Origin: Bacteroidales bacterium
GTDB taxonomy: Bacteria > Bacteroidota > Bacteroidia > Bacteroidales > UBA932
Assembly (NCBI GenBank): GCA_017395045.1
Contig: JAFPWG010000024.1
Location: 1-64,000 of the forward strand
DNA length: 64,000 nucleotides
Direction of reading: 5' to 3'
Below the pieces are notes generated by a model. The model made no database searches. It had not been told where the DNA came from and was given only the letters and a program-made list of their open reading frames with translations. Both the position numbers and the translations under genes were made by a program. Shown here piece by piece: positions 1 to 64,000 of the stretch. Position 1 is the first letter of the stretch; each line of letters begins with the position of its first letter.

Positions 1-19
1 TAAATCAAACTAAACTCCC

Positions 20-71
20 AAAAAGCGAAACTAGCCGAAATGTCTCTTTTCAGAGCTCATTTTCAGCTAGT
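20..71 (-). terminator. intrinsic terminator downstream of mnmE
   Basis: Read on the minus strand, positions 71 to 30 form a long hairpin. The outer arms ACTAGC/GCTAGT continue into about 12 pairs including one T-G wobble, followed by a small internal loop and a second CTCT/AGAG stem closed by a GAAA tetraloop. A short T-rich tract (bases 24-20) follows. It begins about 55 nt after the mnmE stop. No gene is visible in bases 1-126. Confidence 0.7.
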
Positions 72-126
72 TTTGTCACACAAATTTGAGTTTCAGTTGA
101 GTTATAACTAATTGATTATCAGGTAC

Positions 127-1542
127 TTACTTGCCGATGCAATGCTTCCGGAATATGGAATGAAGCACAGCTTCAGGGTCTATAAGATCGGTACCCAGAA
201 TCTGATTGAGGGAAGAGATGGCCCGGCGAAGATCCTCAGCGACGAGATCAGCAGGGACTCCTGATGTCAGGGCAAGACGGCCGGCGGAGAGGGCGGAGGC
301 TGTCTCACGGAGGGCTTCGTAGTGACGGACATTCGTCACGAAAGTGGAATCTTCGTTGGAAATCAAGTGGGATTCCAAGGAAATCAGGGCAGAATGGAGG
401 GAGGGGAGGCCGGAACTTGATTTCGCCGAGATTGATACTATATATGCTTTTATATCAGATGATCTAACAAAGTTGTTTATACTTATAACTTTTTTGTTAG
501 CATCCTTTGAGTCCATTAAATCGCACTTATTCAAGGCCAAAACAAGCTTCTGGGAGCTGAAATCCATCTTCGAGATAATCTCCTTCAAACCGCACATGAT
601 AGTGCCTTCTTCCGAAGTCCCGTCCAGTACACCGATGACGATTTCGGCCTCGGAAATCTTCCGATAAGTGCGGTCGATGCCCATCTTCTCCACGGTCTCC
701 TCTGTCTCCCGGATACCGGCCGTGTCGATGAAGCGGAACAGAATCCCGCCAAGGTTGATGACTTCTTCGATGGTATCCCGTGTCGTGCCGGCGATGTCGG
801 AAACCAGCGCGCGGTCCTCTCCGACAAGCGCATTGAGCAAAGTGCTCTTGCCGACATTGGTCGCACCGACGATGGCGACGGGAACACCGTTCTTGATCGC
901 ATTACCATCCTTGAAGGAATCGGCCAGACGGACGACATGCGAGAGGGTCCTGTCCACCAGTCCAAGCAGCCGGGACCGGTCGGCGAATTCGACATCTTCT
1001 TCACTGAAGTCCAGTTCAAGCTCCAGCAGGGAAGTCATCTCCACCAATTCGCCGCGCAATGAGGCCAGTTCAGAAGAATATCTACCACGAAGCTGATTGT
1101 ACGCCACCCGGTGGGAAGCAGCAGTAGTGGAAGAGATAACGTCTGCAACCGCTTCTGCCTGAGCAAGGTCCATGCGTCCATTCATGAAAGCGCGGCGAGT
1201 AAACTCGCCGGGTTCGGCCAGGCGGCACCCGGCGGAAAGCAGACGCCGGATCAATTCTTCCACGATATATCTGGAAGCATGGCAGGAAATCTCCAAGGCG
1301 TCTTCACCCGTATAGCTGTGAGGGGCCCTAAAGACAGAAACCAGGACTTCATCCAACCCATCGACCGTTCCGAAATGGATTCTGTAACCTTCGCTTCCTG
1401 AAATGGTTCCGGACTTCAACTTAACCACCGCATCAGTAATTCGGAAACTGTCCGGACCACTGATCCTGACAATAGAAATTGCCCCGGTCCCAGGAATGGT
1501 GGCCGGAGCAACGATGGTGTCGCCGAAGAGGGGATTATTCAT
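127..1542 (-). CDS. mnmE: tRNA uridine-5-carboxymethylaminomethyl modification GTPase MnmE
   Basis: 471 aa, the usual family length. MnmE works with MnmG to build cmnm5U34 in the wobble position of certain tRNAs. The N-terminal TrmE fold starts at residue 1. The inserted Ras-like G domain shows GATNVGKS (226-233), the G2 segment AGTTRDT, DTAG (273-276), NKCD (338-341) and SAK (372-374). The C-terminus ends in the conserved CIGK, whose Cys is needed for modification. The ATG at 1542 is preferred over an in-frame upstream start at 1569 because homologues begin close to [10 protein letters not shown] and this start overlaps the rho stop by 8 bases, suggesting translational coupling behind rho. 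The stretch encoding residues 325-375 is markedly AT-rich compared with the rest of the gene. Confidence 0.96.
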
Positions 1543-3349
1543 AGCGGCTGAACTTGGACATGTTGTCAATCAGGTCCTTGTTCGTCTTGAACTCGTCCAT
1601 GTGCTGCTGCATCCAGGTCATCGCTTCGACAGGATTCATGTCCGCCAGGAGCTTGCGGAGGATCCAGATGCGGTTGATCGTGTAAGGATCATACAACAGG
1701 TCGTCGCGGCGGGTGGAGGAAAGCACCAGGTTCACGGCCGGGAAAATACGCTTGTTGGACAGGTTGCGGTCCAGCTGGAGTTCCATGTTGCCGGTACCCT
1801 TGAATTCCTCGAAGATGACGTCGTCCATCTTGGAACCGGTCTCGGTGAGAGCCGTGGCCAGAATGGTGAGCGAGCCACCGTTTTCGATGTTGCGGGCGGC
1901 GCCGAAGAAGCGCTTCGGCTTCTGGAGGGCGTTCGCATCGACACCGCCGGTCAGGACCTTGCCGGAAGCAGGCTGGACAGTGTTGTAGGCACGGGCGAGG
2001 CGGGTGATGGAGTCCAGAAGGATCACTACGTCGTGGCCGCACTCGACCAGGCGGCGCGCCTTGTCCAGGACCATGTTCGCGACCTTGACGTGGCGCTCGG
2101 CCGGTTCGTCGAAGGTGGAGGCCACGACCTCGGCCTTGACGCTGCGCTGCATGTCAGTGACTTCTTCCGGGCGCTCGTCAATCAGGAGCACAATCTCGTA
2201 GACCTCGGGATGGTTCTCCGCAATGGCGTTCGCGATGGACTTGAGGAGCATGGTCTTACCGGTCTTCGGTTGGGCGACGATCAAGCCGCGCTGGCCTTTG
2301 CCGATCGGAGTGAACATGTCCACGATCCGGCAGGAAGGATCCCGCTCGAACCCGTGGCCGAGCAGGTTGAACTTCTCGGTCGGGAAGAGGGGAGTGAGGA
2401 AGTCGAAGGGAACGCGGTCCCGGACGAATTCCGGGGAACGGCCGTTGATGTACTTGATCTTGACCAGCGGGAAATACTTGTCGCCCTCGCGCGGAGGACG
2501 GATTTCGCCCGTCACGGTGTCGCCGTTCTTCAGGGCGTTCTGCTTGATCTGCTGCTGGGAGACATAGATATCGTCCGGGGAATTCAGATAATTATAGTCG
2601 GAGGAACGGAGGAAACCGTAGCCGTCCGGCATCACTTCCAGGACGCCCGTCGCCTCCACGGAGCCTTCGAATTCTATGCGCTGGGGTTTCTGCTGCTGTG
2701 CCTGCTTCTGCTCCTTCTGGGCATTGCGTTGCTGGCGTTCCCGGGCTTTCTCTTCCTTCTGAGCCTCGTCCTGATTCAATTCGTTGAAAATGTCGTGGAT
2801 GAACTGCTTGCCGTCCACGGCCGGTTCTTCTGCCGGAGCCGCCGCGACATCCACATTCACCGGTTCGGCCTCTTTCTTGACGCGCTGACGCTTCTGGCGG
2901 GACTGCTTCTGCTGAGCGGCCTGCTGGGGCGCCGGGGCCTCTTCCTTGGCCGGTTCCTGAGCCTTGGCATCCTGCTCGACAGGCTTGTCGGTCTCTTCGG
3001 CCTTGGGTTTTGCCTTGCGGGTACGCTGTTTCTTGGAGGGGGCAGCCTTCTCCTCGGCGGCAGGGGCGGGTGCAGGAGCGTCAGCCTTCGGCTCTTCCGC
3101 GGGCTTGGACTGCTCTTCCTTCTTGGAAGCCTTCTGGCCCTTGGGAGCATCCTCCTTGCGGGGACGGCCGCGCTTCCTGGTCTTGTTCTCTTCGGGTTTC
3201 TGCGATTCGATGACCGCTTCTGCATCCAAGATGGCGAATCCTAAATCCTGCAGGTCCATCTTCTTGGCGTTCTTGATGTTCAGGGACTCACCCAGGGACC
3301 TGAGCTGCTCCTCCGACATCGCATTCAATTCAAATAGATTATGGGGCAT
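1535..3349 (-). CDS. rho: transcription termination factor Rho with long disordered N-terminal insert
   Basis: 604 aa, against about 420 in E. coli. Residues 1-45 resemble the Rho N-terminal SAP-like helical domain. Residues 50-225 are a low-complexity K/E/P/A/Q-rich segment containing an AT-hook-like KRGRPRK (59-65). The cold-shock-type RNA-binding fold follows at about 228-300. The hexameric helicase core has the Walker A AQPKTGKT (359-366), the Walker B stretch VVILLDS (441-447) and the Q/R-loop region after [13 protein letters not shown]. Long inserts of this kind are typical of Bacteroidota Rho. The ATG at 3349 is chosen because the promoter at 3401-3431 lies downstream of the longer in-frame ORF start at 3583. 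mnmE follows with an 8-base overlap. Confidence 0.97.
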
Positions 3350-3400
3350 AAAAAATAAAAATAGAATCTTCAGAAAGCTTCTCCGACCGGAAAAGCAGTG

Positions 3401-3431
3401 CAAAGATAAGGAAAAAAAACAAGAAAGCAAA
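3401..3431 (-). promoter_or_regulatory. rho promoter, Bacteroidota sigma type
   Basis: On the minus strand TTTG (3431-3428), a 19-base spacer and TATCTTTG (3408-3401) match the TTTG-N19-21-TAnnTTTG consensus exactly. The predicted start near 3395 leaves a leader of about 46 nt before the rho ATG at 3349. Confidence 0.8.
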
Positions 3432-3441
3432 AACAGGCGAC

Positions 3442-6315
3442 CTACCGGAGCAGGTTGTCCATGTAGCTGGAACTCTTCTTGAAGCGGAGCAGGTCGGAGA
3501 GGGCGGAGGCATTGGCCGCAATGCGGAAGCTGTAAGACTTCCACTGTCCGGTCGGGACCCAGGAAACGGCGATATTGAAGCAATGCAGGTCATAGGTGGC
3601 ACTGACCTGCGTCGTGGTGACCTTCATGGCCATCACGTCGAAACCGGACGTCGCCTGGATGCTCATCCGGGGCGTGAGCTTGATGTTTCCGGACATGTTC
3701 AGTGTCTGGGTGAACCTCTTGTTATCGATCAGCCGGTTGTTCGAATACTGGTAGGTTTTCGAATAATGGAAACTATAGCTGAAACTGAGCGACCAGGGCG
3801 CGTTCGGATTCATATAATAAACGTACCCGCCGGGGATGTATTCGCCGGTGACCGGATGGGTGTAGATGCGCTGGTAGGAGGTGGCATCCGAACTGCCGCC
3901 GGCTTTTTTGCCGTCATTCCCGTTGATCGTGCCTTTTCCGTTCAGGGAGTAGGAGAAGGAAGCGCTGGCATTCGTCAGCCGCAGGGGAACGCCGGTCGCG
4001 ACCACGTTGAACTTGTTGATCTTGCGTCCGTGATCGTCGATGGCATACGGGTCGAAGCTGAGGCTTCCGCTCACGTTGAATTTTCCGAACAGGGACGTGG
4101 ACATGCTCACGCTCACGTTGGACATCTTCAGGGAGTCGGCCAGGAAATTGTAGCCCGTGTTGATCGAAAGCTGGTCCAGCAGCTTGACCTTCTTGCTCCC
4201 GGTTCCGGTCGTATCGCGCAGGTCACGGACCTTCGCCTCCAGGTTATTGCCGATGGTGATGTTCATGCTGCCGGTCTTCCCGCGTCCGGGAGGGGAGACC
4301 GTGTTGTGGTTTCCCTTCAGGGTATAGATGTTATACTGCGACTCCTCATGCCATCTTCCTTTCGCATCGTAATAACCTTCCAGGGTACGCCAGCCATTGA
4401 AGGCCGTGCCCTTCTCAGGGCTGAACGACATGGACACCGACGGGGTGATCACGTGGCGGATCGCCTGGATTTTCCGGTGCTTGCCGAAGTTTAGCATACC
4501 ATAGATACGCGTGCTCATGGACATGCTTCCCGAATAGGTATGCGTAACGCCGAACGTGTTGAAGGCCGTTCCCGGATCGATGGCGACATCCTGCGCCTGG
4601 ACGAGGTTCCCTTCCTTGTCGTTCACCATCACGGGATTCCCGTCCTTGTCATAGACCGGAGTCAGATACTGCTTGCCCGCGTTGAACATCCAGTTCATGC
4701 CATAGTTCACGCTGGGGGTGAAATTCAGGTATTTCAGCAGGGTGAAGTTCGGAAGGCCGATCTGGAAGTTGTGGGCCATACCGTTGGTCAGCCGCTGCAG
4801 CATCTTGGTTCCCAGGGAGTCACCCATTTCTTTCTGGCGGTATCCGGTTTCCGGGTCGATGACGTGGCTTCCGTCCGGATTGAGCACGAAGTCCTGGATG
4901 TCGCGCAGCTTGAAGTTCACCTTGTTCTGGATGGAGGTGGAATAACCGAACGAGATCTTTTCGTAGGCCTTTTCCTTGCCCACCCGGTTCTTCTGCTTGA
5001 AAGGATAGAAGCGCGTCACCGAGAAGGTGATGTTCGGAAGGGTGAACGTATAGCTGGAGTCCCGCGAATTCTGGCTGTGCAGGGCATTCACGGAAACGTT
5101 GAACTTGCCGTTCCAGTTATGGGAATAGGAGATGGAGGAGGACACCTGGTTCTGCAGGGCCTCATTGACGGAACGGGAGTTATACTTGCTGTTGGACGGG
5201 CTGGAGAAATTCACCGAGGCGCTGAAGGTCGTCCCGGGATGCGCCTTGGGATCCTGCGTATGGGACCATTTCAGGCCGAAGTTCTTGGACTGCCTGAAGT
5301 CCGCGCTGCCCTTCTCGCCGGTCTGGTCGTTGGAATAGGTGAGGGAGAATCGGCCGTTGAACTTGTAGTTGACCTTATACCGGGAATTGATATCCACGGC
5401 ATAGGATCCCAGGGTGAAGTAACTGCCCGTCAGGGACAGGTCGAAATAGTCGCCCAGGACGAAATACATGCCCGCATCCTTGACGAAGAATCCGCGCGCC
5501 GCCTCTTCGCCGAAAGTAGGCATCAGGAGACCGGTTGCCCGCGTGGGCTTCTCGGGAACGAACCCGAAAGGCAGGCCGATGGGGATGGGGACATCCGCGA
5601 TCACGGGATAGGCGGGGCCGAAGACGGTCTTCTGGGAAGGCTTGGTAACCACCTTCGCCATCGTCAGGCGCATGTAGTAATGGGGGTGCTCCAGGTCGCA
5701 GACGGTGTACATGCCCTTTTCCAGGTTCACCGACTGGTCCGGCATCATCTTGATCTTCTCACCGTGCAGGAGTCCCTCCGACTCCTGGGTGATCATATTG
5801 GTAATGATGGATTTACGGGACTCGAAATTGTACTTGAGCTCCTCCATCTTGTAGGTGGACTTGCCCTGTTTCATCTCCGGCTGCCCGATCCATTCCCCGG
5901 TGACGGGGTCCTTCCGGCCGCGGGCGAAGACCGTGTTGGTCTTCATGTCGTACTCGATGTAGTCGGCGGTCAGCTCCATGTCCTGGTAGGTGACCGTTGC
6001 ACCGCCGTAATAATAGACCTTCCGCTGGCCGTCGGTGAACTCGGTGATGATGGAATCCTTCGCGGTGGAGAAGGCGGGGCGTTCCAAAGAACTCTTGCTG
6101 AGCATGTCCAGGGAGTCGCGCCGGGCGATGGAGTCGGCCCGGTGGACCGAATCCCGGAAGGCGAGGACCGAATCCGGCAGGACGGCTGCTGCCGTCGTAT
6201 CGGCAGGGGGTTGCACACGGTCACGGTTCCGCCGGAAAAGCTGGGCGGAGCAGACAACCTGCCCGACCAGGAAGGCGAGGATGACCAATGTGATATATTT
6301 CCGAATTCTATCCAA
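3442..6315 (-). CDS. lptD: LPS-assembly outer-membrane protein LptD (OstA/Imp)
   Basis: About 957 aa. LptD is the beta-barrel that inserts lipopolysaccharide into the outer leaflet. An N-terminal signal peptide (hydrophobic VILAFLVG, ending near CSAQ) is followed by a linker. A periplasmic OstA-like beta-jellyroll (roughly residues 90-230, around [18 protein letters not shown]) and a long barrel of alternating aromatic strands complete the protein. The open frame extends to an ATG at 6357, but that codon lies between the -33 and -7 elements of a perfect promoter (6337-6367). The in-frame TTG at 6315, which still leaves a complete signal peptide, is therefore the likelier start. The gene is transcribed divergently from the amidase and lies 92 bases upstream of rho. 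Function is clear; the start is inferred. Confidence 0.88.
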
Positions 6316-6321
6316 ATTGCT

Positions 6322-6329
6322 TATATTTG
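6322..6329 (+). promoter_or_regulatory. -7 element of amidase promoter
   Basis: TATATTTG matches TAnnTTTG and sits 50 bases before the amidase ATG. No good TTTG is present 19-21 bases upstream, so only half of the promoter is convincing. It is back to back with the lptD promoter. Confidence 0.45.
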
Positions 6330-6336
6330 CAATTGA

Positions 6337-6367
6337 CAAAATTACGACAATTTTCATTCAATTCAAA
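6337..6367 (-). promoter_or_regulatory. lptD promoter
   Basis: On the minus strand TTTG (6367-6364), a 19-base spacer and TAATTTTG (6344-6337) form a complete consensus promoter. The predicted start, around 6330, is downstream of the ATG at 6357, which argues that lptD translation begins at the TTG at 6315. Confidence 0.75.
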
Positions 6368-6379
6368 ACGGTACGCCCC

Positions 6380-7513
6380 ATGAAGACCTCCGTCCGTTCC
6401 GTCCTGATGATCTGGACCGCCCTCCTCGCTGCAAGCATTGTGCCTGCGGCAGCTACGGATTCGGGGCGGCTGAAGCTTTCCAAGGTCGTGATCGATCCCG
6501 GCCACGGAGGACACGACTCCGGCTGCGTCAGCCAGGACCGGAAGACCTACGAGAAAAGCCTCACCCTGGACATCTCGCAGCGGCTGGCCGGAAAGATCCG
6601 GGAGGCCTATCCCGACGTGAAGGTGATCCTCACCCGGAACGAGGACAAGTACGTGACCCTGAGCGGCCGGGCCGACATCGCCAACAACGCCGGAGCCGAC
6701 CTGTTCATCTCCATCCACATCAATGCGCAGGACAAGGGAACCTCGGCGAACGGCTATTCCATCCACTGTCTCGGCCAGTCCGCCCAGAAGGGGAACGACC
6801 TGTTCGGCAAGAACCTGGAACTGTGCAAGCGGGAAAACTCGGTGATCCTCCTGGAAGACGACTACAAGACCAAATACCAGGGTTTCGACCCTTCCGACCC
6901 GCAGTCCTACATCTTCTTCTCCCTGATGCAGAACGCGCATCTGGAGCACAGCCTTATTTTTGCCGAAGACGTCGCCGACGCAATGAAGGGCGGCCCCATC
7001 ACCCGCAGCCGCGGCGTATCCCAGGATCCGTTCTGGGTGCTCTGGCGAACGACCATGCCTTCCGTGCTGGTGGAAGTGGGCTTCATCTCCAACCCGGCCG
7101 ACCTGAAGGTGATGCGCTCTCCGGAAGGGCGGGACCGGATCGCCGGCAACCTCCTCAAGGCGTTTTCCGCCTTCAAAGGCCGGTACGACGGTTCTACCGG
7201 AATCGACCCGGCCGAAAACGGGGGAGAAGCGGTGAAAGACACTCCGGCGGAAGCGGCCGCCGAACCGGAATCCGTTTCGACCGCAGGATTTGGGGTCCAG
7301 GTATTGGCTACTTCCCGGAAGATGAAAGCGGGCGACCCGTTCTTCCGTGGCAATCCTGTCAAGGAAGTCAAGTCCGGCTCCCTGTACAAGTATGTCCTCC
7401 GTCCCATGTCTGACGAGGCGGAAGCGCGCAGGTTCTACAAGGAAATTTCCAAGGAATATCCCGGATGTTTCATTGTCCGGATCGATGGGGAAACGCTGGA
7501 GCGCATCCGTTGA
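6380..7513 (+). CDS. N-acetylmuramoyl-L-alanine amidase (Amidase_3) with C-terminal SPOR-like region
   Basis: 377 aa. This zinc amidase cleaves the bond between MurNAc and the stem peptide of peptidoglycan, normally for septum splitting or wall turnover. An N-terminal signal peptide ends near residue 26 (VPAAA). The Amidase_3 fold covers about 34-230, with metal-binding DPGHGGHDSG (39-48), a following Glu (E58), the strand ISIHINA and the catalytic-Glu strand VLVEVGFISN. After a charged linker, the last 75 residues (from FGVQVLATS) resemble a SPOR-type peptidoglycan-binding domain, an inference from the strand pattern. The ATG at 6380 is chosen over an open frame reaching back into lptD because only this start yields a signal peptide and it follows the predicted promoter. 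Confidence 0.93.
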   Translation: MKTSVRSVLMIWTALLAASIVPAAATDSGRLKLSKVVIDPGHGGHDSGCVSQDRKTYEKSLTLDISQRLAGKIREAYPDVKVILTRNEDKYVTLSGRADIANNAGADLFISIHINAQDKGTSANGYSIHCLGQSAQKGNDLFGKNLELCKRENSVILLEDDYKTKYQGFDPSDPQSYIFFSLMQNAHLEHSLIFAEDVADAMKGGPITRSRGVSQDPFWVLWRTTMPSVLVEVGFISNPADLKVMRSPEGRDRIAGNLLKAFSAFKGRYDGSTGIDPAENGGEAVKDTPAEAAAEPESVSTAGFGVQVLATSRKMKAGDPFFRGNPVKEVKSGSLYKYVLRPMSDEAEARRFYKEISKEYPGCFIVRIDGETLERIR

Positions 7514-7563
7514 TTTTTCCCCTTCAGAATCATGTATAACCGGACTTTTTCCGCATTTTGTAA

Positions 7564-7582
7564 ATTTTGAATTTTTCAAAAT
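7564..7582 (+). terminator. possible terminator hairpin after the amidase
   Basis: ATTTTGAA and TTCAAAAT form an 8-bp perfect stem with a 3-base loop about 50 nt after the amidase stop. It is all A/T apart from one pair and is not followed by a clean T run, so it is weak. A second small stem (AAGCC/GGCTT, 7608-7622) follows. Confidence 0.3.
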
Positions 7583-7746
7583 AACAAATATTGCTGGATG
7601 TGGGCATAAGCCTTTTCGGCTTTCGTAAAACATTGAAAATCAAATTTCTGGAAATCCGGGGAAGGAACGGTAACGCAACAATAATAAAAGGAAAATAAAA
7701 TAAAAAAGCAATAGTAAAATTAATTTTTTATCAATTATTTTTCCTC

Positions 7747-7754
7747 CATCTTTG
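7747..7754 (+). promoter_or_regulatory. probable dnaA promoter -7 element
   Basis: CATCTTTG differs from TAnnTTTG at one position and lies 23 bases before the dnaA ATG, with a TTTT 19 bases further upstream as a weak -33. The preceding 75 bases (7670-7745) are almost pure A/T. No exact DnaA box (TTATNCACA) is present in 7514-7777. Confidence 0.4.
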
Positions 7755-7777
7755 TACTCCAAACCAATTGAAATCCC

Positions 7778-9205
7778 ATGACCGGACAAGAGAGACATAC
7801 CACCGTATGGAACAACTGTCTGCAGATCATTGCCAACAACATTGATCCGCAGAAGTTCAATACGTGGTTCAAGCCCATCCGTCCGGTTTCCCTCGTGGAT
7901 TCCACGCTCACCATCGAAGTTCCCTCGGATTTCTTCCGCGACTACATCGAAGGCGCCTATCTGGATCTCCTGAAGATGACCCTCAAGCGTGCCATCGGTG
8001 CCGGCGCCCAGCTCCATTATATGGTGCGCCCCGTGCAGGAAGCGAACCCGATGGTCTATCCCGCCTCCCACGGACTTCCGCCCGTGAACAAGACGGTTCC
8101 CATCAACACCTACCAGCCGGCCGGCAATCCGAGTCCGTTCGTTTTCCCCGGCGTCCAGCGCGTGAACATCAACCCCCGCCTGAACCCGGTCTACTGCTTC
8201 GAGAACCTGATTGCGGGCGAATGCAACAAGATGGGCATCAACGCCGGCGAGAACATCTCCCTGGCGCCCGGAAAGACCGCTTTCAACCCGCTTTTCATCT
8301 TCGGCGGCCCGGGTCTGGGCAAGACGCACCTGCTGCAGGCCATCGGCATCGCCGTCAAGGAGCGTTTCACGGATCCCGTCGTCCTGTACGTTACCGGAAA
8401 CGAGTTCAAGACCCAGTACATGGACGCGGTCAAGGGAAACCGCCTCGTGGATTTCATGGCGTTCTACATGCGCATCGACGTGCTGCTCGTGGACGATATC
8501 CAGGACCTTCTGGGGCAGGGCTCCCAGAACGCGTTCTTCAACGTGTTCAACCATCTGCACCAGAGCGGTAAGCAGTTGGTTTTCACCTCCGACCGCGCGC
8601 CCGTGGACCTGCAGAACTTCGAAGAGAGGCTGCTTTCCCGTTTCAAGTGGGGCCTATCCGTGGAACTTTCCCGGCCGGATTACGAAACCCGCCTGGCCAT
8701 GCTCAAGGCCCGCGCCTTCCGGGAAGGCGTGGCCGTGGGCGACGACGTCCTGGCTTTCCTCGCCTCCCGCATCAAGTCCAACTTCCGGGAACTGGAAGGC
8801 ACCCTCATCTCCCTGATCGCGAACGCCACCCTGGGTCACCGGGAAATCAACGTCTCCCTGGCCGAAAGCATCACCGGCAAGATCGTAGGGGAGGAACAGA
8901 CGGACGTTTCCATCGACCTCATCGTGAACACGGTCTGCGAGTACTTCAACATTACCCGGGACATCCTCCTGTCCAAGTCCCGCAAGCGCCAGATCGTCCA
9001 GGCCCGCCAGATCGCCATGTACGAGTGCCGGAACATGATCCCGAACTGCTCCCTGTCCACCATCGGTTCGGAGCTGGGCGGCAAGGACCATGCGACCGTC
9101 CTTCACGCCTGCACCACCGTGCAGGACCTCATGTCCACCGACAAGACGTTCCGTCAATACGTTACGGATATCGAGAATATGGTGGCCGTTCCGGTGGAGC
9201 GATAA
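7778..9205 (+). CDS. dnaA: chromosomal replication initiator protein DnaA
   Basis: 475 aa. DnaA binds oriC boxes, melts DNA and loads the replicative helicase. Domain I (1-85, from VWNNCLQIIANN) is followed by a proline-rich linker (90-125). The AAA+ domain has Walker A GGPGLGKT (176-183), Walker B LLVDDIQ and an arginine-finger region. The C-terminal helix-turn-helix carries the DnaA signature GGKDHATVLHACTTV near residues 445-460. The start of the AAA+ domain (YCFENLIAGECN) departs from the more usual YTFDNFVVG. The ATG at 7778 is 23 bases after the predicted -7 element. No dnaN or gyrB neighbour is present; flanks are the amidase and pepD. Confidence 0.97.
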   Translation: MTGQERHTTVWNNCLQIIANNIDPQKFNTWFKPIRPVSLVDSTLTIEVPSDFFRDYIEGAYLDLLKMTLKRAIGAGAQLHYMVRPVQEANPMVYPASHGLPPVNKTVPINTYQPAGNPSPFVFPGVQRVNINPRLNPVYCFENLIAGECNKMGINAGENISLAPGKTAFNPLFIFGGPGLGKTHLLQAIGIAVKERFTDPVVLYVTGNEFKTQYMDAVKGNRLVDFMAFYMRIDVLLVDDIQDLLGQGSQNAFFNVFNHLHQSGKQLVFTSDRAPVDLQNFEERLLSRFKWGLSVELSRPDYETRLAMLKARAFREGVAVGDDVLAFLASRIKSNFRELEGTLISLIANATLGHREINVSLAESITGKIVGEEQTDVSIDLIVNTVCEYFNITRDILLSKSRKRQIVQARQIAMYECRNMIPNCSLSTIGSELGGKDHATVLHACTTVQDLMSTDKTFRQYVTDIENMVAVPVER

Positions 9206-9262
9206 TATTTCCTTTCCCCGTTTTTTTTCCTTATATTTACGGAAACATTCAGTTCCGTGAAT

Positions 9263-10690
9263 ATGAACGCTGCAACCGTACTTGATTTCTTCAAGGAAAT
9301 CACCCGGATCCCCAGGGAGTCCGGACACGAAGGCCCGATGACGGCCTATCTCCAGGAATTCGCCAAGGCCAGGAAGCTGGAATGCCGAACCGACAAAACC
9401 GGCAACGTGGTCATCGTCAAGGAAGCCGCCCCCGGCAAGGAAAGCGTCCCTACGCTCGTCCTCCAGGCCCACCAGGACATGGTCTGCGAGAAACACGCCC
9501 ATTTCGACTTCGACTTCCTGACGCAGCCGATTCCCTACGAGATTGAGGACGGATGGATGGTGGCCAGAAACACCACCTTGGGAGCCGACGACGGCATCGG
9601 CATCGCCGCCTGCCTGGCCCTTCTGGACAGCGATCTTCCCACCGGAAAGCTGGAATGTCTCTTTACCATTTCCGAAGAAACCGGCATGGACGGCGCCTTC
9701 GCCCTGGAAAGCGGCTTTTTCGACGGAAAAACCCTCATCAACCTGGATTCCGAGGACGAAGGCCAGCTCTTTGTGGGCTGCGCCGGCGGCCTGGACACCA
9801 CGGCCACCTTCGAATTCAGGCGGGAAGCCCTCCGCAAGGGTTACAAGACATTGAAAATCAAGATATCGGGTGGAAAGGGCGGCCATAGCGGAGACGACAT
9901 CAACAAGGAAAGGGCCAACGCCCTCCGCCTCCTCATCCGCTTCCTGTACACCGAGCTCCAGTACGATTTCCAGCTCCTGACCCTCGGCGGCGGCAACAAG
10001 CCCAACGCCATCTGCCGCGAGGCCGAAGCCTTCATTGCCGTCCCGGCCGACGAGGTCGAGGAAATGGTCGAAGACGCCAAGGCCTTCGATGCCGTGATCA
10101 AGGCGGAATTCGCCTCCAGCGACCCCGGCATCTTCATCACCTGTACCCCCGAAGCCTGCCTCGTCCGCCCGATCGAAGAAGGGGATGCGGCCAATATCAT
10201 CATGACCCTGCTCGGCTGCCCCCACGGGGTGGAAAAGATGTCCATGGACATCCCCGGCCTGGTAGAGACTTCTACCAACCTTGCCGCCGTCCGCATCGAA
10301 GGCGACGTACTCAAAGTGGTCACCAGTCAGCGCAGTTCGGTGGTTTCCGAGCTGCATGCCATGGCAGAAAGGGTGGAAGCCGCCCTCTTCCTGGGTTCCT
10401 TTGACGTGGAGCATCACGGTGAGTATCCCGGCTGGAAGCCGAACCTTGATTCCCGCATCCTGAAGGTGTCGGTGGATTCCTACAAGCGCCTGTTCGGCAC
10501 GGAACCGGAAGTGAAGGCCATCCACGCCGGCCTGGAATGCGGACTGTTCCTGGAGAAATTCCCCGGCCTGGACATGATTTCCTTCGGACCCACCCTCCGG
10601 AACGTCCACGCACCGGGCGAGAAACTCGAATTGGCGTCCCTGGACAAGTTCGTCGCCCACCTGACCGATGTCGTCCTTCATTTCGCGTAA
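9263..10690 (+). CDS. pepD: aminoacyl-histidine dipeptidase PepD (M20 family)
   Basis: 475 aa, full length for bacterial PepD/carnosinase-type dipeptidases, cytoplasmic metallo-enzymes that split Xaa-His and other dipeptides. Metal and catalytic motifs visible are LQAHQDMV (His and Asp), GADDGIG, ISEETGMDG (general-base Glu), NLDSEDEG and HSGDDI. HAGLECG near the C-terminus supplies the last metal ligand region. The ATG at 9263 is preferred to the in-frame GTG at 9257; a TATATTTA -7-like element lies at 9232-9239. rpe follows after one base. Confidence 0.95.
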   Translation: MNAATVLDFFKEITRIPRESGHEGPMTAYLQEFAKARKLECRTDKTGNVVIVKEAAPGKESVPTLVLQAHQDMVCEKHAHFDFDFLTQPIPYEIEDGWMVARNTTLGADDGIGIAACLALLDSDLPTGKLECLFTISEETGMDGAFALESGFFDGKTLINLDSEDEGQLFVGCAGGLDTTATFEFRREALRKGYKTLKIKISGGKGGHSGDDINKERANALRLLIRFLYTELQYDFQLLTLGGGNKPNAICREAEAFIAVPADEVEEMVEDAKAFDAVIKAEFASSDPGIFITCTPEACLVRPIEEGDAANIIMTLLGCPHGVEKMSMDIPGLVETSTNLAAVRIEGDVLKVVTSQRSSVVSELHAMAERVEAALFLGSFDVEHHGEYPGWKPNLDSRILKVSVDSYKRLFGTEPEVKAIHAGLECGLFLEKFPGLDMISFGPTLRNVHAPGEKLELASLDKFVAHLTDVVLHFA

Positions 10691-10691
10691 C

Positions 10692-11348
10692 ATGCTGGTA
10701 GCCCCTTCCATCCTCGCCGCCGATTTCCTGCATCTTGCCAAGGATGTGGAAACGGTCAATGAACACGGCGACATCTTCCATCTGGATATCATGGACGGCA
10801 CCTTCGTGCCGAACATCTCCTTCGGATTCCCCGTGGTGGAAGCCATCGCGCGGGAAGCCCGCCGGCCGATGGACGTCCACCTGATGATCATCCATCCGGA
10901 GAAGTATGTGGAACGTTTCGCCAAGGTGGGAGCCGGCATGATCAGCTTCCACTATGAAGCTGCTCTGGATGAATCCGATGCAGTTATCGACCTCATCCAC
11001 AGCTTCAACGTCAAGGCGGGTATCGTCATCAATCCCGACTGTCCGGTGGAGTCCATCTTCCCGTACCTGGGGAAGGTGGATTACATCCTCCTGATGAGCG
11101 TCTTCGCCGGTTTCGGCGGACAGAAATTCATCCAGGAGACCTACGGGCGCATCCGGGCTGTCCGGAAGGAACTGGAGCGCATCGGAAGCGATGCCCTCAT
11201 CGAGGTGGACGGCGGGGTGTCCGCCGCAAACGCCAGAAAGCTTGAAGAGGCCGGTGCAGGCATCCTCGTGGCCGGCAGCGCCGTCTTCAAGGCCGAAGAT
11301 CCGGGCGCGGCCATCGCAGCCATCAGAGGATATAGCCCACTTCCTTGA
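10692..11348 (+). CDS. rpe: ribulose-phosphate 3-epimerase
   Basis: 218 aa TIM-barrel enzyme interconverting ribulose-5-P and xylulose-5-P in the pentose phosphate pathway. Family motifs are VAPSILAADF at the start, HLDIMDGTFVPN, DVHLMI and EVDGGV (catalytic Asp). The phosphate-loop segment reads SVFAGFGGQ, whereas most family members have the pattern VNPGFGGQ. The ATG at 10692 begins one base after the pepD stop, so the two are probably co-translated; an in-frame start at 10668 would overlap pepD and add residues not seen in the family. The 3' end overlaps convergent birA by 26 bases. Confidence 0.95.
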   Translation: MLVAPSILAADFLHLAKDVETVNEHGDIFHLDIMDGTFVPNISFGFPVVEAIAREARRPMDVHLMIIHPEKYVERFAKVGAGMISFHYEAALDESDAVIDLIHSFNVKAGIVINPDCPVESIFPYLGKVDYILLMSVFAGFGGQKFIQETYGRIRAVRKELERIGSDALIEVDGGVSAANARKLEEAGAGILVAGSAVFKAEDPGAAIAAIRGYSPLP

Positions 11349-12057
11349 AAGCGTAGGTAAGGAGCATTCCGTCCCGGTCCAGCAGAAGGCGTCCCTCTCT
11401 CGTGACGCCTTTTATCGTCCCCGTGAATTCCTCGCCGGATGCCAGGTCGCGGTATCGGCAGGGGAGACCGGACTGGAAAAGGCCGTCACAGTACTCCGCA
11501 TGCAGCCGGTCCCGCCGGTCGGCCAGGTCCGGGAGCCGTTCCTCGAAAAGACGGCATATTTCCTCCAGGGATTCCTTCAGGTCGTAATCCTTGCCTGTCA
11601 GGCGTTTAAGAGAGGTGGGATTCACCAGTTCCCCCGGGAAGAAGGACTGGTTCAGGTTGATGCCGATCCCGATGACCGACCAGGCGACGGACGTGCCTTC
11701 CAGACCGTTTTCGACCAGCATCCCGCAGATTTTCCGATGGCCCACATAGATGTCGTTCGGCCATTTCACGATGGCAGCGACGCCTTTGCTGCGCAGCCAG
11801 TCGCGGACGACGAGCGTGGAAAGGAAGGTAACGGACATCACGTCCCGGACGGGAAGGTCCGACGGACGCAGGAGCAGGGAGAAAGTGAGGTTCTCCCCGG
11901 GGCGGGCCAGCCATCGGTTCCCGCGCTGTCCCCGGCCGGCAAACTGGTCCACGGCAGCCACGACTGACAGATTGTCATAGTCGGAAACATGCCGCAGAAG
12001 TTCGTTATTGGTCGAATCCAGGGCATCGAACCACTTTATCCGTATCTTGTTTTCCAT
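11323..12057 (-). CDS. birA: biotin--[acetyl-CoA-carboxylase] ligase (monofunctional BirA)
   Basis: 244 aa. It attaches biotin to carboxylase carrier proteins through biotinyl-AMP. The catalytic domain starts directly with ALDSTNNELL. It shows the adenylate-binding GRGQRGNRW and then KWPNDIYV and KICGMLVE, followed by a small C-terminal beta-barrel. There is no N-terminal helix-turn-helix, so it should not be a repressor. The ATG at 12057 is chosen because upstream extension only runs through the antisense of ftsH. It is divergent from rsfS and converges on rpe with a 26-base overlap. Confidence 0.94.
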   Translation of the reverse strand: MENKIRIKWFDALDSTNNELLRHVSDYDNLSVVAAVDQFAGRGQRGNRWLARPGENLTFSLLLRPSDLPVRDVMSVTFLSTLVVRDWLRSKGVAAIVKWPNDIYVGHRKICGMLVENGLEGTSVAWSVIGIGINLNQSFFPGELVNPTSLKRLTGKDYDLKESLEEICRLFEERLPDLADRRDRLHAEYCDGLFQSGLPCRYRDLASGEEFTGTIKGVTREGRLLLDRDGMLLTYAFKEVGYIL

Positions 12058-12073
12058 TGGTTCGGAATTTGTG

Positions 12074-12081
12074 TATCTTTG
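12074..12081 (+). promoter_or_regulatory. rsfS-ftsH promoter -7 element
   Basis: TATCTTTG, with a weak TTTT at 12050-12053 (20-base spacer), lies 27 bases before the rsfS ATG. Confidence 0.55.
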
Positions 12082-12086
12082 TAATG

Positions 12087-12094
12087 CAAAAATA
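12087..12094 (-). promoter_or_regulatory. birA promoter -7 element
   Basis: Minus-strand TATTTTTG, 29 bases before the birA ATG. It overlaps the divergent rsfS transcript start region. No clear -33 element is seen. Confidence 0.4.
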
Positions 12095-12108
12095 CTAAAT
12101 AATCCTAT

Positions 12109-12483
12109 ATGATTACACACGACCTTCGGCTCATCGCCGATGCCGCCCTCGACAAGAAGGCCCAGGACGTAGTTTCCCTGGACCTGCGCAAGATGGACGG
12201 GGCCATCACCGACTTTTTCGTAGTCTGTGACGGTTCCAACACCACGCAGGTGGGCGCCATCGCCGACAATGTCGCCGAAAAGATGCAGGAAGAAGGACAC
12301 ACCCTGTACAGGTCCCAGGGCGAGGGCAATAACTTCTGGATCATCCAGGACTATGGCAACATCGTCGTACACGTCTTCCTGAAGGAATATCGCGAGTTCT
12401 ACCGCCTGGAGGACCTCTGGGCCGACGTCCCGCGCAAGGAATACAAAGAACGCAAGAAACCTGCGTCCAAAAAGACGGAATAA
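12109..12483 (+). CDS. rsfS: ribosome silencing factor RsfS (Iojap family)
   Basis: 124 aa. RsfS binds ribosomal protein uL14 on the 50S subunit and blocks subunit joining in starved cells. The family core runs from about LIADAALDKKAQDVVSLD to the C-terminal half, with the conserved TDFFVVCDG and IIQDYGNIVVHVF and a following W-containing helix (LEDLWAD). A Lys-rich tail ends the protein. ftsH begins on the next base after the stop, implying co-transcription. Confidence 0.94.
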   Translation: MITHDLRLIADAALDKKAQDVVSLDLRKMDGAITDFFVVCDGSNTTQVGAIADNVAEKMQEEGHTLYRSQGEGNNFWIIQDYGNIVVHVFLKEYREFYRLEDLWADVPRKEYKERKKPASKKTE

Positions 12484-14448
12484 ATGGCTGACAAGCAAAA
12501 GAAAGACCCGAATGGCCGCAAGGGATTCAGCGTCTCCTTCAATTTCTCCTGGTTCTACCTGCTGCTCATCCTGGGCATCGGCTGGCTGCTGTTCAACAAC
12601 CAGCACTCTTCCGACCCCAAGAAGATCGAGTGGGAGGAAGTGAAAACCATGGCGGAAGCGGGAGACATCGACGAGATCACCTTCATCCGGAACGATTTCC
12701 AGGGCGAGGTGAAGGTCCGTCCCGAACGCCTTTCCAAATATGCCGACGAGTTCCCGGGAGGCGTCGCTCCGCGCCGCGCCCCGCACTTCTATTTCCTCGT
12801 CTCCACCAAGTTCGACCCGGAAACCAGCTTCTCGGAGCTGAACGAGACCCTGCCCGTGGGCGACAAGTTCAAGGTCGTCATCCAGAACGCCGACCACACG
12901 TGGGCCGAATTGGCCCAGTGGATCTTCCCGACCCTGCTGCTGATCCTCTTCTGGGTGTGGATGTTCCGCGGGATGAGAGGCAATGCCTCCGGCGGGGGCG
13001 GAATGATGGGCAATCCCTTCAATGCCGGGAAATCCACCGGAAAACTCGCCGACAAGGACGAAGTGAAGGTCACCTTCAAGGATGTCGCCGGCCTGTACGG
13101 CGCAAAGGAAGAAGTGATGGAAATCGTCGATTTCCTCAAGAATCCGAAGAAATACACGGCCCTGGGCGGCAAGATTCCCAAGGGCGCCCTCCTCGTCGGC
13201 CCTCCGGGAACCGGCAAGACCCTGCTGGCCAAGGCGGTGGCGGGAGAGGCCAACGTCCCGTTCTTCTCCATCTCCGGTTCCGACTTCGTGGAAATGTTCG
13301 TCGGCGTCGGTGCGTCCCGCGTCCGCGACCTGTTCCGCCAAGCCAAGGAAAAAGCCCCTTGCATCGTGTTTATCGACGAAATCGACGCCGTGGGTCGCGC
13401 CCGGGCCAAGAACGGGGGATTCTCCTCCAATGACGAGCGCGAAAACACGCTGAACCAGTTACTTACGGAAATGGACGGTTTCGGCACCAACTCCGGTGTC
13501 ATCGTCCTTGCGGCCACCAACCGGGCCGATATCCTGGACCAGGCGCTCATGCGTGCCGGCCGTTTCGACCGCCAGATCCACGTGGAGCTTCCTGAGCTGA
13601 AGGAACGCGAGGAAATCTTCCAGGTGCACCTGCGCGGCATCAAGGTGGATCCGGACTTCAACGTGGAGTTCATGGCCAAGCATACGCCCGGATTCTCCGG
13701 TGCCGACATCGCGAACGTGTGCAACGAAGCAGCCCTGACGGCGGCCCGCCGCAACCACGAGACCGTCAGCCAGCAGGATTTCCTGGATGCGGTGGATCGC
13801 ATCATCGGCGGTCTCGAGCGCAAGAACAATACCATCATGTCCCCGGCCGAAAAGCGGACGACCGCATATCACGAGGCGGGCCACGCCCTTGTGGGCTGGC
13901 TCCTTCCGTACGCCGATCCGGTGTTCAAGGTGAGCATCATCCCGCGCGGCAACGCACTGGGCCTTACCTGGTACCTGCCGGAAGAACGGAAGAACTGGTC
14001 CCGCAGCGTGATGATCGACCGGATGTGCGCCCTGCTGGGCGGCCGCGTCGCAGAGGAAGTCCTGAACGGAGAGCCTTCCACCGGTGCCCTGAACGACCTG
14101 GAGCGCATGACCGGGATGGCTTACAGCATGGTCCAGTACTATGGCATGAGCGAGAAGGTGGGGAACCTCTCCTTCTACGACTCGACCGGTGCCCGCGGCT
14201 ACAACCTCACGAAGCCCTATTCGGAAAAGACCGCCGAACTGATGGATGAAGAGGTGAAACGCATCATTGCCGAAGTCCACGACAAGACCCTCCGCATCAT
14301 CGAGGAACATCGGGACAGTTTCATGCAGATGGGTGCACTTCTTCTCGAAAAAGAAGTTATCTTTGCGGAAGACATCGAGCGCCTCCTCGGCCCCAAGGTG
14401 AAACCTGCCGCGGAGGAACAGCCTGCAGAAACCGCTGATAATGAATAA
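12484..14448 (+). CDS. ftsH: ATP-dependent zinc metalloprotease FtsH
   Basis: 654 aa membrane-anchored AAA+ protease for quality control of membrane and short-lived proteins. Two transmembrane helices (about 23-37 and 146-161) enclose a periplasmic domain. The AAA module has Walker A GPPGTGKT (239-246), Walker [10 protein letters not shown] (293-301) and the SRH around 344-363. The protease zinc site HEAGH is at 463-467, and the C-terminal region is acidic. It is directly adjacent to rsfS and overlaps cdsA by 8 bases. Confidence 0.97.
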
Positions 14449-15268
14449 TACAGTCAAAAGGTCCATCTCAGGAGTCTGTTTCCTGGCCATCGTGCTGGGC
14501 GGACTCTTGTTGAACAAATACCTGTATGCGGCATTGCTCCTCTTCATGATGGTAACGATGCTGCATGAGTTCTACCGCATGACGATGGGGGACAAATACA
14601 AGTTCTCCCGGGTGCTGGCCATCCTGCTGGGATGCTGCGCTTTTGCGATGCTCTTCTGCGTGATGGCTTTCGGGCTTGACATCCGGTTCACCAGCATCAA
14701 CGCCGTCCTGCTGATCCTGGTCATGATTTCTTCACTCCTGGTCAAGGACAAGACGGACTTCAAGCTGTTCGCCTTCCTGTTCACGGGCATCCTGTATATC
14801 GCCGTTCCGCTGATCCTTTCCAATTTCGTCGTCTTCGACGATGCCGGAAACTTCGACGGGAAGATGATGCTAGCCTTCTTCATCATCATCTGGGCCTCCG
14901 ACGTAGGCGCATACTGCGTCGGAATGCTCCTCGGAAAATACACGAAGCAACTCTTCCCCAGCATTTCTCCGAAGAAGTCCTGGGCGGGTTTCTGGGGTGG
15001 TCTGGCCTTTGCCGTCCTGGCAGGCCTCATCCTCGTTTGGACCGGTCTGTGGAAGTATCCGTTCCTGCATGCCGTCATCCTCTCCGTTATCATGAACGTC
15101 GCCGGTGTCTATGGCGACCTCTTCGAGTCGCAGTGGAAACGCGTGTGCGGCATCAAGGATTCCGGCAACATCATCCCCGGGCACGGCGGAATGCTGGACC
15201 GTTTCGACAGCGCCCTGTTCGCCATTCCCGCGGGAGTCATATACCTTGTAATTGTCGGCCTGTTATGA
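14441..15268 (+). CDS. cdsA: phosphatidate cytidylyltransferase CdsA
   Basis: 275 aa polytopic inner-membrane enzyme making CDP-diacylglycerol from phosphatidate and CTP. About seven or eight hydrophobic segments are followed by the signature region: SPKKSWAGFWGG, GDLFES, then KR..GIKDSGNIIPGHGG and LDRFDS. The start ATG overlaps the end of ftsH by 8 bases and its TGA overlaps the psd ATG (ATGA). This gives the precursor for phospholipid synthesis next to Psd. Confidence 0.95.
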   Translation: MNNTVKRSISGVCFLAIVLGGLLLNKYLYAALLLFMMVTMLHEFYRMTMGDKYKFSRVLAILLGCCAFAMLFCVMAFGLDIRFTSINAVLLILVMISSLLVKDKTDFKLFAFLFTGILYIAVPLILSNFVVFDDAGNFDGKMMLAFFIIIWASDVGAYCVGMLLGKYTKQLFPSISPKKSWAGFWGGLAFAVLAGLILVWTGLWKYPFLHAVILSVIMNVAGVYGDLFESQWKRVCGIKDSGNIIPGHGGMLDRFDSALFAIPAGVIYLVIVGLL

Positions 15269-15951
15269 AACGCCTCATCCACAGCATCCGGATCGACAAG
15301 GACTCCTACGACACCATCCTCGTGGCCTGGTGCGTCTGCGCGGTCCTGATCTGGTTGACCGCCCATTTTATCGACAATCCCTGGATTTCCATCCCGGTCT
15401 CGGCCGTCCTGGTGGTGTTCATGCTCTTCATCACCTGGTTCTTCCGCGTTCCGGACCGTACGGTTCCGGATTACGAAAACGACCGACTGGTCACCTCCGT
15501 CGCCGACGGAAAGGTGGTCATCCTGGAGAAGGTGTTCGAGAAGGAGTACCTGCAACGGGATTGCATCCAGGTATCGGTGTACATGGACTTTTTCGACGTC
15601 CACTGCAACTTCTGGCCCATGAACGGGAAAGTCACTTACTACAAGTACCATCCGGGCCGTTACCTCCTGGCCTTCCATCCGAAATCGTCCGAATTGAACG
15701 AGCATTCTTCCAGCTGTCTCCAGAACCGCTACGGGGAAGTGTTCTTCAAGCAGATCGCCGGCACCTTCGCCCGCCGCATCGTTTGCTATTCCGAGCCCGG
15801 CAACATGGAGAACCGCGGCGACCAGTGCGGCGTAATCAAGTTCGGATCCCGCATCGACATGTTCCTTCCGCTGGATGCAGACATAAAAATCCGCCTCGGC
15901 GACAAGGTCAAGGCGGTAGAAAGCGTGATTGCGGAATTACCGGAGCGCTAA
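15265..15951 (+). CDS. psd: phosphatidylserine decarboxylase proenzyme
   Basis: 228 aa, the short bacterial form. It converts phosphatidylserine to phosphatidylethanolamine using a self-generated pyruvoyl group. Two hydrophobic segments (17-34 and 41-60) anchor it. The catalytic region has VSVYMDFFDVHCN, and a GS pair at 194-195 in KFGSRID is the expected self-cleavage site (canonical LGST). An ATGA overlap with cdsA argues for translational coupling. The last four bases overlap the convergent hydrolase gene. Confidence 0.93.
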   Translation: MKRLIHSIRIDKDSYDTILVAWCVCAVLIWLTAHFIDNPWISIPVSAVLVVFMLFITWFFRVPDRTVPDYENDRLVTSVADGKVVILEKVFEKEYLQRDCIQVSVYMDFFDVHCNFWPMNGKVTYYKYHPGRYLLAFHPKSSELNEHSSSCLQNRYGEVFFKQIAGTFARRIVCYSEPGNMENRGDQCGVIKFGSRIDMFLPLDADIKIRLGDKVKAVESVIAELPER

Positions 15952-16874
15952 TAGATATCGTCCAGCGTAACGGACTGGAACACGGGCATTTCCGGATCCT
16001 TGAGGGTGCAGTCCACCACCAGGGGTTTCCCGCCCATCACGGATACTTCCAGGAAGCGTTTCTCTTCCGGCCAGTTGGCCAACATGTTCGCGGCCATGTC
16101 ATGCGAGTGCCCGACATAGCGGTAGATCTGGTACGTATATCCGGCCGGTTCCAGGACTTCCTCTACCAGATAATTGCTGCCGAACATACCCCATCTCGCA
16201 AAGCCCATCTTGTTGTATGCGACGGCGCCGTCTTTGGTGCCATGGATCAGCAGATGCGGGCAAGGCGTGCGCTTGTAAGCCGGTTTTCCGGTGTTGGACA
16301 TGATCGCACCCGCGAAGGACATCACCCCGGCAAAATGGAATCCCTCCGGAAGGATGGCCGCCCGGGACGTCCGGTTGCAGGCCTCCAGTTCGCAAGAGAG
16401 GGAAATCATGGCCCCGGCCGAACTGCCGGAAATGACGATATTGTCCATGTCCACGCCCAGTTCCTCCGCATGGTCCGCCAGATAGCGGACCGAAGCGAAT
16501 ACGTCCTCGACGCCCATGTCGACCGCCTCTTTGGTGAGTTCCGCACTCTGGATCAGGTGGAACAGGTCGAAGCGCATCCGTTTTCCCTTGAGGCCCAGCC
16601 GATAGTCCACCGAAACGACCCTGTAGCCGTTCTCGTTCAAGAGTTGGAACCAGGGGAGTACCCAGGGGTCGTCCCGCTGCCCGATGATGAAACCGCCGCC
16701 GAAGACGAACAGGATCGTAGGCCGGTTCAGCGTGTCGCCGGGGATGACCGCCGGCTCATAGACATCCATATATAGGTCGCAGGTGTCGCGCTGGGCCACC
16801 TTGTACGTGGCTTTCTGTGCGAACGAAAGCGTCGTGCAAAGCAGGAGCGCCAGAAGTAGGGTAATACGTTTCAT
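15948..16874 (-). CDS. secreted alpha/beta hydrolase (esterase-lipase/HSL-like)
   Basis: 308 aa with a cleavable signal peptide (residues 1-19, ending FAQ). The alpha/beta hydrolase fold shows the oxyanion-hole stretch FGGGF, the nucleophile elbow GSSAG (Ser), an Asp in HGTKDG and a His in GHSHD, so the full triad appears present. The GGGF plus GSSAG pattern resembles hormone-sensitive-lipase-like or carbohydrate esterases; the substrate cannot be predicted. It starts with an ATGA overlap at the end of ispG, the last gene of the long minus-strand run from ligA. Confidence 0.85.
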   Translation of the reverse strand: MKRITLLLALLLCTTLSFAQKATYKVAQRDTCDLYMDVYEPAVIPGDTLNRPTILFVFGGGFIIGQRDDPWVLPWFQLLNENGYRVVSVDYRLGLKGKRMRFDLFHLIQSAELTKEAVDMGVEDVFASVRYLADHAEELGVDMDNIVISGSSAGAMISLSCELEACNRTSRAAILPEGFHFAGVMSFAGAIMSNTGKPAYKRTPCPHLLIHGTKDGAVAYNKMGFARWGMFGSNYLVEEVLEPAGYTYQIYRYVGHSHDMAANMLANWPEEKRFLEVSVMGGKPLVVDCTLKDPEMPVFQSVTLDDIY

Positions 16875-18127
16875 CGGTCAGATTCAATAAGTTCCACAAG
16901 TTTATCAACTGCCTCCGTATCGGGGATATGCCGCAATACGGGTTCTTTTCCACGATAGATGGTCACTTTGCCGCCTCCTTCGCCCACATAGCCGTAATCG
17001 GCGTCGGCCATTTCTCCGGGCCCGTTCACGATGCAGCCCATCACGGCGATGACGACGTTCTGCAGATGCCCGGTCCGGGCCTTCACGGCCTCGAAGGCTT
17101 CCTGCAGGTTGTACATGGTGCGGCCGCAGCCGGGGCAGGCGATATACTCGGGCCGATAGAACTTCCGGCGGCATGCCTGGAGCAGCTCATCGGCCAGATA
17201 GGCACCGAATTCCGGCTCCAGGTCCGGAAAACTGACCGTGTCGATGGTACGGTCCAGCAGAGGTTTCCCATAGTCACAGGCAGCCTTGAGGATGGTCAAA
17301 TCCCTTTCGGACAAGGCTGGCGCGACCGCCCCGGAGTACCGCGCGGCCAGATACCGGGCGACAGGGACCTCGTTCTCCGGAGGTTCCGTGAGGGATACGC
17401 GCACGGTATTGCCAATCCCCTCGGACAGGAGGGTAGAGATGGCGACGCAGGACTTGATGCGTCCGGAGTCGCCGTTCCCGGCCTCCGTGACGCCTACGTG
17501 CAACGGGAATACGACCCCGCGCTCCTGCATCATCCTGGCAAGCTCCCGATAGGCCTCGATCATGACCACGGTATTGGACGCCTTGAGCGAAACGACCACC
17601 TGGTAGAACTCCGCATCCAGGCACATCTCCACCCATTCCATGGCAGCCAGAGCCATCGCCTGCGGCGTATTTCCGTATTTTTCAACGATATACGTCCCCA
17701 GCGACCCGTGGTTCAGGCCGATCCGGATGGCCGTCCCATGCTCCTTGCATACCTTCAGGAAGCGGGCGAACTGGCGCCGGGCCTCATCGTGGTCCTTGTG
17801 GAAATTGCCCGGATTGATCCGGACCTTCTCCACGACGGGAGCCACGGCGATGGCCGTCTCCGACGAGAAATGGATGTCTGCCACCAGGGGGACGTTGCAA
17901 CCCGCCGCCCGGAGCCGGGCCTTGATGTCGCGCACGTGCGGGACATCCTGGAGCCCCGGAACGGTAATCCGGACCAACTGCGATCCGGCCGCCGCCAGGC
18001 GAAGGCACTGCGCGACCGTCGCATCGACATCATACGTATGGGTATTGCACATCGTCTGTACGACGACCGGGTTCAGCCCTCCGATGAGGACGTCACCCAC
18101 CTTTACGACTCGGGTTTCCATCGTCAT
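16871..18127 (-). CDS. ispG: 4-hydroxy-3-methylbut-2-enyl diphosphate synthase IspG (GcpE)
   Basis: 418 aa. This iron-sulfur enzyme of the MEP isoprenoid pathway converts MEcPP to HMBPP. The N-terminal TIM barrel includes VQTMCNTHT, PLVADIHF and RINPGN. The C-terminal [4Fe-4S] domain has IACPGCGR (about 327-334), MGCIVNGPGE and a glycine-rich end. Many Bacteroidota enzymes carry a large inserted domain (about 600 aa in all); here only about 55 residues (around LSERDLTILKAAC to RRKFYRPEY) are added relative to E. coli. The ATG at 18127 is chosen because it overlaps the preceding stop as ATGA; an ATG two codons later is possible. Confidence 0.94.
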   Translation of the reverse strand: MTMETRVVKVGDVLIGGLNPVVVQTMCNTHTYDVDATVAQCLRLAAAGSQLVRITVPGLQDVPHVRDIKARLRAAGCNVPLVADIHFSSETAIAVAPVVEKVRINPGNFHKDHDEARRQFARFLKVCKEHGTAIRIGLNHGSLGTYIVEKYGNTPQAMALAAMEWVEMCLDAEFYQVVVSLKASNTVVMIEAYRELARMMQERGVVFPLHVGVTEAGNGDSGRIKSCVAISTLLSEGIGNTVRVSLTEPPENEVPVARYLAARYSGAVAPALSERDLTILKAACDYGKPLLDRTIDTVSFPDLEPEFGAYLADELLQACRRKFYRPEYIACPGCGRTMYNLQEAFEAVKARTGHLQNVVIAVMGCIVNGPGEMADADYGYVGEGGGKVTIYRGKEPVLRHIPDTEAVDKLVELIESDR

Positions 18128-18981
18128 TGTTTCGGTTGCATTTCGGATTCCACCATCTCCCGCGCCATCCTGCGCAATCTCGCCTTGGTATGGCCGCGGC
18201 GGGGCGTCAGCTGGTAATACACGCCCAGGGTGACCGCTCCGTCCAGCGGATAGGCGAAACGGTAGTAATAAGGGCTGGCGACATTCGGCTGATAGAACGA
18301 AGACCAGCTCCATTTGAACTGGGCCATCAGGTGGATCTCGATGGGATCCAGCATGAAGCCGAAGCCCAGGCCGCCCTGAACACCGTACGACCAGCGGCGG
18401 TCCGTATCCAGGAAGTCGTGTTCGATGGAACTCATGACGCGGGGGCCGATGCGGGTAATGTTCATCCGGTAGCCGCCGTACATGCCCGCCTTGATGATGA
18501 TCTTCGCATACTGGCCCATGTCCATGTGTCCGTGGGTGAGCAGGAACACCTCAGGAACCTCCATATAAGCCTCGTACGCGCCGTCGATGTTCTGGCGGTA
18601 GGTATATCCGTCCTGCTCGTGTTCCTTGAAATTATAGCCCTCGTAGTTGTGCTGGAAGCCCAGTTCCATCCCCAGGTTCTGGAACATGTTCATCATCGTG
18701 GCATAACGGGTGATGGAGAAACCGTACACCGGCTTGTTCAGATAGAAGTTCACGACCCGGGGCGGATTGAAGAAACCATGTTCGATCGAGACGCCGCCAT
18801 GAACACCCACGATCCAGTAATCGTTGATCTTCACGCGGGAGGGAAGGGACAGGCTGTCCAGGTAGCCGTCCGTCACCGAATCGGGAAGTTGGAAGAACTC
18901 CTTCTCCAGGTCGATACCCTGTTGTGCGTGGAGTAAGGTCCCGGCCAGGAGGGCCAGGGCAAGCAAGACAGACCTTTTCAT
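18124..18981 (-). CDS. predicted outer-membrane beta-barrel protein
   Basis: 285 aa with a signal peptide (1-20, ending LHAQ). The body has alternating hydrophobic/aromatic strands typical of an outer-membrane barrel (for example YWIVGVHGGVSIEHGF, YAKIIIKAGMYGGYRM, WSYGVQGGLGFGFML). The tail, after a final strand TLGVYYQLTP, is Arg/Lys-rich. I do not recognise a named family. It lies between an Ig-like lipoprotein and ispG with 4-base ATGA overlaps on both sides, so it is expressed with them. The preceding lipoprotein may be a surface or periplasmic partner, which is inference. Confidence 0.75.
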   Translation of the reverse strand: MKRSVLLALALLAGTLLHAQQGIDLEKEFFQLPDSVTDGYLDSLSLPSRVKINDYWIVGVHGGVSIEHGFFNPPRVVNFYLNKPVYGFSITRYATMMNMFQNLGMELGFQHNYEGYNFKEHEQDGYTYRQNIDGAYEAYMEVPEVFLLTHGHMDMGQYAKIIIKAGMYGGYRMNITRIGPRVMSSIEHDFLDTDRRWSYGVQGGLGFGFMLDPIEIHLMAQFKWSWSSFYQPNVASPYYYRFAYPLDGAVTLGVYYQLTPRRGHTKARLRRMAREMVESEMQPKQ

Positions 18982-20774
18982 CGGAACAGTTCCTCCATGT
19001 CGATTTGTTGGACATACTCGGTCCGCTCCGGAATCTCGAGGACGGACTTGTCATTGACCTTGAAGAAGATGACCTTCTCCGGCTGGCGATGCTCCAACAG
19101 GTTGCCGGTGTCCACCAGTCCGTTCCTGTTACGGTCCTCGGTGATGCGGACACTGTATTTCCCAGCCTTCACATAAGGGAACAGGACCGTCTGGTCGGAA
19201 TCGACGATGAAACTGCGGATCACCTTGTCGCGCTTTTCACCCAGCAGGTCGATGATGTACTTGTTCTTGACCCCGGTCAGTTCGAAGGAGATGGAACTGA
19301 GTTTCTCGTCATTGGGCAAAGTAACCTTGATCTCTGTGCTGTCGTTGTAGAAGCCGTTGATATCCCGGAATTTCCGGTAGGGGAGCTTCAGGAAATAATC
19401 GAAACCGGGCTGGAGTTTCTCCTCCGGCATCACCGTGTACCGGCGCAGGTTCGCGGGATCCCGGGTCACCTTGTATTTCCCCACCTGTTCCTGCTGCCGG
19501 GGATTCACCGAACGGAAGGTCAGGTCGTTCCAGGCCTCTTCGACCAGGGGATACTTGAACTCGAACTGGAAACCGTACTGCTCGACGGTCGTCGGGTCCA
19601 CGGTCCCCTTGTACACGGCGATCGTGTCCTCGTGCTTGCGGTCCCGGGTGGAACTCTTCTGGAGCTCCGCCTTCAGGTTCTTGTCCAGGGCGAGTTTCAC
19701 CTGTTCGTCGGTCGGTTTCAGGATGCCGGTCGTATCGGTCTTGTCGTAATTCACCGTCAGGAACAGGGTGTCCGGCATCTTGCGGGGGTCGTTCACCCAG
19801 ATTTCCAGGCTGTCCTTCTGCGGATTGAACTGCGTGATGAGCTTCTCCTTCGGCAGGCCCTTCACCGACAGCGAATGGACCTCGGCATTCGGGGCCATGA
19901 AAGTCAGGTAGGCCGTCCGGAGTCCCACGCGTTCCTTCTTGACAATAAACTGCTTGGAAGGCTTTTCACGGAAGATGTTCAGTTCCACGTCGGTCTTGCG
20001 CGCCTGGCACAGGGCCGTATCCTTCATGTTGAACTTCTTGAGTTCATAGAGGGAATCGTCGTACACGGTCCTGGGCTGGAAACTCTCGTTCAGGAAGGCC
20101 ACGCTCTCCTGGTCCGGATCGTACATGTTATTGTTGTTGGCATCCTTCAACGCATAGACGCGGTACACCGTATCCTTGATGTTCCGGATGCTGAAGAAGC
20201 CCCATTCGTCGGTCTTCGCAGCCGCATCCGGCCGGTGCAGGAAGATGGCGGAATCCGCGTGGTCCTTGTACAGGAGGACCGTCGCTCCCTTGACGGGCAT
20301 CAGGGTGTTGCAGTCCTGCACGAGGCCTGTCATGCACATCGAATCGATCTGCGGACCGGTGGAGAAGACCAGCGTAAATCCCTCGTACATGTTGCCTTCA
20401 TTGTTGTCGGCGATGGCCCCGGTAATGTCCAGCGTGTACGTCCTGTTGGTATCCAGGTCGGATTCGAAGGAAACAACCACGCTTTTACCCGAGATCTTGA
20501 ACTTGGGCTTCTTTTCCAGCGGAGGGGAGAGGAAGATGTTGTTGGCGTCCTTGACCGTCACGTACTCGTTGAAGGTGAACACGATCTGGGTCTTGTGCGC
20601 GGGAACGTTGACCGCTCCCGGAAGCGGAGACGTCTTCACGATGCGGGGAGGGATCGTGTCCTTCGGCCCGCCGGAAGGCGGCGTGGTCGTGTTGGCACAC
20701 CCCTGGGGGAACATCATCACGCCCACCACCAAAAGCGCCGGAATCAGGGGAAGATATTTCGACAATTTCTTCAT
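18978..20774 (-). CDS. Ig-like (SbsA-type) domain lipoprotein
   Basis: 598 aa. A lipoprotein signal peptide (hydrophobic LIPALLVVGVMMF with a Cys in FPQGC, about residue 26) is followed by a bacterial Ig-like domain. Its opening is the typical IPPRIVKTSPLPGAVNVP and FTFNEYVTVKDANN. The remainder is beta-rich and has a fibronectin/carboxypeptidase-regulatory-like segment around GLVQDCNTLMPVKGATVLLYKD. A second such region near the C-terminus contains DRNRNGLVDTGN, which looks calcium-binding. Homologues are widespread uncharacterised Bacteroidota envelope proteins. The ATG at 20774 is preferred to one at 20795 that overlaps the spoT stop and adds a non-signal-like extension. Confidence 0.8.
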   Translation of the reverse strand: MKKLSKYLPLIPALLVVGVMMFPQGCANTTTPPSGGPKDTIPPRIVKTSPLPGAVNVPAHKTQIVFTFNEYVTVKDANNIFLSPPLEKKPKFKISGKSVVVSFESDLDTNRTYTLDITGAIADNNEGNMYEGFTLVFSTGPQIDSMCMTGLVQDCNTLMPVKGATVLLYKDHADSAIFLHRPDAAAKTDEWGFFSIRNIKDTVYRVYALKDANNNNMYDPDQESVAFLNESFQPRTVYDDSLYELKKFNMKDTALCQARKTDVELNIFREKPSKQFIVKKERVGLRTAYLTFMAPNAEVHSLSVKGLPKEKLITQFNPQKDSLEIWVNDPRKMPDTLFLTVNYDKTDTTGILKPTDEQVKLALDKNLKAELQKSSTRDRKHEDTIAVYKGTVDPTTVEQYGFQFEFKYPLVEEAWNDLTFRSVNPRQQEQVGKYKVTRDPANLRRYTVMPEEKLQPGFDYFLKLPYRKFRDINGFYNDSTEIKVTLPNDEKLSSISFELTGVKNKYIIDLLGEKRDKVIRSFIVDSDQTVLFPYVKAGKYSVRITEDRNRNGLVDTGNLLEHRQPEKVIFFKVNDKSVLEIPERTEYVQQIDMEELFR

Positions 20775-20784
20775 ATTCAATTTA

Positions 20785-23025
20785 TTACAATTCACTCCGC
20801 GAGACGGACTCGATGCCGTCGATCCCGGACAGCTTCTTGATCATCTTTTCCAGGACCTCCTTGCTGTTCACGTACAGGTCGATATAGCCTTCAAACAGGC
20901 CTTCGTCCGCCGAAAGGACGAGATGCCGCATATTGACGCCCATCACGAGGGAGAGGTAGCGCGAAATCTCGTTCAGCAGGCCGACCCGGTCCAGTCCCTT
21001 CAGCGAAATCCGGACCAGGAAAGACTTCTCCATCGTTTCGTCCGGCCACCGGGGGACGACCACCCAGTCCCCGTGCGTGGCGGCGATCTCCTCGGCGACG
21101 GAACAGGATTTCTTGTGGACCGTGATCGTGCCGTCCGGGGACTTGAAGCCGACGACCGGATCCCCGGGAATCGGATTGCAGCAGGTGGCGATCACGAACT
21201 TGCGGCCGTCGTCCTTGCCGCCGATGACATAAGTCTCCTGCTGGGGTTTCTTAACGGGTTTCTCTTCCCGGCGGAAGAGTTTCCCCAGGAGGGAAATCCG
21301 CGTATTGGACTTGAGCACCTCTCCGAGGTCATCCAGCCGGATCTGGCCGATGCCGATCCGGAAAAACAGTTCCTCCCGGTCCTGCTCGCCGTAAGCGGCT
21401 TCAATCCGCTGCAGGCGGTCTTCGCTCAACTTGAATCCCAGCGCCTTAGCCTGCTCCTCCAGCGTCGTACGCCCGTATTCGACCATCTGCTTCCGCTCGT
21501 TCTTGAAATAGTCCATCACCACCGTACGCGCCCGGCGGGTCTTGAGGAACTGGAGCCACTCCCGCTTGGGGCGTTCATCCTCGGCCGTGATGATTTCGAT
21601 CTGGTCGCCCGTCTTGATGACGTGGCTCAAAGACACCAGGCGCTGGTTCACCTTGGCGGCGATGGCCTTGTTGCCGATCTCCGTATGGATCAGGTAGGCG
21701 AAATCCAGCACCGTCGCCCCTTTCTGGATGGCCCGCTGTTCGCCCTTCGGGGTGAACACGTAGATTTCCGTGCTGGTCAGGTCGTTATGGATGATGTCCA
21801 GCAGTTCCAGGGCGTTGACGTCCGGGTTCACGAGGATTTCCTTGATCTGCTCCAGCCACAGGTCCATCTCGCTGTCGTTTTCGCTGATGTACCCGTTCTG
21901 CTTGTACGTCCAGTGCGCGGCGATGCCCTTTTCGGCGATATCGTCCATCCGCCGGGTACGGATCTGGACTTCCACCCAGATGCCGGCCGGGCTCAGCAGG
22001 GTGCAGTGCAGGGCCTCGTATCCGTTGGACTTGGGATGCTTCACCCAATCGCGCAGGCGTTCGGGCATATAGCGATAGATGCCGGTGATGATGGAGAAGA
22101 CGTGATAGCACTGGTCGCGCTCCGTCTCACCGGAGTTCGGAGCCGCATCGAAGATGATCCGGATGGCATAGAGGTCATACACCTGTTCGAACGAGATGTT
22201 CTTCACCTGCATCTTGTTCCAGGCGGAATAAGGGGTCTTCACCCGTTTCTTGATCTCGAACTTGAAGCCGGCCTTCCGGAGAGCCTCATCGATGGGTTCG
22301 ACGAAGGATTCGATCTCCTTCTGGCGCTCGCGGATGTTCTTGTTGATCTTGTCGTTGATTTCCCGATACGCATCCGGCTCCTTGTACCGCAGCCAGATGT
22401 TCTCCAGTTCTGATTTGACTCCGTACAGGCCCAGCCGGTGGGCGAGGGGGATGAAGATGAACATCGTCTCGCTCAGGATCTTGTCGCGCTTGTGCTCGGG
22501 CATGTACTCGATGGTCCGGCAGTTGTGCAGCCGGTCGGCCAGCTTGATCAGGACCACGCGGGGGTCATCGTTCAACGTAAGCAGGATTCGCTTGAAGTTT
22601 TCCGCCTGGAGACTCCGGGAAGCGAGGTCGCTCTGCTTGTTCTTGTCCTCATAGTCCAGGACGTTCTTGATCTTCGTCAGGCCTTCCACGAGCGTGGCGA
22701 TCTTGTCGCCGAAACGTTCCCGAAGGTCTTCCACCGTGTAATCCGTATCCTCCACGACATCGTGCAGGAGGGCGGCGGAGATGGACTTGTATCCGAGTCC
22801 GATGTCGTCCACGACGATCTGTGCCACGGCGATGGGGTGGAGCATGTAAGGCTCCCCGCTGCGGCGGCGGATGTTCTTGTGCGCCTCGTTGGCGAACTCG
22901 AATGCCTGACGGACGACTTCCAGTTCCCGTTCGTCGGCACACCGGCGCTGAGCGGAAGCGTACAGCACGTTCCAGTCCCGGGCAATCACCTCGTAATCTT
23001 TCTCTGTAAACTCGGAATAACTCAT
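20785..23025 (-). CDS. spoT: bifunctional (p)ppGpp synthetase/hydrolase, RelA/SpoT family
   Basis: 746 aa, full length. It makes and degrades the stringent-response alarmone. The N-terminal hydrolase HD domain has HD at 88-89 (LLHDVVEDT) and RLHN, both intact. The synthetase domain has YDLYAIRIIF, HPKSNGYEALH and EVQIRT. A TGS domain (VFTPKGEQRA, DFAYLIHTEIG) and a C-terminal ACT domain complete the family order. Conserved residues for both activities are present, so it is probably the bifunctional Rel type. The ATG at 23025 overlaps the yihY stop as ATGA; longer in-frame starts fall inside yihY. Confidence 0.95.
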   Translation of the reverse strand: MSYSEFTEKDYEVIARDWNVLYASAQRRCADERELEVVRQAFEFANEAHKNIRRRSGEPYMLHPIAVAQIVVDDIGLGYKSISAALLHDVVEDTDYTVEDLRERFGDKIATLVEGLTKIKNVLDYEDKNKQSDLASRSLQAENFKRILLTLNDDPRVVLIKLADRLHNCRTIEYMPEHKRDKILSETMFIFIPLAHRLGLYGVKSELENIWLRYKEPDAYREINDKINKNIRERQKEIESFVEPIDEALRKAGFKFEIKKRVKTPYSAWNKMQVKNISFEQVYDLYAIRIIFDAAPNSGETERDQCYHVFSIITGIYRYMPERLRDWVKHPKSNGYEALHCTLLSPAGIWVEVQIRTRRMDDIAEKGIAAHWTYKQNGYISENDSEMDLWLEQIKEILVNPDVNALELLDIIHNDLTSTEIYVFTPKGEQRAIQKGATVLDFAYLIHTEIGNKAIAAKVNQRLVSLSHVIKTGDQIEIITAEDERPKREWLQFLKTRRARTVVMDYFKNERKQMVEYGRTTLEEQAKALGFKLSEDRLQRIEAAYGEQDREELFFRIGIGQIRLDDLGEVLKSNTRISLLGKLFRREEKPVKKPQQETYVIGGKDDGRKFVIATCCNPIPGDPVVGFKSPDGTITVHKKSCSVAEEIAATHGDWVVVPRWPDETMEKSFLVRISLKGLDRVGLLNEISRYLSLVMGVNMRHLVLSADEGLFEGYIDLYVNSKEVLEKMIKKLSGIDGIESVSRSEL

Positions 23026-23995
23026 AGTATCTCTTTCAAGTTCAGGTGGTTCACGTTTTGGAAGGAATAGGAAAGCTCGGCCCCGTACAGGACGATGGTC
23101 CAACCGATGTTCAGCCAGATCATGAACAGGGGCAGGGCGGCAAGCACACCGTAAATGGCATTCTGCTTCGCCACCAATACCTGCGTTTCCAGGTACAGAT
23201 ACTGCACCGCCGTGAAGCCGATACCGGCAATCACCGCCGCTTTAAAGGCGTTGTGCGTGCGTACTTTCGTCGCAGGAATATATTTGTACATGGCCGTCAG
23301 GATCAGGACCGCACCCGCGGCGAACAGGACCCACGAAAGGAATGATTTCAAGTGTTCGGAAAAGAACAGTCCGTCCGGGACGATATAATCCAGCACCGTT
23401 GAATAAACGACCGATCCGGAAAAGAACAGGACGATGACGAAGGGGGACAGGATGATGATGCCCAGGCCGATGCCCAGCACGCGGAAGAAGCTGCGTTTCT
23501 CCCTGGCCTTCCACACATTGTTGAAGACGCGGCGTACGGACATCATCAGCCAGATCACGATCCAGAAGAAGGAAAACATGCTGATGAAGCCGAACAGGCC
23601 TGATTCCGCCGTGGCGACGATCCGGTCGGAAGCCGACAGGATGGCGTTGATCAAACGCTCGTTGCTCACGTTCGCGTACAGGAAGGCGCTGAACTGGTCG
23701 GAAATGCCGATACCGCCCGTCAGATACAGGCCGATGGCGATGAACGGCACCACCGACATCATCGACTGATAAGCGAGAGCCGTACACTGGAAACCGATCT
23801 TCTGGTCGGCAAATACCTTGAGCATCAGGAAGATGACCTTGATCTCGCGGACAGCACGGGCCTTCCAGCGGGACAGGTCGTCCAGGTTCAGGTACCACAT
23901 GTCGTGCGTCACGAACCGGATTACCCGCTTGACAAGGATGCTTGCCCAGCGGATACGGACTTTCGTCCAATGCGCGATTCGTGAGAAGACGTTCA

Positions 23996-23996
<1 letters not shown>
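23022..23996 (-). CDS. YihY/BrkB family inner-membrane protein
   Basis: 324 aa with about six hydrophobic segments from residue 80 onwards, matching the YihY/virulence factor BrkB family (often misnamed ribonuclease BN). The family core is visible around FQCTALAYQSMMSVVPF, then FSFFWIVIWLM, FVIVLFFSG and the final MIWLNIGWTIVLYGAEL. The function of the family is unknown; a transporter role has been suggested but is unproven. It shares one base with the ligA stop (TGATG) and 4 bases with spoT. Confidence 0.88.
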
Positions 23997-26137
<2,141 letters not shown>

Positions 26138-26147
26138 TCATTTCCAT

Positions 26148-26179
26148 CTTGTAAACCTAATTAAAAATCCTTAAATTTG
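26148..26179 (+). promoter_or_regulatory. pfp promoter
   Basis: CTTG (26148-26151), a 20-base spacer and TAAATTTG (26172-26179), with one mismatch in the -33 element. The predicted leader is about 34 nt before the ATG at 26219. Confidence 0.6.
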
Positions 26180-26218
26180 TAGGTTCAAACGAAACAACGA
26201 ACCAAAAGTCTATAGAAA

Positions 26219-27448
26219 ATGAAAGATTCCATCATCATCCTCTGCGGAGGCGGCCCGGCTCCGGGCATGAACACGGTTGTCATGTCGGTTGCCAAGACGT
26301 TCCTTTCGGGCGGTTACCGCGTCATCGGCCTGCACGGCGGTTACAGCGGTCTTTTCAACAAGAATCCCCGTACCGAGGACATCGACTTCTTCAAGGCGGA
26401 CGCCTACTTCAACCGGGGCGGCAGCTATCTCCAGATGAGCCGCTTCAAGCCCACCGACAAGGATTTCGAGGAGAACTTCAACCTGGGCCTGTTCCAGGAC
26501 AATAACATCAAGCTGCTCGTGACCGTGGGCGGCGACGATACCGCTTCCACCGCGAACCGCATCGCCAAGTTCCTGGCCGAGAAGCAGTATCCCATCCACA
26601 ACATCCACGTTCCCAAGACCATCGACAACGACCTTCCGCTGCCGAACAACGCCCCGACCTTCGGCTTCAATTCCGCGAAGGATGAGGGTGCACATCTGGC
26701 CCGTACCGTGTACGAGGATGCCCGCACCAGCGGTAACTGGCTCATCATCAGCGCCATGGGCCGCAGCGCCGGTCACCTGGCCCTGGGTATCGGCGAGGCT
26801 ACGCACTGCCCGATGACCATCATCCCCGAAATGTTCAACAAGACCGGGATCAGCCTGGACAAGATCGTGAAGCTGGCCCTTTCCGCCATTATCAAGCGCA
26901 AGCTCCTGGGCATCGGCTACGGCACCGTCGTCGTCGCTGAAGGCGTATTCCACGACCTCGATCCGCAGGAAATCAAGGATGCCGGCGTGTCCATGACCTA
27001 TGACGAACACGGCCATCCGGAGCTCGGCAAGATCTCCAAGGCCGTCCTTTTCAACGACATCCTCGAGAAGGAGTTCAAGAAGATCGGCCTGAAGGTCAAG
27101 ACCCGTCCGGTGGAGATCGGCTACGATGTCCGCTGCCAGGATCCGATCGCCTTCGACCTGACCTACTGCTCCGAACTCGCCATGGGCGCCTACGAGCTCT
27201 TTACCAAAGGGGAGACCGGCTGCATGGTGTATGTGGATGCCGACGGCGAGGCTCACCCGCTGTACCTCAAGGACCTGCAGAACGCCGAAGGTAAGATTCC
27301 GCCTCGTCGCGTGAACATCGAGGGCGGTACCTCCCAGAACTATTTCAACCACATCTGCCACTTCATCACGCCGGCCGACTATGAGGCCGCGAAGAAGTAC
27401 GTCGCCGACCCGGAGACCTACGACTTCAAGAAGATCCTGAACTGGTAA
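26219..27448 (+). CDS. pfp: diphosphate (PPi)-dependent phosphofructokinase
   Basis: 409 aa phosphofructokinase phosphorylating fructose-6-phosphate, the committed glycolytic step. The nucleotide/PPi-binding strand reads VGGDDTAST (GGDD at 104-107) rather than the ATP-type GGDGS. The active-site loop reads PKTIDND (132-138) with Lys where ATP enzymes have Gly. Both residues are hallmarks of the PPi-using, reversible enzyme. GGGPAPGMN at the start and the MGRSAGHLA substrate loop are also present. The GH13 gene follows after one base, so carbohydrate breakdown and glycolysis are linked in one transcript. Confidence 0.92.
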   Translation: MKDSIIILCGGGPAPGMNTVVMSVAKTFLSGGYRVIGLHGGYSGLFNKNPRTEDIDFFKADAYFNRGGSYLQMSRFKPTDKDFEENFNLGLFQDNNIKLLVTVGGDDTASTANRIAKFLAEKQYPIHNIHVPKTIDNDLPLPNNAPTFGFNSAKDEGAHLARTVYEDARTSGNWLIISAMGRSAGHLALGIGEATHCPMTIIPEMFNKTGISLDKIVKLALSAIIKRKLLGIGYGTVVVAEGVFHDLDPQEIKDAGVSMTYDEHGHPELGKISKAVLFNDILEKEFKKIGLKVKTRPVEIGYDVRCQDPIAFDLTYCSELAMGAYELFTKGETGCMVYVDADGEAHPLYLKDLQNAEGKIPPRRVNIEGGTSQNYFNHICHFITPADYEAAKKYVADPETYDFKKILNW

Positions 27449-27449
27449 G

Positions 27450-28934
27450 TTGAAAACCCTCCTGTACCAGATGCTTCCCCGCCTTTGGGGAGGCGGAAAG
27501 TTTGAAAGTGCCGATGCCGCGTCCCTGGAGTATCTCCGGGGACTCGGCATTGATTATGTCTGGTACACCGGCGTCATCCGGCATGCAACCCGGAAGCGGG
27601 ACGAGGGCTGCCGACCTTCCCATCCGCAGATCGTGAAAGGGGAGGCCGGGTCCCCATATGCCATCACGGACTATTACGACGTAAATCCTTATCTTTCAGT
27701 TAATCCGGAGCACCGGATGGAAGAATTCCTTCAACTTGTCGAGCGTACGCACGAACATGGGTTGAAGGTCATCCTGGACTTCGTTCCGAACCATGTGGCC
27801 CGGGATTACCGGAGCCATATTCCGGATGTCCGTTCCCTGGGTGCCGACGACGATACCTCCGTCCACTGGTCCCCGGAGAACGACTTCTTCTACTATCCCG
27901 GAGAACCGTTACGGCTTCCGGAACCTTACAACGGCCCCGGCTACTTCGAGTACCCGGCCAAGGCTTCCGGTAACTGCTTCTCTCCTTCACCGGCCCTCAC
28001 CGACTGGTACGAGACCATCAAACTGAACTATTGCGACTTCCACACCGGTACCTGGGACAAGATGTACGGGATTGTCCGCTTCTGGGCACTCAAGGGAGTG
28101 GACGGTTTCCGCTGCGACATGGTGGAGCTCGTGCCGCCGGCCTTCATGAAATGGCTTATCGGCCGGATCAAGCAGGAATTCCCGCACATCGTGTTCATCG
28201 CCGAGGTCTATGAAAAGGAAAAATACCGGATGTACGTCGACGAGGTGGGCTTCGACCTGCTTTACGACAAATCCGGCCTGTACGATACGGTTCGCGCAGT
28301 GACCTGCAACGGTCTATCTGCCAAGGCCTTGACTTGGAACTGGCAGTTTCTCGGCGACCTCCAGCCCCGGATGCTGGACTTCCTGGAGAACCACGACGAA
28401 CAGCGCGTCGCCTCCGACTTCTTCGCCGGCAGCGCCGAGGCGGGCTATGCTGCCCTGGGCGTCTCGCTCTTGCTGAACACCGCTTCTTTCATGCTTTATT
28501 TCGGAGAAGAAGTGGGGGAGCGAGGCATGGACAACGAGCCTTTCAGCGGCATCAACGGCCGCACCTCCATCTTCGACTGGTGGACCGTGGAAAGCCTCCA
28601 GGCCCTGTACAAATATATCCATGACAAGCGCAAAGGATTGAATGCCAAGCAAAAAGCCATCCTGAAGCGCTTCCGGGAAGTACTGGACCTTTCAAAGCGG
28701 CCAGCCTTCGCCGAGGGCAGCACCTTCGATCTGTGCTACTGCCAGGCCGACGGTTTCAACCCCGACAGGCACTTCGCCTTCCTCCGCAGCGACGGTGACG
28801 AAACCTGGCTCGTCGTCGCCAACTTCGGTCCTTCCACCGACATTACGGTCCGGATCCCGGCCGAAGCCGGTACGGATCCGCGCACCGTCACGCTGCACGT
28901 GCCGGAAAGGGATTTCGTGGCCGAACAAATCTGA
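27450..28934 (+). CDS. cytoplasmic glycoside hydrolase family 13 (alpha-amylase-like)
   Basis: 494 aa, no signal peptide, so probably acting on intracellular alpha-glucans or imported maltodextrins. The (beta/alpha)8 barrel begins at once with LLYQMLPRLWG. Conserved regions are DFVPNH (110-115), GFRCDMVE with nucleophile D223, FIAEVYE with acid/base E252, and FLENHDEQR with transition-state-stabilising D316. A C-terminal beta-sandwich follows. The start is a TTG at 27450 one base after the pfp stop. The only near ATG (27471) would remove the first barrel strand, so TTG is favoured. Exact specificity (amylase, glucosidase or branching) cannot be told. Confidence 0.9.
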   Translation: MKTLLYQMLPRLWGGGKFESADAASLEYLRGLGIDYVWYTGVIRHATRKRDEGCRPSHPQIVKGEAGSPYAITDYYDVNPYLSVNPEHRMEEFLQLVERTHEHGLKVILDFVPNHVARDYRSHIPDVRSLGADDDTSVHWSPENDFFYYPGEPLRLPEPYNGPGYFEYPAKASGNCFSPSPALTDWYETIKLNYCDFHTGTWDKMYGIVRFWALKGVDGFRCDMVELVPPAFMKWLIGRIKQEFPHIVFIAEVYEKEKYRMYVDEVGFDLLYDKSGLYDTVRAVTCNGLSAKALTWNWQFLGDLQPRMLDFLENHDEQRVASDFFAGSAEAGYAALGVSLLLNTASFMLYFGEEVGERGMDNEPFSGINGRTSIFDWWTVESLQALYKYIHDKRKGLNAKQKAILKRFREVLDLSKRPAFAEGSTFDLCYCQADGFNPDRHFAFLRSDGDETWLVVANFGPSTDITVRIPAEAGTDPRTVTLHVPERDFVAEQI

Positions 28935-28937
28935 TTG

Positions 28938-29759
28938 TCAGCTTAATCTGTCCTCCGGAACATCGTACAGGACCCGTGCATGGTTGGTGCGCAGGACCTG
29001 ATGGTCGACAATCTTTCCCGTCGCCTTTTCGACGACTTCCCGGACGACCGTTCCGTTACGGTAGACAAATCCGTCCGCTTCCCGCGCAAAATATTCGCCC
29101 TTTGTGCGGATGTGATAGGCGTAAGGCTGCTCCCGGGTCGCATACAGTTCACCCTGGAGGTATTCGCCGTCGACGAATACGAACAGCTGGAAGGTGTCCA
29201 GGGTGTCGTTTCTGAACCTATAGTCCAGATAGTTGTAGGAGATGCTGCTCCCGGTGCCGAAGGGGACCCGCCTGTTGAAATCGGGGAAAAGGTCGTAGCC
29301 GTCGTGGTGATGGTGCTCCACGATGGTCAGATCCGTATGCAGGACCATCCAGTGGATGAGATTGGACAATTGGCACAATCCGCCGCCGATGCCTTTTCCG
29401 GGGATTCCCCTGGAGATGGTCATCCCTTCCAGGTAGCCTTTGCGGGCTGACGTGCGTCCCACCAGTTTCCACAGGGAGAAAGTCTCTCCGGGACGGATGA
29501 GGACCCCGTCCAGATGGGCGGTGGCGAGTTTCAGGTTGACCGCCTTGTTCTCCTGAAGCTGCATGTCCACGACACCCAGCCTCCTCCGGATCAGCGACTG
29601 ATGTTTCATGACGCAGCAGGGAAGTTTTTCGGACTGAAGCGTCCTGGCGAATACCACCCGGCGGACAAGGTCTTGCAGGTGCCTTTTCAGAATCTCCTTC
29701 TCCCGGGAGATGGAATAGGTCAAAGGGGATATCTCGCTGAAGGTTCTCCTCTTTTTCAT
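28938..29759 (-). CDS. VanW family protein
   Basis: 273 aa, no signal peptide or membrane helix. The VanW core is clear: DGVLIRPGETFSLWKLVG, then IGGGLCQLSNLIHW and HHHHDGYDLFPD with a cluster of histidines. The C-terminal part is beta-rich. VanW occurs in some vancomycin-resistance clusters, but this type is common in Bacteroidota chromosomes with no known role, and no other van genes are nearby, so resistance should not be inferred. It lies 22 bases downstream of the SpoU methylase on the same strand and is probably co-transcribed with it. Confidence 0.87.
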   Translation of the reverse strand: MKKRRTFSEISPLTYSISREKEILKRHLQDLVRRVVFARTLQSEKLPCCVMKHQSLIRRRLGVVDMQLQENKAVNLKLATAHLDGVLIRPGETFSLWKLVGRTSARKGYLEGMTISRGIPGKGIGGGLCQLSNLIHWMVLHTDLTIVEHHHHDGYDLFPDFNRRVPFGTGSSISYNYLDYRFRNDTLDTFQLFVFVDGEYLQGELYATREQPYAYHIRTKGEYFAREADGFVYRNGTVVREVVEKATGKIVDHQVLRTNHARVLYDVPEDRLS

Positions 29760-29781
29760 GGCCGGTGTCCGATGGAAAAAG

Positions 29782-30510
29782 TTACAAGGTACGCCGCCTG
29801 AATTCCGCCACGGTGACAGCCGTTGCGACGGCGGCGTTCAAGGATTCGGAACCCGGGTCGTCGGCCGGGTAGGGAGGAATGAAAAGACGGTCCGAGACAC
29901 AGGCTGCAACGGCGGCGGAAATGCCGTTGGATTCATTGCCGATAACGATGATGCAGGGAGTATCGGATCCGGTCTCCAGCGTCTTGGAATAAAGGTTTTC
30001 CCCATTCAGGAAGGTCCCGTATACCCGGCCGCCGGCGGCGATGGCCTGTCTGCAGAGACCGGGGACATCCACCGGATGGAAAGGAACCCGGAAAATGGCT
30101 CCCATCGTTGACTGGACCACCTTGGGATTGTAGAGTTCCACGGTGTCGGAGGACGCATAGACGGCATCGATCCCGAACCAGTCCGCGATACGCAGGATCG
30201 TTCCCAGGTTGCCCGGATCGCGGATCCCGTCCAGGGCGAGGAAGAGTCCCTTCGCGGGAAGGGAGCGTTCCCGGGGCTCCAACTGCCGGACCACGGCCAG
30301 GACCGGAGAAGGGGAGGACAAGGCGGACAGGCGCGCCATCGCTTCCTCGCCGATCTCCTCCTTCCGATACACCCTGACAACCTCGAAGGCCGATGCAAGG
30401 GCCTCGGCGACCATTTTCTCACCTTCGACGACGAAGAGCCCGCTCTCGTCCCGGTATTTCTTCTGCGACAGGGAACGAACCTGCCGCAACTCGTTCTTGG
30501 AAATGCTCAT
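29782..30510 (-). CDS. SpoU/TrmH family RNA 2'-O-methyltransferase
   Basis: 242 aa. It methylates ribose 2'-OH in rRNA or tRNA using SAM through a trefoil-knot fold. An N-terminal substrate-binding domain (KKYRDESGLFVVEGEKMV) precedes the SPOUT domain. Its motifs are LDGIRDPGNLGTILR (motif 1 with the catalytic Arg), IIVIGNESNGIS (motif 2) and ESLNAAVATAV (motif 3). The target RNA is not predictable. The ATG at 30510 is only 6 bases from a TATCTTTG -7 box, so the mRNA may be leaderless. It is divergent from tamL, a pairing I recall as frequent in Bacteroidota. Confidence 0.92.
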   Translation of the reverse strand: MSISKNELRQVRSLSQKKYRDESGLFVVEGEKMVAEALASAFEVVRVYRKEEIGEEAMARLSALSSPSPVLAVVRQLEPRERSLPAKGLFLALDGIRDPGNLGTILRIADWFGIDAVYASSDTVELYNPKVVQSTMGAIFRVPFHPVDVPGLCRQAIAAGGRVYGTFLNGENLYSKTLETGSDTPCIIVIGNESNGISAAVAACVSDRLFIPPYPADDPGSESLNAAVATAVTVAEFRRRTL

Positions 30511-30512
30511 AC

Positions 30513-30544
30513 CTTGCAAAGATAGCGGAAAAGTGTTAATTTTG
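30513..30544 (+). promoter_or_regulatory. tamL promoter, interleaved with the divergent methylase promoter
   Basis: CTTG (30513-30516), a 20-base spacer and TAATTTTG (30537-30544) on the plus strand end only 5 bases before the tamL ATG. The minus-strand -7 box of the methylase gene (TATCTTTG, 30524-30517) lies inside the spacer, so the two polymerase sites are mutually exclusive. Confidence 0.65.
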
Positions 30545-30549
30545 TAGGA

Positions 30550-32724
30550 ATGAACTGCAGAAAAGTCATACTGGCCGCCATGCTGGGTCTCCTCGCCGTG
30601 TCCTGCAGCACGACGCGCGCCCTCCAGGATGGGACTTACCGCCTTGCCGGAAACAAAATCAAGGTGGAAGGCGGAAAAGTAGCTTCCTCCGAGCTTTCCT
30701 CCTATGTCAGCCAGAAACCCAACACGTCCATCTTCGGGTATTCCCCCGGTCTGGCCATCTACAACTGGGCCGACACGGCCGACACCTGGCTGAACAACTT
30801 CTTCCGCAAGGTCGGATCGGCCCCCGTCATCTTTGACCCGACTCAGGTGGGGACCAGCGAGGAAAACATGGTGAACCACCTGCAGTACATAGGCTTCTAT
30901 GGATCAACGGTCCGCAGCGAAGTGGAATACAAGGGGAAGAAGGCCTATGTCACCTATTACGTAACGCCCGGCAAGCAGTACAAGATCGGGTCCATCCGTT
31001 ACGAACTCCCTGAATCCAAGGAATTCGTCGAGGATTTCGACGCGGACCGGAGAAGGTCCACCATCAAGGTAGGGCAATACCTCTCCGAATCGGCCCTGGA
31101 AGACGAAACCGTCCGCTCTGCCCAGTATTTCCGCAACCGGGGCTACTACGGATTCAACAAGAGCTTCTATTTCTTCGAGGCCGACACCCTCTCCGCCGAC
31201 GGAATCGCCGACCTGACCTATTCCATCCGTACTTACCCGCGCAACGGAACGCCCGAGCAGGCGCAGCCGCACCGGAAATACACGATCGGCGATGTCCGAC
31301 TTTCCTATCCCGCCGACGTCCCCATCCGCACCTCCGTGCTGGAGAACCTGAACAACCTCCGGCCGGGCATGCCTTATAGCGAAAGGGTCGTGAACGCTGC
31401 CTACAACCGCCTTTCCAACCTGAGCGTCTTCAACGGCGTGAACGTGACCATGATCCCTGCCGGCGAGGATGTGGTGGATTGCGACATCGCGCTCACGAAC
31501 GGCGGCATCCAAGGGTTCAAGACGAACCTGGAAGCCTCGGTGAACTCCACGGGCCTGTATGGTATCTCTCCGCAGATCAATTACTTCCACAAGAACCTGT
31601 TCCACGGTGGCGAACTGCTGAACCTGGGCCTCAAGGGCAACTTCCAGTTCAAGCCCAACGATAACGTCCGGTCCACGGAATTCAGCATCTCCAGCAGCAT
31701 CCGTTTCCCGAAATTCATCGGCCTGCCCAACCGGTATTTCCGCGGCTCCAACCTGCCGCATACCGACCTGAACCTGGCCTTCAGCTACCAGGACCGTCCG
31801 GAATACAAACGGACCATGATTTCCTCGTCTTTCGGCTACACGGGCAATCTGGGCAGGGGATTCTTTTACCAGTTCTATCCCTTCCAGGCCAACATCGTCC
31901 GCCTGTTCAGCATATCGGATAGTTTCTGGGACCGTCTCCTCACCGACCTGTTCCTCCTCAATGCCTATTCCGACCACTTCGACATGGGCGTCGGCGGGAT
32001 GTTCTATTACACGACTGATCCCGCAACCATCCCCAAGCGTTCCTACTGGTACGGGCGCTTGAGTTTCGACCTTTCCGGAAACGTCATCAGCCTGTTCAAC
32101 AACCTGATGCCGGTGAACGAGTGGGGACAGCACACGATCTGGGAAACGCCTTATTCCCAGTATGTCCGAAGCGAACTCCAGCTTGGACAGACCATCCGTT
32201 TCGGAAACGGAGACAACCAGGCCCTGGCCATGCGGTTCCTGATGGGCGCCGGACACGCCTACGGCAATTCCACCAACATCCCGTTTGAAAAGCAGTTCTA
32301 CAGCGGCGGGGCCAACAGCATGCGCGGCTGGCAGGCCCGTGCGCTCGGTCCGGGCCGGGCGGAACCGCTCACCGAGTACTTCCTGATTCCCAGCCAGACC
32401 GGTGACTTCAAGATGGAAGCCAACGTCGAATACCGCTTCCCGATCACCTGGAAACTCGAAGGCGCCCTGTTCACGGATGTCGGCAACATCTGGATGCTGA
32501 ACACGGCGGACATCTATGAAGGAGAGAACTTCTCCTTCGATACCATCGCGGCGGACTGGGGTTTCGGCCTGCGGCTGAACCTGGATTTCATCCTGGTCCG
32601 CATCGACACGGGCATCAAGCTCTATGAGCCCTGCCGCCATGTCGGCGAACGCTGGATCGGCCCTGCAGACTGGCTCCGCAGGGACAATTTCGCCATCCAC
32701 TTCGGCGTCGGTTATCCTTTCTGA
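30550..32724 (+). CDS. tamL: TamL, BamA/TamA-family outer-membrane assembly lipoprotein
   Basis: 724 aa. A lipoprotein signal (LLAVSCSTT, Cys near residue 19) is followed by POTRA-like repeats (about 30-330, for example HRKYTIGDVRLSYP and LRPGMPYSERVVNAAYNRLS). An Omp85 C-terminal barrel contains the lid-loop motif GGANSMRGW, equivalent to VRGF. A lipidated TamA-like protein is the Bacteroidota variant called TamL, involved in outer-membrane protein export. The ATG at 30550 follows the predicted -7 box by 5 bases. The end overlaps convergent rarA by 13 bases. Confidence 0.88.
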   Translation: MNCRKVILAAMLGLLAVSCSTTRALQDGTYRLAGNKIKVEGGKVASSELSSYVSQKPNTSIFGYSPGLAIYNWADTADTWLNNFFRKVGSAPVIFDPTQVGTSEENMVNHLQYIGFYGSTVRSEVEYKGKKAYVTYYVTPGKQYKIGSIRYELPESKEFVEDFDADRRRSTIKVGQYLSESALEDETVRSAQYFRNRGYYGFNKSFYFFEADTLSADGIADLTYSIRTYPRNGTPEQAQPHRKYTIGDVRLSYPADVPIRTSVLENLNNLRPGMPYSERVVNAAYNRLSNLSVFNGVNVTMIPAGEDVVDCDIALTNGGIQGFKTNLEASVNSTGLYGISPQINYFHKNLFHGGELLNLGLKGNFQFKPNDNVRSTEFSISSSIRFPKFIGLPNRYFRGSNLPHTDLNLAFSYQDRPEYKRTMISSSFGYTGNLGRGFFYQFYPFQANIVRLFSISDSFWDRLLTDLFLLNAYSDHFDMGVGGMFYYTTDPATIPKRSYWYGRLSFDLSGNVISLFNNLMPVNEWGQHTIWETPYSQYVRSELQLGQTIRFGNGDNQALAMRFLMGAGHAYGNSTNIPFEKQFYSGGANSMRGWQARALGPGRAEPLTEYFLIPSQTGDFKMEANVEYRFPITWKLEGALFTDVGNIWMLNTADIYEGENFSFDTIAADWGFGLRLNLDFILVRIDTGIKLYEPCRHVGERWIGPADWLRRDNFAIHFGVGYPF

Positions 32725-34013
32725 TAATATTTCGGCCAGCAGGCTTCGAGGTAGGCGCGGAGGACGTTTTCGTGCTTGTTGGGCTGCGGGTCATAGAAGA
32801 CGGTACCCTTGATCTCTTCCGGCAGGAATTCCATGTCGGCGAAATGGCCGGGATAGTCGTGGGCGTACTTGTATCCGTCGCTGTAGTTGAGATCCTTCAT
32901 CAGCTGGGTAGGAGCGTTCCGGATCGGCAGCGGCACCGGAAGGTTTCCGGTTTCCTTTACAAGAGCCAAGGCCTTTTCGATGGCCATGTAGGAACCGTTG
33001 CTCTTGGGGGAGGAAGCCAGATAGACCGTGGTTTCCGCCAGTGGGATACGGCCTTCGGGCATGCCGATCTTGGAAACGACCTCGAAGCACGCGTTGGCCA
33101 GCAGGAGGGCGTTCGGATTCGCTAGTCCCACATCTTCCGAGGCGGACAGACAGAGCCGCCGGGCGATGAAGAGCGGATCCTCGCCGCCGTCGATCATCCG
33201 GGCCAGATAGTAGATGGCCGCATTCGGATCGGAACCCCGAATGCTCTTGATGAAAGCGGAGATGATGTCGTAGTGCATCTCGCCTCCCTTGTCATAAATC
33301 GCCATGTTCTCCTGGATGCTCTCCGTAACCGTCTTGTTGTCGATGACGACGGGGGAGCGCCCTTCGAAGGAGTCCACCACGATTTCCAGGACGTTCAGGA
33401 GTTTCCGGGCATCCCCGCCGCTGAACCGCATCAGGGCCTCGGTCTCGTCCACCCGGATGTCACGCTCCTTCAAGAGGACGTCCTCCTTCAGTGCTCGATC
33501 CAGAAGTACCTGTAAATCATTTTTTTCCAGCGACTTCAGCACAAAAACCTGGCAGCGGGACAGCAGGGGGGTAATCACCTCGAACGAAGGGTTTTCCGTG
33601 GTCGCACCGATCAGGACGATGGTCCCGTTCTCCACGGCTCCCAGGAGGGCGTCCTGCTGGGCCTTGTTGAAACGGTGGATTTCGTCGATGAACAGGATGG
33701 GCGCGCCCTTCTGGCGGAAGAGCCCCGCGCCCTTCGCTTTCTCGAATACTTCCCGAACGTCCTTGACGCCGGAAGTGACGGCGGACAGGGTGTAGAACTC
33801 CCGGTCCATCGTCTCGGCGATGATATGGGCCAGCGTCGTCTTGCCCACGCCCGGAGGACCCCACAGGATGAACGAGGACAGATTCCCGCTCTCGATCATC
33901 TTGCGAAGCACGCAGCCTTCGCCGACGAGATGCCGCTGGCCCACATACTGGTCCAGGGACTTCGGTCTCATCCGCTCCGGCAGGGGAGGGAGCATCGCGC
34001 TGGAAGCTGACAT
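32712..34013 (-). CDS. rarA: replication-associated recombination protein RarA (MgsA)
   Basis: 433 aa AAA+ ATPase related to the clamp loader, acting at stalled forks. Walker A is GPPGVGKT (52-59). Walker B is ILFIDEIHRF, sensor 1 is IGATTENPSFEV and the arginine finger is in LLSRCQVF. The C-terminal MgsA tetramerisation domain includes HYDIISAFIKSIRGSDPNAAIYYLARM and HDYPGHFADMEFLP. It starts three bases after the GNAT stop, so it is translated as part of the minus-strand unit with the GNAT and envelope genes. Confidence 0.95.
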   Translation of the reverse strand: MSASSAMLPPLPERMRPKSLDQYVGQRHLVGEGCVLRKMIESGNLSSFILWGPPGVGKTTLAHIIAETMDREFYTLSAVTSGVKDVREVFEKAKGAGLFRQKGAPILFIDEIHRFNKAQQDALLGAVENGTIVLIGATTENPSFEVITPLLSRCQVFVLKSLEKNDLQVLLDRALKEDVLLKERDIRVDETEALMRFSGGDARKLLNVLEIVVDSFEGRSPVVIDNKTVTESIQENMAIYDKGGEMHYDIISAFIKSIRGSDPNAAIYYLARMIDGGEDPLFIARRLCLSASEDVGLANPNALLLANACFEVVSKIGMPEGRIPLAETTVYLASSPKSNGSYMAIEKALALVKETGNLPVPLPIRNAPTQLMKDLNYSDGYKYAHDYPGHFADMEFLPEEIKGTVFYDPQPNKHENVLRAYLEACWPKYYQKG

Positions 34014-34016
34014 AGG

Positions 34017-35150
34017 CTAGATATCCTTGGAGAACACGCGGCGGCGGCGCTTGAATTCCTTCCGGTAGTCGTTCCAGAGGTTCTGGACCTTGTTGTTGGT
34101 CTCCATCTCGGCATTCGACTCGCCGTACTTGAAGCCGCCACCGATGACGTTCGGGATGAACTCGTTGAACAGGATGGCATGGACACCGCGGTTGCGGTAT
34201 TCCGGATCCACGGCGATAAGCATCAGTTCCAGGCCATCCTCATGCTTGAGGTACATCGACTTGACGATATGCCACCAGCCGAACGGGAACAGGTAGCCGC
34301 GACATTTCTGCACGGCGTGGGCGAGGGAAGGCATCGAGATGGCGAGGGCCACCAGCTTCCCGTCCTTGTCTTCCACGAGCGTGACGAACTTCAGGTCGAG
34401 CAGACCCAGATAAGTATCCACGTACTGGTCGATAACTTCCGGCGGAAGTACCGTGAAATCAAAGAGTTCGCAATAGGTCCGGTTTACCAGGTCAAAGATC
34501 TTGCGCCCATAGTTCTCCTTTTTGACCTCCCGCTTCGTGATCTTGCGGATGTGCAGGTCATACCGGTCGGAAATCAAGGCAGCAGCCCGGGAAATCTTTT
34601 CAGGAACCTGCTCCGGGACATAGATGCGGTATTCCAGCCAGTCGTTGACCTTCGTGAGGCCCAGGGCCTCGAAATGCTCGCCGTAATACGGATAATTGTA
34701 CTTGAGCATGAAGGAACTGATGTCGTTGAAACCCTCTACGACACAGCCTTCATTGTCGAAGTCCGTAAAGCCCAGGGGACCGGAGACCTGTGTCATGCCG
34801 TACTCCTTGCCGAAGGCGATGACGGCTTCGATGAGCGCCTTGGAGACCTCTTTGTCATCGATGAAGTCAATCCATCCGAATCGGACTTCATTGTGGTTCC
34901 AGTCGCGGTTGGCAATCTCGTTGATGATAGCCATCACACGGCCGACGATTTCTCCTTTCTCATTGTAAGCCAGGAACTTGGCGCTCTTGGAATACTTGCC
35001 CATCGGATTCTTCTCCGGGTTCAGGGCGGTCAGCTCATCCAGATACAGGTTCGGGACATAATATGGGCAGCCCTTGTACAGGGCCAACGGGAATTTCACG
35101 AATCTCCGAAGATCTTTCTTCGTTTCTACGCGTTTGACGGTAATGGACAT
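34017..35150 (-). CDS. GNAT-fold N-acetyltransferase-like protein
   Basis: 377 aa cytoplasmic protein. The C-terminal third carries a GNAT acetyl-CoA-binding region (LMLIAVDPEYRNRGVHAILFNEFIP). The N-terminal part (VKFPLALYKGCPYYVPNLYLDE and ARDWNHNEVRFGWIDF-like segments) is typical of a long Bacteroidota family seen mainly as hypothetical proteins. The substrate is unknown. The ATG at 35150 (MSITVKRVET) is chosen because the open frame to 35225 is only the antisense of the DUF5723 end. It is sandwiched between the DUF5723 gene and rarA. Confidence 0.8.
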   Translation of the reverse strand: MSITVKRVETKKDLRRFVKFPLALYKGCPYYVPNLYLDELTALNPEKNPMGKYSKSAKFLAYNEKGEIVGRVMAIINEIANRDWNHNEVRFGWIDFIDDKEVSKALIEAVIAFGKEYGMTQVSGPLGFTDFDNEGCVVEGFNDISSFMLKYNYPYYGEHFEALGLTKVNDWLEYRIYVPEQVPEKISRAAALISDRYDLHIRKITKREVKKENYGRKIFDLVNRTYCELFDFTVLPPEVIDQYVDTYLGLLDLKFVTLVEDKDGKLVALAISMPSLAHAVQKCRGYLFPFGWWHIVKSMYLKHEDGLELMLIAVDPEYRNRGVHAILFNEFIPNVIGGGFKYGESNAEMETNNKVQNLWNDYRKEFKRRRRVFSKDI

Positions 35151-35172
35151 ATTAGGTTTAGGTTTTAGTCGG

Positions 35173-36657
35173 TTAGTCGGTTTCTTCAACAGGACGCTCG
35201 ATGAACCTGCGGGCATGGTCCACATGACGCCGGCCGAAGGCCAGGTTCAGGCCCAGGTACAGGTTCAAGTTCATCCGGTTCGCAGGGATCACGGCAAAAC
35301 GGGTATACTGCGCCGGCAGGTCAGAAATCAGCGGGGCGATGTTCACGCATTTGAACGGGATGTAGTCGCATCCGACCATCAGGTTCACGCCGGCAGGATG
35401 CAGGTTCAGGGCAAAGCCGATGCTTTCACCAAGCTTGTTGAGTGTCGTCCCCGTGGAGAGGCTCAGGAAATCCAGGGGATTCCAGTTCAGGGAGAGGCGA
35501 GCCGTATGACGGCCGAACGCAGAACCACTGCGGCCCATGTACAGTGCACCGACGGACAGGCGGTCATAGAAAGGCATCCGGTATTCAGCACCCAGATTCA
35601 CACGGAAGGGGAGGAAGTCGAAAGCGGCCTTTCCGCTTCCGGCATCCTGGAACCTCACCAGTCCGGAAAGGTTATCCAAGATCTCATCCATCTCCCGGCT
35701 GACCGCATCCTGTCCTCCGGAGGAGCTGGGATCGATCGCTTCCTTCTCGGAAGGATTCCAGACATAGGAAACGTCCGGGGTCTTTCCCCGGATCTCCCGG
35801 TTCCAGCGGATTGCGCCGAAATCAAGCACGGCGGCGGACAGGGTCAGGAGCGGCAGGATGTTCCAGCTGACGCCCAGATCGACCGCGGCGCCGTAGCCGG
35901 CAGGGCCGTATTTATCATTGAAAAAGCCTACCGAACTGAAATCCAGGTCCCCGTTTTCATCCGTCTTGTAGGCGAGGGTGGGGGAGGACATGTTCAGTTC
36001 TCCCTGGGCCTTCACCTCCCAACGTTCCTCGTTCAGGGACAAGGTCAGCTTCTTCATCAGCGCTTCCGTTTCCAAAGCGCCGACCAGTCCCTTTACCCTG
36101 AAACCGACATTGAAGACGTTGTCGTAGTTATGGGACCAGCCCACTGCCAGTTCGGCGAACGTCTTGGACCGCATGGCGGTTCCGGAGAAGTCGAAGGAAT
36201 TCTTCGCGGTAGTACCGTCTTTCAGGAAACTGAACACATCGTAGGGGTACGAGATGGAATTGATGCTCCGTGCGTTGATTTCGACGGTGACGAAGGACCT
36301 GCGGGACCAGATACCGAGTGCAAGAACATTTATATTCACATCGGCATCGATGGCATTGCGCCGGTGGATCTTTTTGAGGAACTCCTGGGAGGAGACCCTG
36401 TCGTTCATGAAGGTATAAAGCTTCCCGTCGTTGCCAGGATACAGCAAAGTACTCACGCCCAGGTTGCTCCAAAGCCCAAGGCCTGTCTCTCCCAAAGCGA
36501 TGGAGAAGGTGCTGCGCTCGCTCTGGAACGCAGGATTCATACGGTAGGCATAGGGATTGCCACCCAGGAAATAGCCCGTCTCCAACTCCTGTGCAGAAGA
36601 AACGGCAACGGAAGCGAGGAGAAGGCAGGGGACTAGGAATAATTTATGCAATTTCAT
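35173..36657 (-). CDS. DUF5723 family outer-membrane protein
   Basis: 494 aa with a signal peptide (about 1-22, ending SSAQ). After the mature start, YFLGGNPYAYRMNPAF is characteristic of DUF5723 and resembles the FadL/PorV-like opening, followed by barrel-type strands up to LNLYLGLNLAFGRRH. Family function is unknown. The ATG at 36657 is taken; the further codon at 36663 is TTG. It lies 17 bases downstream of an uncharacterised lipoprotein gene on the same strand, so the pair may work together (inference). Confidence 0.82.
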   Translation of the reverse strand: MKLHKLFLVPCLLLASVAVSSAQELETGYFLGGNPYAYRMNPAFQSERSTFSIALGETGLGLWSNLGVSTLLYPGNDGKLYTFMNDRVSSQEFLKKIHRRNAIDADVNINVLALGIWSRRSFVTVEINARSINSISYPYDVFSFLKDGTTAKNSFDFSGTAMRSKTFAELAVGWSHNYDNVFNVGFRVKGLVGALETEALMKKLTLSLNEERWEVKAQGELNMSSPTLAYKTDENGDLDFSSVGFFNDKYGPAGYGAAVDLGVSWNILPLLTLSAAVLDFGAIRWNREIRGKTPDVSYVWNPSEKEAIDPSSSGGQDAVSREMDEILDNLSGLVRFQDAGSGKAAFDFLPFRVNLGAEYRMPFYDRLSVGALYMGRSGSAFGRHTARLSLNWNPLDFLSLSTGTTLNKLGESIGFALNLHPAGVNLMVGCDYIPFKCVNIAPLISDLPAQYTRFAVIPANRMNLNLYLGLNLAFGRRHVDHARRFIERPVEETD

Positions 36658-36674
36658 AAGCAACTATCTATAAA

Positions 36675-37787
36675 TCAAATACCTACAGTAATACCATCCG
36701 GCAACGTGATTATCAGGTTCTTCAGTTCGATGCCCTGGTTTCTATTCAGGCGGACACCTGCGACGGAGGCATTGGACGCTGCATGCAGATGGAGTTCTAT
36801 CCCGTCGAACCGGAGGTCTCCTTCGGTCGTCAGGGTAACGGTGAGCGGCGTGCACACAAGGAAGTCGGTCTTGCCTGCGGCGACCGGGACGTCCGTCACG
36901 GCGGAAATGCCCGGAATCCGGTTGCCTTCGGCATCCAAGGCGACGGCAGAGAGTGAAAATTCAAGCGGAACCGAATTGTATGCATCCATCGTCAGGACGG
37001 CCTTTTTCAACCCCACCTTGTTCAGGTTCACGGATGCATTCTCAATCGGAATGGTCAGGTCGCACCGGGAATCGGCCGAGAAAGCCACCGGGGAATCCAC
37101 GGTTACCTGGCAGGAAACCCGGTAAGAGCCGTACGCGGTATTCGAAGGTATTTCGACATGGAAATCATTGATAGTCAGCATATCCGGCACGGGAGAAAAG
37201 AAACTGTCCAACTGGGAGAGTTTCTTGTACACGACATCGTTCCGGGAGCCGGATCCCGACTCGCTGAATACAAACGTCGTCTGTCCGGGCCCAATCGTAA
37301 GGTCATTGACCTGATACTGGCGGGTAACCGATCCGGAACGGCTGAGATCCACGCCAGTACTGAGGGTCACGGCATCCGGTATGCGGCTGTCCACCGTAAT
37401 GGTGACTTCGACGCCGGACAGGGCCACTTTGACGATGTTGTCCTGATTATCCATGAAACTGGGAAAACCGCTGAATTCATAAGCGGTTCCGGATCCGGCG
37501 ATCTGATCGGATGTCAGCGGGACCGGAACGTCGAAATCGAACGGGTCGAACGGGACGTGGATGGAATAGTCTCCATTCCCGACGGCAAAGAAATACTGCG
37601 ATTCCTCGAAGTCGAACAGTTCTTCAAGGGTAAGTCTGCGGACGTTGCCGACCGGAATCGTAAAACCTTTGAACAAAGTGTTTTCCGTGTCCAGCTGGGT
37701 GAAGTCATAGCTTGAGTCGACCTTGCAGCCGGAAACCACGGCACAAACCGCCGAAAGGGCGATTCCGTACTGAATCAGTTTTTTCAT
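36675..37787 (-). CDS. uncharacterised lipoprotein
   Basis: 370 aa. A lipoprotein signal (about 1-21, lipobox VVSGC) is followed by SSYDFTQLDTENTLFKGFTIPVGN. The body is beta-rich with Ig-like or transthyretin-like spacing and no catalytic motif. The opening pattern (Cys, then YDF.. and a conserved IPVG) recurs in Bacteroidota hypothetical lipoproteins found with DUF5723 proteins, from memory and not checked. The ATG at 37787 is used; the earlier in-frame codon at 37802 is TTG. It is probably transcribed after yqeY, since I find no good promoter in the 55-base gap. Confidence 0.72.
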   Translation of the reverse strand: MKKLIQYGIALSAVCAVVSGCKVDSSYDFTQLDTENTLFKGFTIPVGNVRRLTLEELFDFEESQYFFAVGNGDYSIHVPFDPFDFDVPVPLTSDQIAGSGTAYEFSGFPSFMDNQDNIVKVALSGVEVTITVDSRIPDAVTLSTGVDLSRSGSVTRQYQVNDLTIGPGQTTFVFSESGSGSRNDVVYKKLSQLDSFFSPVPDMLTINDFHVEIPSNTAYGSYRVSCQVTVDSPVAFSADSRCDLTIPIENASVNLNKVGLKKAVLTMDAYNSVPLEFSLSAVALDAEGNRIPGISAVTDVPVAAGKTDFLVCTPLTVTLTTEGDLRFDGIELHLHAASNASVAGVRLNRNQGIELKNLIITLPDGITVGI

Positions 37788-37842
37788 ATATTTGTTACAC
37801 AATTTATATTATGTTAAGTAGCGGACAGGTGAAACGCTCCCC

Positions 37843-38292
37843 TCAACCAAGGATGGATTTCACTGCCGATGAAATGGTCCTGCCGTCGGCCTGGCCGGCA
37901 AGGACCTTTGTAGCGACGCCCATGACGCGACCCATGTCGCGGATGGACGTGGCACCGACCTGTGCGACGATTTCACGGATCTTGGCCTCGACTTCTTCCG
38001 CGGAAAGCTGCTTAGGCAGATACTTCTCCATGGCCGCTGCTTCGGCTAACTCGTTATCAGCCAGTTCGGGACGTCCGGCTGCGTTGTACTGCTCGGCGGA
38101 CTCCTTGCGCTGCTTGATCAGTTTTTGGATCATTTTCAGGACATCGGAATCGGTCACTTCGCCGTTTCCGCCTTCCGCGGTCTTGAAAAGAAGGATTTCG
38201 CCCTTCACGGCGCGCGTGGCCGCCAGGGCCACCGGATCCTTGGCCTTCATCGCGGCCTTGATATCTTCCTGAATCTGCTGTTCAAGTGTCAT
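37843..38292 (-). CDS. yqeY: GatB/YqeY domain protein
   Basis: 149 aa, the usual length. It is homologous to the tRNA-binding tail of the GatB amidotransferase subunit. Visible family features are an early AMKAKDPVALAATRAVKGEI, a central helical KLIKQRKESAEQYNAAGRPELADNE-type region, YLPKQLS, and the C-terminal GATSIRDMGRVMG and GRTISSAVK. Its role is not settled; it may help tRNA-dependent amidation or aminoacyl-tRNA quality. It is preceded by a good promoter and followed by the lipoprotein-DUF5723-GNAT-rarA series. Confidence 0.92.
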   Translation of the reverse strand: MTLEQQIQEDIKAAMKAKDPVALAATRAVKGEILLFKTAEGGNGEVTDSDVLKMIQKLIKQRKESAEQYNAAGRPELADNELAEAAAMEKYLPKQLSAEEVEAKIREIVAQVGATSIRDMGRVMGVATKVLAGQADGRTISSAVKSILG

Positions 38293-38318
38293 GGTATACC
38301 TTATTTATAATGCAGATA

Positions 38319-38350
38319 CAAATATACATAAATTTTCATTTCCGTCGAAA
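38319..38350 (-). promoter_or_regulatory. yqeY promoter
   Basis: Minus strand TTTC (38350-38347), a 20-base spacer and TATATTTG (38326-38319), 26 bases before the yqeY ATG. One mismatch in the -33. Confidence 0.6.
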
Positions 38351-38363
38351 TTGACTAAATTTG
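38333..38363 (+). promoter_or_regulatory. rlmD promoter
   Basis: TTTT (38333-38336), a 19-base spacer and TAAATTTG (38356-38363), overlapping the divergent yqeY promoter. The ATG of rlmD is 26 bases further on. Confidence 0.5.
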
Positions 38364-38389
38364 TAGATTAGAAAAGAAGACGGAAAACG

Positions 38390-39799
38390 ATGAGCAGGAA
38401 AAAAGTGGATCTGTTGCTGGAGAACGTCACCATCGAATCGGTGGCGGCTGAAGGAAAAGCCCTCGCACGCGTGGACGGAATGGTCGTTTTCGTCGATTTT
38501 GCCGTTCCTGGCGACATTGTGGACATCCGGGTTTTCAAAAAGAAGAAAAACTACATGGAGGGCTTCATCACACGGATTGTCAAGCCCTCTCCGGACCGCG
38601 TCGAAGCGTTCTGCGAGCATTTCGGCACCTGCGGAGGCTGCCGGTGGCAGCCGCTCCCCTACCGGATCCAGCTCGAAGCCAAGCGGCAGCAGGTGTATGA
38701 CCAGCTGGTCCGGATCGGCCACCTGGAAGTCCCGGAAATCCGCCCTACACTCCCCTCCGAACGAACACAGTTCTATCGTAACAAGCTGGAATTCAGTGCT
38801 TCAGAGAGACGCTGGATCCTGCGGGACGAGGATCCGGAAGCCATCCCGGAAAATGACCGCGTAGGCCTGGGCTTCCATGTAGGAAAGTTCTTCGACAAGG
38901 TCCTGGACATCCGGAAATGCTGGCTCCAGCCCGAACCCTCCAATGCTATTCGCTTGTTTATCAAGCAGTTCTGCATTGACCACGGCTACGAATTCTACAA
39001 CATCCGGGAGAACAGGGGCTATTTCCGCAACATGTTCATCCGGACTACTGAATCCGGCCATGTCATGCTCATCGTCTGCTTCGCCCGGGAAGACAGGAAG
39101 CGTCGGGAAGCCCTTCTGGATGCCGTTTCAGAAGCTTTTCCCCAGATTTCCTCCCTCTACTACGTCATCAATGCCAAACTGAACGATTCCATCGGAGACC
39201 AGTCCCCTGTCCTGTACAAGGGCGACGACGCCATCTACGAGGAAATGGAAGGCCTCCGGTTCCGGATCGGCCCGAAGTCCTTCTACCAGACCAATTCGCT
39301 CCAGGCCTACCGCCTGTACAGTGTCGCCCGCGAGTTCGCGGCCCTCACCGGGAACGAGGTCGTTTACGACCTGTATACGGGCACGGGGACTATCGCCCAA
39401 TTCGTTTCCCGGAAAGCATCGAAAGTCATTGGTATTGAGTATGTTCCGGAAGCCATCCAAGATGCGGAGGCCAATGCGGCGGCGAACGGCATCACCAATT
39501 GCGCGTTTTTCGCCGGCGACATGAAGGATGTCCTCAACGAAGCATTCATCGCAGAGCATGGCCGCCCCGACGTCATCATCCTCGACCCCCCGCGGGCCGG
39601 CATCCATCCGGATGTCGCGAAAGTCATCCTGGACGCGGCTCCGGACCGGATGGTCTATGTCAGTTGCAATCCCGCCTCGCAGGCCCGTGACCTCGCGATC
39701 CTGTGCCGCGACTATGAAATCACCGCCGTCCAACCAGTGGACATGTTCCCGCACACGATGCATGTGGAAAACGTGTGCGCCCTGAAAAGAAAAGTATAG
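38390..39799 (+). CDS. rlmD: 23S rRNA (uracil(1939)-C5)-methyltransferase, RlmD/TrmA family
   Basis: 469 aa. It transfers a methyl group from SAM to C5 of uracil in rRNA. An N-terminal TRAM RNA-binding domain is followed by the iron-sulfur motif CEHFGTCGGC. The SAM-binding domain has YDLYTGTGTIAQF and ILDPPRAGIHP, and the catalytic Cys is in SCNPASQARDL near the C-terminus. Closely related RlmCD or TrmA activities cannot be excluded without comparison. The exchanger gene starts on the base after its stop. Confidence 0.9.
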   Translation: MSRKKVDLLLENVTIESVAAEGKALARVDGMVVFVDFAVPGDIVDIRVFKKKKNYMEGFITRIVKPSPDRVEAFCEHFGTCGGCRWQPLPYRIQLEAKRQQVYDQLVRIGHLEVPEIRPTLPSERTQFYRNKLEFSASERRWILRDEDPEAIPENDRVGLGFHVGKFFDKVLDIRKCWLQPEPSNAIRLFIKQFCIDHGYEFYNIRENRGYFRNMFIRTTESGHVMLIVCFAREDRKRREALLDAVSEAFPQISSLYYVINAKLNDSIGDQSPVLYKGDDAIYEEMEGLRFRIGPKSFYQTNSLQAYRLYSVAREFAALTGNEVVYDLYTGTGTIAQFVSRKASKVIGIEYVPEAIQDAEANAAANGITNCAFFAGDMKDVLNEAFIAEHGRPDVIILDPPRAGIHPDVAKVILDAAPDRMVYVSCNPASQARDLAILCRDYEITAVQPVDMFPHTMHVENVCALKRKV

Positions 39800-40753
39800 A
39801 TGTTCCTGCAGATCGTTTTGCTCCTCGCGGGCCTCGCCCTCATCGTCTTCGGCGCCGATGCGCTCGTCGAAGGCGCATCCAGCGTCGCCCGGCGTTTCGG
39901 CCTGAGCGAATTCGTCATCGGCCTCACCATCGTGGGAATGGGCACATCCGCCCCCGAGATGGTGGTCAGTTTCATCGGCGCCCTCCAGGGCAATGCCGAC
40001 ATCGCCATCGGCAACGTGGTTGGGTCCAACATCATGAACACCCTCCTGATCCTGGGCGTCACCGCCCTGATCCTGCCGATGGCCGTCACCCCTTCCAACC
40101 GCAAGCGGGACATTCCCGTGAACATCCTCATCACGGTGCTGCTGATCGTCCTCGGGCTTGAAATGACCATATTCGGTTTCGGGACGGACGGCCTGAGCCG
40201 GTGGGACGGCGGCATCCTGCTGGCCGTGTTCCTGGTCTATTTGGTCATGTGCTTCGTAAACGGAGAGCCTCAGGAAGAGGAAACGCCGGCCAAGCAGCGC
40301 AGTATCTGGCTCTCCCTCCTGATGATCGCCGGCGGCCTGGCCGGACTCATTATCGGTGGCAACCTGTTCGTGGACAACGCCACCTTCATCGCGAAGGCGC
40401 TTGGCGTGAGCGACAAGTTCATCGCCATCACCATCCTGGCCGGAGGGACGTCCATGCCTGAACTGGCCACCTGCGTGGTGGCCGCCGCCAAGAAGAAGGG
40501 ACAGCTCGCCCTCGGCAACATCATCGGTTCCAACGTCTTCAACATCCTGCTCATCCTGGGCGGGTCCGCCCTCATCCATCCTCTGTCGTTCGACGGAATG
40601 AATTACGTGGACCTGGGCGTGCTCCTCGTCAGTGCGCTGGCGCTGCTGACCGCCCTGTTCATCGGGAAGAAGAACAAGATCGACCGACTGGACGGCAGCC
40701 TGTTCCTGGCCGTCTGGATCGCCTACATGGTATATTTGTTCATAAAAAAATAG
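39800..40753 (+). CDS. calcium/sodium antiporter (CaCA family, YrbG type)
   Basis: 317 aa with about ten transmembrane helices in two inverted halves. The alpha repeats are clear: GMGTSAPEMVVS with GNVVGSNIMN in the first half, and AGGTSMPELATCVVAA with GNIIGSNVFN in the second. It should exchange cations across the inner membrane; ion preference is inferred from the family. The ATG directly abuts the rlmD stop, and mscS follows after 4 bases. Confidence 0.92.
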   Translation: MFLQIVLLLAGLALIVFGADALVEGASSVARRFGLSEFVIGLTIVGMGTSAPEMVVSFIGALQGNADIAIGNVVGSNIMNTLLILGVTALILPMAVTPSNRKRDIPVNILITVLLIVLGLEMTIFGFGTDGLSRWDGGILLAVFLVYLVMCFVNGEPQEEETPAKQRSIWLSLLMIAGGLAGLIIGGNLFVDNATFIAKALGVSDKFIAITILAGGTSMPELATCVVAAAKKKGQLALGNIIGSNVFNILLILGGSALIHPLSFDGMNYVDLGVLLVSALALLTALFIGKKNKIDRLDGSLFLAVWIAYMVYLFIKK

Positions 40754-40757
40754 TGTC

Positions 40758-41684
40758 ATGCTGATTCATCTCCTGCAAACCGAGGTGGCAGAGAAGTTTT
40801 CTGCCGATACCCTGGTCGCAAAGGGTTCCCAACTCGTTGAGACCATCCGTACCACACCCGCCAACGAGCTGTTGCAAGGAACGGCATCCGCGGCCCTCAG
40901 GTTCGGCCTGAAAGTGCTTGTCGCCCTCCTGATCTACGTTGTCGGTGCCTGGCTGATCCGGAAGACCAAGAAAATCATCGCAAACGGGTTTGCCAAGAAA
41001 CAGTCGGACTCCACCCTGTCCTCCTTCATCCAGAGCATGGTCAGCGCCCTCCTTTGGATCGTCCTGATCCTGGCGATGGTCGGCACCCTGGGCATCAACA
41101 TCACGTCCTTTGCCGCACTTCTGGCAGCGGGCGGCATGGCCGTCGGCATGGCCATGAGCGGGACCGTCCAGAATTTCGCCGGCGGCCTGATGCTCCTCGC
41201 CTTCAAACCGTTCAAGGTCGGTGACTACGTGGAGGTCCAGGGCTATTTCGGCTGGATTTCCGAAATCACCATCGTCCATACGAAGCTTATCACGACCGAC
41301 AACCGGGAAATCACCATCCCCAACGGAGCCCTTTCCAACGGAAACATCGACAATTACAGTTCCCGGGATCCGCGCCGCATCGACATGAAGATCCATCTCC
41401 CCTATGGCAGCGACGTGGAACAGGTGCGCGCCGAACTGCTCAGGATCGCCAGTCAGCACGAGAAGATCCTGGACCGCAATACGCCGGGGGCCTGGGATCC
41501 GTATGTAGTCGTCAATTCCCTGAATGACAGCAACGTGGAATTCAAGCTCCGCGTCTGGGCGACGGGAGCCGACTTCATGACGGTCATCTATTGGCTGAAC
41601 GAAACCATCTATACGGAACTGCCGAAGCACGGAATCAACTTCGCCTTCCCGCAGCTGGACGTCCACATGAAACCGGAAAGCTGA
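40758..41684 (+). CDS. mscS: small-conductance mechanosensitive channel MscS
   Basis: 308 aa. It opens under membrane tension to release solutes on osmotic downshock. The transmembrane helices run from about 47 to 130. The pore-lining helix TM3 is Gly/Ala-rich (FAALLAAGGMAVGMAMSGTVQNFAGG). The beta domain begins KPFKVGDYVEVQGYFGWISEI with TTDNREITIPNG, and an alpha/beta C-terminal domain completes it. It is the last gene of the rlmD-exchanger-mscS run, followed at once by a strong terminator. Confidence 0.94.
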   Translation: MLIHLLQTEVAEKFSADTLVAKGSQLVETIRTTPANELLQGTASAALRFGLKVLVALLIYVVGAWLIRKTKKIIANGFAKKQSDSTLSSFIQSMVSALLWIVLILAMVGTLGINITSFAALLAAGGMAVGMAMSGTVQNFAGGLMLLAFKPFKVGDYVEVQGYFGWISEITIVHTKLITTDNREITIPNGALSNGNIDNYSSRDPRRIDMKIHLPYGSDVEQVRAELLRIASQHEKILDRNTPGAWDPYVVVNSLNDSNVEFKLRVWATGADFMTVIYWLNETIYTELPKHGINFAFPQLDVHMKPES

Positions 41685-41710
41685 GAAAAGCGGCCTGCGG
41701 GCCGCTTTTC
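41685..41710. terminator. bidirectional intrinsic terminator between mscS and the acyltransferase
   Basis: GAAAAGCGGCC (41685-41695) and GGCCGCTTTTC (41700-41710) form an 11-bp perfect stem with a 4-base loop. The A and T tracts at its two ends let it act for mscS (plus) and for the convergent acyltransferase (minus). Confidence 0.85.
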
Positions 41711-41712
41711 CT

Positions 41713-42864
41713 TTATCCTTCCGTATTGAACTTCTCCTTCATCATCACCGGGTTTCCGTAGATACGGAGGAAGATGTCCCGCAGTTCCTCCCGGTTCAGC
41801 GTAGGCTCCACCTGGTCCAACTGGTGTTCCGTGTAAGCCGTAAATGCCTCCACTTCCTCCGGAGTGTACCTGTCGGCGTACTTGAAGGTATGGTTGGCGA
41901 GGTCGTATGCGATGTAGTTCGTGTTCCAGAGCCGATAACCGTTGATGACCCGGACGTCCACGGCGTGACGGATGCTGCGGTAACGGTCGTTCTTGTCGCA
42001 GACGGACGCTTCACGGATCTCATCCTCCTTGAGCGGGTCGCCGAAGTTCAAGTGCACATTCCCCTTCTGCTGCTTGATGCCGATGATGATGCTCTGCAGG
42101 TCCTCGTTTTCGGTCTTGACGTACTTTTGCGTCCGGGAGATGAGTATCTCGCGTGCCTTCAGGATGTCGCAGGGCTCGTATTCGTAGGAGATACTCAGCG
42201 GTACAATGTTCAGTTCCAGGAAGTTCTCGACAAAATCCCCGGTGCCGCTCATGTCGAACATCTTCAGGAGTCCCTGTTCAGTCATGTCGATGCCGTTCTT
42301 GGTCCGGCCTTCACGCTGTGCGATCCAGACAGAGGATTTTCCGGTGGTGATGGATTCCCGGATATACTTGGACAGAACCTGGGATGACAGGTAGAGTTCC
42401 CGGGCGGAGATGCCGCGGATGACCTTGATCATCCGGTTGGACCGGATCAGTCCCTCGATGGTCTTGCTCTTGAGCAGGTTGTCCCCCACGCAGATCTCCG
42501 TGAGAGGCATCTGGTTGCGGTGCAGGATGATCTGGGTGAAAGCGGGATCCAGGATGATGTCCCGGTGGTTGGACATCGCCAGATAGCATCCATCGATGGC
42601 CTGGAGCTTGGCGAGGCCGTCATAGGAAAAGTTGTGTACGGATTTCTCGATGACCCACTCGATGGCCTGGGACATAACGAGTTTCTGGAACTCGTCCACG
42701 CTGCGGATGCTCTTCAGGATATCCCGCAGATAGGTTTCCGGCTGGTTCGAGAAAATGTATTTCGAAACCCAGGGGGTGTTCGGATGGTCGGCTACTACCT
42801 TCAGGGCAGCAACGGCCTCTTCGTCGGTATAGGGAGCGATGTCCTCGTAAGGAGTCATATCCAT
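41713..42864 (-). CDS. PlsB/PlsC-like glycerolipid acyltransferase
   Basis: 383 aa, no obvious membrane helix. The acyltransferase fold shows SNHRDIILDPA (His and Asp of the catalytic motif, with five residues between them instead of the usual four). The substrate-binding QREGRTKNG corresponds to the EGxR motif. It would transfer an acyl chain to a glycerol phosphate or similar alcohol, but the acceptor is not predictable. An ATG two codons later (42858) is also possible. A full consensus promoter lies immediately upstream. Confidence 0.8.
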   Translation of the reverse strand: MDMTPYEDIAPYTDEEAVAALKVVADHPNTPWVSKYIFSNQPETYLRDILKSIRSVDEFQKLVMSQAIEWVIEKSVHNFSYDGLAKLQAIDGCYLAMSNHRDIILDPAFTQIILHRNQMPLTEICVGDNLLKSKTIEGLIRSNRMIKVIRGISARELYLSSQVLSKYIRESITTGKSSVWIAQREGRTKNGIDMTEQGLLKMFDMSGTGDFVENFLELNIVPLSISYEYEPCDILKAREILISRTQKYVKTENEDLQSIIIGIKQQKGNVHLNFGDPLKEDEIREASVCDKNDRYRSIRHAVDVRVINGYRLWNTNYIAYDLANHTFKYADRYTPEEVEAFTAYTEHQLDQVEPTLNREELRDIFLRIYGNPVMMKEKFNTEG

Positions 42865-42883
42865 AGTTTTCGTCTTTACGATA

Positions 42884-42915
42884 CAAAGATAGCCAAAAAG
42901 GATGGTTTAGGCAAA
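42884..42915 (-). promoter_or_regulatory. acyltransferase promoter
   Basis: Minus strand TTTG (42915-42912), a 20-base spacer and TATCTTTG (42891-42884): a perfect Bacteroidota consensus. It lies just after the queA stop, so the acyltransferase is not dependent on queA transcription. Confidence 0.8.
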
Positions 42916-42921
42916 CGCGGA

Positions 42922-44121
42922 TCAAGCCCGGACCAACAGGGAACTGTCCCCGTAGCTGAGGAAGCGGAACCCGTGCGAGAGCGCGTAATCATAGATGGCA
43001 CGCCAATCCCCGCCTACGAAGGCGGAGACGAGAAGGATCAAGGTGCTTTCCGGCTGGTGGAAATTCGTAACCATCCGGTCCACGAGCCGGAAACGGAAAC
43101 CCGGGACGATGATGATGCGGGTCCCGATCTTCAATTCCTTCAAGCCGTTCTTTTCCAGATAACGGATGATGGCCTCCAAGGCTTCCCGGGTCGAATAGGG
43201 ATACTCCCGCTCGTAAGGGGCCCACTGGCGTACATCCTCCGGTGCACCTTTCTCCAAGCAGTCCACTCCTACGTAATACAGGGATTCCAATGTACGGACC
43301 GACGTAGTACCAACTGCAATTAATGTTTTGTCAGAAAAGCAGATATCCTTAAGTAACTGAAGCGATACTGTAAATGGTTCACGATGCATCGGATGCTCCG
43401 ATACCAATGAATTCTTCACGGGAAGGAACGTCCCGGCCCCCACGTGAAGGCAGACTGTTTCCGTGTCAATCCCCTTCTCCCGGATCCGCTGCAGAACCGC
43501 ATCCGTAAAATGGAGTCCTGCCGTCGGAGCAGCAACAGAACCGCGTATGCGGGCATACAGCGTCTGGTAGCGTTCGGTATCGATCTTTTCGGAAGCCCGG
43601 TTGAGGTACGGTGGAATGGGAATCGTGCCGCAAACCTCCAGGACACGGGAGAAAGACGAACCGTCAGTCCAGGAAAACTCGACGGTACCCGTCTGTCCGT
43701 CCCGATTGACCAGTCGGGCGGTCAACCCCATATCCGGAATGCCCTCCGGGCGGTACAGCGTGAGGATATCGTCCTTCCAGCGCTTTGCATTGCCGATTAC
43801 ACATTTCCATGTGCATCGTTCCGTAGCAGCAAAGGCAGTATTGTATTCGACCGGATCCACGGGCTCCAGGCAGAAAATTTCGATATGGGCTCCTGTCGGA
43901 CGCTGGAAATGCATCCGCGCCGGTACGACCTTCGTGTCGTTGAAGACCATCAGCGAGTTTTCAGGCAGCAGATCCGGGAGCTGGCGGAAAACATATTCGC
44001 AGACAGACCCATTTTCATAATAAAGGAGCTTGGACGAATCCCGCTCAGGAAGCGGATATTTGGCAATCCGCGCATCATCGAGCGGATAATTGTAATCTTC
44101 TATATGAATCTCCGGTATCAT
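42922..44121 (-). CDS. queA: S-adenosylmethionine:tRNA ribosyltransferase-isomerase QueA
   Basis: 399 aa. QueA adds the epoxycyclopentanediol moiety from SAM in queuosine biosynthesis of GUN-anticodon tRNAs. Family motifs are YPLPERDSSKLL, MVFNDTKVVPARM, APTAGLHFT, HVGAGTFLPVK and NFHQPESTL. Other queuosine genes are not in the window. Upstream lies the large AT-rich gap; a CAAATTTC (44129-44136, minus-strand GAAATTTG) is a near-consensus -7 box but is only 7 bases from the ATG. Confidence 0.95.
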   Translation of the reverse strand: MIPEIHIEDYNYPLDDARIAKYPLPERDSSKLLYYENGSVCEYVFRQLPDLLPENSLMVFNDTKVVPARMHFQRPTGAHIEIFCLEPVDPVEYNTAFAATERCTWKCVIGNAKRWKDDILTLYRPEGIPDMGLTARLVNRDGQTGTVEFSWTDGSSFSRVLEVCGTIPIPPYLNRASEKIDTERYQTLYARIRGSVAAPTAGLHFTDAVLQRIREKGIDTETVCLHVGAGTFLPVKNSLVSEHPMHREPFTVSLQLLKDICFSDKTLIAVGTTSVRTLESLYYVGVDCLEKGAPEDVRQWAPYEREYPYSTREALEAIIRYLEKNGLKELKIGTRIIIVPGFRFRLVDRMVTNFHQPESTLILLVSAFVGGDWRAIYDYALSHGFRFLSYGDSSLLVRA

Positions 44122-44317
44122 CAGAATTCAAATTTCACGCGAAGTTACACAATTCTCCACGAATTCTGAAATCTCGCATCCGGGTCACTGTTATGACTGG
44201 GATGGAACGATAATTCGGTTTACATAAGTTAACAAATGGATTTTGTAGATGTAGTTGTCCACATATCGAACATAATTCGCGATAAGCATTTTTTATAACC
44301 GATTTTTATAAAAGGTA

Positions 44318-44338
44318 ATATACTGATAATCAGTATAT
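44318..44338. repeat. perfect 21-bp palindrome (operator-like)
   Basis: ATATACTGAT, one central A, ATCAGTATAT: both 10-base arms are fully complementary. It lies about 205 bases upstream of the XRE regulator promoter, the size and symmetry expected of a dimer-binding site. The core TGATAATCA also occurs in the gap near 57.56 kb. Confidence 0.6.
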
Positions 44339-44541
44339 ATATATCGCTCTATTTATTCAAAGGATGAAATAAAATAATCAACATGACGCAAAAAGCAAAG
44401 AAGACCTTGGTTTTTTAACATGAATCCAATAACTAATTATTTGAAACCCAATATATTAATAATATCTATATAAAATTTAAATTTAATTATTCTGAGGCCC
44501 TTAAAACTTTTTCCTCCCCTATCTGTTGCTGCTTTGTGTAT

Positions 44542-44572
44542 TTTGAAATCCAAACCGGATTGATTACTTTTG
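44542..44572 (+). promoter_or_regulatory. promoter of the XRE regulator
   Basis: TTTG (44542-44545), a 19-base spacer and TACTTTTG (44565-44572), a full consensus match. It lies 20 bases before the ATG at 44593 and excludes an upstream in-frame start at 44536. Confidence 0.8.
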
Positions 44573-44592
44573 TAAAAAGAAAACGACCCTCC

Positions 44593-44913
44593 ATGGACAA
44601 GCGACTTCAACAGTTTCTGGACGCTGAAAACATTTCCCAGGCACAGCTCGCCGACACGCTCGGTGTCGCCCGCGCAAGCATTTCGCACATCCTGTCCGGA
44701 CGCAACCGCCCGGGATTCGATTTTCTGGAAGGAATGGCGCTCCACTTCCCGGGAATCAGCATGGACTGGCTGCTCACCGGAAACGGACGAATGTACAAGG
44801 ACTCAGCATCCACCCCGGCTGAGAATCGCGAAATCCGGCCGGATCCCGAGCCTCGGCGCGTTTCCAGGATCCTCGTATTCTACGACGACAATACTTTTGA
44901 GGAGTTCCAATAA
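44593..44913 (+). CDS. XRE-family helix-turn-helix DNA-binding protein
   Basis: 106 aa. Residues 1-60 form a Cro/CI-type helix-turn-helix: helix 2 in SQAQLADTLGV and recognition helix in RASISHILSGRNRPGFDF, followed by GISMDWLLTGNG. Residues 66-106 are a charged tail ending FYDDNTFEEFQ, with no sensor domain recognised. It probably regulates transcription; targets are unknown, though a perfect palindrome sits upstream of its own promoter. It is followed by its own small intergenic promoter for the PyrD-like gene. Confidence 0.85.
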   Translation: MDKRLQQFLDAENISQAQLADTLGVARASISHILSGRNRPGFDFLEGMALHFPGISMDWLLTGNGRMYKDSASTPAENREIRPDPEPRRVSRILVFYDDNTFEEFQ

Positions 44914-44927
44914 GATTTGTATCTTTG
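44896..44927 (+). promoter_or_regulatory. promoter of the PyrD-like gene
   Basis: TTTG (44896-44899, inside the end of the regulator gene), a 20-base spacer and TATCTTTG (44920-44927). It is a perfect consensus, 20 bases before the ATG at 44948. Confidence 0.75.
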
Positions 44928-44947
44928 TAATTCCAAAAGCGAAAAGG

Positions 44948-45742
44948 ATGAGCCATTTGCAGCAGACGGTACGACATATAGCCCGGATGCGCCGGATTCC
45001 CGGCTTTCTGGCTTGGAACCGCTTGTTTTTCAAGCGGGAATATCCTTCGCTTGCCCGGGAAGTCTTCGGTCTCCGCTTTCCGCATCCCCTGGGGCTTGCA
45101 CCAGTCCTTGACCGGCAGGCCGAGCTGCTGGATTCCTGTTCGAGCCTGGGCTATTCATTTACGGGAATCATTCCCGGCGATACTCCCATCAACGTCATTG
45201 CTGACTGCCTCTCCAACCGGAGGTCTTCCATCCTGGCGTCCGTGGAGCTTCGTGCCGACGGCCCAACCGAAGAGCAGGCCCACAAGCGTCTGATCCGCAC
45301 CTATTCGCTATTGTACGACTTTACAGACTGTTTTGTCATCGACATCAACCGGCAGAATGGACTCGCTTTCGGAGACGATATCGCCGACTGGACCGACATC
45401 CTCAATGAAATCCTGGATCTGCGTCTTTGCTATGAAAAATACAGACCGATCCTGCTCCGTCTTCCTCTCGGGAATGACGAGGAAGAGTTAGGCCGGACCC
45501 TGGAATTCTGCCTCCTGTCCGGGATTGACGGTGTCATCGCCCCTGGCCTTCGGAAGGTACAGCAGGTTGTCAGCCACACAAAAGGCCGCCTGCCCGTCGT
45601 CGGATCCGGATCCGGTTCTTCCCCGAAGGAAGTTGCGGACATGCTGCAAGCCGGCGCAAGTCTCATCGAGATCGCCCAAGGAATCCCCGGTCACCGGCGT
45701 ACGACCGTCCGGAGGATTCTCCAGGCCCTTGATAAAACCTGA
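44948..45742 (+). CDS. divergent dihydroorotate dehydrogenase (PyrD)-like TIM-barrel protein
   Basis: 264 aa, shorter than class 2 PyrD (about 336). Alignment by eye is clear: HPLGLAPVLDRQAE against the PyrD opening PLGLAAG.DK..E; GIDGVIAPG against IDGVIATN; and LPVVGSGSG with AGASLIEIAQGI against the FMN phosphate loop. However, the INRMGFNN segment is absent. The catalytic-base strand NISSPN is replaced by DINRQNG, and Lys residues contacting FMN are changed to Arg. It is therefore probably not a functional dihydroorotate dehydrogenase. The ATG at 44948 follows its own promoter; cinA begins 8 bases later. Confidence 0.7.
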   Translation: MSHLQQTVRHIARMRRIPGFLAWNRLFFKREYPSLAREVFGLRFPHPLGLAPVLDRQAELLDSCSSLGYSFTGIIPGDTPINVIADCLSNRRSSILASVELRADGPTEEQAHKRLIRTYSLLYDFTDCFVIDINRQNGLAFGDDIADWTDILNEILDLRLCYEKYRPILLRLPLGNDEEELGRTLEFCLLSGIDGVIAPGLRKVQQVVSHTKGRLPVVGSGSGSSPKEVADMLQAGASLIEIAQGIPGHRRTTVRRILQALDKT

Positions 45743-45750
45743 ATTGATCC

Positions 45751-47013
45751 ATGATCCAAGCTTCCATCTGTACCATCGGCGATGAAATCCTCATCGGCCA
45801 GGTCATCGACACCAATTCGTCACGGATCGCCACGGCTCTGGAAGAAGCCGGCATCCGCGTCACCCGTATGCTCTCGATCGGCGACAATCGGGAGGAGATT
45901 CTTTCGAATCTACGCAACGAATTAGAAATCAATGATATAGTCATCACAACCGGAGGTCTTGGTCCCACGAAGGACGACATCACGAAAGGAGTCCTTGCCG
46001 AACTATCAGGCAGCAAAGGCTATGTCGAGAATCCGGAGCAACTCGCCATCGTGCAGCAAATCCTGCACAGCCGCGGGCTGGACATGCTGGAAATCAACCG
46101 CGCCCAGGCCCTTGTTCCCGACCGGTGCGAAGTGATTCCCAATCGGTTGGGCACCGCCCCGGTCATGGTGTTCCGCTTTCCGGAAGACACTTTCGGAGCA
46201 ACGTTGTTCGCCCTTCCCGGTGTGCCGTTCGAAGCAATCGGCGCCCTTCCTTCCGTCATGGAAGACATCCGTGCGCATTACCCTCTCGACCATATCCTGC
46301 ATCACAGCGTGATGGTCTATGGAATCGCGGAATCGGCTCTGTCCGAGCTCATTGCTCCCTGGGAAGACGCTCTTCCGAAAGACATGCACCTCGCCTATCT
46401 ACCCAATCCGGTCACGGGAATCCGGCTACGCCTTTCCATCTATGGCGGCGAAGAAGCCGAGCAAAAAGCGAGGGTTCAGGAACAGCTGAAAGGACTGGAA
46501 GCCTTGCTGGGCGAGTTGGTTTATTCTGACGGGGACGATACCCTCCAGGCCACGGTAGGACGCCTGCTCAAGGCAATCGGCAAGACCGTCAGTACCGCCG
46601 AGTCCTGCACTGGGGGCATGATTTCCCACCTCATTACCTCGGTTCCCGGCGCGTCGGCTTACTATTTGGGATCCGTCATCTCTTATGCAGTATCTGTCAA
46701 GAAGAATGTCCTTGGGATTCCGGCTGAGACCATCCAGACTGCCGGTGTCGTGAGTTCCACGGTTGCAGCAGCCATGGCAGAAGGCGTCCGGCGTACCATC
46801 GGAACCGACTACGCCGTTTCCACGACGGGCCTTGCCGGACCGGACGGCGACGAGTTCAATCCTGTGGGCACCGTATGGATCGGAGTGGCCGGTCCAAACG
46901 GGACAAAGACGGTGAAAAAGATCTTCAAGAACGATCGGAAACGCAATATCGAGCGTTTTGCCGCATCGGCGCTGGACGAATTGCGAAAAATGATTATCTC
47001 TGATTTAAAATAA
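45751..47013 (+). CDS. cinA: CinA-like protein (nicotinamide-nucleotide amidohydrolase type)
   Basis: 420 aa. The N-terminal MoaB/MogA-like domain has CTIGDEILIGQVIDTNS and ITTGGLGPTKDD. The C-terminal CinA domain has STAESCTGGMI, SVISYAV and TTGLAGPDGD. In characterised relatives the C-terminal domain deamidates NMN in NAD recycling, and the N-terminal domain may be an ADP-ribose pyrophosphatase. It is probably transcribed with the PyrD-like gene. It converges on the dipeptidase with a 34-base gap. Confidence 0.92.
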   Translation: MIQASICTIGDEILIGQVIDTNSSRIATALEEAGIRVTRMLSIGDNREEILSNLRNELEINDIVITTGGLGPTKDDITKGVLAELSGSKGYVENPEQLAIVQQILHSRGLDMLEINRAQALVPDRCEVIPNRLGTAPVMVFRFPEDTFGATLFALPGVPFEAIGALPSVMEDIRAHYPLDHILHHSVMVYGIAESALSELIAPWEDALPKDMHLAYLPNPVTGIRLRLSIYGGEEAEQKARVQEQLKGLEALLGELVYSDGDDTLQATVGRLLKAIGKTVSTAESCTGGMISHLITSVPGASAYYLGSVISYAVSVKKNVLGIPAETIQTAGVVSSTVAAAMAEGVRRTIGTDYAVSTTGLAGPDGDEFNPVGTVWIGVAGPNGTKTVKKIFKNDRKRNIERFAASALDELRKMIISDLK

Positions 47014-47022
47014 AGATAATCA
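46991..47022. terminator. possible hairpin between cinA and the dipeptidase
   Basis: TGATTATCT (46991-46999, within the last cinA codons) and AGATAATCA (47014-47022) form a 9-bp perfect stem around a 14-base loop containing the cinA stop. AT-rich sequence follows. It is weak but suitably placed for a convergent pair. Confidence 0.35.
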
Positions 47023-47047
47023 ATATAAATAACAAATAAGTTAACGG

Positions 47048-48127
47048 TTATAACTTTTTTGTTATCCTCCTCATTACAGCCAAAAGGTTGCTTCCGGCTA
47101 CTTTTTCGACGGCATTTTCGTCATATCCGCGGCGACGCATCTCCTCGAAGACCCGACCGATCAGCGAGACGTTTTCCAACCCTTTCGGGGGAACGGAAAT
47201 CCCGTCGAAATCAGAGCCTATTCCTATGTGGTCGATACCCGCCATCTCCACGGCGTGGTCGATATGGTCGACGACTTCCTTCACGCCGGGACGCCAGACC
47301 GTTTCCAGCCGGTCCTGCATTTCATTCCAGGCACGGACACGGGTCACATCGGAAGGATCTTCGATGAATGCGGCCTCCACCCTTTCCGCCTCGTCGAACA
47401 AAGCGGCATCGGACGGATCGGACAAGAACTTCGCGGACAGGAAGGCCGGATAGAAATTGACGCCGACATAGCCGTCGTTCTCCCCCAACGCTTTCAGCAT
47501 TTCGTCGGTCAGGTTACGCCGATGGTTGCAAAGTGCCCGGCAACAGGAATGCGTGGCGACAACCGGAGCCGAAGACACCCGAAGGACGTCCCAGAAGGTC
47601 TCATCCGACGCATGGGACAGGTCCACCATCATCCCCAACTCATTCATTTCCGCGACAACCTGCCGTCCGAAGGGGCTCAGGCCATGCCAGTGCGTCCCTT
47701 CGGCGGCACTGTCGGCGATGGCGTTGTCCCCATTGTGGGTGAGGGTCAAATAACTGACACCCAGGCGGTAAAAGGTGCGGAGCAGGGACAGGGACTGCTG
47801 GATTGGAGATCCGTTCTCCATGCCCATGAAAACGGAAATCAGTCCATTCCGGCTGTTTTCCAGCGCATCGTCCGGAGAGAAAGCGAGGGCGGCATAGTCA
47901 GGGTTCTCGTCCACGCAGTCATACACGGCGGAGACCATCTCCAGGGCATAGCGCGTCGCTGCATCCGGAGCCATTTCCGCCGGCGTATAAAGAGCGAAAA
48001 AGGAGCCGTCGACTCCCCCGCGCTTCAGCTTGGGAAAGTCGACGTGCCCGTACCGGTTATCGATACCCAGATTCCGCAGCCGGACTAGCTGGGAAGGCGT
48101 ATCGACATGACTGTCAAATACATGCAT
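47048..48127 (-). CDS. membrane dipeptidase family protein (M19)
   Basis: 359 aa without a signal peptide. Metal-site features of M19 are present: FDSHVDTP at the start, VDLSHASDETFWDV, THSCCRALCNHRRN and GSDFDGI. It likely hydrolyses dipeptides (possibly those with a D-residue) in the cytoplasm. The ATG overlaps the stop of the DUF2807 gene by one base (TAATG), so it is translationally coupled at the end of the minus-strand run from valS. Confidence 0.92.
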   Translation of the reverse strand: MHVFDSHVDTPSQLVRLRNLGIDNRYGHVDFPKLKRGGVDGSFFALYTPAEMAPDAATRYALEMVSAVYDCVDENPDYAALAFSPDDALENSRNGLISVFMGMENGSPIQQSLSLLRTFYRLGVSYLTLTHNGDNAIADSAAEGTHWHGLSPFGRQVVAEMNELGMMVDLSHASDETFWDVLRVSSAPVVATHSCCRALCNHRRNLTDEMLKALGENDGYVGVNFYPAFLSAKFLSDPSDAALFDEAERVEAAFIEDPSDVTRVRAWNEMQDRLETVWRPGVKEVVDHIDHAVEMAGIDHIGIGSDFDGISVPPKGLENVSLIGRVFEEMRRRGYDENAVEKVAGSNLLAVMRRITKKL

Positions 48128-49131
48128 TACTTTGTACCGTAAGGGGCCAGGGTGGATTTCACGATCTTGCCGATGCGGAATTCAGGAGCGCCGCTATAAT
48201 ACAGGGCGCTGCCTCCGACCAGAGTCGCCTCCAGTTTTTTGGACACGCTCACCGTCACGTTGGAAGACCCGGCCAGATCGGCTGTGACCTCTTCGAACGG
48301 CATGGAATAGGCGTCGAGGCTGGAACTGCGGATTCCCTTGACCGTCATGGCGTTCCCCTTTCCGGTCAAAACCACCTTGGAACTGCCTTCCATTGTCAGG
48401 TCCACCTTCTCCGTGTCGGACGTAATGGTAACCTGCGAGGAACCGGCCGAGAAAACGTTCAGGGCATGGGCAGGACCGCTGGCAACCACCACGGAGGATC
48501 CTTCCGCATGGATGGCCAGTTCGTTGCCGGTAGCCGTAAGTTTCAGGTTCGCATTGTTCTCGGTAGACACCTCCACGCCACGCTCACTCCGGACAGAAAC
48601 GACGGCCTGCGCATTCTTCTTCATGGAAATCCTGGCGGATGCGGCCATGACAGACAGGTTCTTGACCTGGGACTTCCCGGCGGCAGTCAGTTCGAACTGG
48701 GAGGCGACAAACTCCTCGACACCGATGAATACGGCATTATCTGCCAGTGTAATCGACTGGATCTCAGGAGTATAAGCAACGACACGGAACACCGGATTCA
48801 GTCCGTTCTTCCCCTTGTACAGCTTCTTGATTTCCTTGGGAACAGCCTTCTCGTCGTAGGAAAGGTAAAGGGTCTTCGCCTTGACATATACTTCCACATA
48901 GGGAGCCAGATCCTTGTCCACGGTCAAACGGACACCGTATGCACCGCGGGCCAGGGTGACTTCGAAATCGTCGGAAACATTGATGCTGTTATACTCGGAA
49001 ACGGGAATCTCCCTGTCCGACAGCTGGGCCGTCAGCGCCTGGGCCTGAAGGCCCTGCGGAAGCACGAGGAGTGCACCGAAAGCAATCATTCCAATGAACG
49101 CCTTCAAGAAATTGACAGTCATAGTTTTCAT
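48127..49131 (-). CDS. DUF2807 (head GIN domain) secreted beta-helix protein
   Basis: 334 aa with a signal peptide (about 1-31, ending GLQAQ). The DUF2807 fold is recognisable from ISVSDDFEVTLARG-like and repeated strands such as AEGSSVVVASG, SAGSSQVTI, MEGSSKVVL and LAGSSNVTV. These give a regular beta-helix of repeating G-SS-V units. The location is periplasm or cell surface. The family's role is unknown; it was named for a suspected adhesin-like head. It lies 12 bases after the ABC-F gene. Confidence 0.87.
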   Translation of the reverse strand: MKTMTVNFLKAFIGMIAFGALLVLPQGLQAQALTAQLSDREIPVSEYNSINVSDDFEVTLARGAYGVRLTVDKDLAPYVEVYVKAKTLYLSYDEKAVPKEIKKLYKGKNGLNPVFRVVAYTPEIQSITLADNAVFIGVEEFVASQFELTAAGKSQVKNLSVMAASARISMKKNAQAVVSVRSERGVEVSTENNANLKLTATGNELAIHAEGSSVVVASGPAHALNVFSAGSSQVTITSDTEKVDLTMEGSSKVVLTGKGNAMTVKGIRSSSLDAYSMPFEEVTADLAGSSNVTVSVSKKLEATLVGGSALYYSGAPEFRIGKIVKSTLAPYGTK

Positions 49132-49143
49132 ATCATCAGTGTT

Positions 49144-51069
49144 TTAGTTATCCAATTCTTCCATCCGGTTGCTCCACTCTTCCGTGAATGCATCCAGACT
49201 GCGTTTGTTTTCGAGGTATTCCCTCGTCAGTTCCATTACGTCGTCTCCGGGTCCGGGAGCGGAGAGGACCTGTTCGATGGCGGTCTGGCGTTTCTCCAGC
49301 TTGCCGATTTCCTTCTCCAGGTAATCCACCCGGTTCTGAATCTTCCGCATCTCCTTGGAGACCGCCTTCCGCGCCTTGAAAGCTTCCAGGGACTGGACCT
49401 TCTTCTCTTCCACCGGCTTCCGTTCCGGTTCCAGCTTCCGCTCCAGTTCCTGAAGGCTCTCCAGCTTCCGGCGTTCCAGGAATTCCGATACTCCTCCGAG
49501 GTGCTCCTTCACCTTCCCGTCCCGGAACTCATACAGTTTGTCCACCAGACCATCGAGGAAATCCCGGTCGTGAGACACTACAATGAGCGTGCCGTCAAAG
49601 GCCTGCAGGGCCTGCTTGAGCCGGTCCTTGGAACGGATGTCCATATGGTTGGTCGGTTCATCCAGCGCCAGGACGTTGTACGGCTGCAACATCAATTTGG
49701 CCATGCCCAGCCGCGCCCGCTCGCCACCGCTGAGAACTGAAACCTTCTTGTCGATATCTTCTCCCTTGAACAGGAAAGCGCCCAAAAGGTCCCGAAGCTT
49801 CGTACGGATCTCCCCCACCGCAATCCGATCCAGAGTACTGAACACGGTCTCATTCTTGTCCAGGATATCTTCCTGGTTTTGAGCGTAATAGCCGATGTGG
49901 ACATTGTGTCCCACCTTCGCTTCCCCCGAAATCGGATCCAGCTCACCGGTCATTACCCGCATCAGGGTCGTCTTTCCTTCGCCGTTACGGCCTACCAGGG
50001 CCACCTTTTCCCCCCGCTTGATTTCCACCTCCGCATGGGAGAAAACAACTTTCTGGGGATAGCCAACCGTCAGGTCCGTTCCCTTGAACACGACGTCACC
50101 CGAACGCTGGGCGGGCGGGAAACGCAGGTACAGTTTTGCATCGTCGGTTTCGTCGATCTCGATGCGGTCCAGCTTCTCCAGGGCCTTGATCCGCGACTGC
50201 ACCTGATTGGACTTCGTGGGCTTGTATCGGAACCGGTTGATGAAATCCTCCGTCTTCTCAATCATCCGCTGCTGGTTCTCATAGGCGGCCGTCTGCTGGG
50301 CGATACGCTCTGCGCGCAATGTAACGTATTGGCTATAAGGTACTTTATAGTCATGAATGTGGCCCAGCAGGATCTCGACCGTGCGAGTGGTCACATTATC
50401 CAGGAACTTGCGGTCGTGGGAGACCAGCAGAAGCGCCCCCCTGAAAGCCTTCAGGTAATCCTCGAACCATTCGATGGATTCGATGTCCAGATGGTTCGTC
50501 GGCTCGTCCAGCAGCAGGATATCCGGTCGGGAAAGAAGCACCTTCGCCAGTTCGATGCGCATGTTCCACCCTTGGCTGAAAGTCTCCGTATGCCGGTCCA
50601 GTTCGTCCTCCTTGAAGCCCAGGCCGAAGAGCGTACGTTCTGCCTGAACCCGGGGCGACTCCCCTGTTTCCAATGCCAAGCGGTCATTGATCTGGTTCAA
50701 GCGATCAATGAGAAGAGCATATTCTTTCGATTCATAATCAGTACGTTCCGAAAGCTGATCATTAATCCGCTCCAATTCCCGATCCATCTCGTGCAGGTGG
50801 TCGAAAACCGTCATGACTTCGTCGATGACGCTACGGCCCCGGTGATGTTCCATGATCTGGGGCAGGTAGCCGATCCGGAGGTCCGAAGGTTTCTCGACAT
50901 GACCCGAGGTCACACCCTGCTCGCCCGTAATGAGCTTCATCAGCGTGGACTTTCCCGCCCCGTTCTTTCCGACCAGGCCGATCTTGTCGCTTTCGCCGAT
51001 ATGGAAACCGATGTCATCCAGCAGGGTAAACCCGCCGAATGCCACCGTCACGTTATTGAGCGATATCAT
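49144..51069 (-). CDS. ABC-F family ATPase (ribosome-associated)
   Basis: 641 aa. Two ABC domains without membrane segments: first Walker A GKNGAGKS (about 35-42), Walker B ILLLDEPTNHLD and H-switch SHDRKFL; second GRNGEGKT, LSGGERAR signature and LALDEPTNHMD. The first signature is degenerate (FSQGWNMR), usual for ABC-F. The inter-domain linker (around 245-300) and a coiled-coil C-terminal tail (from about 530) resemble Uup/YheS-type proteins. It probably acts on stalled ribosomes; there is no basis for calling antibiotic resistance. The start overlaps tatC by 17 bases. Confidence 0.93.
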   Translation of the reverse strand: MISLNNVTVAFGGFTLLDDIGFHIGESDKIGLVGKNGAGKSTLMKLITGEQGVTSGHVEKPSDLRIGYLPQIMEHHRGRSVIDEVMTVFDHLHEMDRELERINDQLSERTDYESKEYALLIDRLNQINDRLALETGESPRVQAERTLFGLGFKEDELDRHTETFSQGWNMRIELAKVLLSRPDILLLDEPTNHLDIESIEWFEDYLKAFRGALLLVSHDRKFLDNVTTRTVEILLGHIHDYKVPYSQYVTLRAERIAQQTAAYENQQRMIEKTEDFINRFRYKPTKSNQVQSRIKALEKLDRIEIDETDDAKLYLRFPPAQRSGDVVFKGTDLTVGYPQKVVFSHAEVEIKRGEKVALVGRNGEGKTTLMRVMTGELDPISGEAKVGHNVHIGYYAQNQEDILDKNETVFSTLDRIAVGEIRTKLRDLLGAFLFKGEDIDKKVSVLSGGERARLGMAKLMLQPYNVLALDEPTNHMDIRSKDRLKQALQAFDGTLIVVSHDRDFLDGLVDKLYEFRDGKVKEHLGGVSEFLERRKLESLQELERKLEPERKPVEEKKVQSLEAFKARKAVSKEMRKIQNRVDYLEKEIGKLEKRQTAIEQVLSAPGPGDDVMELTREYLENKRSLDAFTEEWSNRMEELDN

Positions 51070-51805
51070 CGGGTTTGCAGACTAGGATGGACAACTCATA
51101 CAAGCCATACAGCGGAACCGACAGGACGAACATCGAGAAAGGATCGCTCGGGGTAATCAGGGCCGCGACAAGCAGGATCGCTACAAATGCATACTTCCGG
51201 GAATGCTTGAGCTGGCTCCGCGTCAGGATCCCCAGACTCGAAAGGACCAGGACAACCGTCGGAAATTCGAACAAGATGCCTATCAGGAACACCATCGAGA
51301 TGAAGAGCGAAATGTATGAGTTCAAGGAGATCGTGTTCACGACCGCATCGCTGACCGAATAGTTCATGAAAAACATCAGGCACACCGGCAGGACGATGAA
51401 ATACCCGACCAGCACCCCCAGATAGAAGAGCAGGGACGACATCCCGAACGCCTTCCGCACCGCCAGCTTCTCCTTTTCATAAAGAGCGGGAACGATGAAT
51501 CTCCATAACTCATAAGCGATGTACGGAAACGCCAGGATGGCTGCGGAGAGCAGCGCCATCTTCAAATGGGTGAAGAACTGGGCGGAAATCTCGATGTTGA
51601 TGAGCGACATCTTGAAATCCAGACCCAATTTGCGGTACAGGATGAAATCCGGCGTAGATGGCCAAAGCACGACCTTGAACAACTGCTCCGGAATGAACAT
51701 GAACACGACGGAGACGAGCACGACGGCCAGCACCGAGCGGAACAACGTTCCCCTCAGTACGTCCAGATGGTCCCAGAAGGACATTTCACTGTCCTTGGCA
51801 GCCAC
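51053..51805 (-). CDS. tatC: Sec-independent protein translocase TatC
   Basis: 250 aa with six transmembrane helices. It is the receptor of the twin-arginine pathway for folded proteins. The family opening MSFWDHLDVLR and the loop Pro/Glu residues (AYELWRFIVPALYEKEK) are present. The long frame begins at a GTG (51805) overlapping the tatA stop as TAGTG; an ATG at 51784 (MSFWDHL) is an equally plausible start. The end overlaps the ABC-F start by 17 bases. Confidence 0.95.
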   Translation of the reverse strand: MAAKDSEMSFWDHLDVLRGTLFRSVLAVVLVSVVFMFIPEQLFKVVLWPSTPDFILYRKLGLDFKMSLINIEISAQFFTHLKMALLSAAILAFPYIAYELWRFIVPALYEKEKLAVRKAFGMSSLLFYLGVLVGYFIVLPVCLMFFMNYSVSDAVVNTISLNSYISLFISMVFLIGILFEFPTVVLVLSSLGILTRSQLKHSRKYAFVAILLVAALITPSDPFSMFVLSVPLYGLYELSILVCKPDDIAQ

Positions 51806-52008
51806 TACTTCTTCTCTTCCTTTTTATAGTCGTTGTCGACTTCCTTGATTTCCTTCTCCACCTCGTTCATACCCTGCTTGAAGCTCTTGACACCTTGGCC
51901 AAGGCCCTTCATCAGCTCAGGAATCTTCTTGCCGCCGAAAAGCAAAAGGACTACCAGGACGATGGCGACGATCTCCCAGGTTCCAATCATAAGGGGGTAA
52001 GTCAGCAT
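51805..52008 (-). CDS. tatA: Sec-independent protein translocase TatA
   Basis: 67 aa. A single N-terminal transmembrane helix ([19 protein letters not shown]) is followed by the FGGKKIPEL hinge, an amphipathic helix and an acidic/basic tail ending EEKK. Only one TatA/B/E-type gene lies beside tatC here, consistent with a minimal TatAC system, though a second copy elsewhere cannot be excluded. It begins two bases after the thioesterase stop; an internal ATG at 51990 is possible. Confidence 0.93.
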
Positions 52009-52009
52009 A

Positions 52010-52426
52010 TCACTTGTCGTTTAAATGGTTTTCAATGATGGTCGCAATGATTTCCGGACAACGGACCGGATAAAAGGTTTTCGCGTCGATGAAGCCGAGG
52101 GTGACCGCCCCTTCCGCACAAAGCTCGCCCCTCTGGTTATAGACGGCCTGCCGGACCACCAGTTTCGCCATCGGGACCTTCTCGATTTCTGCCACGGCGG
52201 TCAGCATGTCCCCCATCCGGGCGGGATGCTTGAAACGGCACTCGACGGAAACGATGGGCATCATCACGCCGAGCTCCTTTTCGCAGCGCTGGATCGGCAA
52301 ACCCCAGTCCTCCATCATCTGGCTCCGGGCCATCTCGAAGTAACGGATGTAATTCGAGTGATGGACCACCGCCATTTGGTCGGTTTCGTAGTACCGGACG
52401 GGGAATTTCACCTCAGAATGCGTCAT
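52010..52426 (-). CDS. 4HBT hotdog-fold acyl-CoA thioesterase (YbgC/FadM type)
   Basis: 138 aa. It has the catalytic [20 protein letters not shown] with the expected Asp near residue 16, then [11 protein letters not shown]. Related enzymes hydrolyse acyl-CoA or hydroxybenzoyl-CoA; in other bacteria YbgC accompanies the Tol-Pal genes. The position between valS and tatA, with tight spacing, suggests an operon. Substrate unknown. Confidence 0.88.
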
Positions 52427-52438
52427 AACAAAAATGTT

Positions 52439-52459
52439 AACAAGTTAAACAAACTTGTT
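52439..52459. terminator. AT-rich hairpin between valS and the thioesterase gene
   Basis: AACAAGTT and AACTTGTT flank a 5-base loop (8-bp stem). On the minus strand it is followed by AACATTTTTG. With only two G-C pairs it is a weak terminator at best and may permit readthrough from valS into the thioesterase gene. Confidence 0.35.
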
Positions 52460-52462
52460 TTA

Positions 52463-55111
52463 TTAACTATTTCTCAGCACCTTAAGCTGAGACTCTAAAC
52501 TTTCGATCTTGGAAAGGGAATCGGCCTCTTTCTTGCGCTCGTTTTCGATGACGGCGGCCGGGGCATTGGCCACGAAGCGCTCGTTGGCGAGCTTTCCGCG
52601 TACGCCGGAGAGGAATTTCTGCTGGTAAGCGAGATCCTTTTCAAGCTTCGCGATCTCCTCTTCCACATTGACGAGGCCGCTCAGCGCAACGAACATTTCG
52701 TAGGTGCGGACCATGAACCCGACCCCCTGCGCATCACCGAATCCGTCGACCGTTTCCATGGAGACGTTACCCATTTTTTCGATTACCGGAATGACCGAAG
52801 CCGGGAAAGCCCCCTTGACCTTCAGTTCCAGCGTTTCCTTCGGACCGATATTCTTCTGGTTGCGGATGCCGCGGACGCCGTTCACGGCTTCTTCGGCAAG
52901 TTCGAAATCCACGAGGGTCCCGGCAGCATAGGGTTTCACGGTGGGAGCGGCGGCATACATGATGGTCTCCCCTTCCTGGCGCTCTTCCATGTTTTGCCAC
53001 AGTTCCTCCGTAATGAAAGGCATTACGGGATGGATCAACTTGAGCAGGGCCTCGAAGAATCCCAGGGTGGCCCGATAGGTTTCCGGATCCACCGGCTGGC
53101 CGAAAGCGGGTTTGATGGCTTCCAGGAACCAGGCGCAATAGTCGTCCCAGAACAGCTTGTAAATGGCCATCAGGGCATCAGAAATGCGGAATTTGCGATA
53201 ATGGTCCTCCACGAGGGCCACCGTCTCGCTCAACTTCGCGTCGAACCAGCGGATAGCGGCGGCGGCAGCCGGTGTCTGGGCCACGGAAGGATCCACGGAG
53301 AAACCCTTCACCAGGCGGTAGGAGTTCCAGATCTTGTTGCAGAAAGCGGCGCCCTGCTTGATCTGCGCCTCGTCGTAGAAGATGTCGTTGCCGGCAGACG
53401 AGCACAGGAGCATGCCTATACGGACTGCATCGGCACCATAGGTTTCGATGAGGTCCAGCGGGTTCGGGGAGTTGCCGAGGGTCTTCGACATCTTCCGGCC
53501 GATCTTGTCCCGGACGATGCCGGTGAAATACACGTTGGAGAACGGCTCCCGCCCCATGAACTCCTCGCCGGCCATGATCATGCGGGCCACCCAGAAGAAG
53601 ATGATGTCCGGACCGGTCACGAGGTCGCTCGTGGGATAGTAATAGGAAAGGTCCTTGTTGGGCTTGTGGTCCGGATGGCCGGGCATTTCCGGGTCAAAAA
53701 CGGAAATGGGCCAGAGCCAGGAACTGAACCAGGTATCCAGAACATCTTCATCTTGATGAAGGTCTTCCGCCTTGATATCCGGGCATATAGCCTGAGCAGC
53801 TTCAAGTGCAGCTTCAGGTGTAGCCTCCACCACGAACTGGCCGTTCGGGAGGTAGTAGGCCGGGATCCGCTGCCCCCACCACAGCTGGCGGGAGATGCAC
53901 CAGTCGTGGGCATTCTCCATCCAGTGGCGGTAGGTGTTCACATAACGCTCGGGGATGAATTTCGTTCGACCGCTTTTCACCGTTTCCAGGGCAACCTTCG
54001 CCAGGGTATCCATCCTCAGGAACCACTGGGCGGAGAGTTTGGGTTCGATGACGGCGTTCGTCCGCTCGGAGTAGCCCACCGGAGAAGTATAGTCTTCCAC
54101 CTTCAGCAGGTTACCCGCCTCTTCCAGCATCTTCACGATCTTCTTGCGGGCAACGAAACGGTCTTCGCCCACCAGGATATGTGCTTTCTCGTTCAGGCGG
54201 CCATGGTCGTCGATGATTTCCAGCACCGGCAGGTTGTGCCGAAGTCCGATCTCATAGTCATGCACGTCGTGCGCAGGCGTCACTTTCAGGCAGCCGGTAC
54301 CGAAATCCATCTCCACATAATCGTCCTCGATCACCGGGATTTCCCGGTTGATCAGCGGGATAAGCACCTTCTTGCCCTTGAGCCAGAAATGGCGTTCGTC
54401 CTTGGGATTCACGCAGATGGCCGCATCGGCCATGATGGTTTCCGGACGGGTGGTGGCGATGACGAGATACTTGTCGGTAGGATTCCCCTGCCCATCGGAA
54501 ATGAAGTATTTCAGGTGATAGAAATGGCTTTGGGTATCCTTGTGGACCACTTCGTCGTCGCTGACGGCCGTAAGGGCCTCGGGATCCCAGTTCACCATCC
54601 GGACGCCCTTGTAGATCCATCCCTTCTTGTAGAAATAGACGAAGGTATTGATAACCGCCTCGGACAGAGCCGGTTCCATCGTAAAGCGAGTGCGGTCCCA
54701 GTCACAGGAGCAACCCAGTTTACGGAGCTGCTGCAGGATGATCCCGCCGTGTTCTTCCTTCCACTCCCAGGCGTGCCGGAGGAATTCCTCGCGGCCGATG
54801 TCTTCCTTGGAGATGCCCATGGCCTTCAACTTGGCCACCACCTTGGACTCGGTGGCGATGGAGGCGTGGTCCGTTCCCGGCACCCAGCAGGCATTCTTGC
54901 CATGCATGCGGGCGTTCCGGATGAGGACGTCGTTCAGGGTGTTGTTGAGCACGTGGCCCATATGGAGGATGCCCGTCACGTTGGGCGGCGGAATCACGAT
55001 GGTATAGGGGTCTTTTTCGTTCGGTTCGGAATGGAAGAACTTGTGGGCCAGCCAATAGGCATACCACTTGTCCTCCACTTCCGCGGCATTGTACTTTGCT
55101 GCTAATTCCAT
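52463..55111 (-). CDS. valS: valyl-tRNA synthetase
   Basis: 882 aa class I synthetase. HIGH appears as HMGH (50-53) after PPPNVTGIL. The CP1 editing domain lies at about 190-340, and KMSKTLGNS (near residue 540) is the second ATP-site motif. An anticodon-binding domain and the C-terminal coiled-coil arm with LEKDLAYQQKFLSGVRGKL follow. The length and domain order are normal. It is the head of the minus-strand run valS-thioesterase-tatA-tatC-ABC-F. Confidence 0.97.
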   Translation of the reverse strand: MELAAKYNAAEVEDKWYAYWLAHKFFHSEPNEKDPYTIVIPPPNVTGILHMGHVLNNTLNDVLIRNARMHGKNACWVPGTDHASIATESKVVAKLKAMGISKEDIGREEFLRHAWEWKEEHGGIILQQLRKLGCSCDWDRTRFTMEPALSEAVINTFVYFYKKGWIYKGVRMVNWDPEALTAVSDDEVVHKDTQSHFYHLKYFISDGQGNPTDKYLVIATTRPETIMADAAICVNPKDERHFWLKGKKVLIPLINREIPVIEDDYVEMDFGTGCLKVTPAHDVHDYEIGLRHNLPVLEIIDDHGRLNEKAHILVGEDRFVARKKIVKMLEEAGNLLKVEDYTSPVGYSERTNAVIEPKLSAQWFLRMDTLAKVALETVKSGRTKFIPERYVNTYRHWMENAHDWCISRQLWWGQRIPAYYLPNGQFVVEATPEAALEAAQAICPDIKAEDLHQDEDVLDTWFSSWLWPISVFDPEMPGHPDHKPNKDLSYYYPTSDLVTGPDIIFFWVARMIMAGEEFMGREPFSNVYFTGIVRDKIGRKMSKTLGNSPNPLDLIETYGADAVRIGMLLCSSAGNDIFYDEAQIKQGAAFCNKIWNSYRLVKGFSVDPSVAQTPAAAAAIRWFDAKLSETVALVEDHYRKFRISDALMAIYKLFWDDYCAWFLEAIKPAFGQPVDPETYRATLGFFEALLKLIHPVMPFITEELWQNMEERQEGETIMYAAAPTVKPYAAGTLVDFELAEEAVNGVRGIRNQKNIGPKETLELKVKGAFPASVIPVIEKMGNVSMETVDGFGDAQGVGFMVRTYEMFVALSGLVNVEEEIAKLEKDLAYQQKFLSGVRGKLANERFVANAPAAVIENERKKEADSLSKIESLESQLKVLRNS

Positions 55112-55142
55112 ATTCGATTATTTCGTCTTTCCTATTATCTTA

Positions 55143-55150
55143 CAAAAATA
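55143..55150 (-). promoter_or_regulatory. valS promoter -7 element
   Basis: Minus-strand TATTTTTG, with TTTC 21 bases upstream as an imperfect -33. The predicted start is about 25 bases before the valS ATG. Confidence 0.5.
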
Positions 55151-55162
55151 CGGAATTTTTAT

Positions 55163-55170
55163 TAATTTTG
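55163..55170 (+). promoter_or_regulatory. DUF3467-kdsC operon promoter -7 element
   Basis: TAATTTTG, 30 bases before the ATG at 55201. The -33 is not evident. It is divergent from valS. Confidence 0.45.
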
Positions 55171-55200
55171 CGAAACTGAAAATGCAATAGGAAACAATCC

Positions 55201-55548
55201 ATGGATAACAACAACGGAAAACCCCAGCAGAACCAGCTCAGCATCGAGTTGAACCCGCAAACGACGAAGGTCTCCTACTCGAACCTCGCGATCATTTCCC
55301 ATTCCAAGACCGAGTTCGTCCTGGACTTCGCCGCCACCCTTCCCGGCCTCCCCAAGGCCCAGGTCGGCAACCGCATCATCATGACGCCGGAGCATACGAA
55401 AAGGCTTATGAACGCCCTTTTCGACAACATCTCCAAGTATGAGGCCCAGTTCGGAGTCATCGACCTGACGGGCGGTCCCAAGCAGCAGGGCGGCGGCACC
55501 TTCGACCTCGGTTCCTTCGGCCCCCTCGGCGGCGGGAACAAATCGTAA
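55201..55548 (+). CDS. DUF3467 domain protein
   Basis: 115 aa. The DUF3467 core runs from IELNPQTTKVSYSNLAIISHSKTEFVLDFA to IIMTPEHTKRLMNAL, followed by a Gly-rich tail. Function unknown; small cytoplasmic protein. The TAA overlaps the kdsC ATG by one base (TAATG), so the two are coupled. Confidence 0.9.
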   Translation: MDNNNGKPQQNQLSIELNPQTTKVSYSNLAIISHSKTEFVLDFAATLPGLPKAQVGNRIIMTPEHTKRLMNALFDNISKYEAQFGVIDLTGGPKQQGGGTFDLGSFGPLGGGNKS

Positions 55549-56069
55549 TGGATCTGCTGAAAATCAAGGCGTTCGCCTTCGATATCGACGGCGTCGCCAC
55601 GGACGGCGGCATCCTCTGCACTACCGACGGGGACCTTCTGCGCACCTACGACGCCAAGGACGGCTTCGCCATCCGGATGGCCGTGATGCAGGGATTTCCC
55701 GTCGCCGTCATTACCGGAGGGAGCTCCGAATCCATCCGCAAACGGATGCATGCCAGCGGCCTCAAGCCGGAGGACGTCTTCCTGCACTGCCGGAACAAGA
55801 TGGATGAATTCCATTTGTTCTGCGAGCGTTATGGCCTCTTACCGGAAGAAGTGATGTATTTTGGCGACGATGTTCCGGACATCGAGGTATTACAGGCTGC
55901 CGGATGTGGCGTATGCCCGGCCGACGCCGTGGAAGAAGTCAAGGCGGTAGCCGACCTCGTTTCCACGAAACCCGGTGGAAAAGGCTGCCTGAGGGAAGTC
56001 ATCGAAAACACGCTGCGCACCCAGGGAAAATGGGTCTTCGACACGGCGGAATACAAACGGTTATTCTAG
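55548..56069 (+). CDS. kdsC: 3-deoxy-D-manno-octulosonate 8-phosphate phosphatase KdsC
   Basis: 173 aa HAD-superfamily tetrameric phosphatase releasing Kdo for LPS core synthesis. The HAD motifs are FDIDGVATDG (Asp12 and Asp14), ITGGSS (motif 2), the conserved Lys region and GDDVPDI (motif 4). There is no cap domain, as expected for KdsC. Together with lptD it indicates an LPS-producing envelope. maf follows after 4 bases. Confidence 0.93.
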   Translation: MDLLKIKAFAFDIDGVATDGGILCTTDGDLLRTYDAKDGFAIRMAVMQGFPVAVITGGSSESIRKRMHASGLKPEDVFLHCRNKMDEFHLFCERYGLLPEEVMYFGDDVPDIEVLQAAGCGVCPADAVEEVKAVADLVSTKPGGKGCLREVIENTLRTQGKWVFDTAEYKRLF

Positions 56070-56073
56070 GGCC

Positions 56074-56670
56074 ATGGACTTGAAAGGGAAACGGATCATC
56101 CTCGGGAGCAATTCCCCCAGACGGCGGGAGTTGCTTTCCGGCTTAAACATTGATTTCGAAGTTGATACCGAGAATAACTTCAATGAGTGCTTCAATCAGG
56201 ATATCCCCTTCGACGAAGTACCTCGCCTGATGTCCGTGGGGAAATCCCATGGCTTCCATCGCCCCCTTGCCGACAACGAAATCCTCATCACCGCCGACAC
56301 GATGGTCATCCTCCCCCCTTCGGAAGGACGCCCCGGTGAAATCCTGGGGAAACCCCGGGACCGGGAAGACGCCATCCGGATGCTCCGCGACCTGTCCGGC
56401 CGCGAACATCACGTCGTCACCGCCGTCACTCTCCGTACCGCCAGCCGGGAAGAAACATTCTCCGACACCACCGAAGTCTGGTTCAAGGACATGACCGACG
56501 AAGAGATCACCTACTACGTGGACACTTTCCAGCCCTTCGACAAGGCGGGAGCCTACGCGATCCAGGAATGGATCGGCTATGCCGGCATCACCCGCATCGA
56601 CGGATCCTATTTCAATGTCGTGGGATTCCCGGTGCAGAAAGTGTATGAAAGCCTCAGGAAACTGTTGTAA
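56074..56670 (+). CDS. maf: Maf family nucleoside triphosphate pyrophosphatase
   Basis: 198 aa. It hydrolyses non-canonical or specific NTPs (dTTP/UTP type in relatives). The opening ILGSNSPRRRELL is diagnostic. ITADTMVIL and ILGKPRDREDAIRML, then FDKAGAYAIQEWIG, complete the active site. It is translated with kdsC and the following PHP phosphatase gene. Confidence 0.93.
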   Translation: MDLKGKRIILGSNSPRRRELLSGLNIDFEVDTENNFNECFNQDIPFDEVPRLMSVGKSHGFHRPLADNEILITADTMVILPPSEGRPGEILGKPRDREDAIRMLRDLSGREHHVVTAVTLRTASREETFSDTTEVWFKDMTDEEITYYVDTFQPFDKAGAYAIQEWIGYAGITRIDGSYFNVVGFPVQKVYESLRKLL

Positions 56671-56680
56671 ACCAAACAGG

Positions 56681-57334
56681 ATGGATATTGACCCGCGGAC
56701 CGATTGCCATTGCCATATCCTGCCCGGCCTGGACGACGGAGCCGTGTCCCTGGAGGACTCGGTGTTTCTAGCCGGAAAACAGGTGGAATGGGGATTCCGG
56801 AAGGCTGTATGTACTTCACACAGAGTCGGAAAGTATCCCAACGAGCCAGGCCTGGTTACCTCCGTATGCAGAATGCTGCAGGAAGAGCTCCGGAAACGGA
56901 ACATCCCCTTGGAACTCATTCCGTCCATGGAGTACCGGCTGATACCGGAAACTTGGCCGGAGACCCTGGAAAAAGGCTGGCTACTTCCTTGGGAAGGCAA
57001 TCATATCCTCATCGAACTGCCTATCCACAAAGCCAGCCGGATCGGGAACATCGTTCCGGAGGACGAAATCAAGCGCCTCCTGGACATGGGATATCAACCG
57101 GTACTGGCACACCCGGAACGGTACCTTTACCTGGATTGGGACCGGTATCGCAGCTTGAAAGAGGCCGGAACGCTCTTCCAGCGGAACATCGGCTCGCTGG
57201 AAGGATTATATGGGGATGACGTGAGCGCCAGGGCGGAAACCCTTGCCGCCGAAGGATGGTACGACCTGCAGGGTACGGATCTCCATAACGCACGCTATGC
57301 GGCGTTCTTCGACAGTTTCGGATTCAACGTGTAA
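56681..57334 (+). CDS. CpsB/CapC-like PHP-fold tyrosine phosphatase
   Basis: 217 aa. The PHP motifs are DCHCHILPGLDDGA (metal-binding His pair and Asp), CTSH followed by KYPN, LAHPERY and GTDLHN. These fit the manganese-dependent CpsB/YwqE family, which dephosphorylates tyrosine kinases controlling capsule or exopolysaccharide synthesis. No cognate kinase gene is present here. The ATG at 56681 (MDIDPRTDCHCH) is chosen over a frame that opens inside maf. Confidence 0.85.
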   Translation: MDIDPRTDCHCHILPGLDDGAVSLEDSVFLAGKQVEWGFRKAVCTSHRVGKYPNEPGLVTSVCRMLQEELRKRNIPLELIPSMEYRLIPETWPETLEKGWLLPWEGNHILIELPIHKASRIGNIVPEDEIKRLLDMGYQPVLAHPERYLYLDWDRYRSLKEAGTLFQRNIGSLEGLYGDDVSARAETLAAEGWYDLQGTDLHNARYAAFFDSFGFNV

Positions 57335-57352
57335 GGAATCTTAAGATGGCAT

Positions 57353-57392
57353 AAAAAAAAAGAGAGTCGGCCTGTCACAGGCGGACGCTCTC
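57353..57392 (-). terminator. intrinsic terminator of the small 57.4-kb transcription unit
   Basis: Read on the minus strand, bases 57392-57362 form a GC-rich hairpin (GAGA/TCTC, GTC/GAC and GCCT/AGGC segments around a GTGAC loop). It is followed by nine T residues (57361-57353). The stop codon of the 30-codon ORF lies in the loop, so the 5' arm is coding. Confidence 0.85.
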
Positions 57393-57467
57393 ACTAACCA
57401 CATAATTAATAACACTAAAACTAATAACCAATAGAATGATTCCGTCAAGAGAACCTTGCTTCCTCAT
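57375..57467 (-). CDS. 30-aa hydrophobic peptide ORF within a putative small RNA
   Basis: ATG at 57467, TGA at 57377-57375. The peptide starts MRKQGSLDG, continues with a hydrophobic run IILLVISFSVINYVV and ends SESVRL: a basic N-terminus plus one short membrane-like helix. The ATG is 8 bases after a perfect TACCTTTG -7 box, so the transcript is nearly leaderless. The stop is inside the loop of a strong terminator. Codon choice is AT-rich, unlike neighbouring genes. It is not a family I recognise. It could be a leader or membrane micropeptide, or the ORF could be incidental and the RNA (about 118 nt) the functional product. It is not served by the neighbouring tdh transcript, which has its own terminator at 57622-57661. 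Confidence 0.5.
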   Translation of the reverse strand: MRKQGSLDGIILLVISFSVINYVVSESVRL

Positions 57468-57475
57468 TCCGGGTA

Positions 57476-57506
57476 CAAAGGTACGACTATTTTTTGGTTT
57501 TGCAAA
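57476..57506 (-). promoter_or_regulatory. promoter of the small 57.4-kb transcription unit
   Basis: Minus strand TTTG (57506-57503), a 19-base spacer and TACCTTTG (57483-57476), an exact consensus. Immediately upstream are long A/T tracts with an inverted repeat (57509-57531), resembling an UP-like element. A 13-bp palindrome (57554-57566) lies further up. Confidence 0.8.
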
Positions 57507-57553
57507 TTTTTTCAAAAGTTTTTTTTGAAAATTTTTAACGAAATTTATAAGTC

Positions 57554-57566
57554 ATTGATAATCAAT
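57554..57566. repeat. 13-bp palindrome upstream of the small unit
   Basis: ATTGAT, central A, ATCAAT. It lies about 48 bases upstream of the -33 element and shares the core TGATAATCA with the 44318-44338 palindrome. Confidence 0.4.
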
Positions 57567-57621
57567 ATGGAATTAAATAGATAATTTCTTCCCTACATAA
57601 ACTATTTCCCCGGAAAAACAC

Positions 57622-57661
57622 AAAAAAAAAGCGGAGAAAGACCCTGAATGTTCCCCTCCGC
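57622..57661 (-). terminator. intrinsic terminator of tdh
   Basis: On the minus strand GCGGAG (57661-57656) pairs with CTCCGC (57636-57631) across a 19-base loop, followed by nine T residues (57630-57622). It lies 39 bases after the tdh stop. Confidence 0.8.
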
Positions 57662-57699
57662 CCTTTCGGTGTGTTTCGTTTGCTTACAAATTGCAAGTA

Positions 57700-58653
57700 C
57701 TACAGGAGTTTCCTGCGCAGGCAAGCGATCATGTCCACGGTCATTGAGTCGATGTCATACGTGGGTTTCCAGTCCCATTCGGCGCGCGCACAGCTGTCGT
57801 CCATACTGTCGGGCCAGGAGTTGGCGATGGCCTGGCGCACCGGATCCACTTCGTAACGGACCTTCAGGGAAGGGATGTATTCGCGGATCTTGGCGAACAG
57901 GGTTTCCGGCTCGAAACTCATCGACGCGATATTGAAGGAGTTGCGGTGCACAAGACGGGAAGGATCGGCCTGCATCAGGTGCACGGCGGCGCCCAGGGCA
58001 TCCGGCATATACATCATATCCATATAGGTACCCGGAGCGATGGGGCATACAAACTCCTCCCCCTTTACGGCGGAATAATACACCTCCACGGCGTAGTCGG
58101 TGGTACCGCCGCCCGGAAGCGTGACGTTGGAAATCAGGCCCGGGAAACGGACCGAGCGGGTGTCAACGCCGTATTTATGGAAATAATAGTCACTCAGGAG
58201 CTCGGTGGCGACTTTCGTGACACCGTACATCGACCGGGGACGCTGAATGGTGTCCTGGGGCGTACCTACATGGGGCGTCTCGGGTCCGAAAGAGCCGATG
58301 GAACTGGGTGTAAAGACCGCACATTTCTTCTCGCGCGCCACTTCCAGGATGTTCAGCAGGCCGTTCATCTGGATGTCCCAGGCGAGCAGCGGTTTCTTCT
58401 CGGCGACGGCCGACAGGAGGGCGGCCAGATTGTAAATGGTGTCGATCCCGTATTTCTCGACGATATCGGCCAGCTGCTGCGCATTACGGACGTCGGCCAG
58501 TTCGGCGGGACCGCTTTCCAACAGTTCTCCCTTGGGCTCTGCACCCGGGATATAACCTGCAACGACATTCCCTTCCGGGATTTCGCGACGGATCTTCATC
58601 GTCAGTTCGGAGCCGATCTGGCCCGTGGAACCTATGACAAGAACATTTTTCAT
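57700..58653 (-). CDS. tdh: L-threonine 3-dehydrogenase, SDR (epimerase-like) type
   Basis: 317 aa extended short-chain dehydrogenase. NAD-binding GSTGQIG (about 8-14), a Ser/Thr region TPSSIGSFGP and the catalytic YGVTK are visible. The sequence type matches the NAD-dependent epimerase-like threonine dehydrogenases rather than the zinc form. It is divergent from kbl, which acts on its product 2-amino-3-oxobutyrate, giving threonine to glycine plus acetyl-CoA. It is followed by a strong terminator. Confidence 0.88.
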   Translation of the reverse strand: MKNVLVIGSTGQIGSELTMKIRREIPEGNVVAGYIPGAEPKGELLESGPAELADVRNAQQLADIVEKYGIDTIYNLAALLSAVAEKKPLLAWDIQMNGLLNILEVAREKKCAVFTPSSIGSFGPETPHVGTPQDTIQRPRSMYGVTKVATELLSDYYFHKYGVDTRSVRFPGLISNVTLPGGGTTDYAVEVYYSAVKGEEFVCPIAPGTYMDMMYMPDALGAAVHLMQADPSRLVHRNSFNIASMSFEPETLFAKIREYIPSLKVRYEVDPVRQAIANSWPDSMDDSCARAEWDWKPTYDIDSMTVDMIACLRRKLL

Positions 58654-58672
58654 TACGATCGGTTTTGTCTCA

Positions 58673-58680
58673 CAAATTTA
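58673..58680 (-). promoter_or_regulatory. tdh promoter -7 element
   Basis: Minus-strand TAAATTTG, 19 bases before the tdh ATG. A TTTG lies upstream, but with a 24-base spacer, longer than usual. Confidence 0.4.
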
Positions 58681-58724
58681 TGAGTTTTTTGTAAAAAAAC
58701 GATACAAATTCCGTAGAAAATCCA

Positions 58725-58732
58725 TAAATTTG
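58725..58732 (+). promoter_or_regulatory. kbl promoter -7 element
   Basis: TAAATTTG, 30 bases before the kbl ATG. No TTTG at the usual distance. Confidence 0.4.
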
Positions 58733-58762
58733 AAATCAGAAACACAAAAAACACTTTATACT

Positions 58763-59953
58763 ATGTACGGTAAATTCCAACAGCACCTCCAGGCCGAGCT
58801 CAAGGCCATCGAGGAAGCCGGCCTCTACAAGAAGGAACGCAACATCACTTCCCCGCAGAGCGCCGAGATTACGCTTCAGGACGGCAGCAAAGCCCTGAAC
58901 TTCTGCGCCAACAACTACCTCGGACTTGCCGACAACCCCCGCCTCGTCGCCGCCGCCGGGAAGGCCATGAAGGAACGCGGCTACGGCATGTCTTCCGTCC
59001 GCTTCATCTGCGGCACCCAGGACATCCACAAGGAGCTCGAAAAAGCCATCGCCGACTACTTCCATACCGATGACGCCATTCTCTACGCCGCCTGCTTCGA
59101 CGCAAACGGTGGCGTGTTCGAACCGCTTCTGACTGCGGAGGACGCGATCATCTCCGACTCCCTGAACCACGCCTCCATCATCGACGGCGTGCGCCTGTGC
59201 AAGGCCCAGCGTTTCCGCTATGCGAACGCCGACATGGCAGATCTCGAGGAGAAACTGAAGGAAGCCCAGGCCTGCCGCTTCCGCATCATCGTCACCGACG
59301 GTGTCTTCTCCATGGACGGCAACGTGGCCCCGATGGACAGGATCTGCGACCTGGCGGAGAAGTATGACGCCATGGTTATGGTCGATGAGAGCCACTCCGC
59401 CGGCGTTGTGGGCCCGACCGGCCACGGCGTCGCCGAGCAGTTCAACTGCTATGGCCGCATCGACATCTTCACCGGCACCCTTGGAAAGGCCTTCGGCGGT
59501 GCCGTAGGCGGCTTCACCACCGGCCGGCAGGAAATCATCGACATGCTCCGCCAGCGTTCCCGTCCGTACCTGTTCTCGAACTCCATCCCGCCGATGATCG
59601 CCGGCGCCGCCCTGGAGACCTTCAAGATCCTCAAGGAATCCGACCAGCTTCACGACCGCCTCGTGGAGAACGTGAACTACTTCCGCGACAAAATGATGGC
59701 CGCCGGCTTCGATATCAAGCCCACGCAGTCCGCCATCTGCGCCGTGATGCTGTACGACGCTCCCCTGTCCCAGAAATTCGCCGCCAAGATGGCGGAAGAA
59801 GGCATCTTCGTCACCGGTTTCTACTATCCGGTCGTACCGAAGGGGCAGGCCCGCATCCGCGTCCAGCTGTCCGCCGCACACCGGAAAGAACACCTGGACA
59901 AGGCCATCGCCGCCTTCATCAAGGTGGGCAAGGAACTGGGTGTCCTGAAATAG
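58763..59953 (+). CDS. kbl: glycine C-acetyltransferase (2-amino-3-ketobutyrate CoA ligase)
   Basis: 396 aa, standard length. This PLP enzyme cleaves 2-amino-3-oxobutyrate with CoA to glycine and acetyl-CoA. Visible features are FCANNYLGLADNP, DSLNHASIIDG, VDESHSAGVVGP and the PLP-Lys motif GTLGKAFGGA. The ATG at 58763 (MYGKFQQHL) is used; upstream frame extension passes through the promoter. It works with divergent tdh. A strong terminator follows. Confidence 0.94.
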   Translation: MYGKFQQHLQAELKAIEEAGLYKKERNITSPQSAEITLQDGSKALNFCANNYLGLADNPRLVAAAGKAMKERGYGMSSVRFICGTQDIHKELEKAIADYFHTDDAILYAACFDANGGVFEPLLTAEDAIISDSLNHASIIDGVRLCKAQRFRYANADMADLEEKLKEAQACRFRIIVTDGVFSMDGNVAPMDRICDLAEKYDAMVMVDESHSAGVVGPTGHGVAEQFNCYGRIDIFTGTLGKAFGGAVGGFTTGRQEIIDMLRQRSRPYLFSNSIPPMIAGAALETFKILKESDQLHDRLVENVNYFRDKMMAAGFDIKPTQSAICAVMLYDAPLSQKFAAKMAEEGIFVTGFYYPVVPKGQARIRVQLSAAHRKEHLDKAIAAFIKVGKELGVLK

Positions 59954-59972
59954 GAGGGAAACCTGAAATGAG

Positions 59973-59999
59973 AACGGCGGCCTTCATCGGGCCGCCGTT
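59973..59999. terminator. intrinsic terminator after kbl
   Basis: AACGGCGGCC (59973-59982) and GGCCGCCGTT (59990-59999) form a 10-bp perfect stem with a 7-base loop, followed on the plus strand by TTTCCTATTCCTTTTT. It also lies just beyond the gtrA stop on the minus strand and may serve both genes. Confidence 0.8.
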
Positions 60000-60001
60000 T
60001 C

Positions 60002-60484
60002 CTATTCCTTTTTCTTGTTGACTTTCTTGAAAATCACGAACTCGCTCATATAGAAGTTCATCGTCCCGGTGACACAGGTCGCCAGCATGTTGCACAGAAC
60101 AGGTTCGTAGGAAGCTCCCTGCAGCCACCCCAGCGACACGAAGACGAAGTGGATGCCCTGCATGAGCAGCAACCTGATCAGGAAGGTACCCGCCGATGTC
60201 GCATTGTACGCTGCAAAATGCCGCCAGAAGGAACGGGTACTCCGCCGGGTGATGCGCTCCCGCCAGACAAACTGATAGGCAATGATGAAATTCGTAAGGA
60301 CGGCCAGTTCAAAGGAAATCAGCGGTGCAATCCAGAGCGTCCACAGATAGCTGTCCTGGAAAAAACGGGCCGACAGGAACCAATGTAAGCCCAGGTCCAC
60401 CACGGTTCCCAGGCTGCTGGTGAGCATGAACATGATGAACTTCGTGAGGACTTCCTCCAGACGTTTCCTGGTCGGTTTTCGCAT
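60002..60484 (-). CDS. GtrA-like family membrane protein
   Basis: 160 aa with four hydrophobic helices. The GtrA pattern is visible in FIMFMLTSSLGTVVDLGLHWFL, FELAVLTNFIIAYQFVW and the C-terminal CVTGTMNFYMSEFVIF. GtrA-like proteins are thought to flip prenyl-linked sugars for surface polysaccharide; no glycosyltransferase partner is adjacent here. The ATG at 60484 (MRKPTRKR) is preferred to 60520 because a TATCTTTG -7 box (60498-60491) lies between them. Only 6 bases separate that box from the ATG. Confidence 0.82.
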   Translation of the reverse strand: MRKPTRKRLEEVLTKFIMFMLTSSLGTVVDLGLHWFLSARFFQDSYLWTLWIAPLISFELAVLTNFIIAYQFVWRERITRRSTRSFWRHFAAYNATSAGTFLIRLLLMQGIHFVFVSLGWLQGASYEPVLCNMLATCVTGTMNFYMSEFVIFKKVNKKKE

Positions 60485-60490
60485 AATACA

Positions 60491-60498
60491 CAAAGATA
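60491..60498 (-). promoter_or_regulatory. gtrA-like gene promoter -7 element
   Basis: Minus-strand TATCTTTG, with CTTG 19 bases upstream (one mismatch to TTTG). It ends 6 bases before the ATG, implying a leaderless or near-leaderless mRNA. Confidence 0.55.
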
Positions 60499-60586
60499 CG
60501 AACAATTTTCCTGTAAGCAAGATTTCAAGGAAAGTGTTGTGTATTTCGGGTAAAATTCATACTTTTACAAAGCATTTCAAAGAATA

Positions 60587-61396
60587 ATGGAACCTGCTGA
60601 AACCTATACCATTGACATTTCCCAAACCCTCCGGAAGAAGTTCGGGGAGAAGACTCCGAAATGGGTCCTGCGTCTCGCCCGGAAAATCCTTCACGAGGAT
60701 TTCCTGAACGAGTACTTCCGGGAAGGATACACCGGCGTGGAGTTCGCGGAAAAGGCCCTCGAACACATGGGCGTCCACCTCAAGGTGGAAGGGTTGGAGA
60801 AAGTCCCGTCGGACCGTCTCATCACCGTCGCGTCCAACCACCCGCTGGGCGGTCACGACGCCCTTGCGCTCGTATCCATCTTCGGCCGCCACTTCGACGG
60901 GAACATCCGCATCATGGTCAATGATTTCCTGATGGTCCTGAAGCAGCTCAACGGAATCTTCGTCCCTGTGAACAAGGTCGGTGGGCAGTCGCGCTCCCTG
61001 TCGGAACAGACCGACGCCATCTTCCGGAGCGACGCCCAGATCCTCTTCTTCCCCGCCGGTAAGTGCGCCCGGCGCATCGACGGGAAGATCCAGGACCCCG
61101 AATGGAAAAAAACCTTTATCACCAAGAGCGTCGAAACGCAGCGAGACATCATCCCCATGCACTTCTATGGCCGCAATTCCTGGCGGTTCTACTTCGTGGA
61201 CTGGATCGGGAAGATCACCGGACTGAACAAGAAGTTCCCCTTGGCAATGATCTTGCTGGTGGATGAAATGTACCGGGCCCGGGGAAAAACCTATCGCGTC
61301 GTCATCGGCGACCCCATCCCCTGGCAGACTTTCGACAACAGCAAACGCCCCGCCCAGTGGGCCCAGTGGATGAAATCCCTGGTAGAGAACCTTTAA
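60587..61396 (+). CDS. glsA: O-acyltransferase of glycine-lipid (ornithine-lipid-like) synthesis
   Basis: 269 aa PlsC-like acyltransferase. NHPLGGHD (84-91) holds the catalytic His and Asp (five-residue spacing), and FPAGKCARR matches the acyl-acceptor FPEG-type motif. A charged N-terminus precedes it, and there is no clear membrane helix. Its neighbour glsB supplies the N-acylated amino acid, so this enzyme probably adds the second acyl chain, as in the Bacteroides GlsA/GlsB pathway for glycine and related aminolipids. The pairing supports the assignment. A weak TACTTTTA -7 box lies at 60560-60567. Confidence 0.82.
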   Translation: MEPAETYTIDISQTLRKKFGEKTPKWVLRLARKILHEDFLNEYFREGYTGVEFAEKALEHMGVHLKVEGLEKVPSDRLITVASNHPLGGHDALALVSIFGRHFDGNIRIMVNDFLMVLKQLNGIFVPVNKVGGQSRSLSEQTDAIFRSDAQILFFPAGKCARRIDGKIQDPEWKKTFITKSVETQRDIIPMHFYGRNSWRFYFVDWIGKITGLNKKFPLAMILLVDEMYRARGKTYRVVIGDPIPWQTFDNSKRPAQWAQWMKSLVENL

Positions 61397-61428
61397 CCGT
61401 AACCTTGTACTAAACCCAATACCTGACC

Positions 61429-62406
61429 ATGAAACGAATCATCGATTCCGTCGACAGGGAGCTCCTGAAATCGGAGTTGAACGAGGACCGGCACCTGCGT
61501 ACCACCAACCGTGCCGGCAATGAACTGTACGTCGTCGGACCGGATGCCGTCAATGTCATCCGGGAAATCGGACGGCTCCGCGAAATCGCCTTCCGCAACG
61601 ACGGCGGCGGTACCGGAGAGCCCCTGGACATCGACAAGTTCGATACCGATCCCGCCTACGGTTACCGACAGCTCGTCCTGTGGGACCCGGAAGCCGAAGA
61701 AATCATCGGCGGATACCGCTTCTGCATCTGTGACGAAGCCGTTTACGACCGGTACGGCCAGCCCATCCTGACCTCCTCCCACATGTTCGAGTTCTCGAAG
61801 AAATTCATCCGCGACTATCTTCCCTACACCCTCGAACTGGGACGTTCGTTCGTATCGGTCGAATACCAGAGTTCCAAATCGGGATCCAAGAGCCTGTTCG
61901 CCCTGGACAATCTTTTCGACGGCATCGCCGCCCTGGGCGTCATGTACAAGGACCGGCTGAAGTATTTCTTCGGAAAGATGACCATCTACCCCGAATACAA
62001 TACCGAGGCCCGCGAGATGGTCATGTATTTCCTGAGGAAGTATTTCGGGGAGAAGGCGGACCTGCTCAAGATCCGCAAGCAGGTCAAAATCAACAATCCC
62101 AAGCGTTTCCACGAGGTTTTCACCGGGAGCAACTACAAGGAGAACTACGCTATCCTCAAGTCCGAGGTGTCCAAGCTGGGCGTAAACATCCCCCCGCTGG
62201 TGAATACCTACATGAACCTTTCTCCGTCCATGATCTATTTCGGGACGGGCATCAACGACGAGTTTGCCGATGTCTTCGACTCCGGCATCCTCATCGCGTT
62301 CGATGAAATGTATCCCGAGAAGATCGAACGCCACTCCAACTCTTTCCTGAAGATGGGTTGGAGGGCCATCCGGGCCAGGCTAAAGCGCTTCCAGCGCGGC
62401 AGCTAG
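61429..62406 (+). CDS. glsB: GNAT-type N-acyltransferase GlsB (hemolysin/OlsB-like)
   Basis: 325 aa. The fold is the acyl-ACP-dependent GNAT type related to ornithine-lipid OlsB and to so-called hemolysin acyltransferases. Segments such as VVGPDAVNVIREIGRLREIAFR, YRQLVLWDPEAEEIIGGYRFC and ELGRSFVSVEYQSSKSGSKSLFALDNLF are characteristic. It would attach a 3-hydroxy-acyl chain to glycine or a similar amino acid. It lies 32 bases after glsA in the same direction. Its 3' end overlaps the convergent TlpA-like gene by 27 bases. Confidence 0.82.
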   Translation: MKRIIDSVDRELLKSELNEDRHLRTTNRAGNELYVVGPDAVNVIREIGRLREIAFRNDGGGTGEPLDIDKFDTDPAYGYRQLVLWDPEAEEIIGGYRFCICDEAVYDRYGQPILTSSHMFEFSKKFIRDYLPYTLELGRSFVSVEYQSSKSGSKSLFALDNLFDGIAALGVMYKDRLKYFFGKMTIYPEYNTEAREMVMYFLRKYFGEKADLLKIRKQVKINNPKRFHEVFTGSNYKENYAILKSEVSKLGVNIPPLVNTYMNLSPSMIYFGTGINDEFADVFDSGILIAFDEMYPEKIERHSNSFLKMGWRAIRARLKRFQRGS

Positions 62407-62886
62407 CTTGGTGACCATCACGGTACCGAGGAGAACCTTCCCGTCGGGGCCGACCAAGTACATCGAAGGAATCCACTTGACCCGGAAACTGTCCGCGACG
62501 GTGGATTCCTTTTTCGTCACGAAATCGCTCAGCTGGAGCCAGCCGATGCCGTTTTCGGCGACATAGGAATCCAGTTTCTCAGGATCCGTATCGAAGGAAA
62601 TGCCCACGAATTCCACCTTGTCGCCGAAACGCTCCCAGAGGTCCTTCATCGCCGGCACGTCGGCCCGGCAGTCCGGACACCAGGTGGCCCAGAAATCATA
62701 GACGACATATTTTCCGGCGAATTCATCCGGGGAATGGAGCACGTCGGAACGGTCCTTCAGGGAGAAGGCAGGGATGGACTCCCCCTTCTTGATCATGTCG
62801 ACGGCGTATTCGCTGTCTGCGTCTTTCGTATTCTTGCAGGCGGTGAAGACGGCAAGGGCCAGGCAAAGGAAAAGGATTCTTTTCAT
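62380..62886 (-). CDS. TlpA-like thioredoxin-fold lipoprotein
   Basis: 168 aa. A lipobox Cys at 17 (LAVFTAC) follows a short signal. The redox motif WCPDC lies at 69-73 within VVYDFWATWCPDC, and the cis-Pro segment is KWIPSMYLV. It is a periplasmic thiol-disulfide oxidoreductase of the ResA/TlpA class. The ATG at 62886 overlaps the DUF5715 stop as ATGA; a longer frame to 62910 would spoil the lipoprotein signal. Redox partners are not in the window. Confidence 0.87.
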   Translation of the reverse strand: MKRILFLCLALAVFTACKNTKDADSEYAVDMIKKGESIPAFSLKDRSDVLHSPDEFAGKYVVYDFWATWCPDCRADVPAMKDLWERFGDKVEFVGISFDTDPEKLDSYVAENGIGWLQLSDFVTKKESTVADSFRVKWIPSMYLVGPDGKVLLGTVMVTKLAAALEAL

Positions 62887-63587
62887 TTTCGTACGGTTAT
62901 ATGGAAACAATTCTGCTTTTTCTCATACTTGACATAGCAGGCGCCCTGGTCGTGCAGGTCTTTCAGCACCTGGGACAGGGTTGCCCGGAGGTATTCCGGC
63001 GGCACGTCTTCATAGGCCCGTCCCCGAAGCTCCGGAACCTTTACATACCGCCAGTAAGACAGGTCGAAAGTAGTGCCGTACCGGTGCGTCGAATTCTCCG
63101 AAGCATTGATGTTTCCCTTTCGGAGGGCCCGGACATCCGCTTCTGTACGCAACACGGAAGTAACAAATAACTTATTGGGATTCAATCCTTTGGAAGCGAG
63201 AGAATCCTGGAAGTTCCGACCGATGCGGTCCAGCAGTTCCGCCGCGGACGGGATCAGGAACGGAATGGAATGGGTAAGGCTGTCCACGCAGTACAGGTCG
63301 TTGTCCTTGATTTCCACAAGGAGTTTCTTCATCCTTTCTGCGGCTTCCCGGTCCTCCACCGGCGGTACACCCACAGCTTGAGCCATCGCGAGCTGGGTCT
63401 CATTCAGGTCGTTGAACTCCTTGGCGAACTTGACATCCCAGATCCGGACGGGATGGTTTACAATCGGTTCCGCGTGCTTCCATTTCCAATCCTTAACAGA
63501 ATGCACAAGCGATCGGACGGAGACCGTCAGGAGGACAGCAGTGGCAAGAAAGACCAGAAGCCGGATATGGCATCGTTTCAGTTTCAT
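62883..63587 (-). CDS. DUF5715 family protein with M15-peptidase-like zinc site
   Basis: 234 aa with an N-terminal membrane anchor or signal (8-26). The C-terminal half has FVTSVLRTEAD, then SENSTHRYGTTFDLSY, which matches the M15 pattern S-x-H-x2-G-x3-D (His168, Asp175), and a final His229 in FHITV. This layout resembles zinc D,D- or L,D-carboxypeptidases of the VanY/Ply type that trim peptidoglycan stems. I infer that role; the family is annotated only as DUF5715. It is coupled to the thioredoxin-like gene. Confidence 0.75.
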   Translation of the reverse strand: MKLKRCHIRLLVFLATAVLLTVSVRSLVHSVKDWKWKHAEPIVNHPVRIWDVKFAKEFNDLNETQLAMAQAVGVPPVEDREAAERMKKLLVEIKDNDLYCVDSLTHSIPFLIPSAAELLDRIGRNFQDSLASKGLNPNKLFVTSVLRTEADVRALRKGNINASENSTHRYGTTFDLSYWRYVKVPELRGRAYEDVPPEYLRATLSQVLKDLHDQGACYVKYEKKQNCFHITVRK

Positions 63588-63642
63588 CGTATAAATATAG
63601 GTATAATTGTGCGAAAAAAGGGCAAATCCCGAAAATAAGTGT

Positions 63643-63650
63643 TAATTTTG
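63643..63650 (+). promoter_or_regulatory. -7 element before the last gene
   Basis: TAATTTTG, 23 bases before the ATG at 63674. No clear -33. Confidence 0.4.
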
Positions 63651-63673
63651 CACCTGCTAATAGAAAATGAGAT

Positions 63674-64000
63674 ATGGAAGAGCAGAAACAAGCAAAGAGG
63701 ATCCAGACATCCATTCTGAATCCACTCGAAAAGAAAGTCCTGGTGTGGCTGGCCGAAAGGATGCCTGCATGGGTAACCTCCGACATGCTCACCTTCGTCG
63801 GTTTCCTCGGCGCCCTGATTGTCGCTACCGGATACGCCCTCTCGAACCTGAACTTGAACTGGCTCTGGCTTGCCTCCTTCGGTTTTGTCGTGAACTGGTT
63901 CGGCGACTCCCTGGACGGCAGTCTGGCCCGCGTGCGCGGCACACAGCGAAAGACCTACGGATTCTTCCTCGACCACAACGTCGACGTCATCAACGAATGC
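63674..64000 (+). CDS. CDP-alcohol phosphatidyltransferase family protein (partial, 3' end outside window)
   Basis: The first 109 codons are present and the gene is cut by the window end. Two transmembrane stretches are followed by the CDP-alcohol signature D-G-x2-A-R-x9-G-x3-D-x3-D (DGSLAR then GFFLDHNVD). It transfers a phosphatidyl or phospho-group from a CDP-alcohol; which lipid it makes (for example PS, PG or inositol phosphate) cannot be told from the fragment. Confidence 0.85.
   Translation, partial: MEEQKQAKRIQTSILNPLEKKVLVWLAERMPAWVTSDMLTFVGFLGALIVATGYALSNLNLNWLWLASFGFVVNWFGDSLDGSLARVRGTQRKTYGFFLDHNVDVINEC

Follow-up and report, generated by a model that had tools for sequence, protein, structure and literature searches.

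What does a transcription unit of little more than a hundred nucleotides produce, if it contains a short open reading frame (ORF) but is otherwise built like the gene of a small RNA? The minus strand of the window, as we call the whole stretch of 64,000 nucleotides analyzed here, contains a unit of ~118 nt in which a promoter, an ORF and a terminator follow one another exactly as they had been described in a sequence-only reading, which proposed a regulatory RNA, a membrane micropeptide or a translation-sensing attenuator as the product. Here we compare this unit with its counterparts in related genomes and propose a function for it.

Organization of the locus

The promoter proposed in that reading, TTTG-N19-TACCTTTG, is borne out by the sequence, and transcription probably starts from it. 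The ORF exists as well, with its ATG eight bases past the -7 box and the translation MRKQGSLDGIILLVISFSVINYVVSESVRL; the entry for its frame in the ORF list is a longer form started from TTG. The terminator is present and folds into three helices with single mismatches between them, whose arms covary. The upstream gene, previously called tdh, belongs to the Pfam Epimerase family and ends at 57700, and a hairpin with a T-run after this position, recognized only by eye, agrees with the suggestion that it has a terminator of its own. A simple terminator scan of positions 56500-58800, which requires a plain stem with a loop of 3-8 nt, returned zero sites, listing neither the terminator of the unit nor that of tdh. 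The downstream gene, on the opposite strand, has a Pfam match to CpsB_CapC. Two features go beyond the original description, namely a 5' hairpin and an invariant segment of 36 nt (Table 1).

Table 1. Features of the small RNA locus (coordinates within the window)
Feature	Position	Strand	Evidence or remark
Promoter TTTG-N19-TACCTTTG	57476..57506	-	sequence; a box resembling TACCTTTG here is the mark of class A (112/151 copies)
TTTG box	57506-57503	-	followed by the 19-nt spacer and TACCTTTG at 57483-57476
5' hairpin	57433..57470	-	covariation in helices 1 and 2; outer stem kept across class A
5' hairpin, outer stem	57470-57464 with 57439-57433	-	
5' hairpin, inner stem	57458-57455 with 57449-57446	-	loop GUUCU at 57454-57450
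Nearly invariant 36-nt segment TGGTTATTAGTTTTAGTGTTATTAATTATGTGGTTA	57395..57430	-	column counts in alignments of copies
Proposed seed UUGGUUAUUA	57422..57431	-	the four top-ranking 7-mers from the start regions of susC in three genomes of the genus overlap to form its complement TAATAACCAA
Terminator hairpin and nine T	57353..57392	-	fold; covariation in helices 3 and 4; hairpin 57392-57362, nine T 57361-57353
ORF of 30 aa, judged accidental	57375..57467	-	start and frame not conserved

Conservation and structure of the RNA

A 181-nt query containing the unit found matches with E<1e-10 in 30 of the 36 other genomes sampled from the genus (the match in G005 covers the 5' part only, at a contig end). 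In the 23 copies found by BLAST, 35 of the 36 columns of the invariant segment (hereafter the core) are identical, with both flanks variable. Its exact 19-mer is present in 54 of the 61 sampled genus genomes that are at least 90% complete, as 70 copies in total: one copy in 41 genomes, two in 10 and three in 3; the genome of the window has 1. A scan of named genomes with an exact 23-mer yielded at least 120 stretches, and the 80 matches listed comprise six Candidatus Cryptobacteroides species and others that are mostly Bacteroidales MAGs; the genus of the window's organism is presumably Candidatus Cryptobacteroides. A covariance model matched 16 of 149 genomes of the family, 11 of them from this genus, with strong scores, and 5 from other genera, with weak scores (L076-L080, excluded from the copy counts); 113 of the unmatched genomes are unlisted, so the 11 genus matches stand without a denominator. 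No family of Rfam 15 reaches its gathering score in the window, and ten copy-bearing loci gave only tRNAs in an Rfam search.

Altogether 151 distinct copies were collected, most of them via exact core 15- or 23-mers, which inflates the identity of those columns in the counts over this set. They comprise 112 copies of class A (promoter and 5' hairpin), 12 of class C (core immediately after the promoter), 11 of class B (behind tRNA-Cys), 7 of class D (behind a TGGCAC-type sigma-54-like site), 5 at contig edges and 4 others; the regular expressions used for this classification misplaced L208 in class C, and it truly belongs to class A. L196 fits no class, and no terminator was seen in it.

The RNA thus has a simple anatomy, with the 5' hairpin, the core and the terminator in succession. 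MAFFT misaligned the 5' hairpin, and a model built from seven sequences was therefore used to realign 86 copies (85 distinct) from 85 sources, a subset of the loci carrying copies. In this alignment 22 of the 24 pairs have changed on both sides, in helices 1 and 2 of the 5' hairpin and 3 and 4 of the terminator; the covariation score is 0.546, against 0.168 for shuffled alignments (0/500 as good), and it is lost once the partners are shifted by 1 to 3 columns. Because fitting an alignment to a structure biases it towards that structure, we also checked the stem without any alignment: an outer 5' stem with 6 bp or more was found in 97% of the 112 class-A copies against 19% of shuffled sequences, with the accepted loop words taken from a list of our own; the loop GUUCU occurs in 85 of these copies. 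The folding energy of the whole RNA is modestly better than that of shuffles (z -1.73; 7/200 equally good). The copies in relatives, the exact 19-mer and the covarying hairpins make us practically certain that the unit is an independent gene of a noncoding small RNA, one of the possibilities offered by the sequence-only reading.

The ORF and the neighbouring genes

Conservation in close relatives, which that reading regarded as decisive for both the hairpin and the ORF, turned out differently for the two: both hairpins are kept and covary, whereas the start and the frame of the ORF are lost. The ATG sits within one arm of the 5' stem, in the context GGAAUGA in the window, which reads GGAUUGA or GGGUUGA in many relatives, and 85 of the 112 class-A copies have no ATG within their first 18 nt. 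A sequence beginning with MRKQGS can be read in 7 of the 112, the window among them, and only the window and L206 share the stop that yields 30 aa; in the other copies frames shift and stops move, and an ORF that starts with ATG and reaches 20 aa exists in 15 of 112. In classes B, C and D the hairpin that carries the ATG is dropped or replaced. The core is unchanged in all frames and at all codon positions, so coding offers no explanation for its invariance. A phage search with the 30-aa peptide found no match. Despite the suggestive position of the ORF next to the promoter, we consider it hardly credible that the functional product is a membrane micropeptide or an attenuator built on it, and we reject both readings, given that start codon and frame are unconserved across class A; the attenuator is additionally unsupported because the arms of the terminator change together as RNA pairs.

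Neither does the unit seem to serve its neighbours. Its location between tdh and the CpsB/CapC-type gene would be compatible with a cis-acting element, belonging to the tdh 3' region or exerting antisense control of the CpsB/CapC-type gene, and 26 of the 112 class-A copies do have tdh ahead of them in the same orientation. However, a motif search, in which some loci were shortened by contig ends, recognized neither gene within 2.5 kb in 82 of the 112, nor in any copy of the other classes, which makes such a role very improbable. Most copies of classes B, C and D appear to sit at unrelated sites with their long flanks intact.

Predicted targeting of susC mRNAs

FopS, a small RNA family of Bacteroides thetaiotaomicron (RF04319), is reported to pair with susC mRNAs around their translation starts and thereby to repress them (PMC11697453), and it is because of this activity, in an RNA of similar build, that we tested susC genes as targets. 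TAACCAA, which is complementary to UUGGUUA at the core start, is the top 7-mer of susC start regions in the genome of the window (8/23 against 4/541 AT-rich regions), and again in three other genomes of the genus (13/53 against 1/349 AT-rich background regions). In these three genomes the longest core complement in susC regions has a mean of 7.91, compared with 6.47 for shuffled cores (0/300 as good), and complement runs of at least 10 occur in 11 of 53 susC regions versus 5 of 349 background regions. In other genera, represented by 32 susC regions from three genomes in which the covariance model found no match, no region has such a run, and the longest complement is at chance level (167/300). 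Runs of at least 10 are enriched in genomes with the RNA over those without it (11/53 versus 3/92, p 0.001), also with the window's genome included (11/76 versus 3/92, p 0.009). In the latter genome the core complement is better than 284 of 300 shuffled cores (16/300), with no run of at least 10 in 23 regions. The susC link is thus supported in the genus by these sequence statistics and marginal for the window's own genome.

These tests used 12 of 12 susC stretches from G118, 18 of 19 from G505, 23 of 26 from G016, 17 of 17 from G070, 11 of 11 from G063 and 6 of 6 from G074 (L339 and L343 had no usable ATG), and the start codons in all multi-genome tests were picked by a simple signal-peptide rule. 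The copy-lacking set comprised 60 stretches from G032 (26/38), G480 (18/20) and G509 (16/19), and none from G513, G502 or G519. An early test with gapped scoring gave no signal (82/150); it relied on 17 genes picked by a regular expression, some of them wrong, and a curated set of 23 (22 in one test) took its place.

Several results are weaker or point elsewhere. Genus members in which no copy was found, which in draft genomes does not prove absence, show pooled susC complementarity (3/300) that differs between genomes: a signal in G480 (1/300), a weak one in G509 (34/300) and none in G032 (102/300). TAACCAA is present in 3 of 10 regions of G063, from another genus, and taken alone it does not differ significantly between genomes with and without the RNA (21/76 versus 4/32, p 0.07). 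The 6- to 8-mers of the complement did not differ from those of the reversed complement, 956 pooled start regions showed no excess of complementarity to the core, and near-complement 19-mers were not clearly in excess genome-wide (50 versus 38 control matches). The seed is predicted to be only ~41% unpaired, and the T at its second position is missing in 15 of the 151 copies. Two antisense sites with three mismatches before start codons in the window's genome (L032 and L033, genes that we take to be cydA- and ilvE-like) were rejected, as one control match equalled them.

Some of these observations would fit an RNA that mainly binds or titrates a protein. In such an RNA the core would serve as a platform for the protein, and the match to susC would be incidental or reflect something common to susC leaders throughout the genus. 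Near-invariance over 36 nt is long for a seed, GUUA recurs in the core at 15-nt steps (as judged by eye), pairing sites are not in excess over all start regions, and the susC signal remains in G480. On the other hand, the complementarity to susC beats all 300 shuffled cores in the three genus genomes, and an RRM protein of the RbpB type was not found in 60 of 61 genomes. We regard the protein platform as possible but distinctly the less probable function, and prefer, with moderate confidence, to explain the RNA as a trans-acting, FopS-like repressor of susC-type mRNAs; targeting of susC as such appears likely to us to the same moderate degree. According to this model, the 5' hairpin would shield the 5' end or be bound by a protein, and the first ~10 nt of the core would pair with TAATAACCAA-like stretches just 5' of susC-type start codons, hindering the translation of outer-membrane transporters; the remainder of the core may recognize additional targets by pairing or be a binding site for a non-RRM protein.

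Copies behind other 5' modules

In nine loci (L023, L072, L073, L074, L084, L089, L110, L166 and L200) the RNA segment and its terminator begin 7-8 nt after tRNA-Cys, and no promoter was recognized in between in the class B loci. ARAGORN found tRNA-Cys in 9 of the 9 loci submitted; 8 of these loci hold class-B copies (out of 11 in that class), and the ninth is L074, which duplicates the copy in L073. Upstream of the class D copies (L081, L082, L102, L117, L119, L146 and L249) there is a sigma-54-like TGGCAC-N5-TTG, and three of the seven (L117, L146, L249) have the full TGGCACG-N4-TTGCA, which we take to be the sigma-54 consensus form; L102 has this form with other spacer letters. RpoN was found in all 15 genomes tested. 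An exact core with a terminator is also present in an IMG/VR contig catalogued as viral (L064, IMGVR_UViG_3300021255_000042, positions 5530-5640), following the end of an ORF that by eye resembles the tail of a DNA ligase.

The copies behind sigma-54-like sites or tRNA-Cys would supply an identical segment in response to other signals. We tentatively suggest that the core may be a fixed cassette shuttled among 5' modules (the main sigma factor with or without the hairpin, sigma-54, and excision from pre-tRNA-Cys), by which one seed might repress susC-type transporters in response to several signals that have nothing in common, with no RRM protein involved, as a lineage-specific replacement of FopS; we hold this to be somewhat less probable than its opposite. 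Identical seeds under different promoters form a natural comparison. The RNA is a testable candidate for the control of nutrient uptake in an uncultured genus that is widespread in the gut and rumen, and it suggests that FopS-like control may be possible without an RRM protein.

Comparison with known systems

In the literature searched we found no earlier description of a Cryptobacteroides small RNA or of its core, and only the FopS paper was relevant. FopS is the closest known system in build (PMC11697453): both RNAs have a TAnnTTTG promoter, a terminator, a conserved AU-rich segment of ~30-40 nt and paralogous copies, and susC start regions are targeted by FopS and predicted to be targeted by the Cryptobacteroides RNA. 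They differ in the 5' end, which is single-stranded in FopS and forms a hairpin here, in the number of copies (12-15 against usually 1-3) and in the RRM partner RbpB of FopS (PMC11697453).

The Cryptobacteroides RNA is not a member of the FopS family by score (18.7 bits, with a gathering score of 56 for RF04319), copy number or partner. Its core aligns weakly with the 41-nt motif or R1' seed of FopS (local score 28; 54 of 2000 shuffled cores as good). RRM_1 was found in 1 of the 61 sampled genus genomes and not in that of the window; the sole such protein, in L259 (around G013:C7:34795-35004), is over the cut-off. Across the order, the FopS model had matches in 80 of 295 genomes, 55 of which exceed its cut-off, and none in the window's genome at E<=0.01. 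Two RNAs from other genera of the family, a FopS-like one (L078:1502-1574) and a shortened relative of the core (L080:1494-1614), may be links between FopS and the core. Their scores with the covariance model are weak (31.8 and 26.8 bits, respectively); L080 aligns with the core and L078 with FopS (0/1000 shuffles as good in each case), but L080 with FopS (205/1000) and L078 with the core (19/1000) provide no firm chain from one to the other.

The tRNA-linked copies recall another system, the 3'ETS-leuZ of E. coli, a small RNA that is released from a tRNA transcript and acts as a sponge of other small RNAs. The likeness lies in the position of class B copies directly after a tRNA gene, from whose transcript they would putatively be released; the difference is that the class B piece is the same segment as in the free-standing genes, complete with a full terminator, whereas the 3'ETS of leuZ is a sponge.
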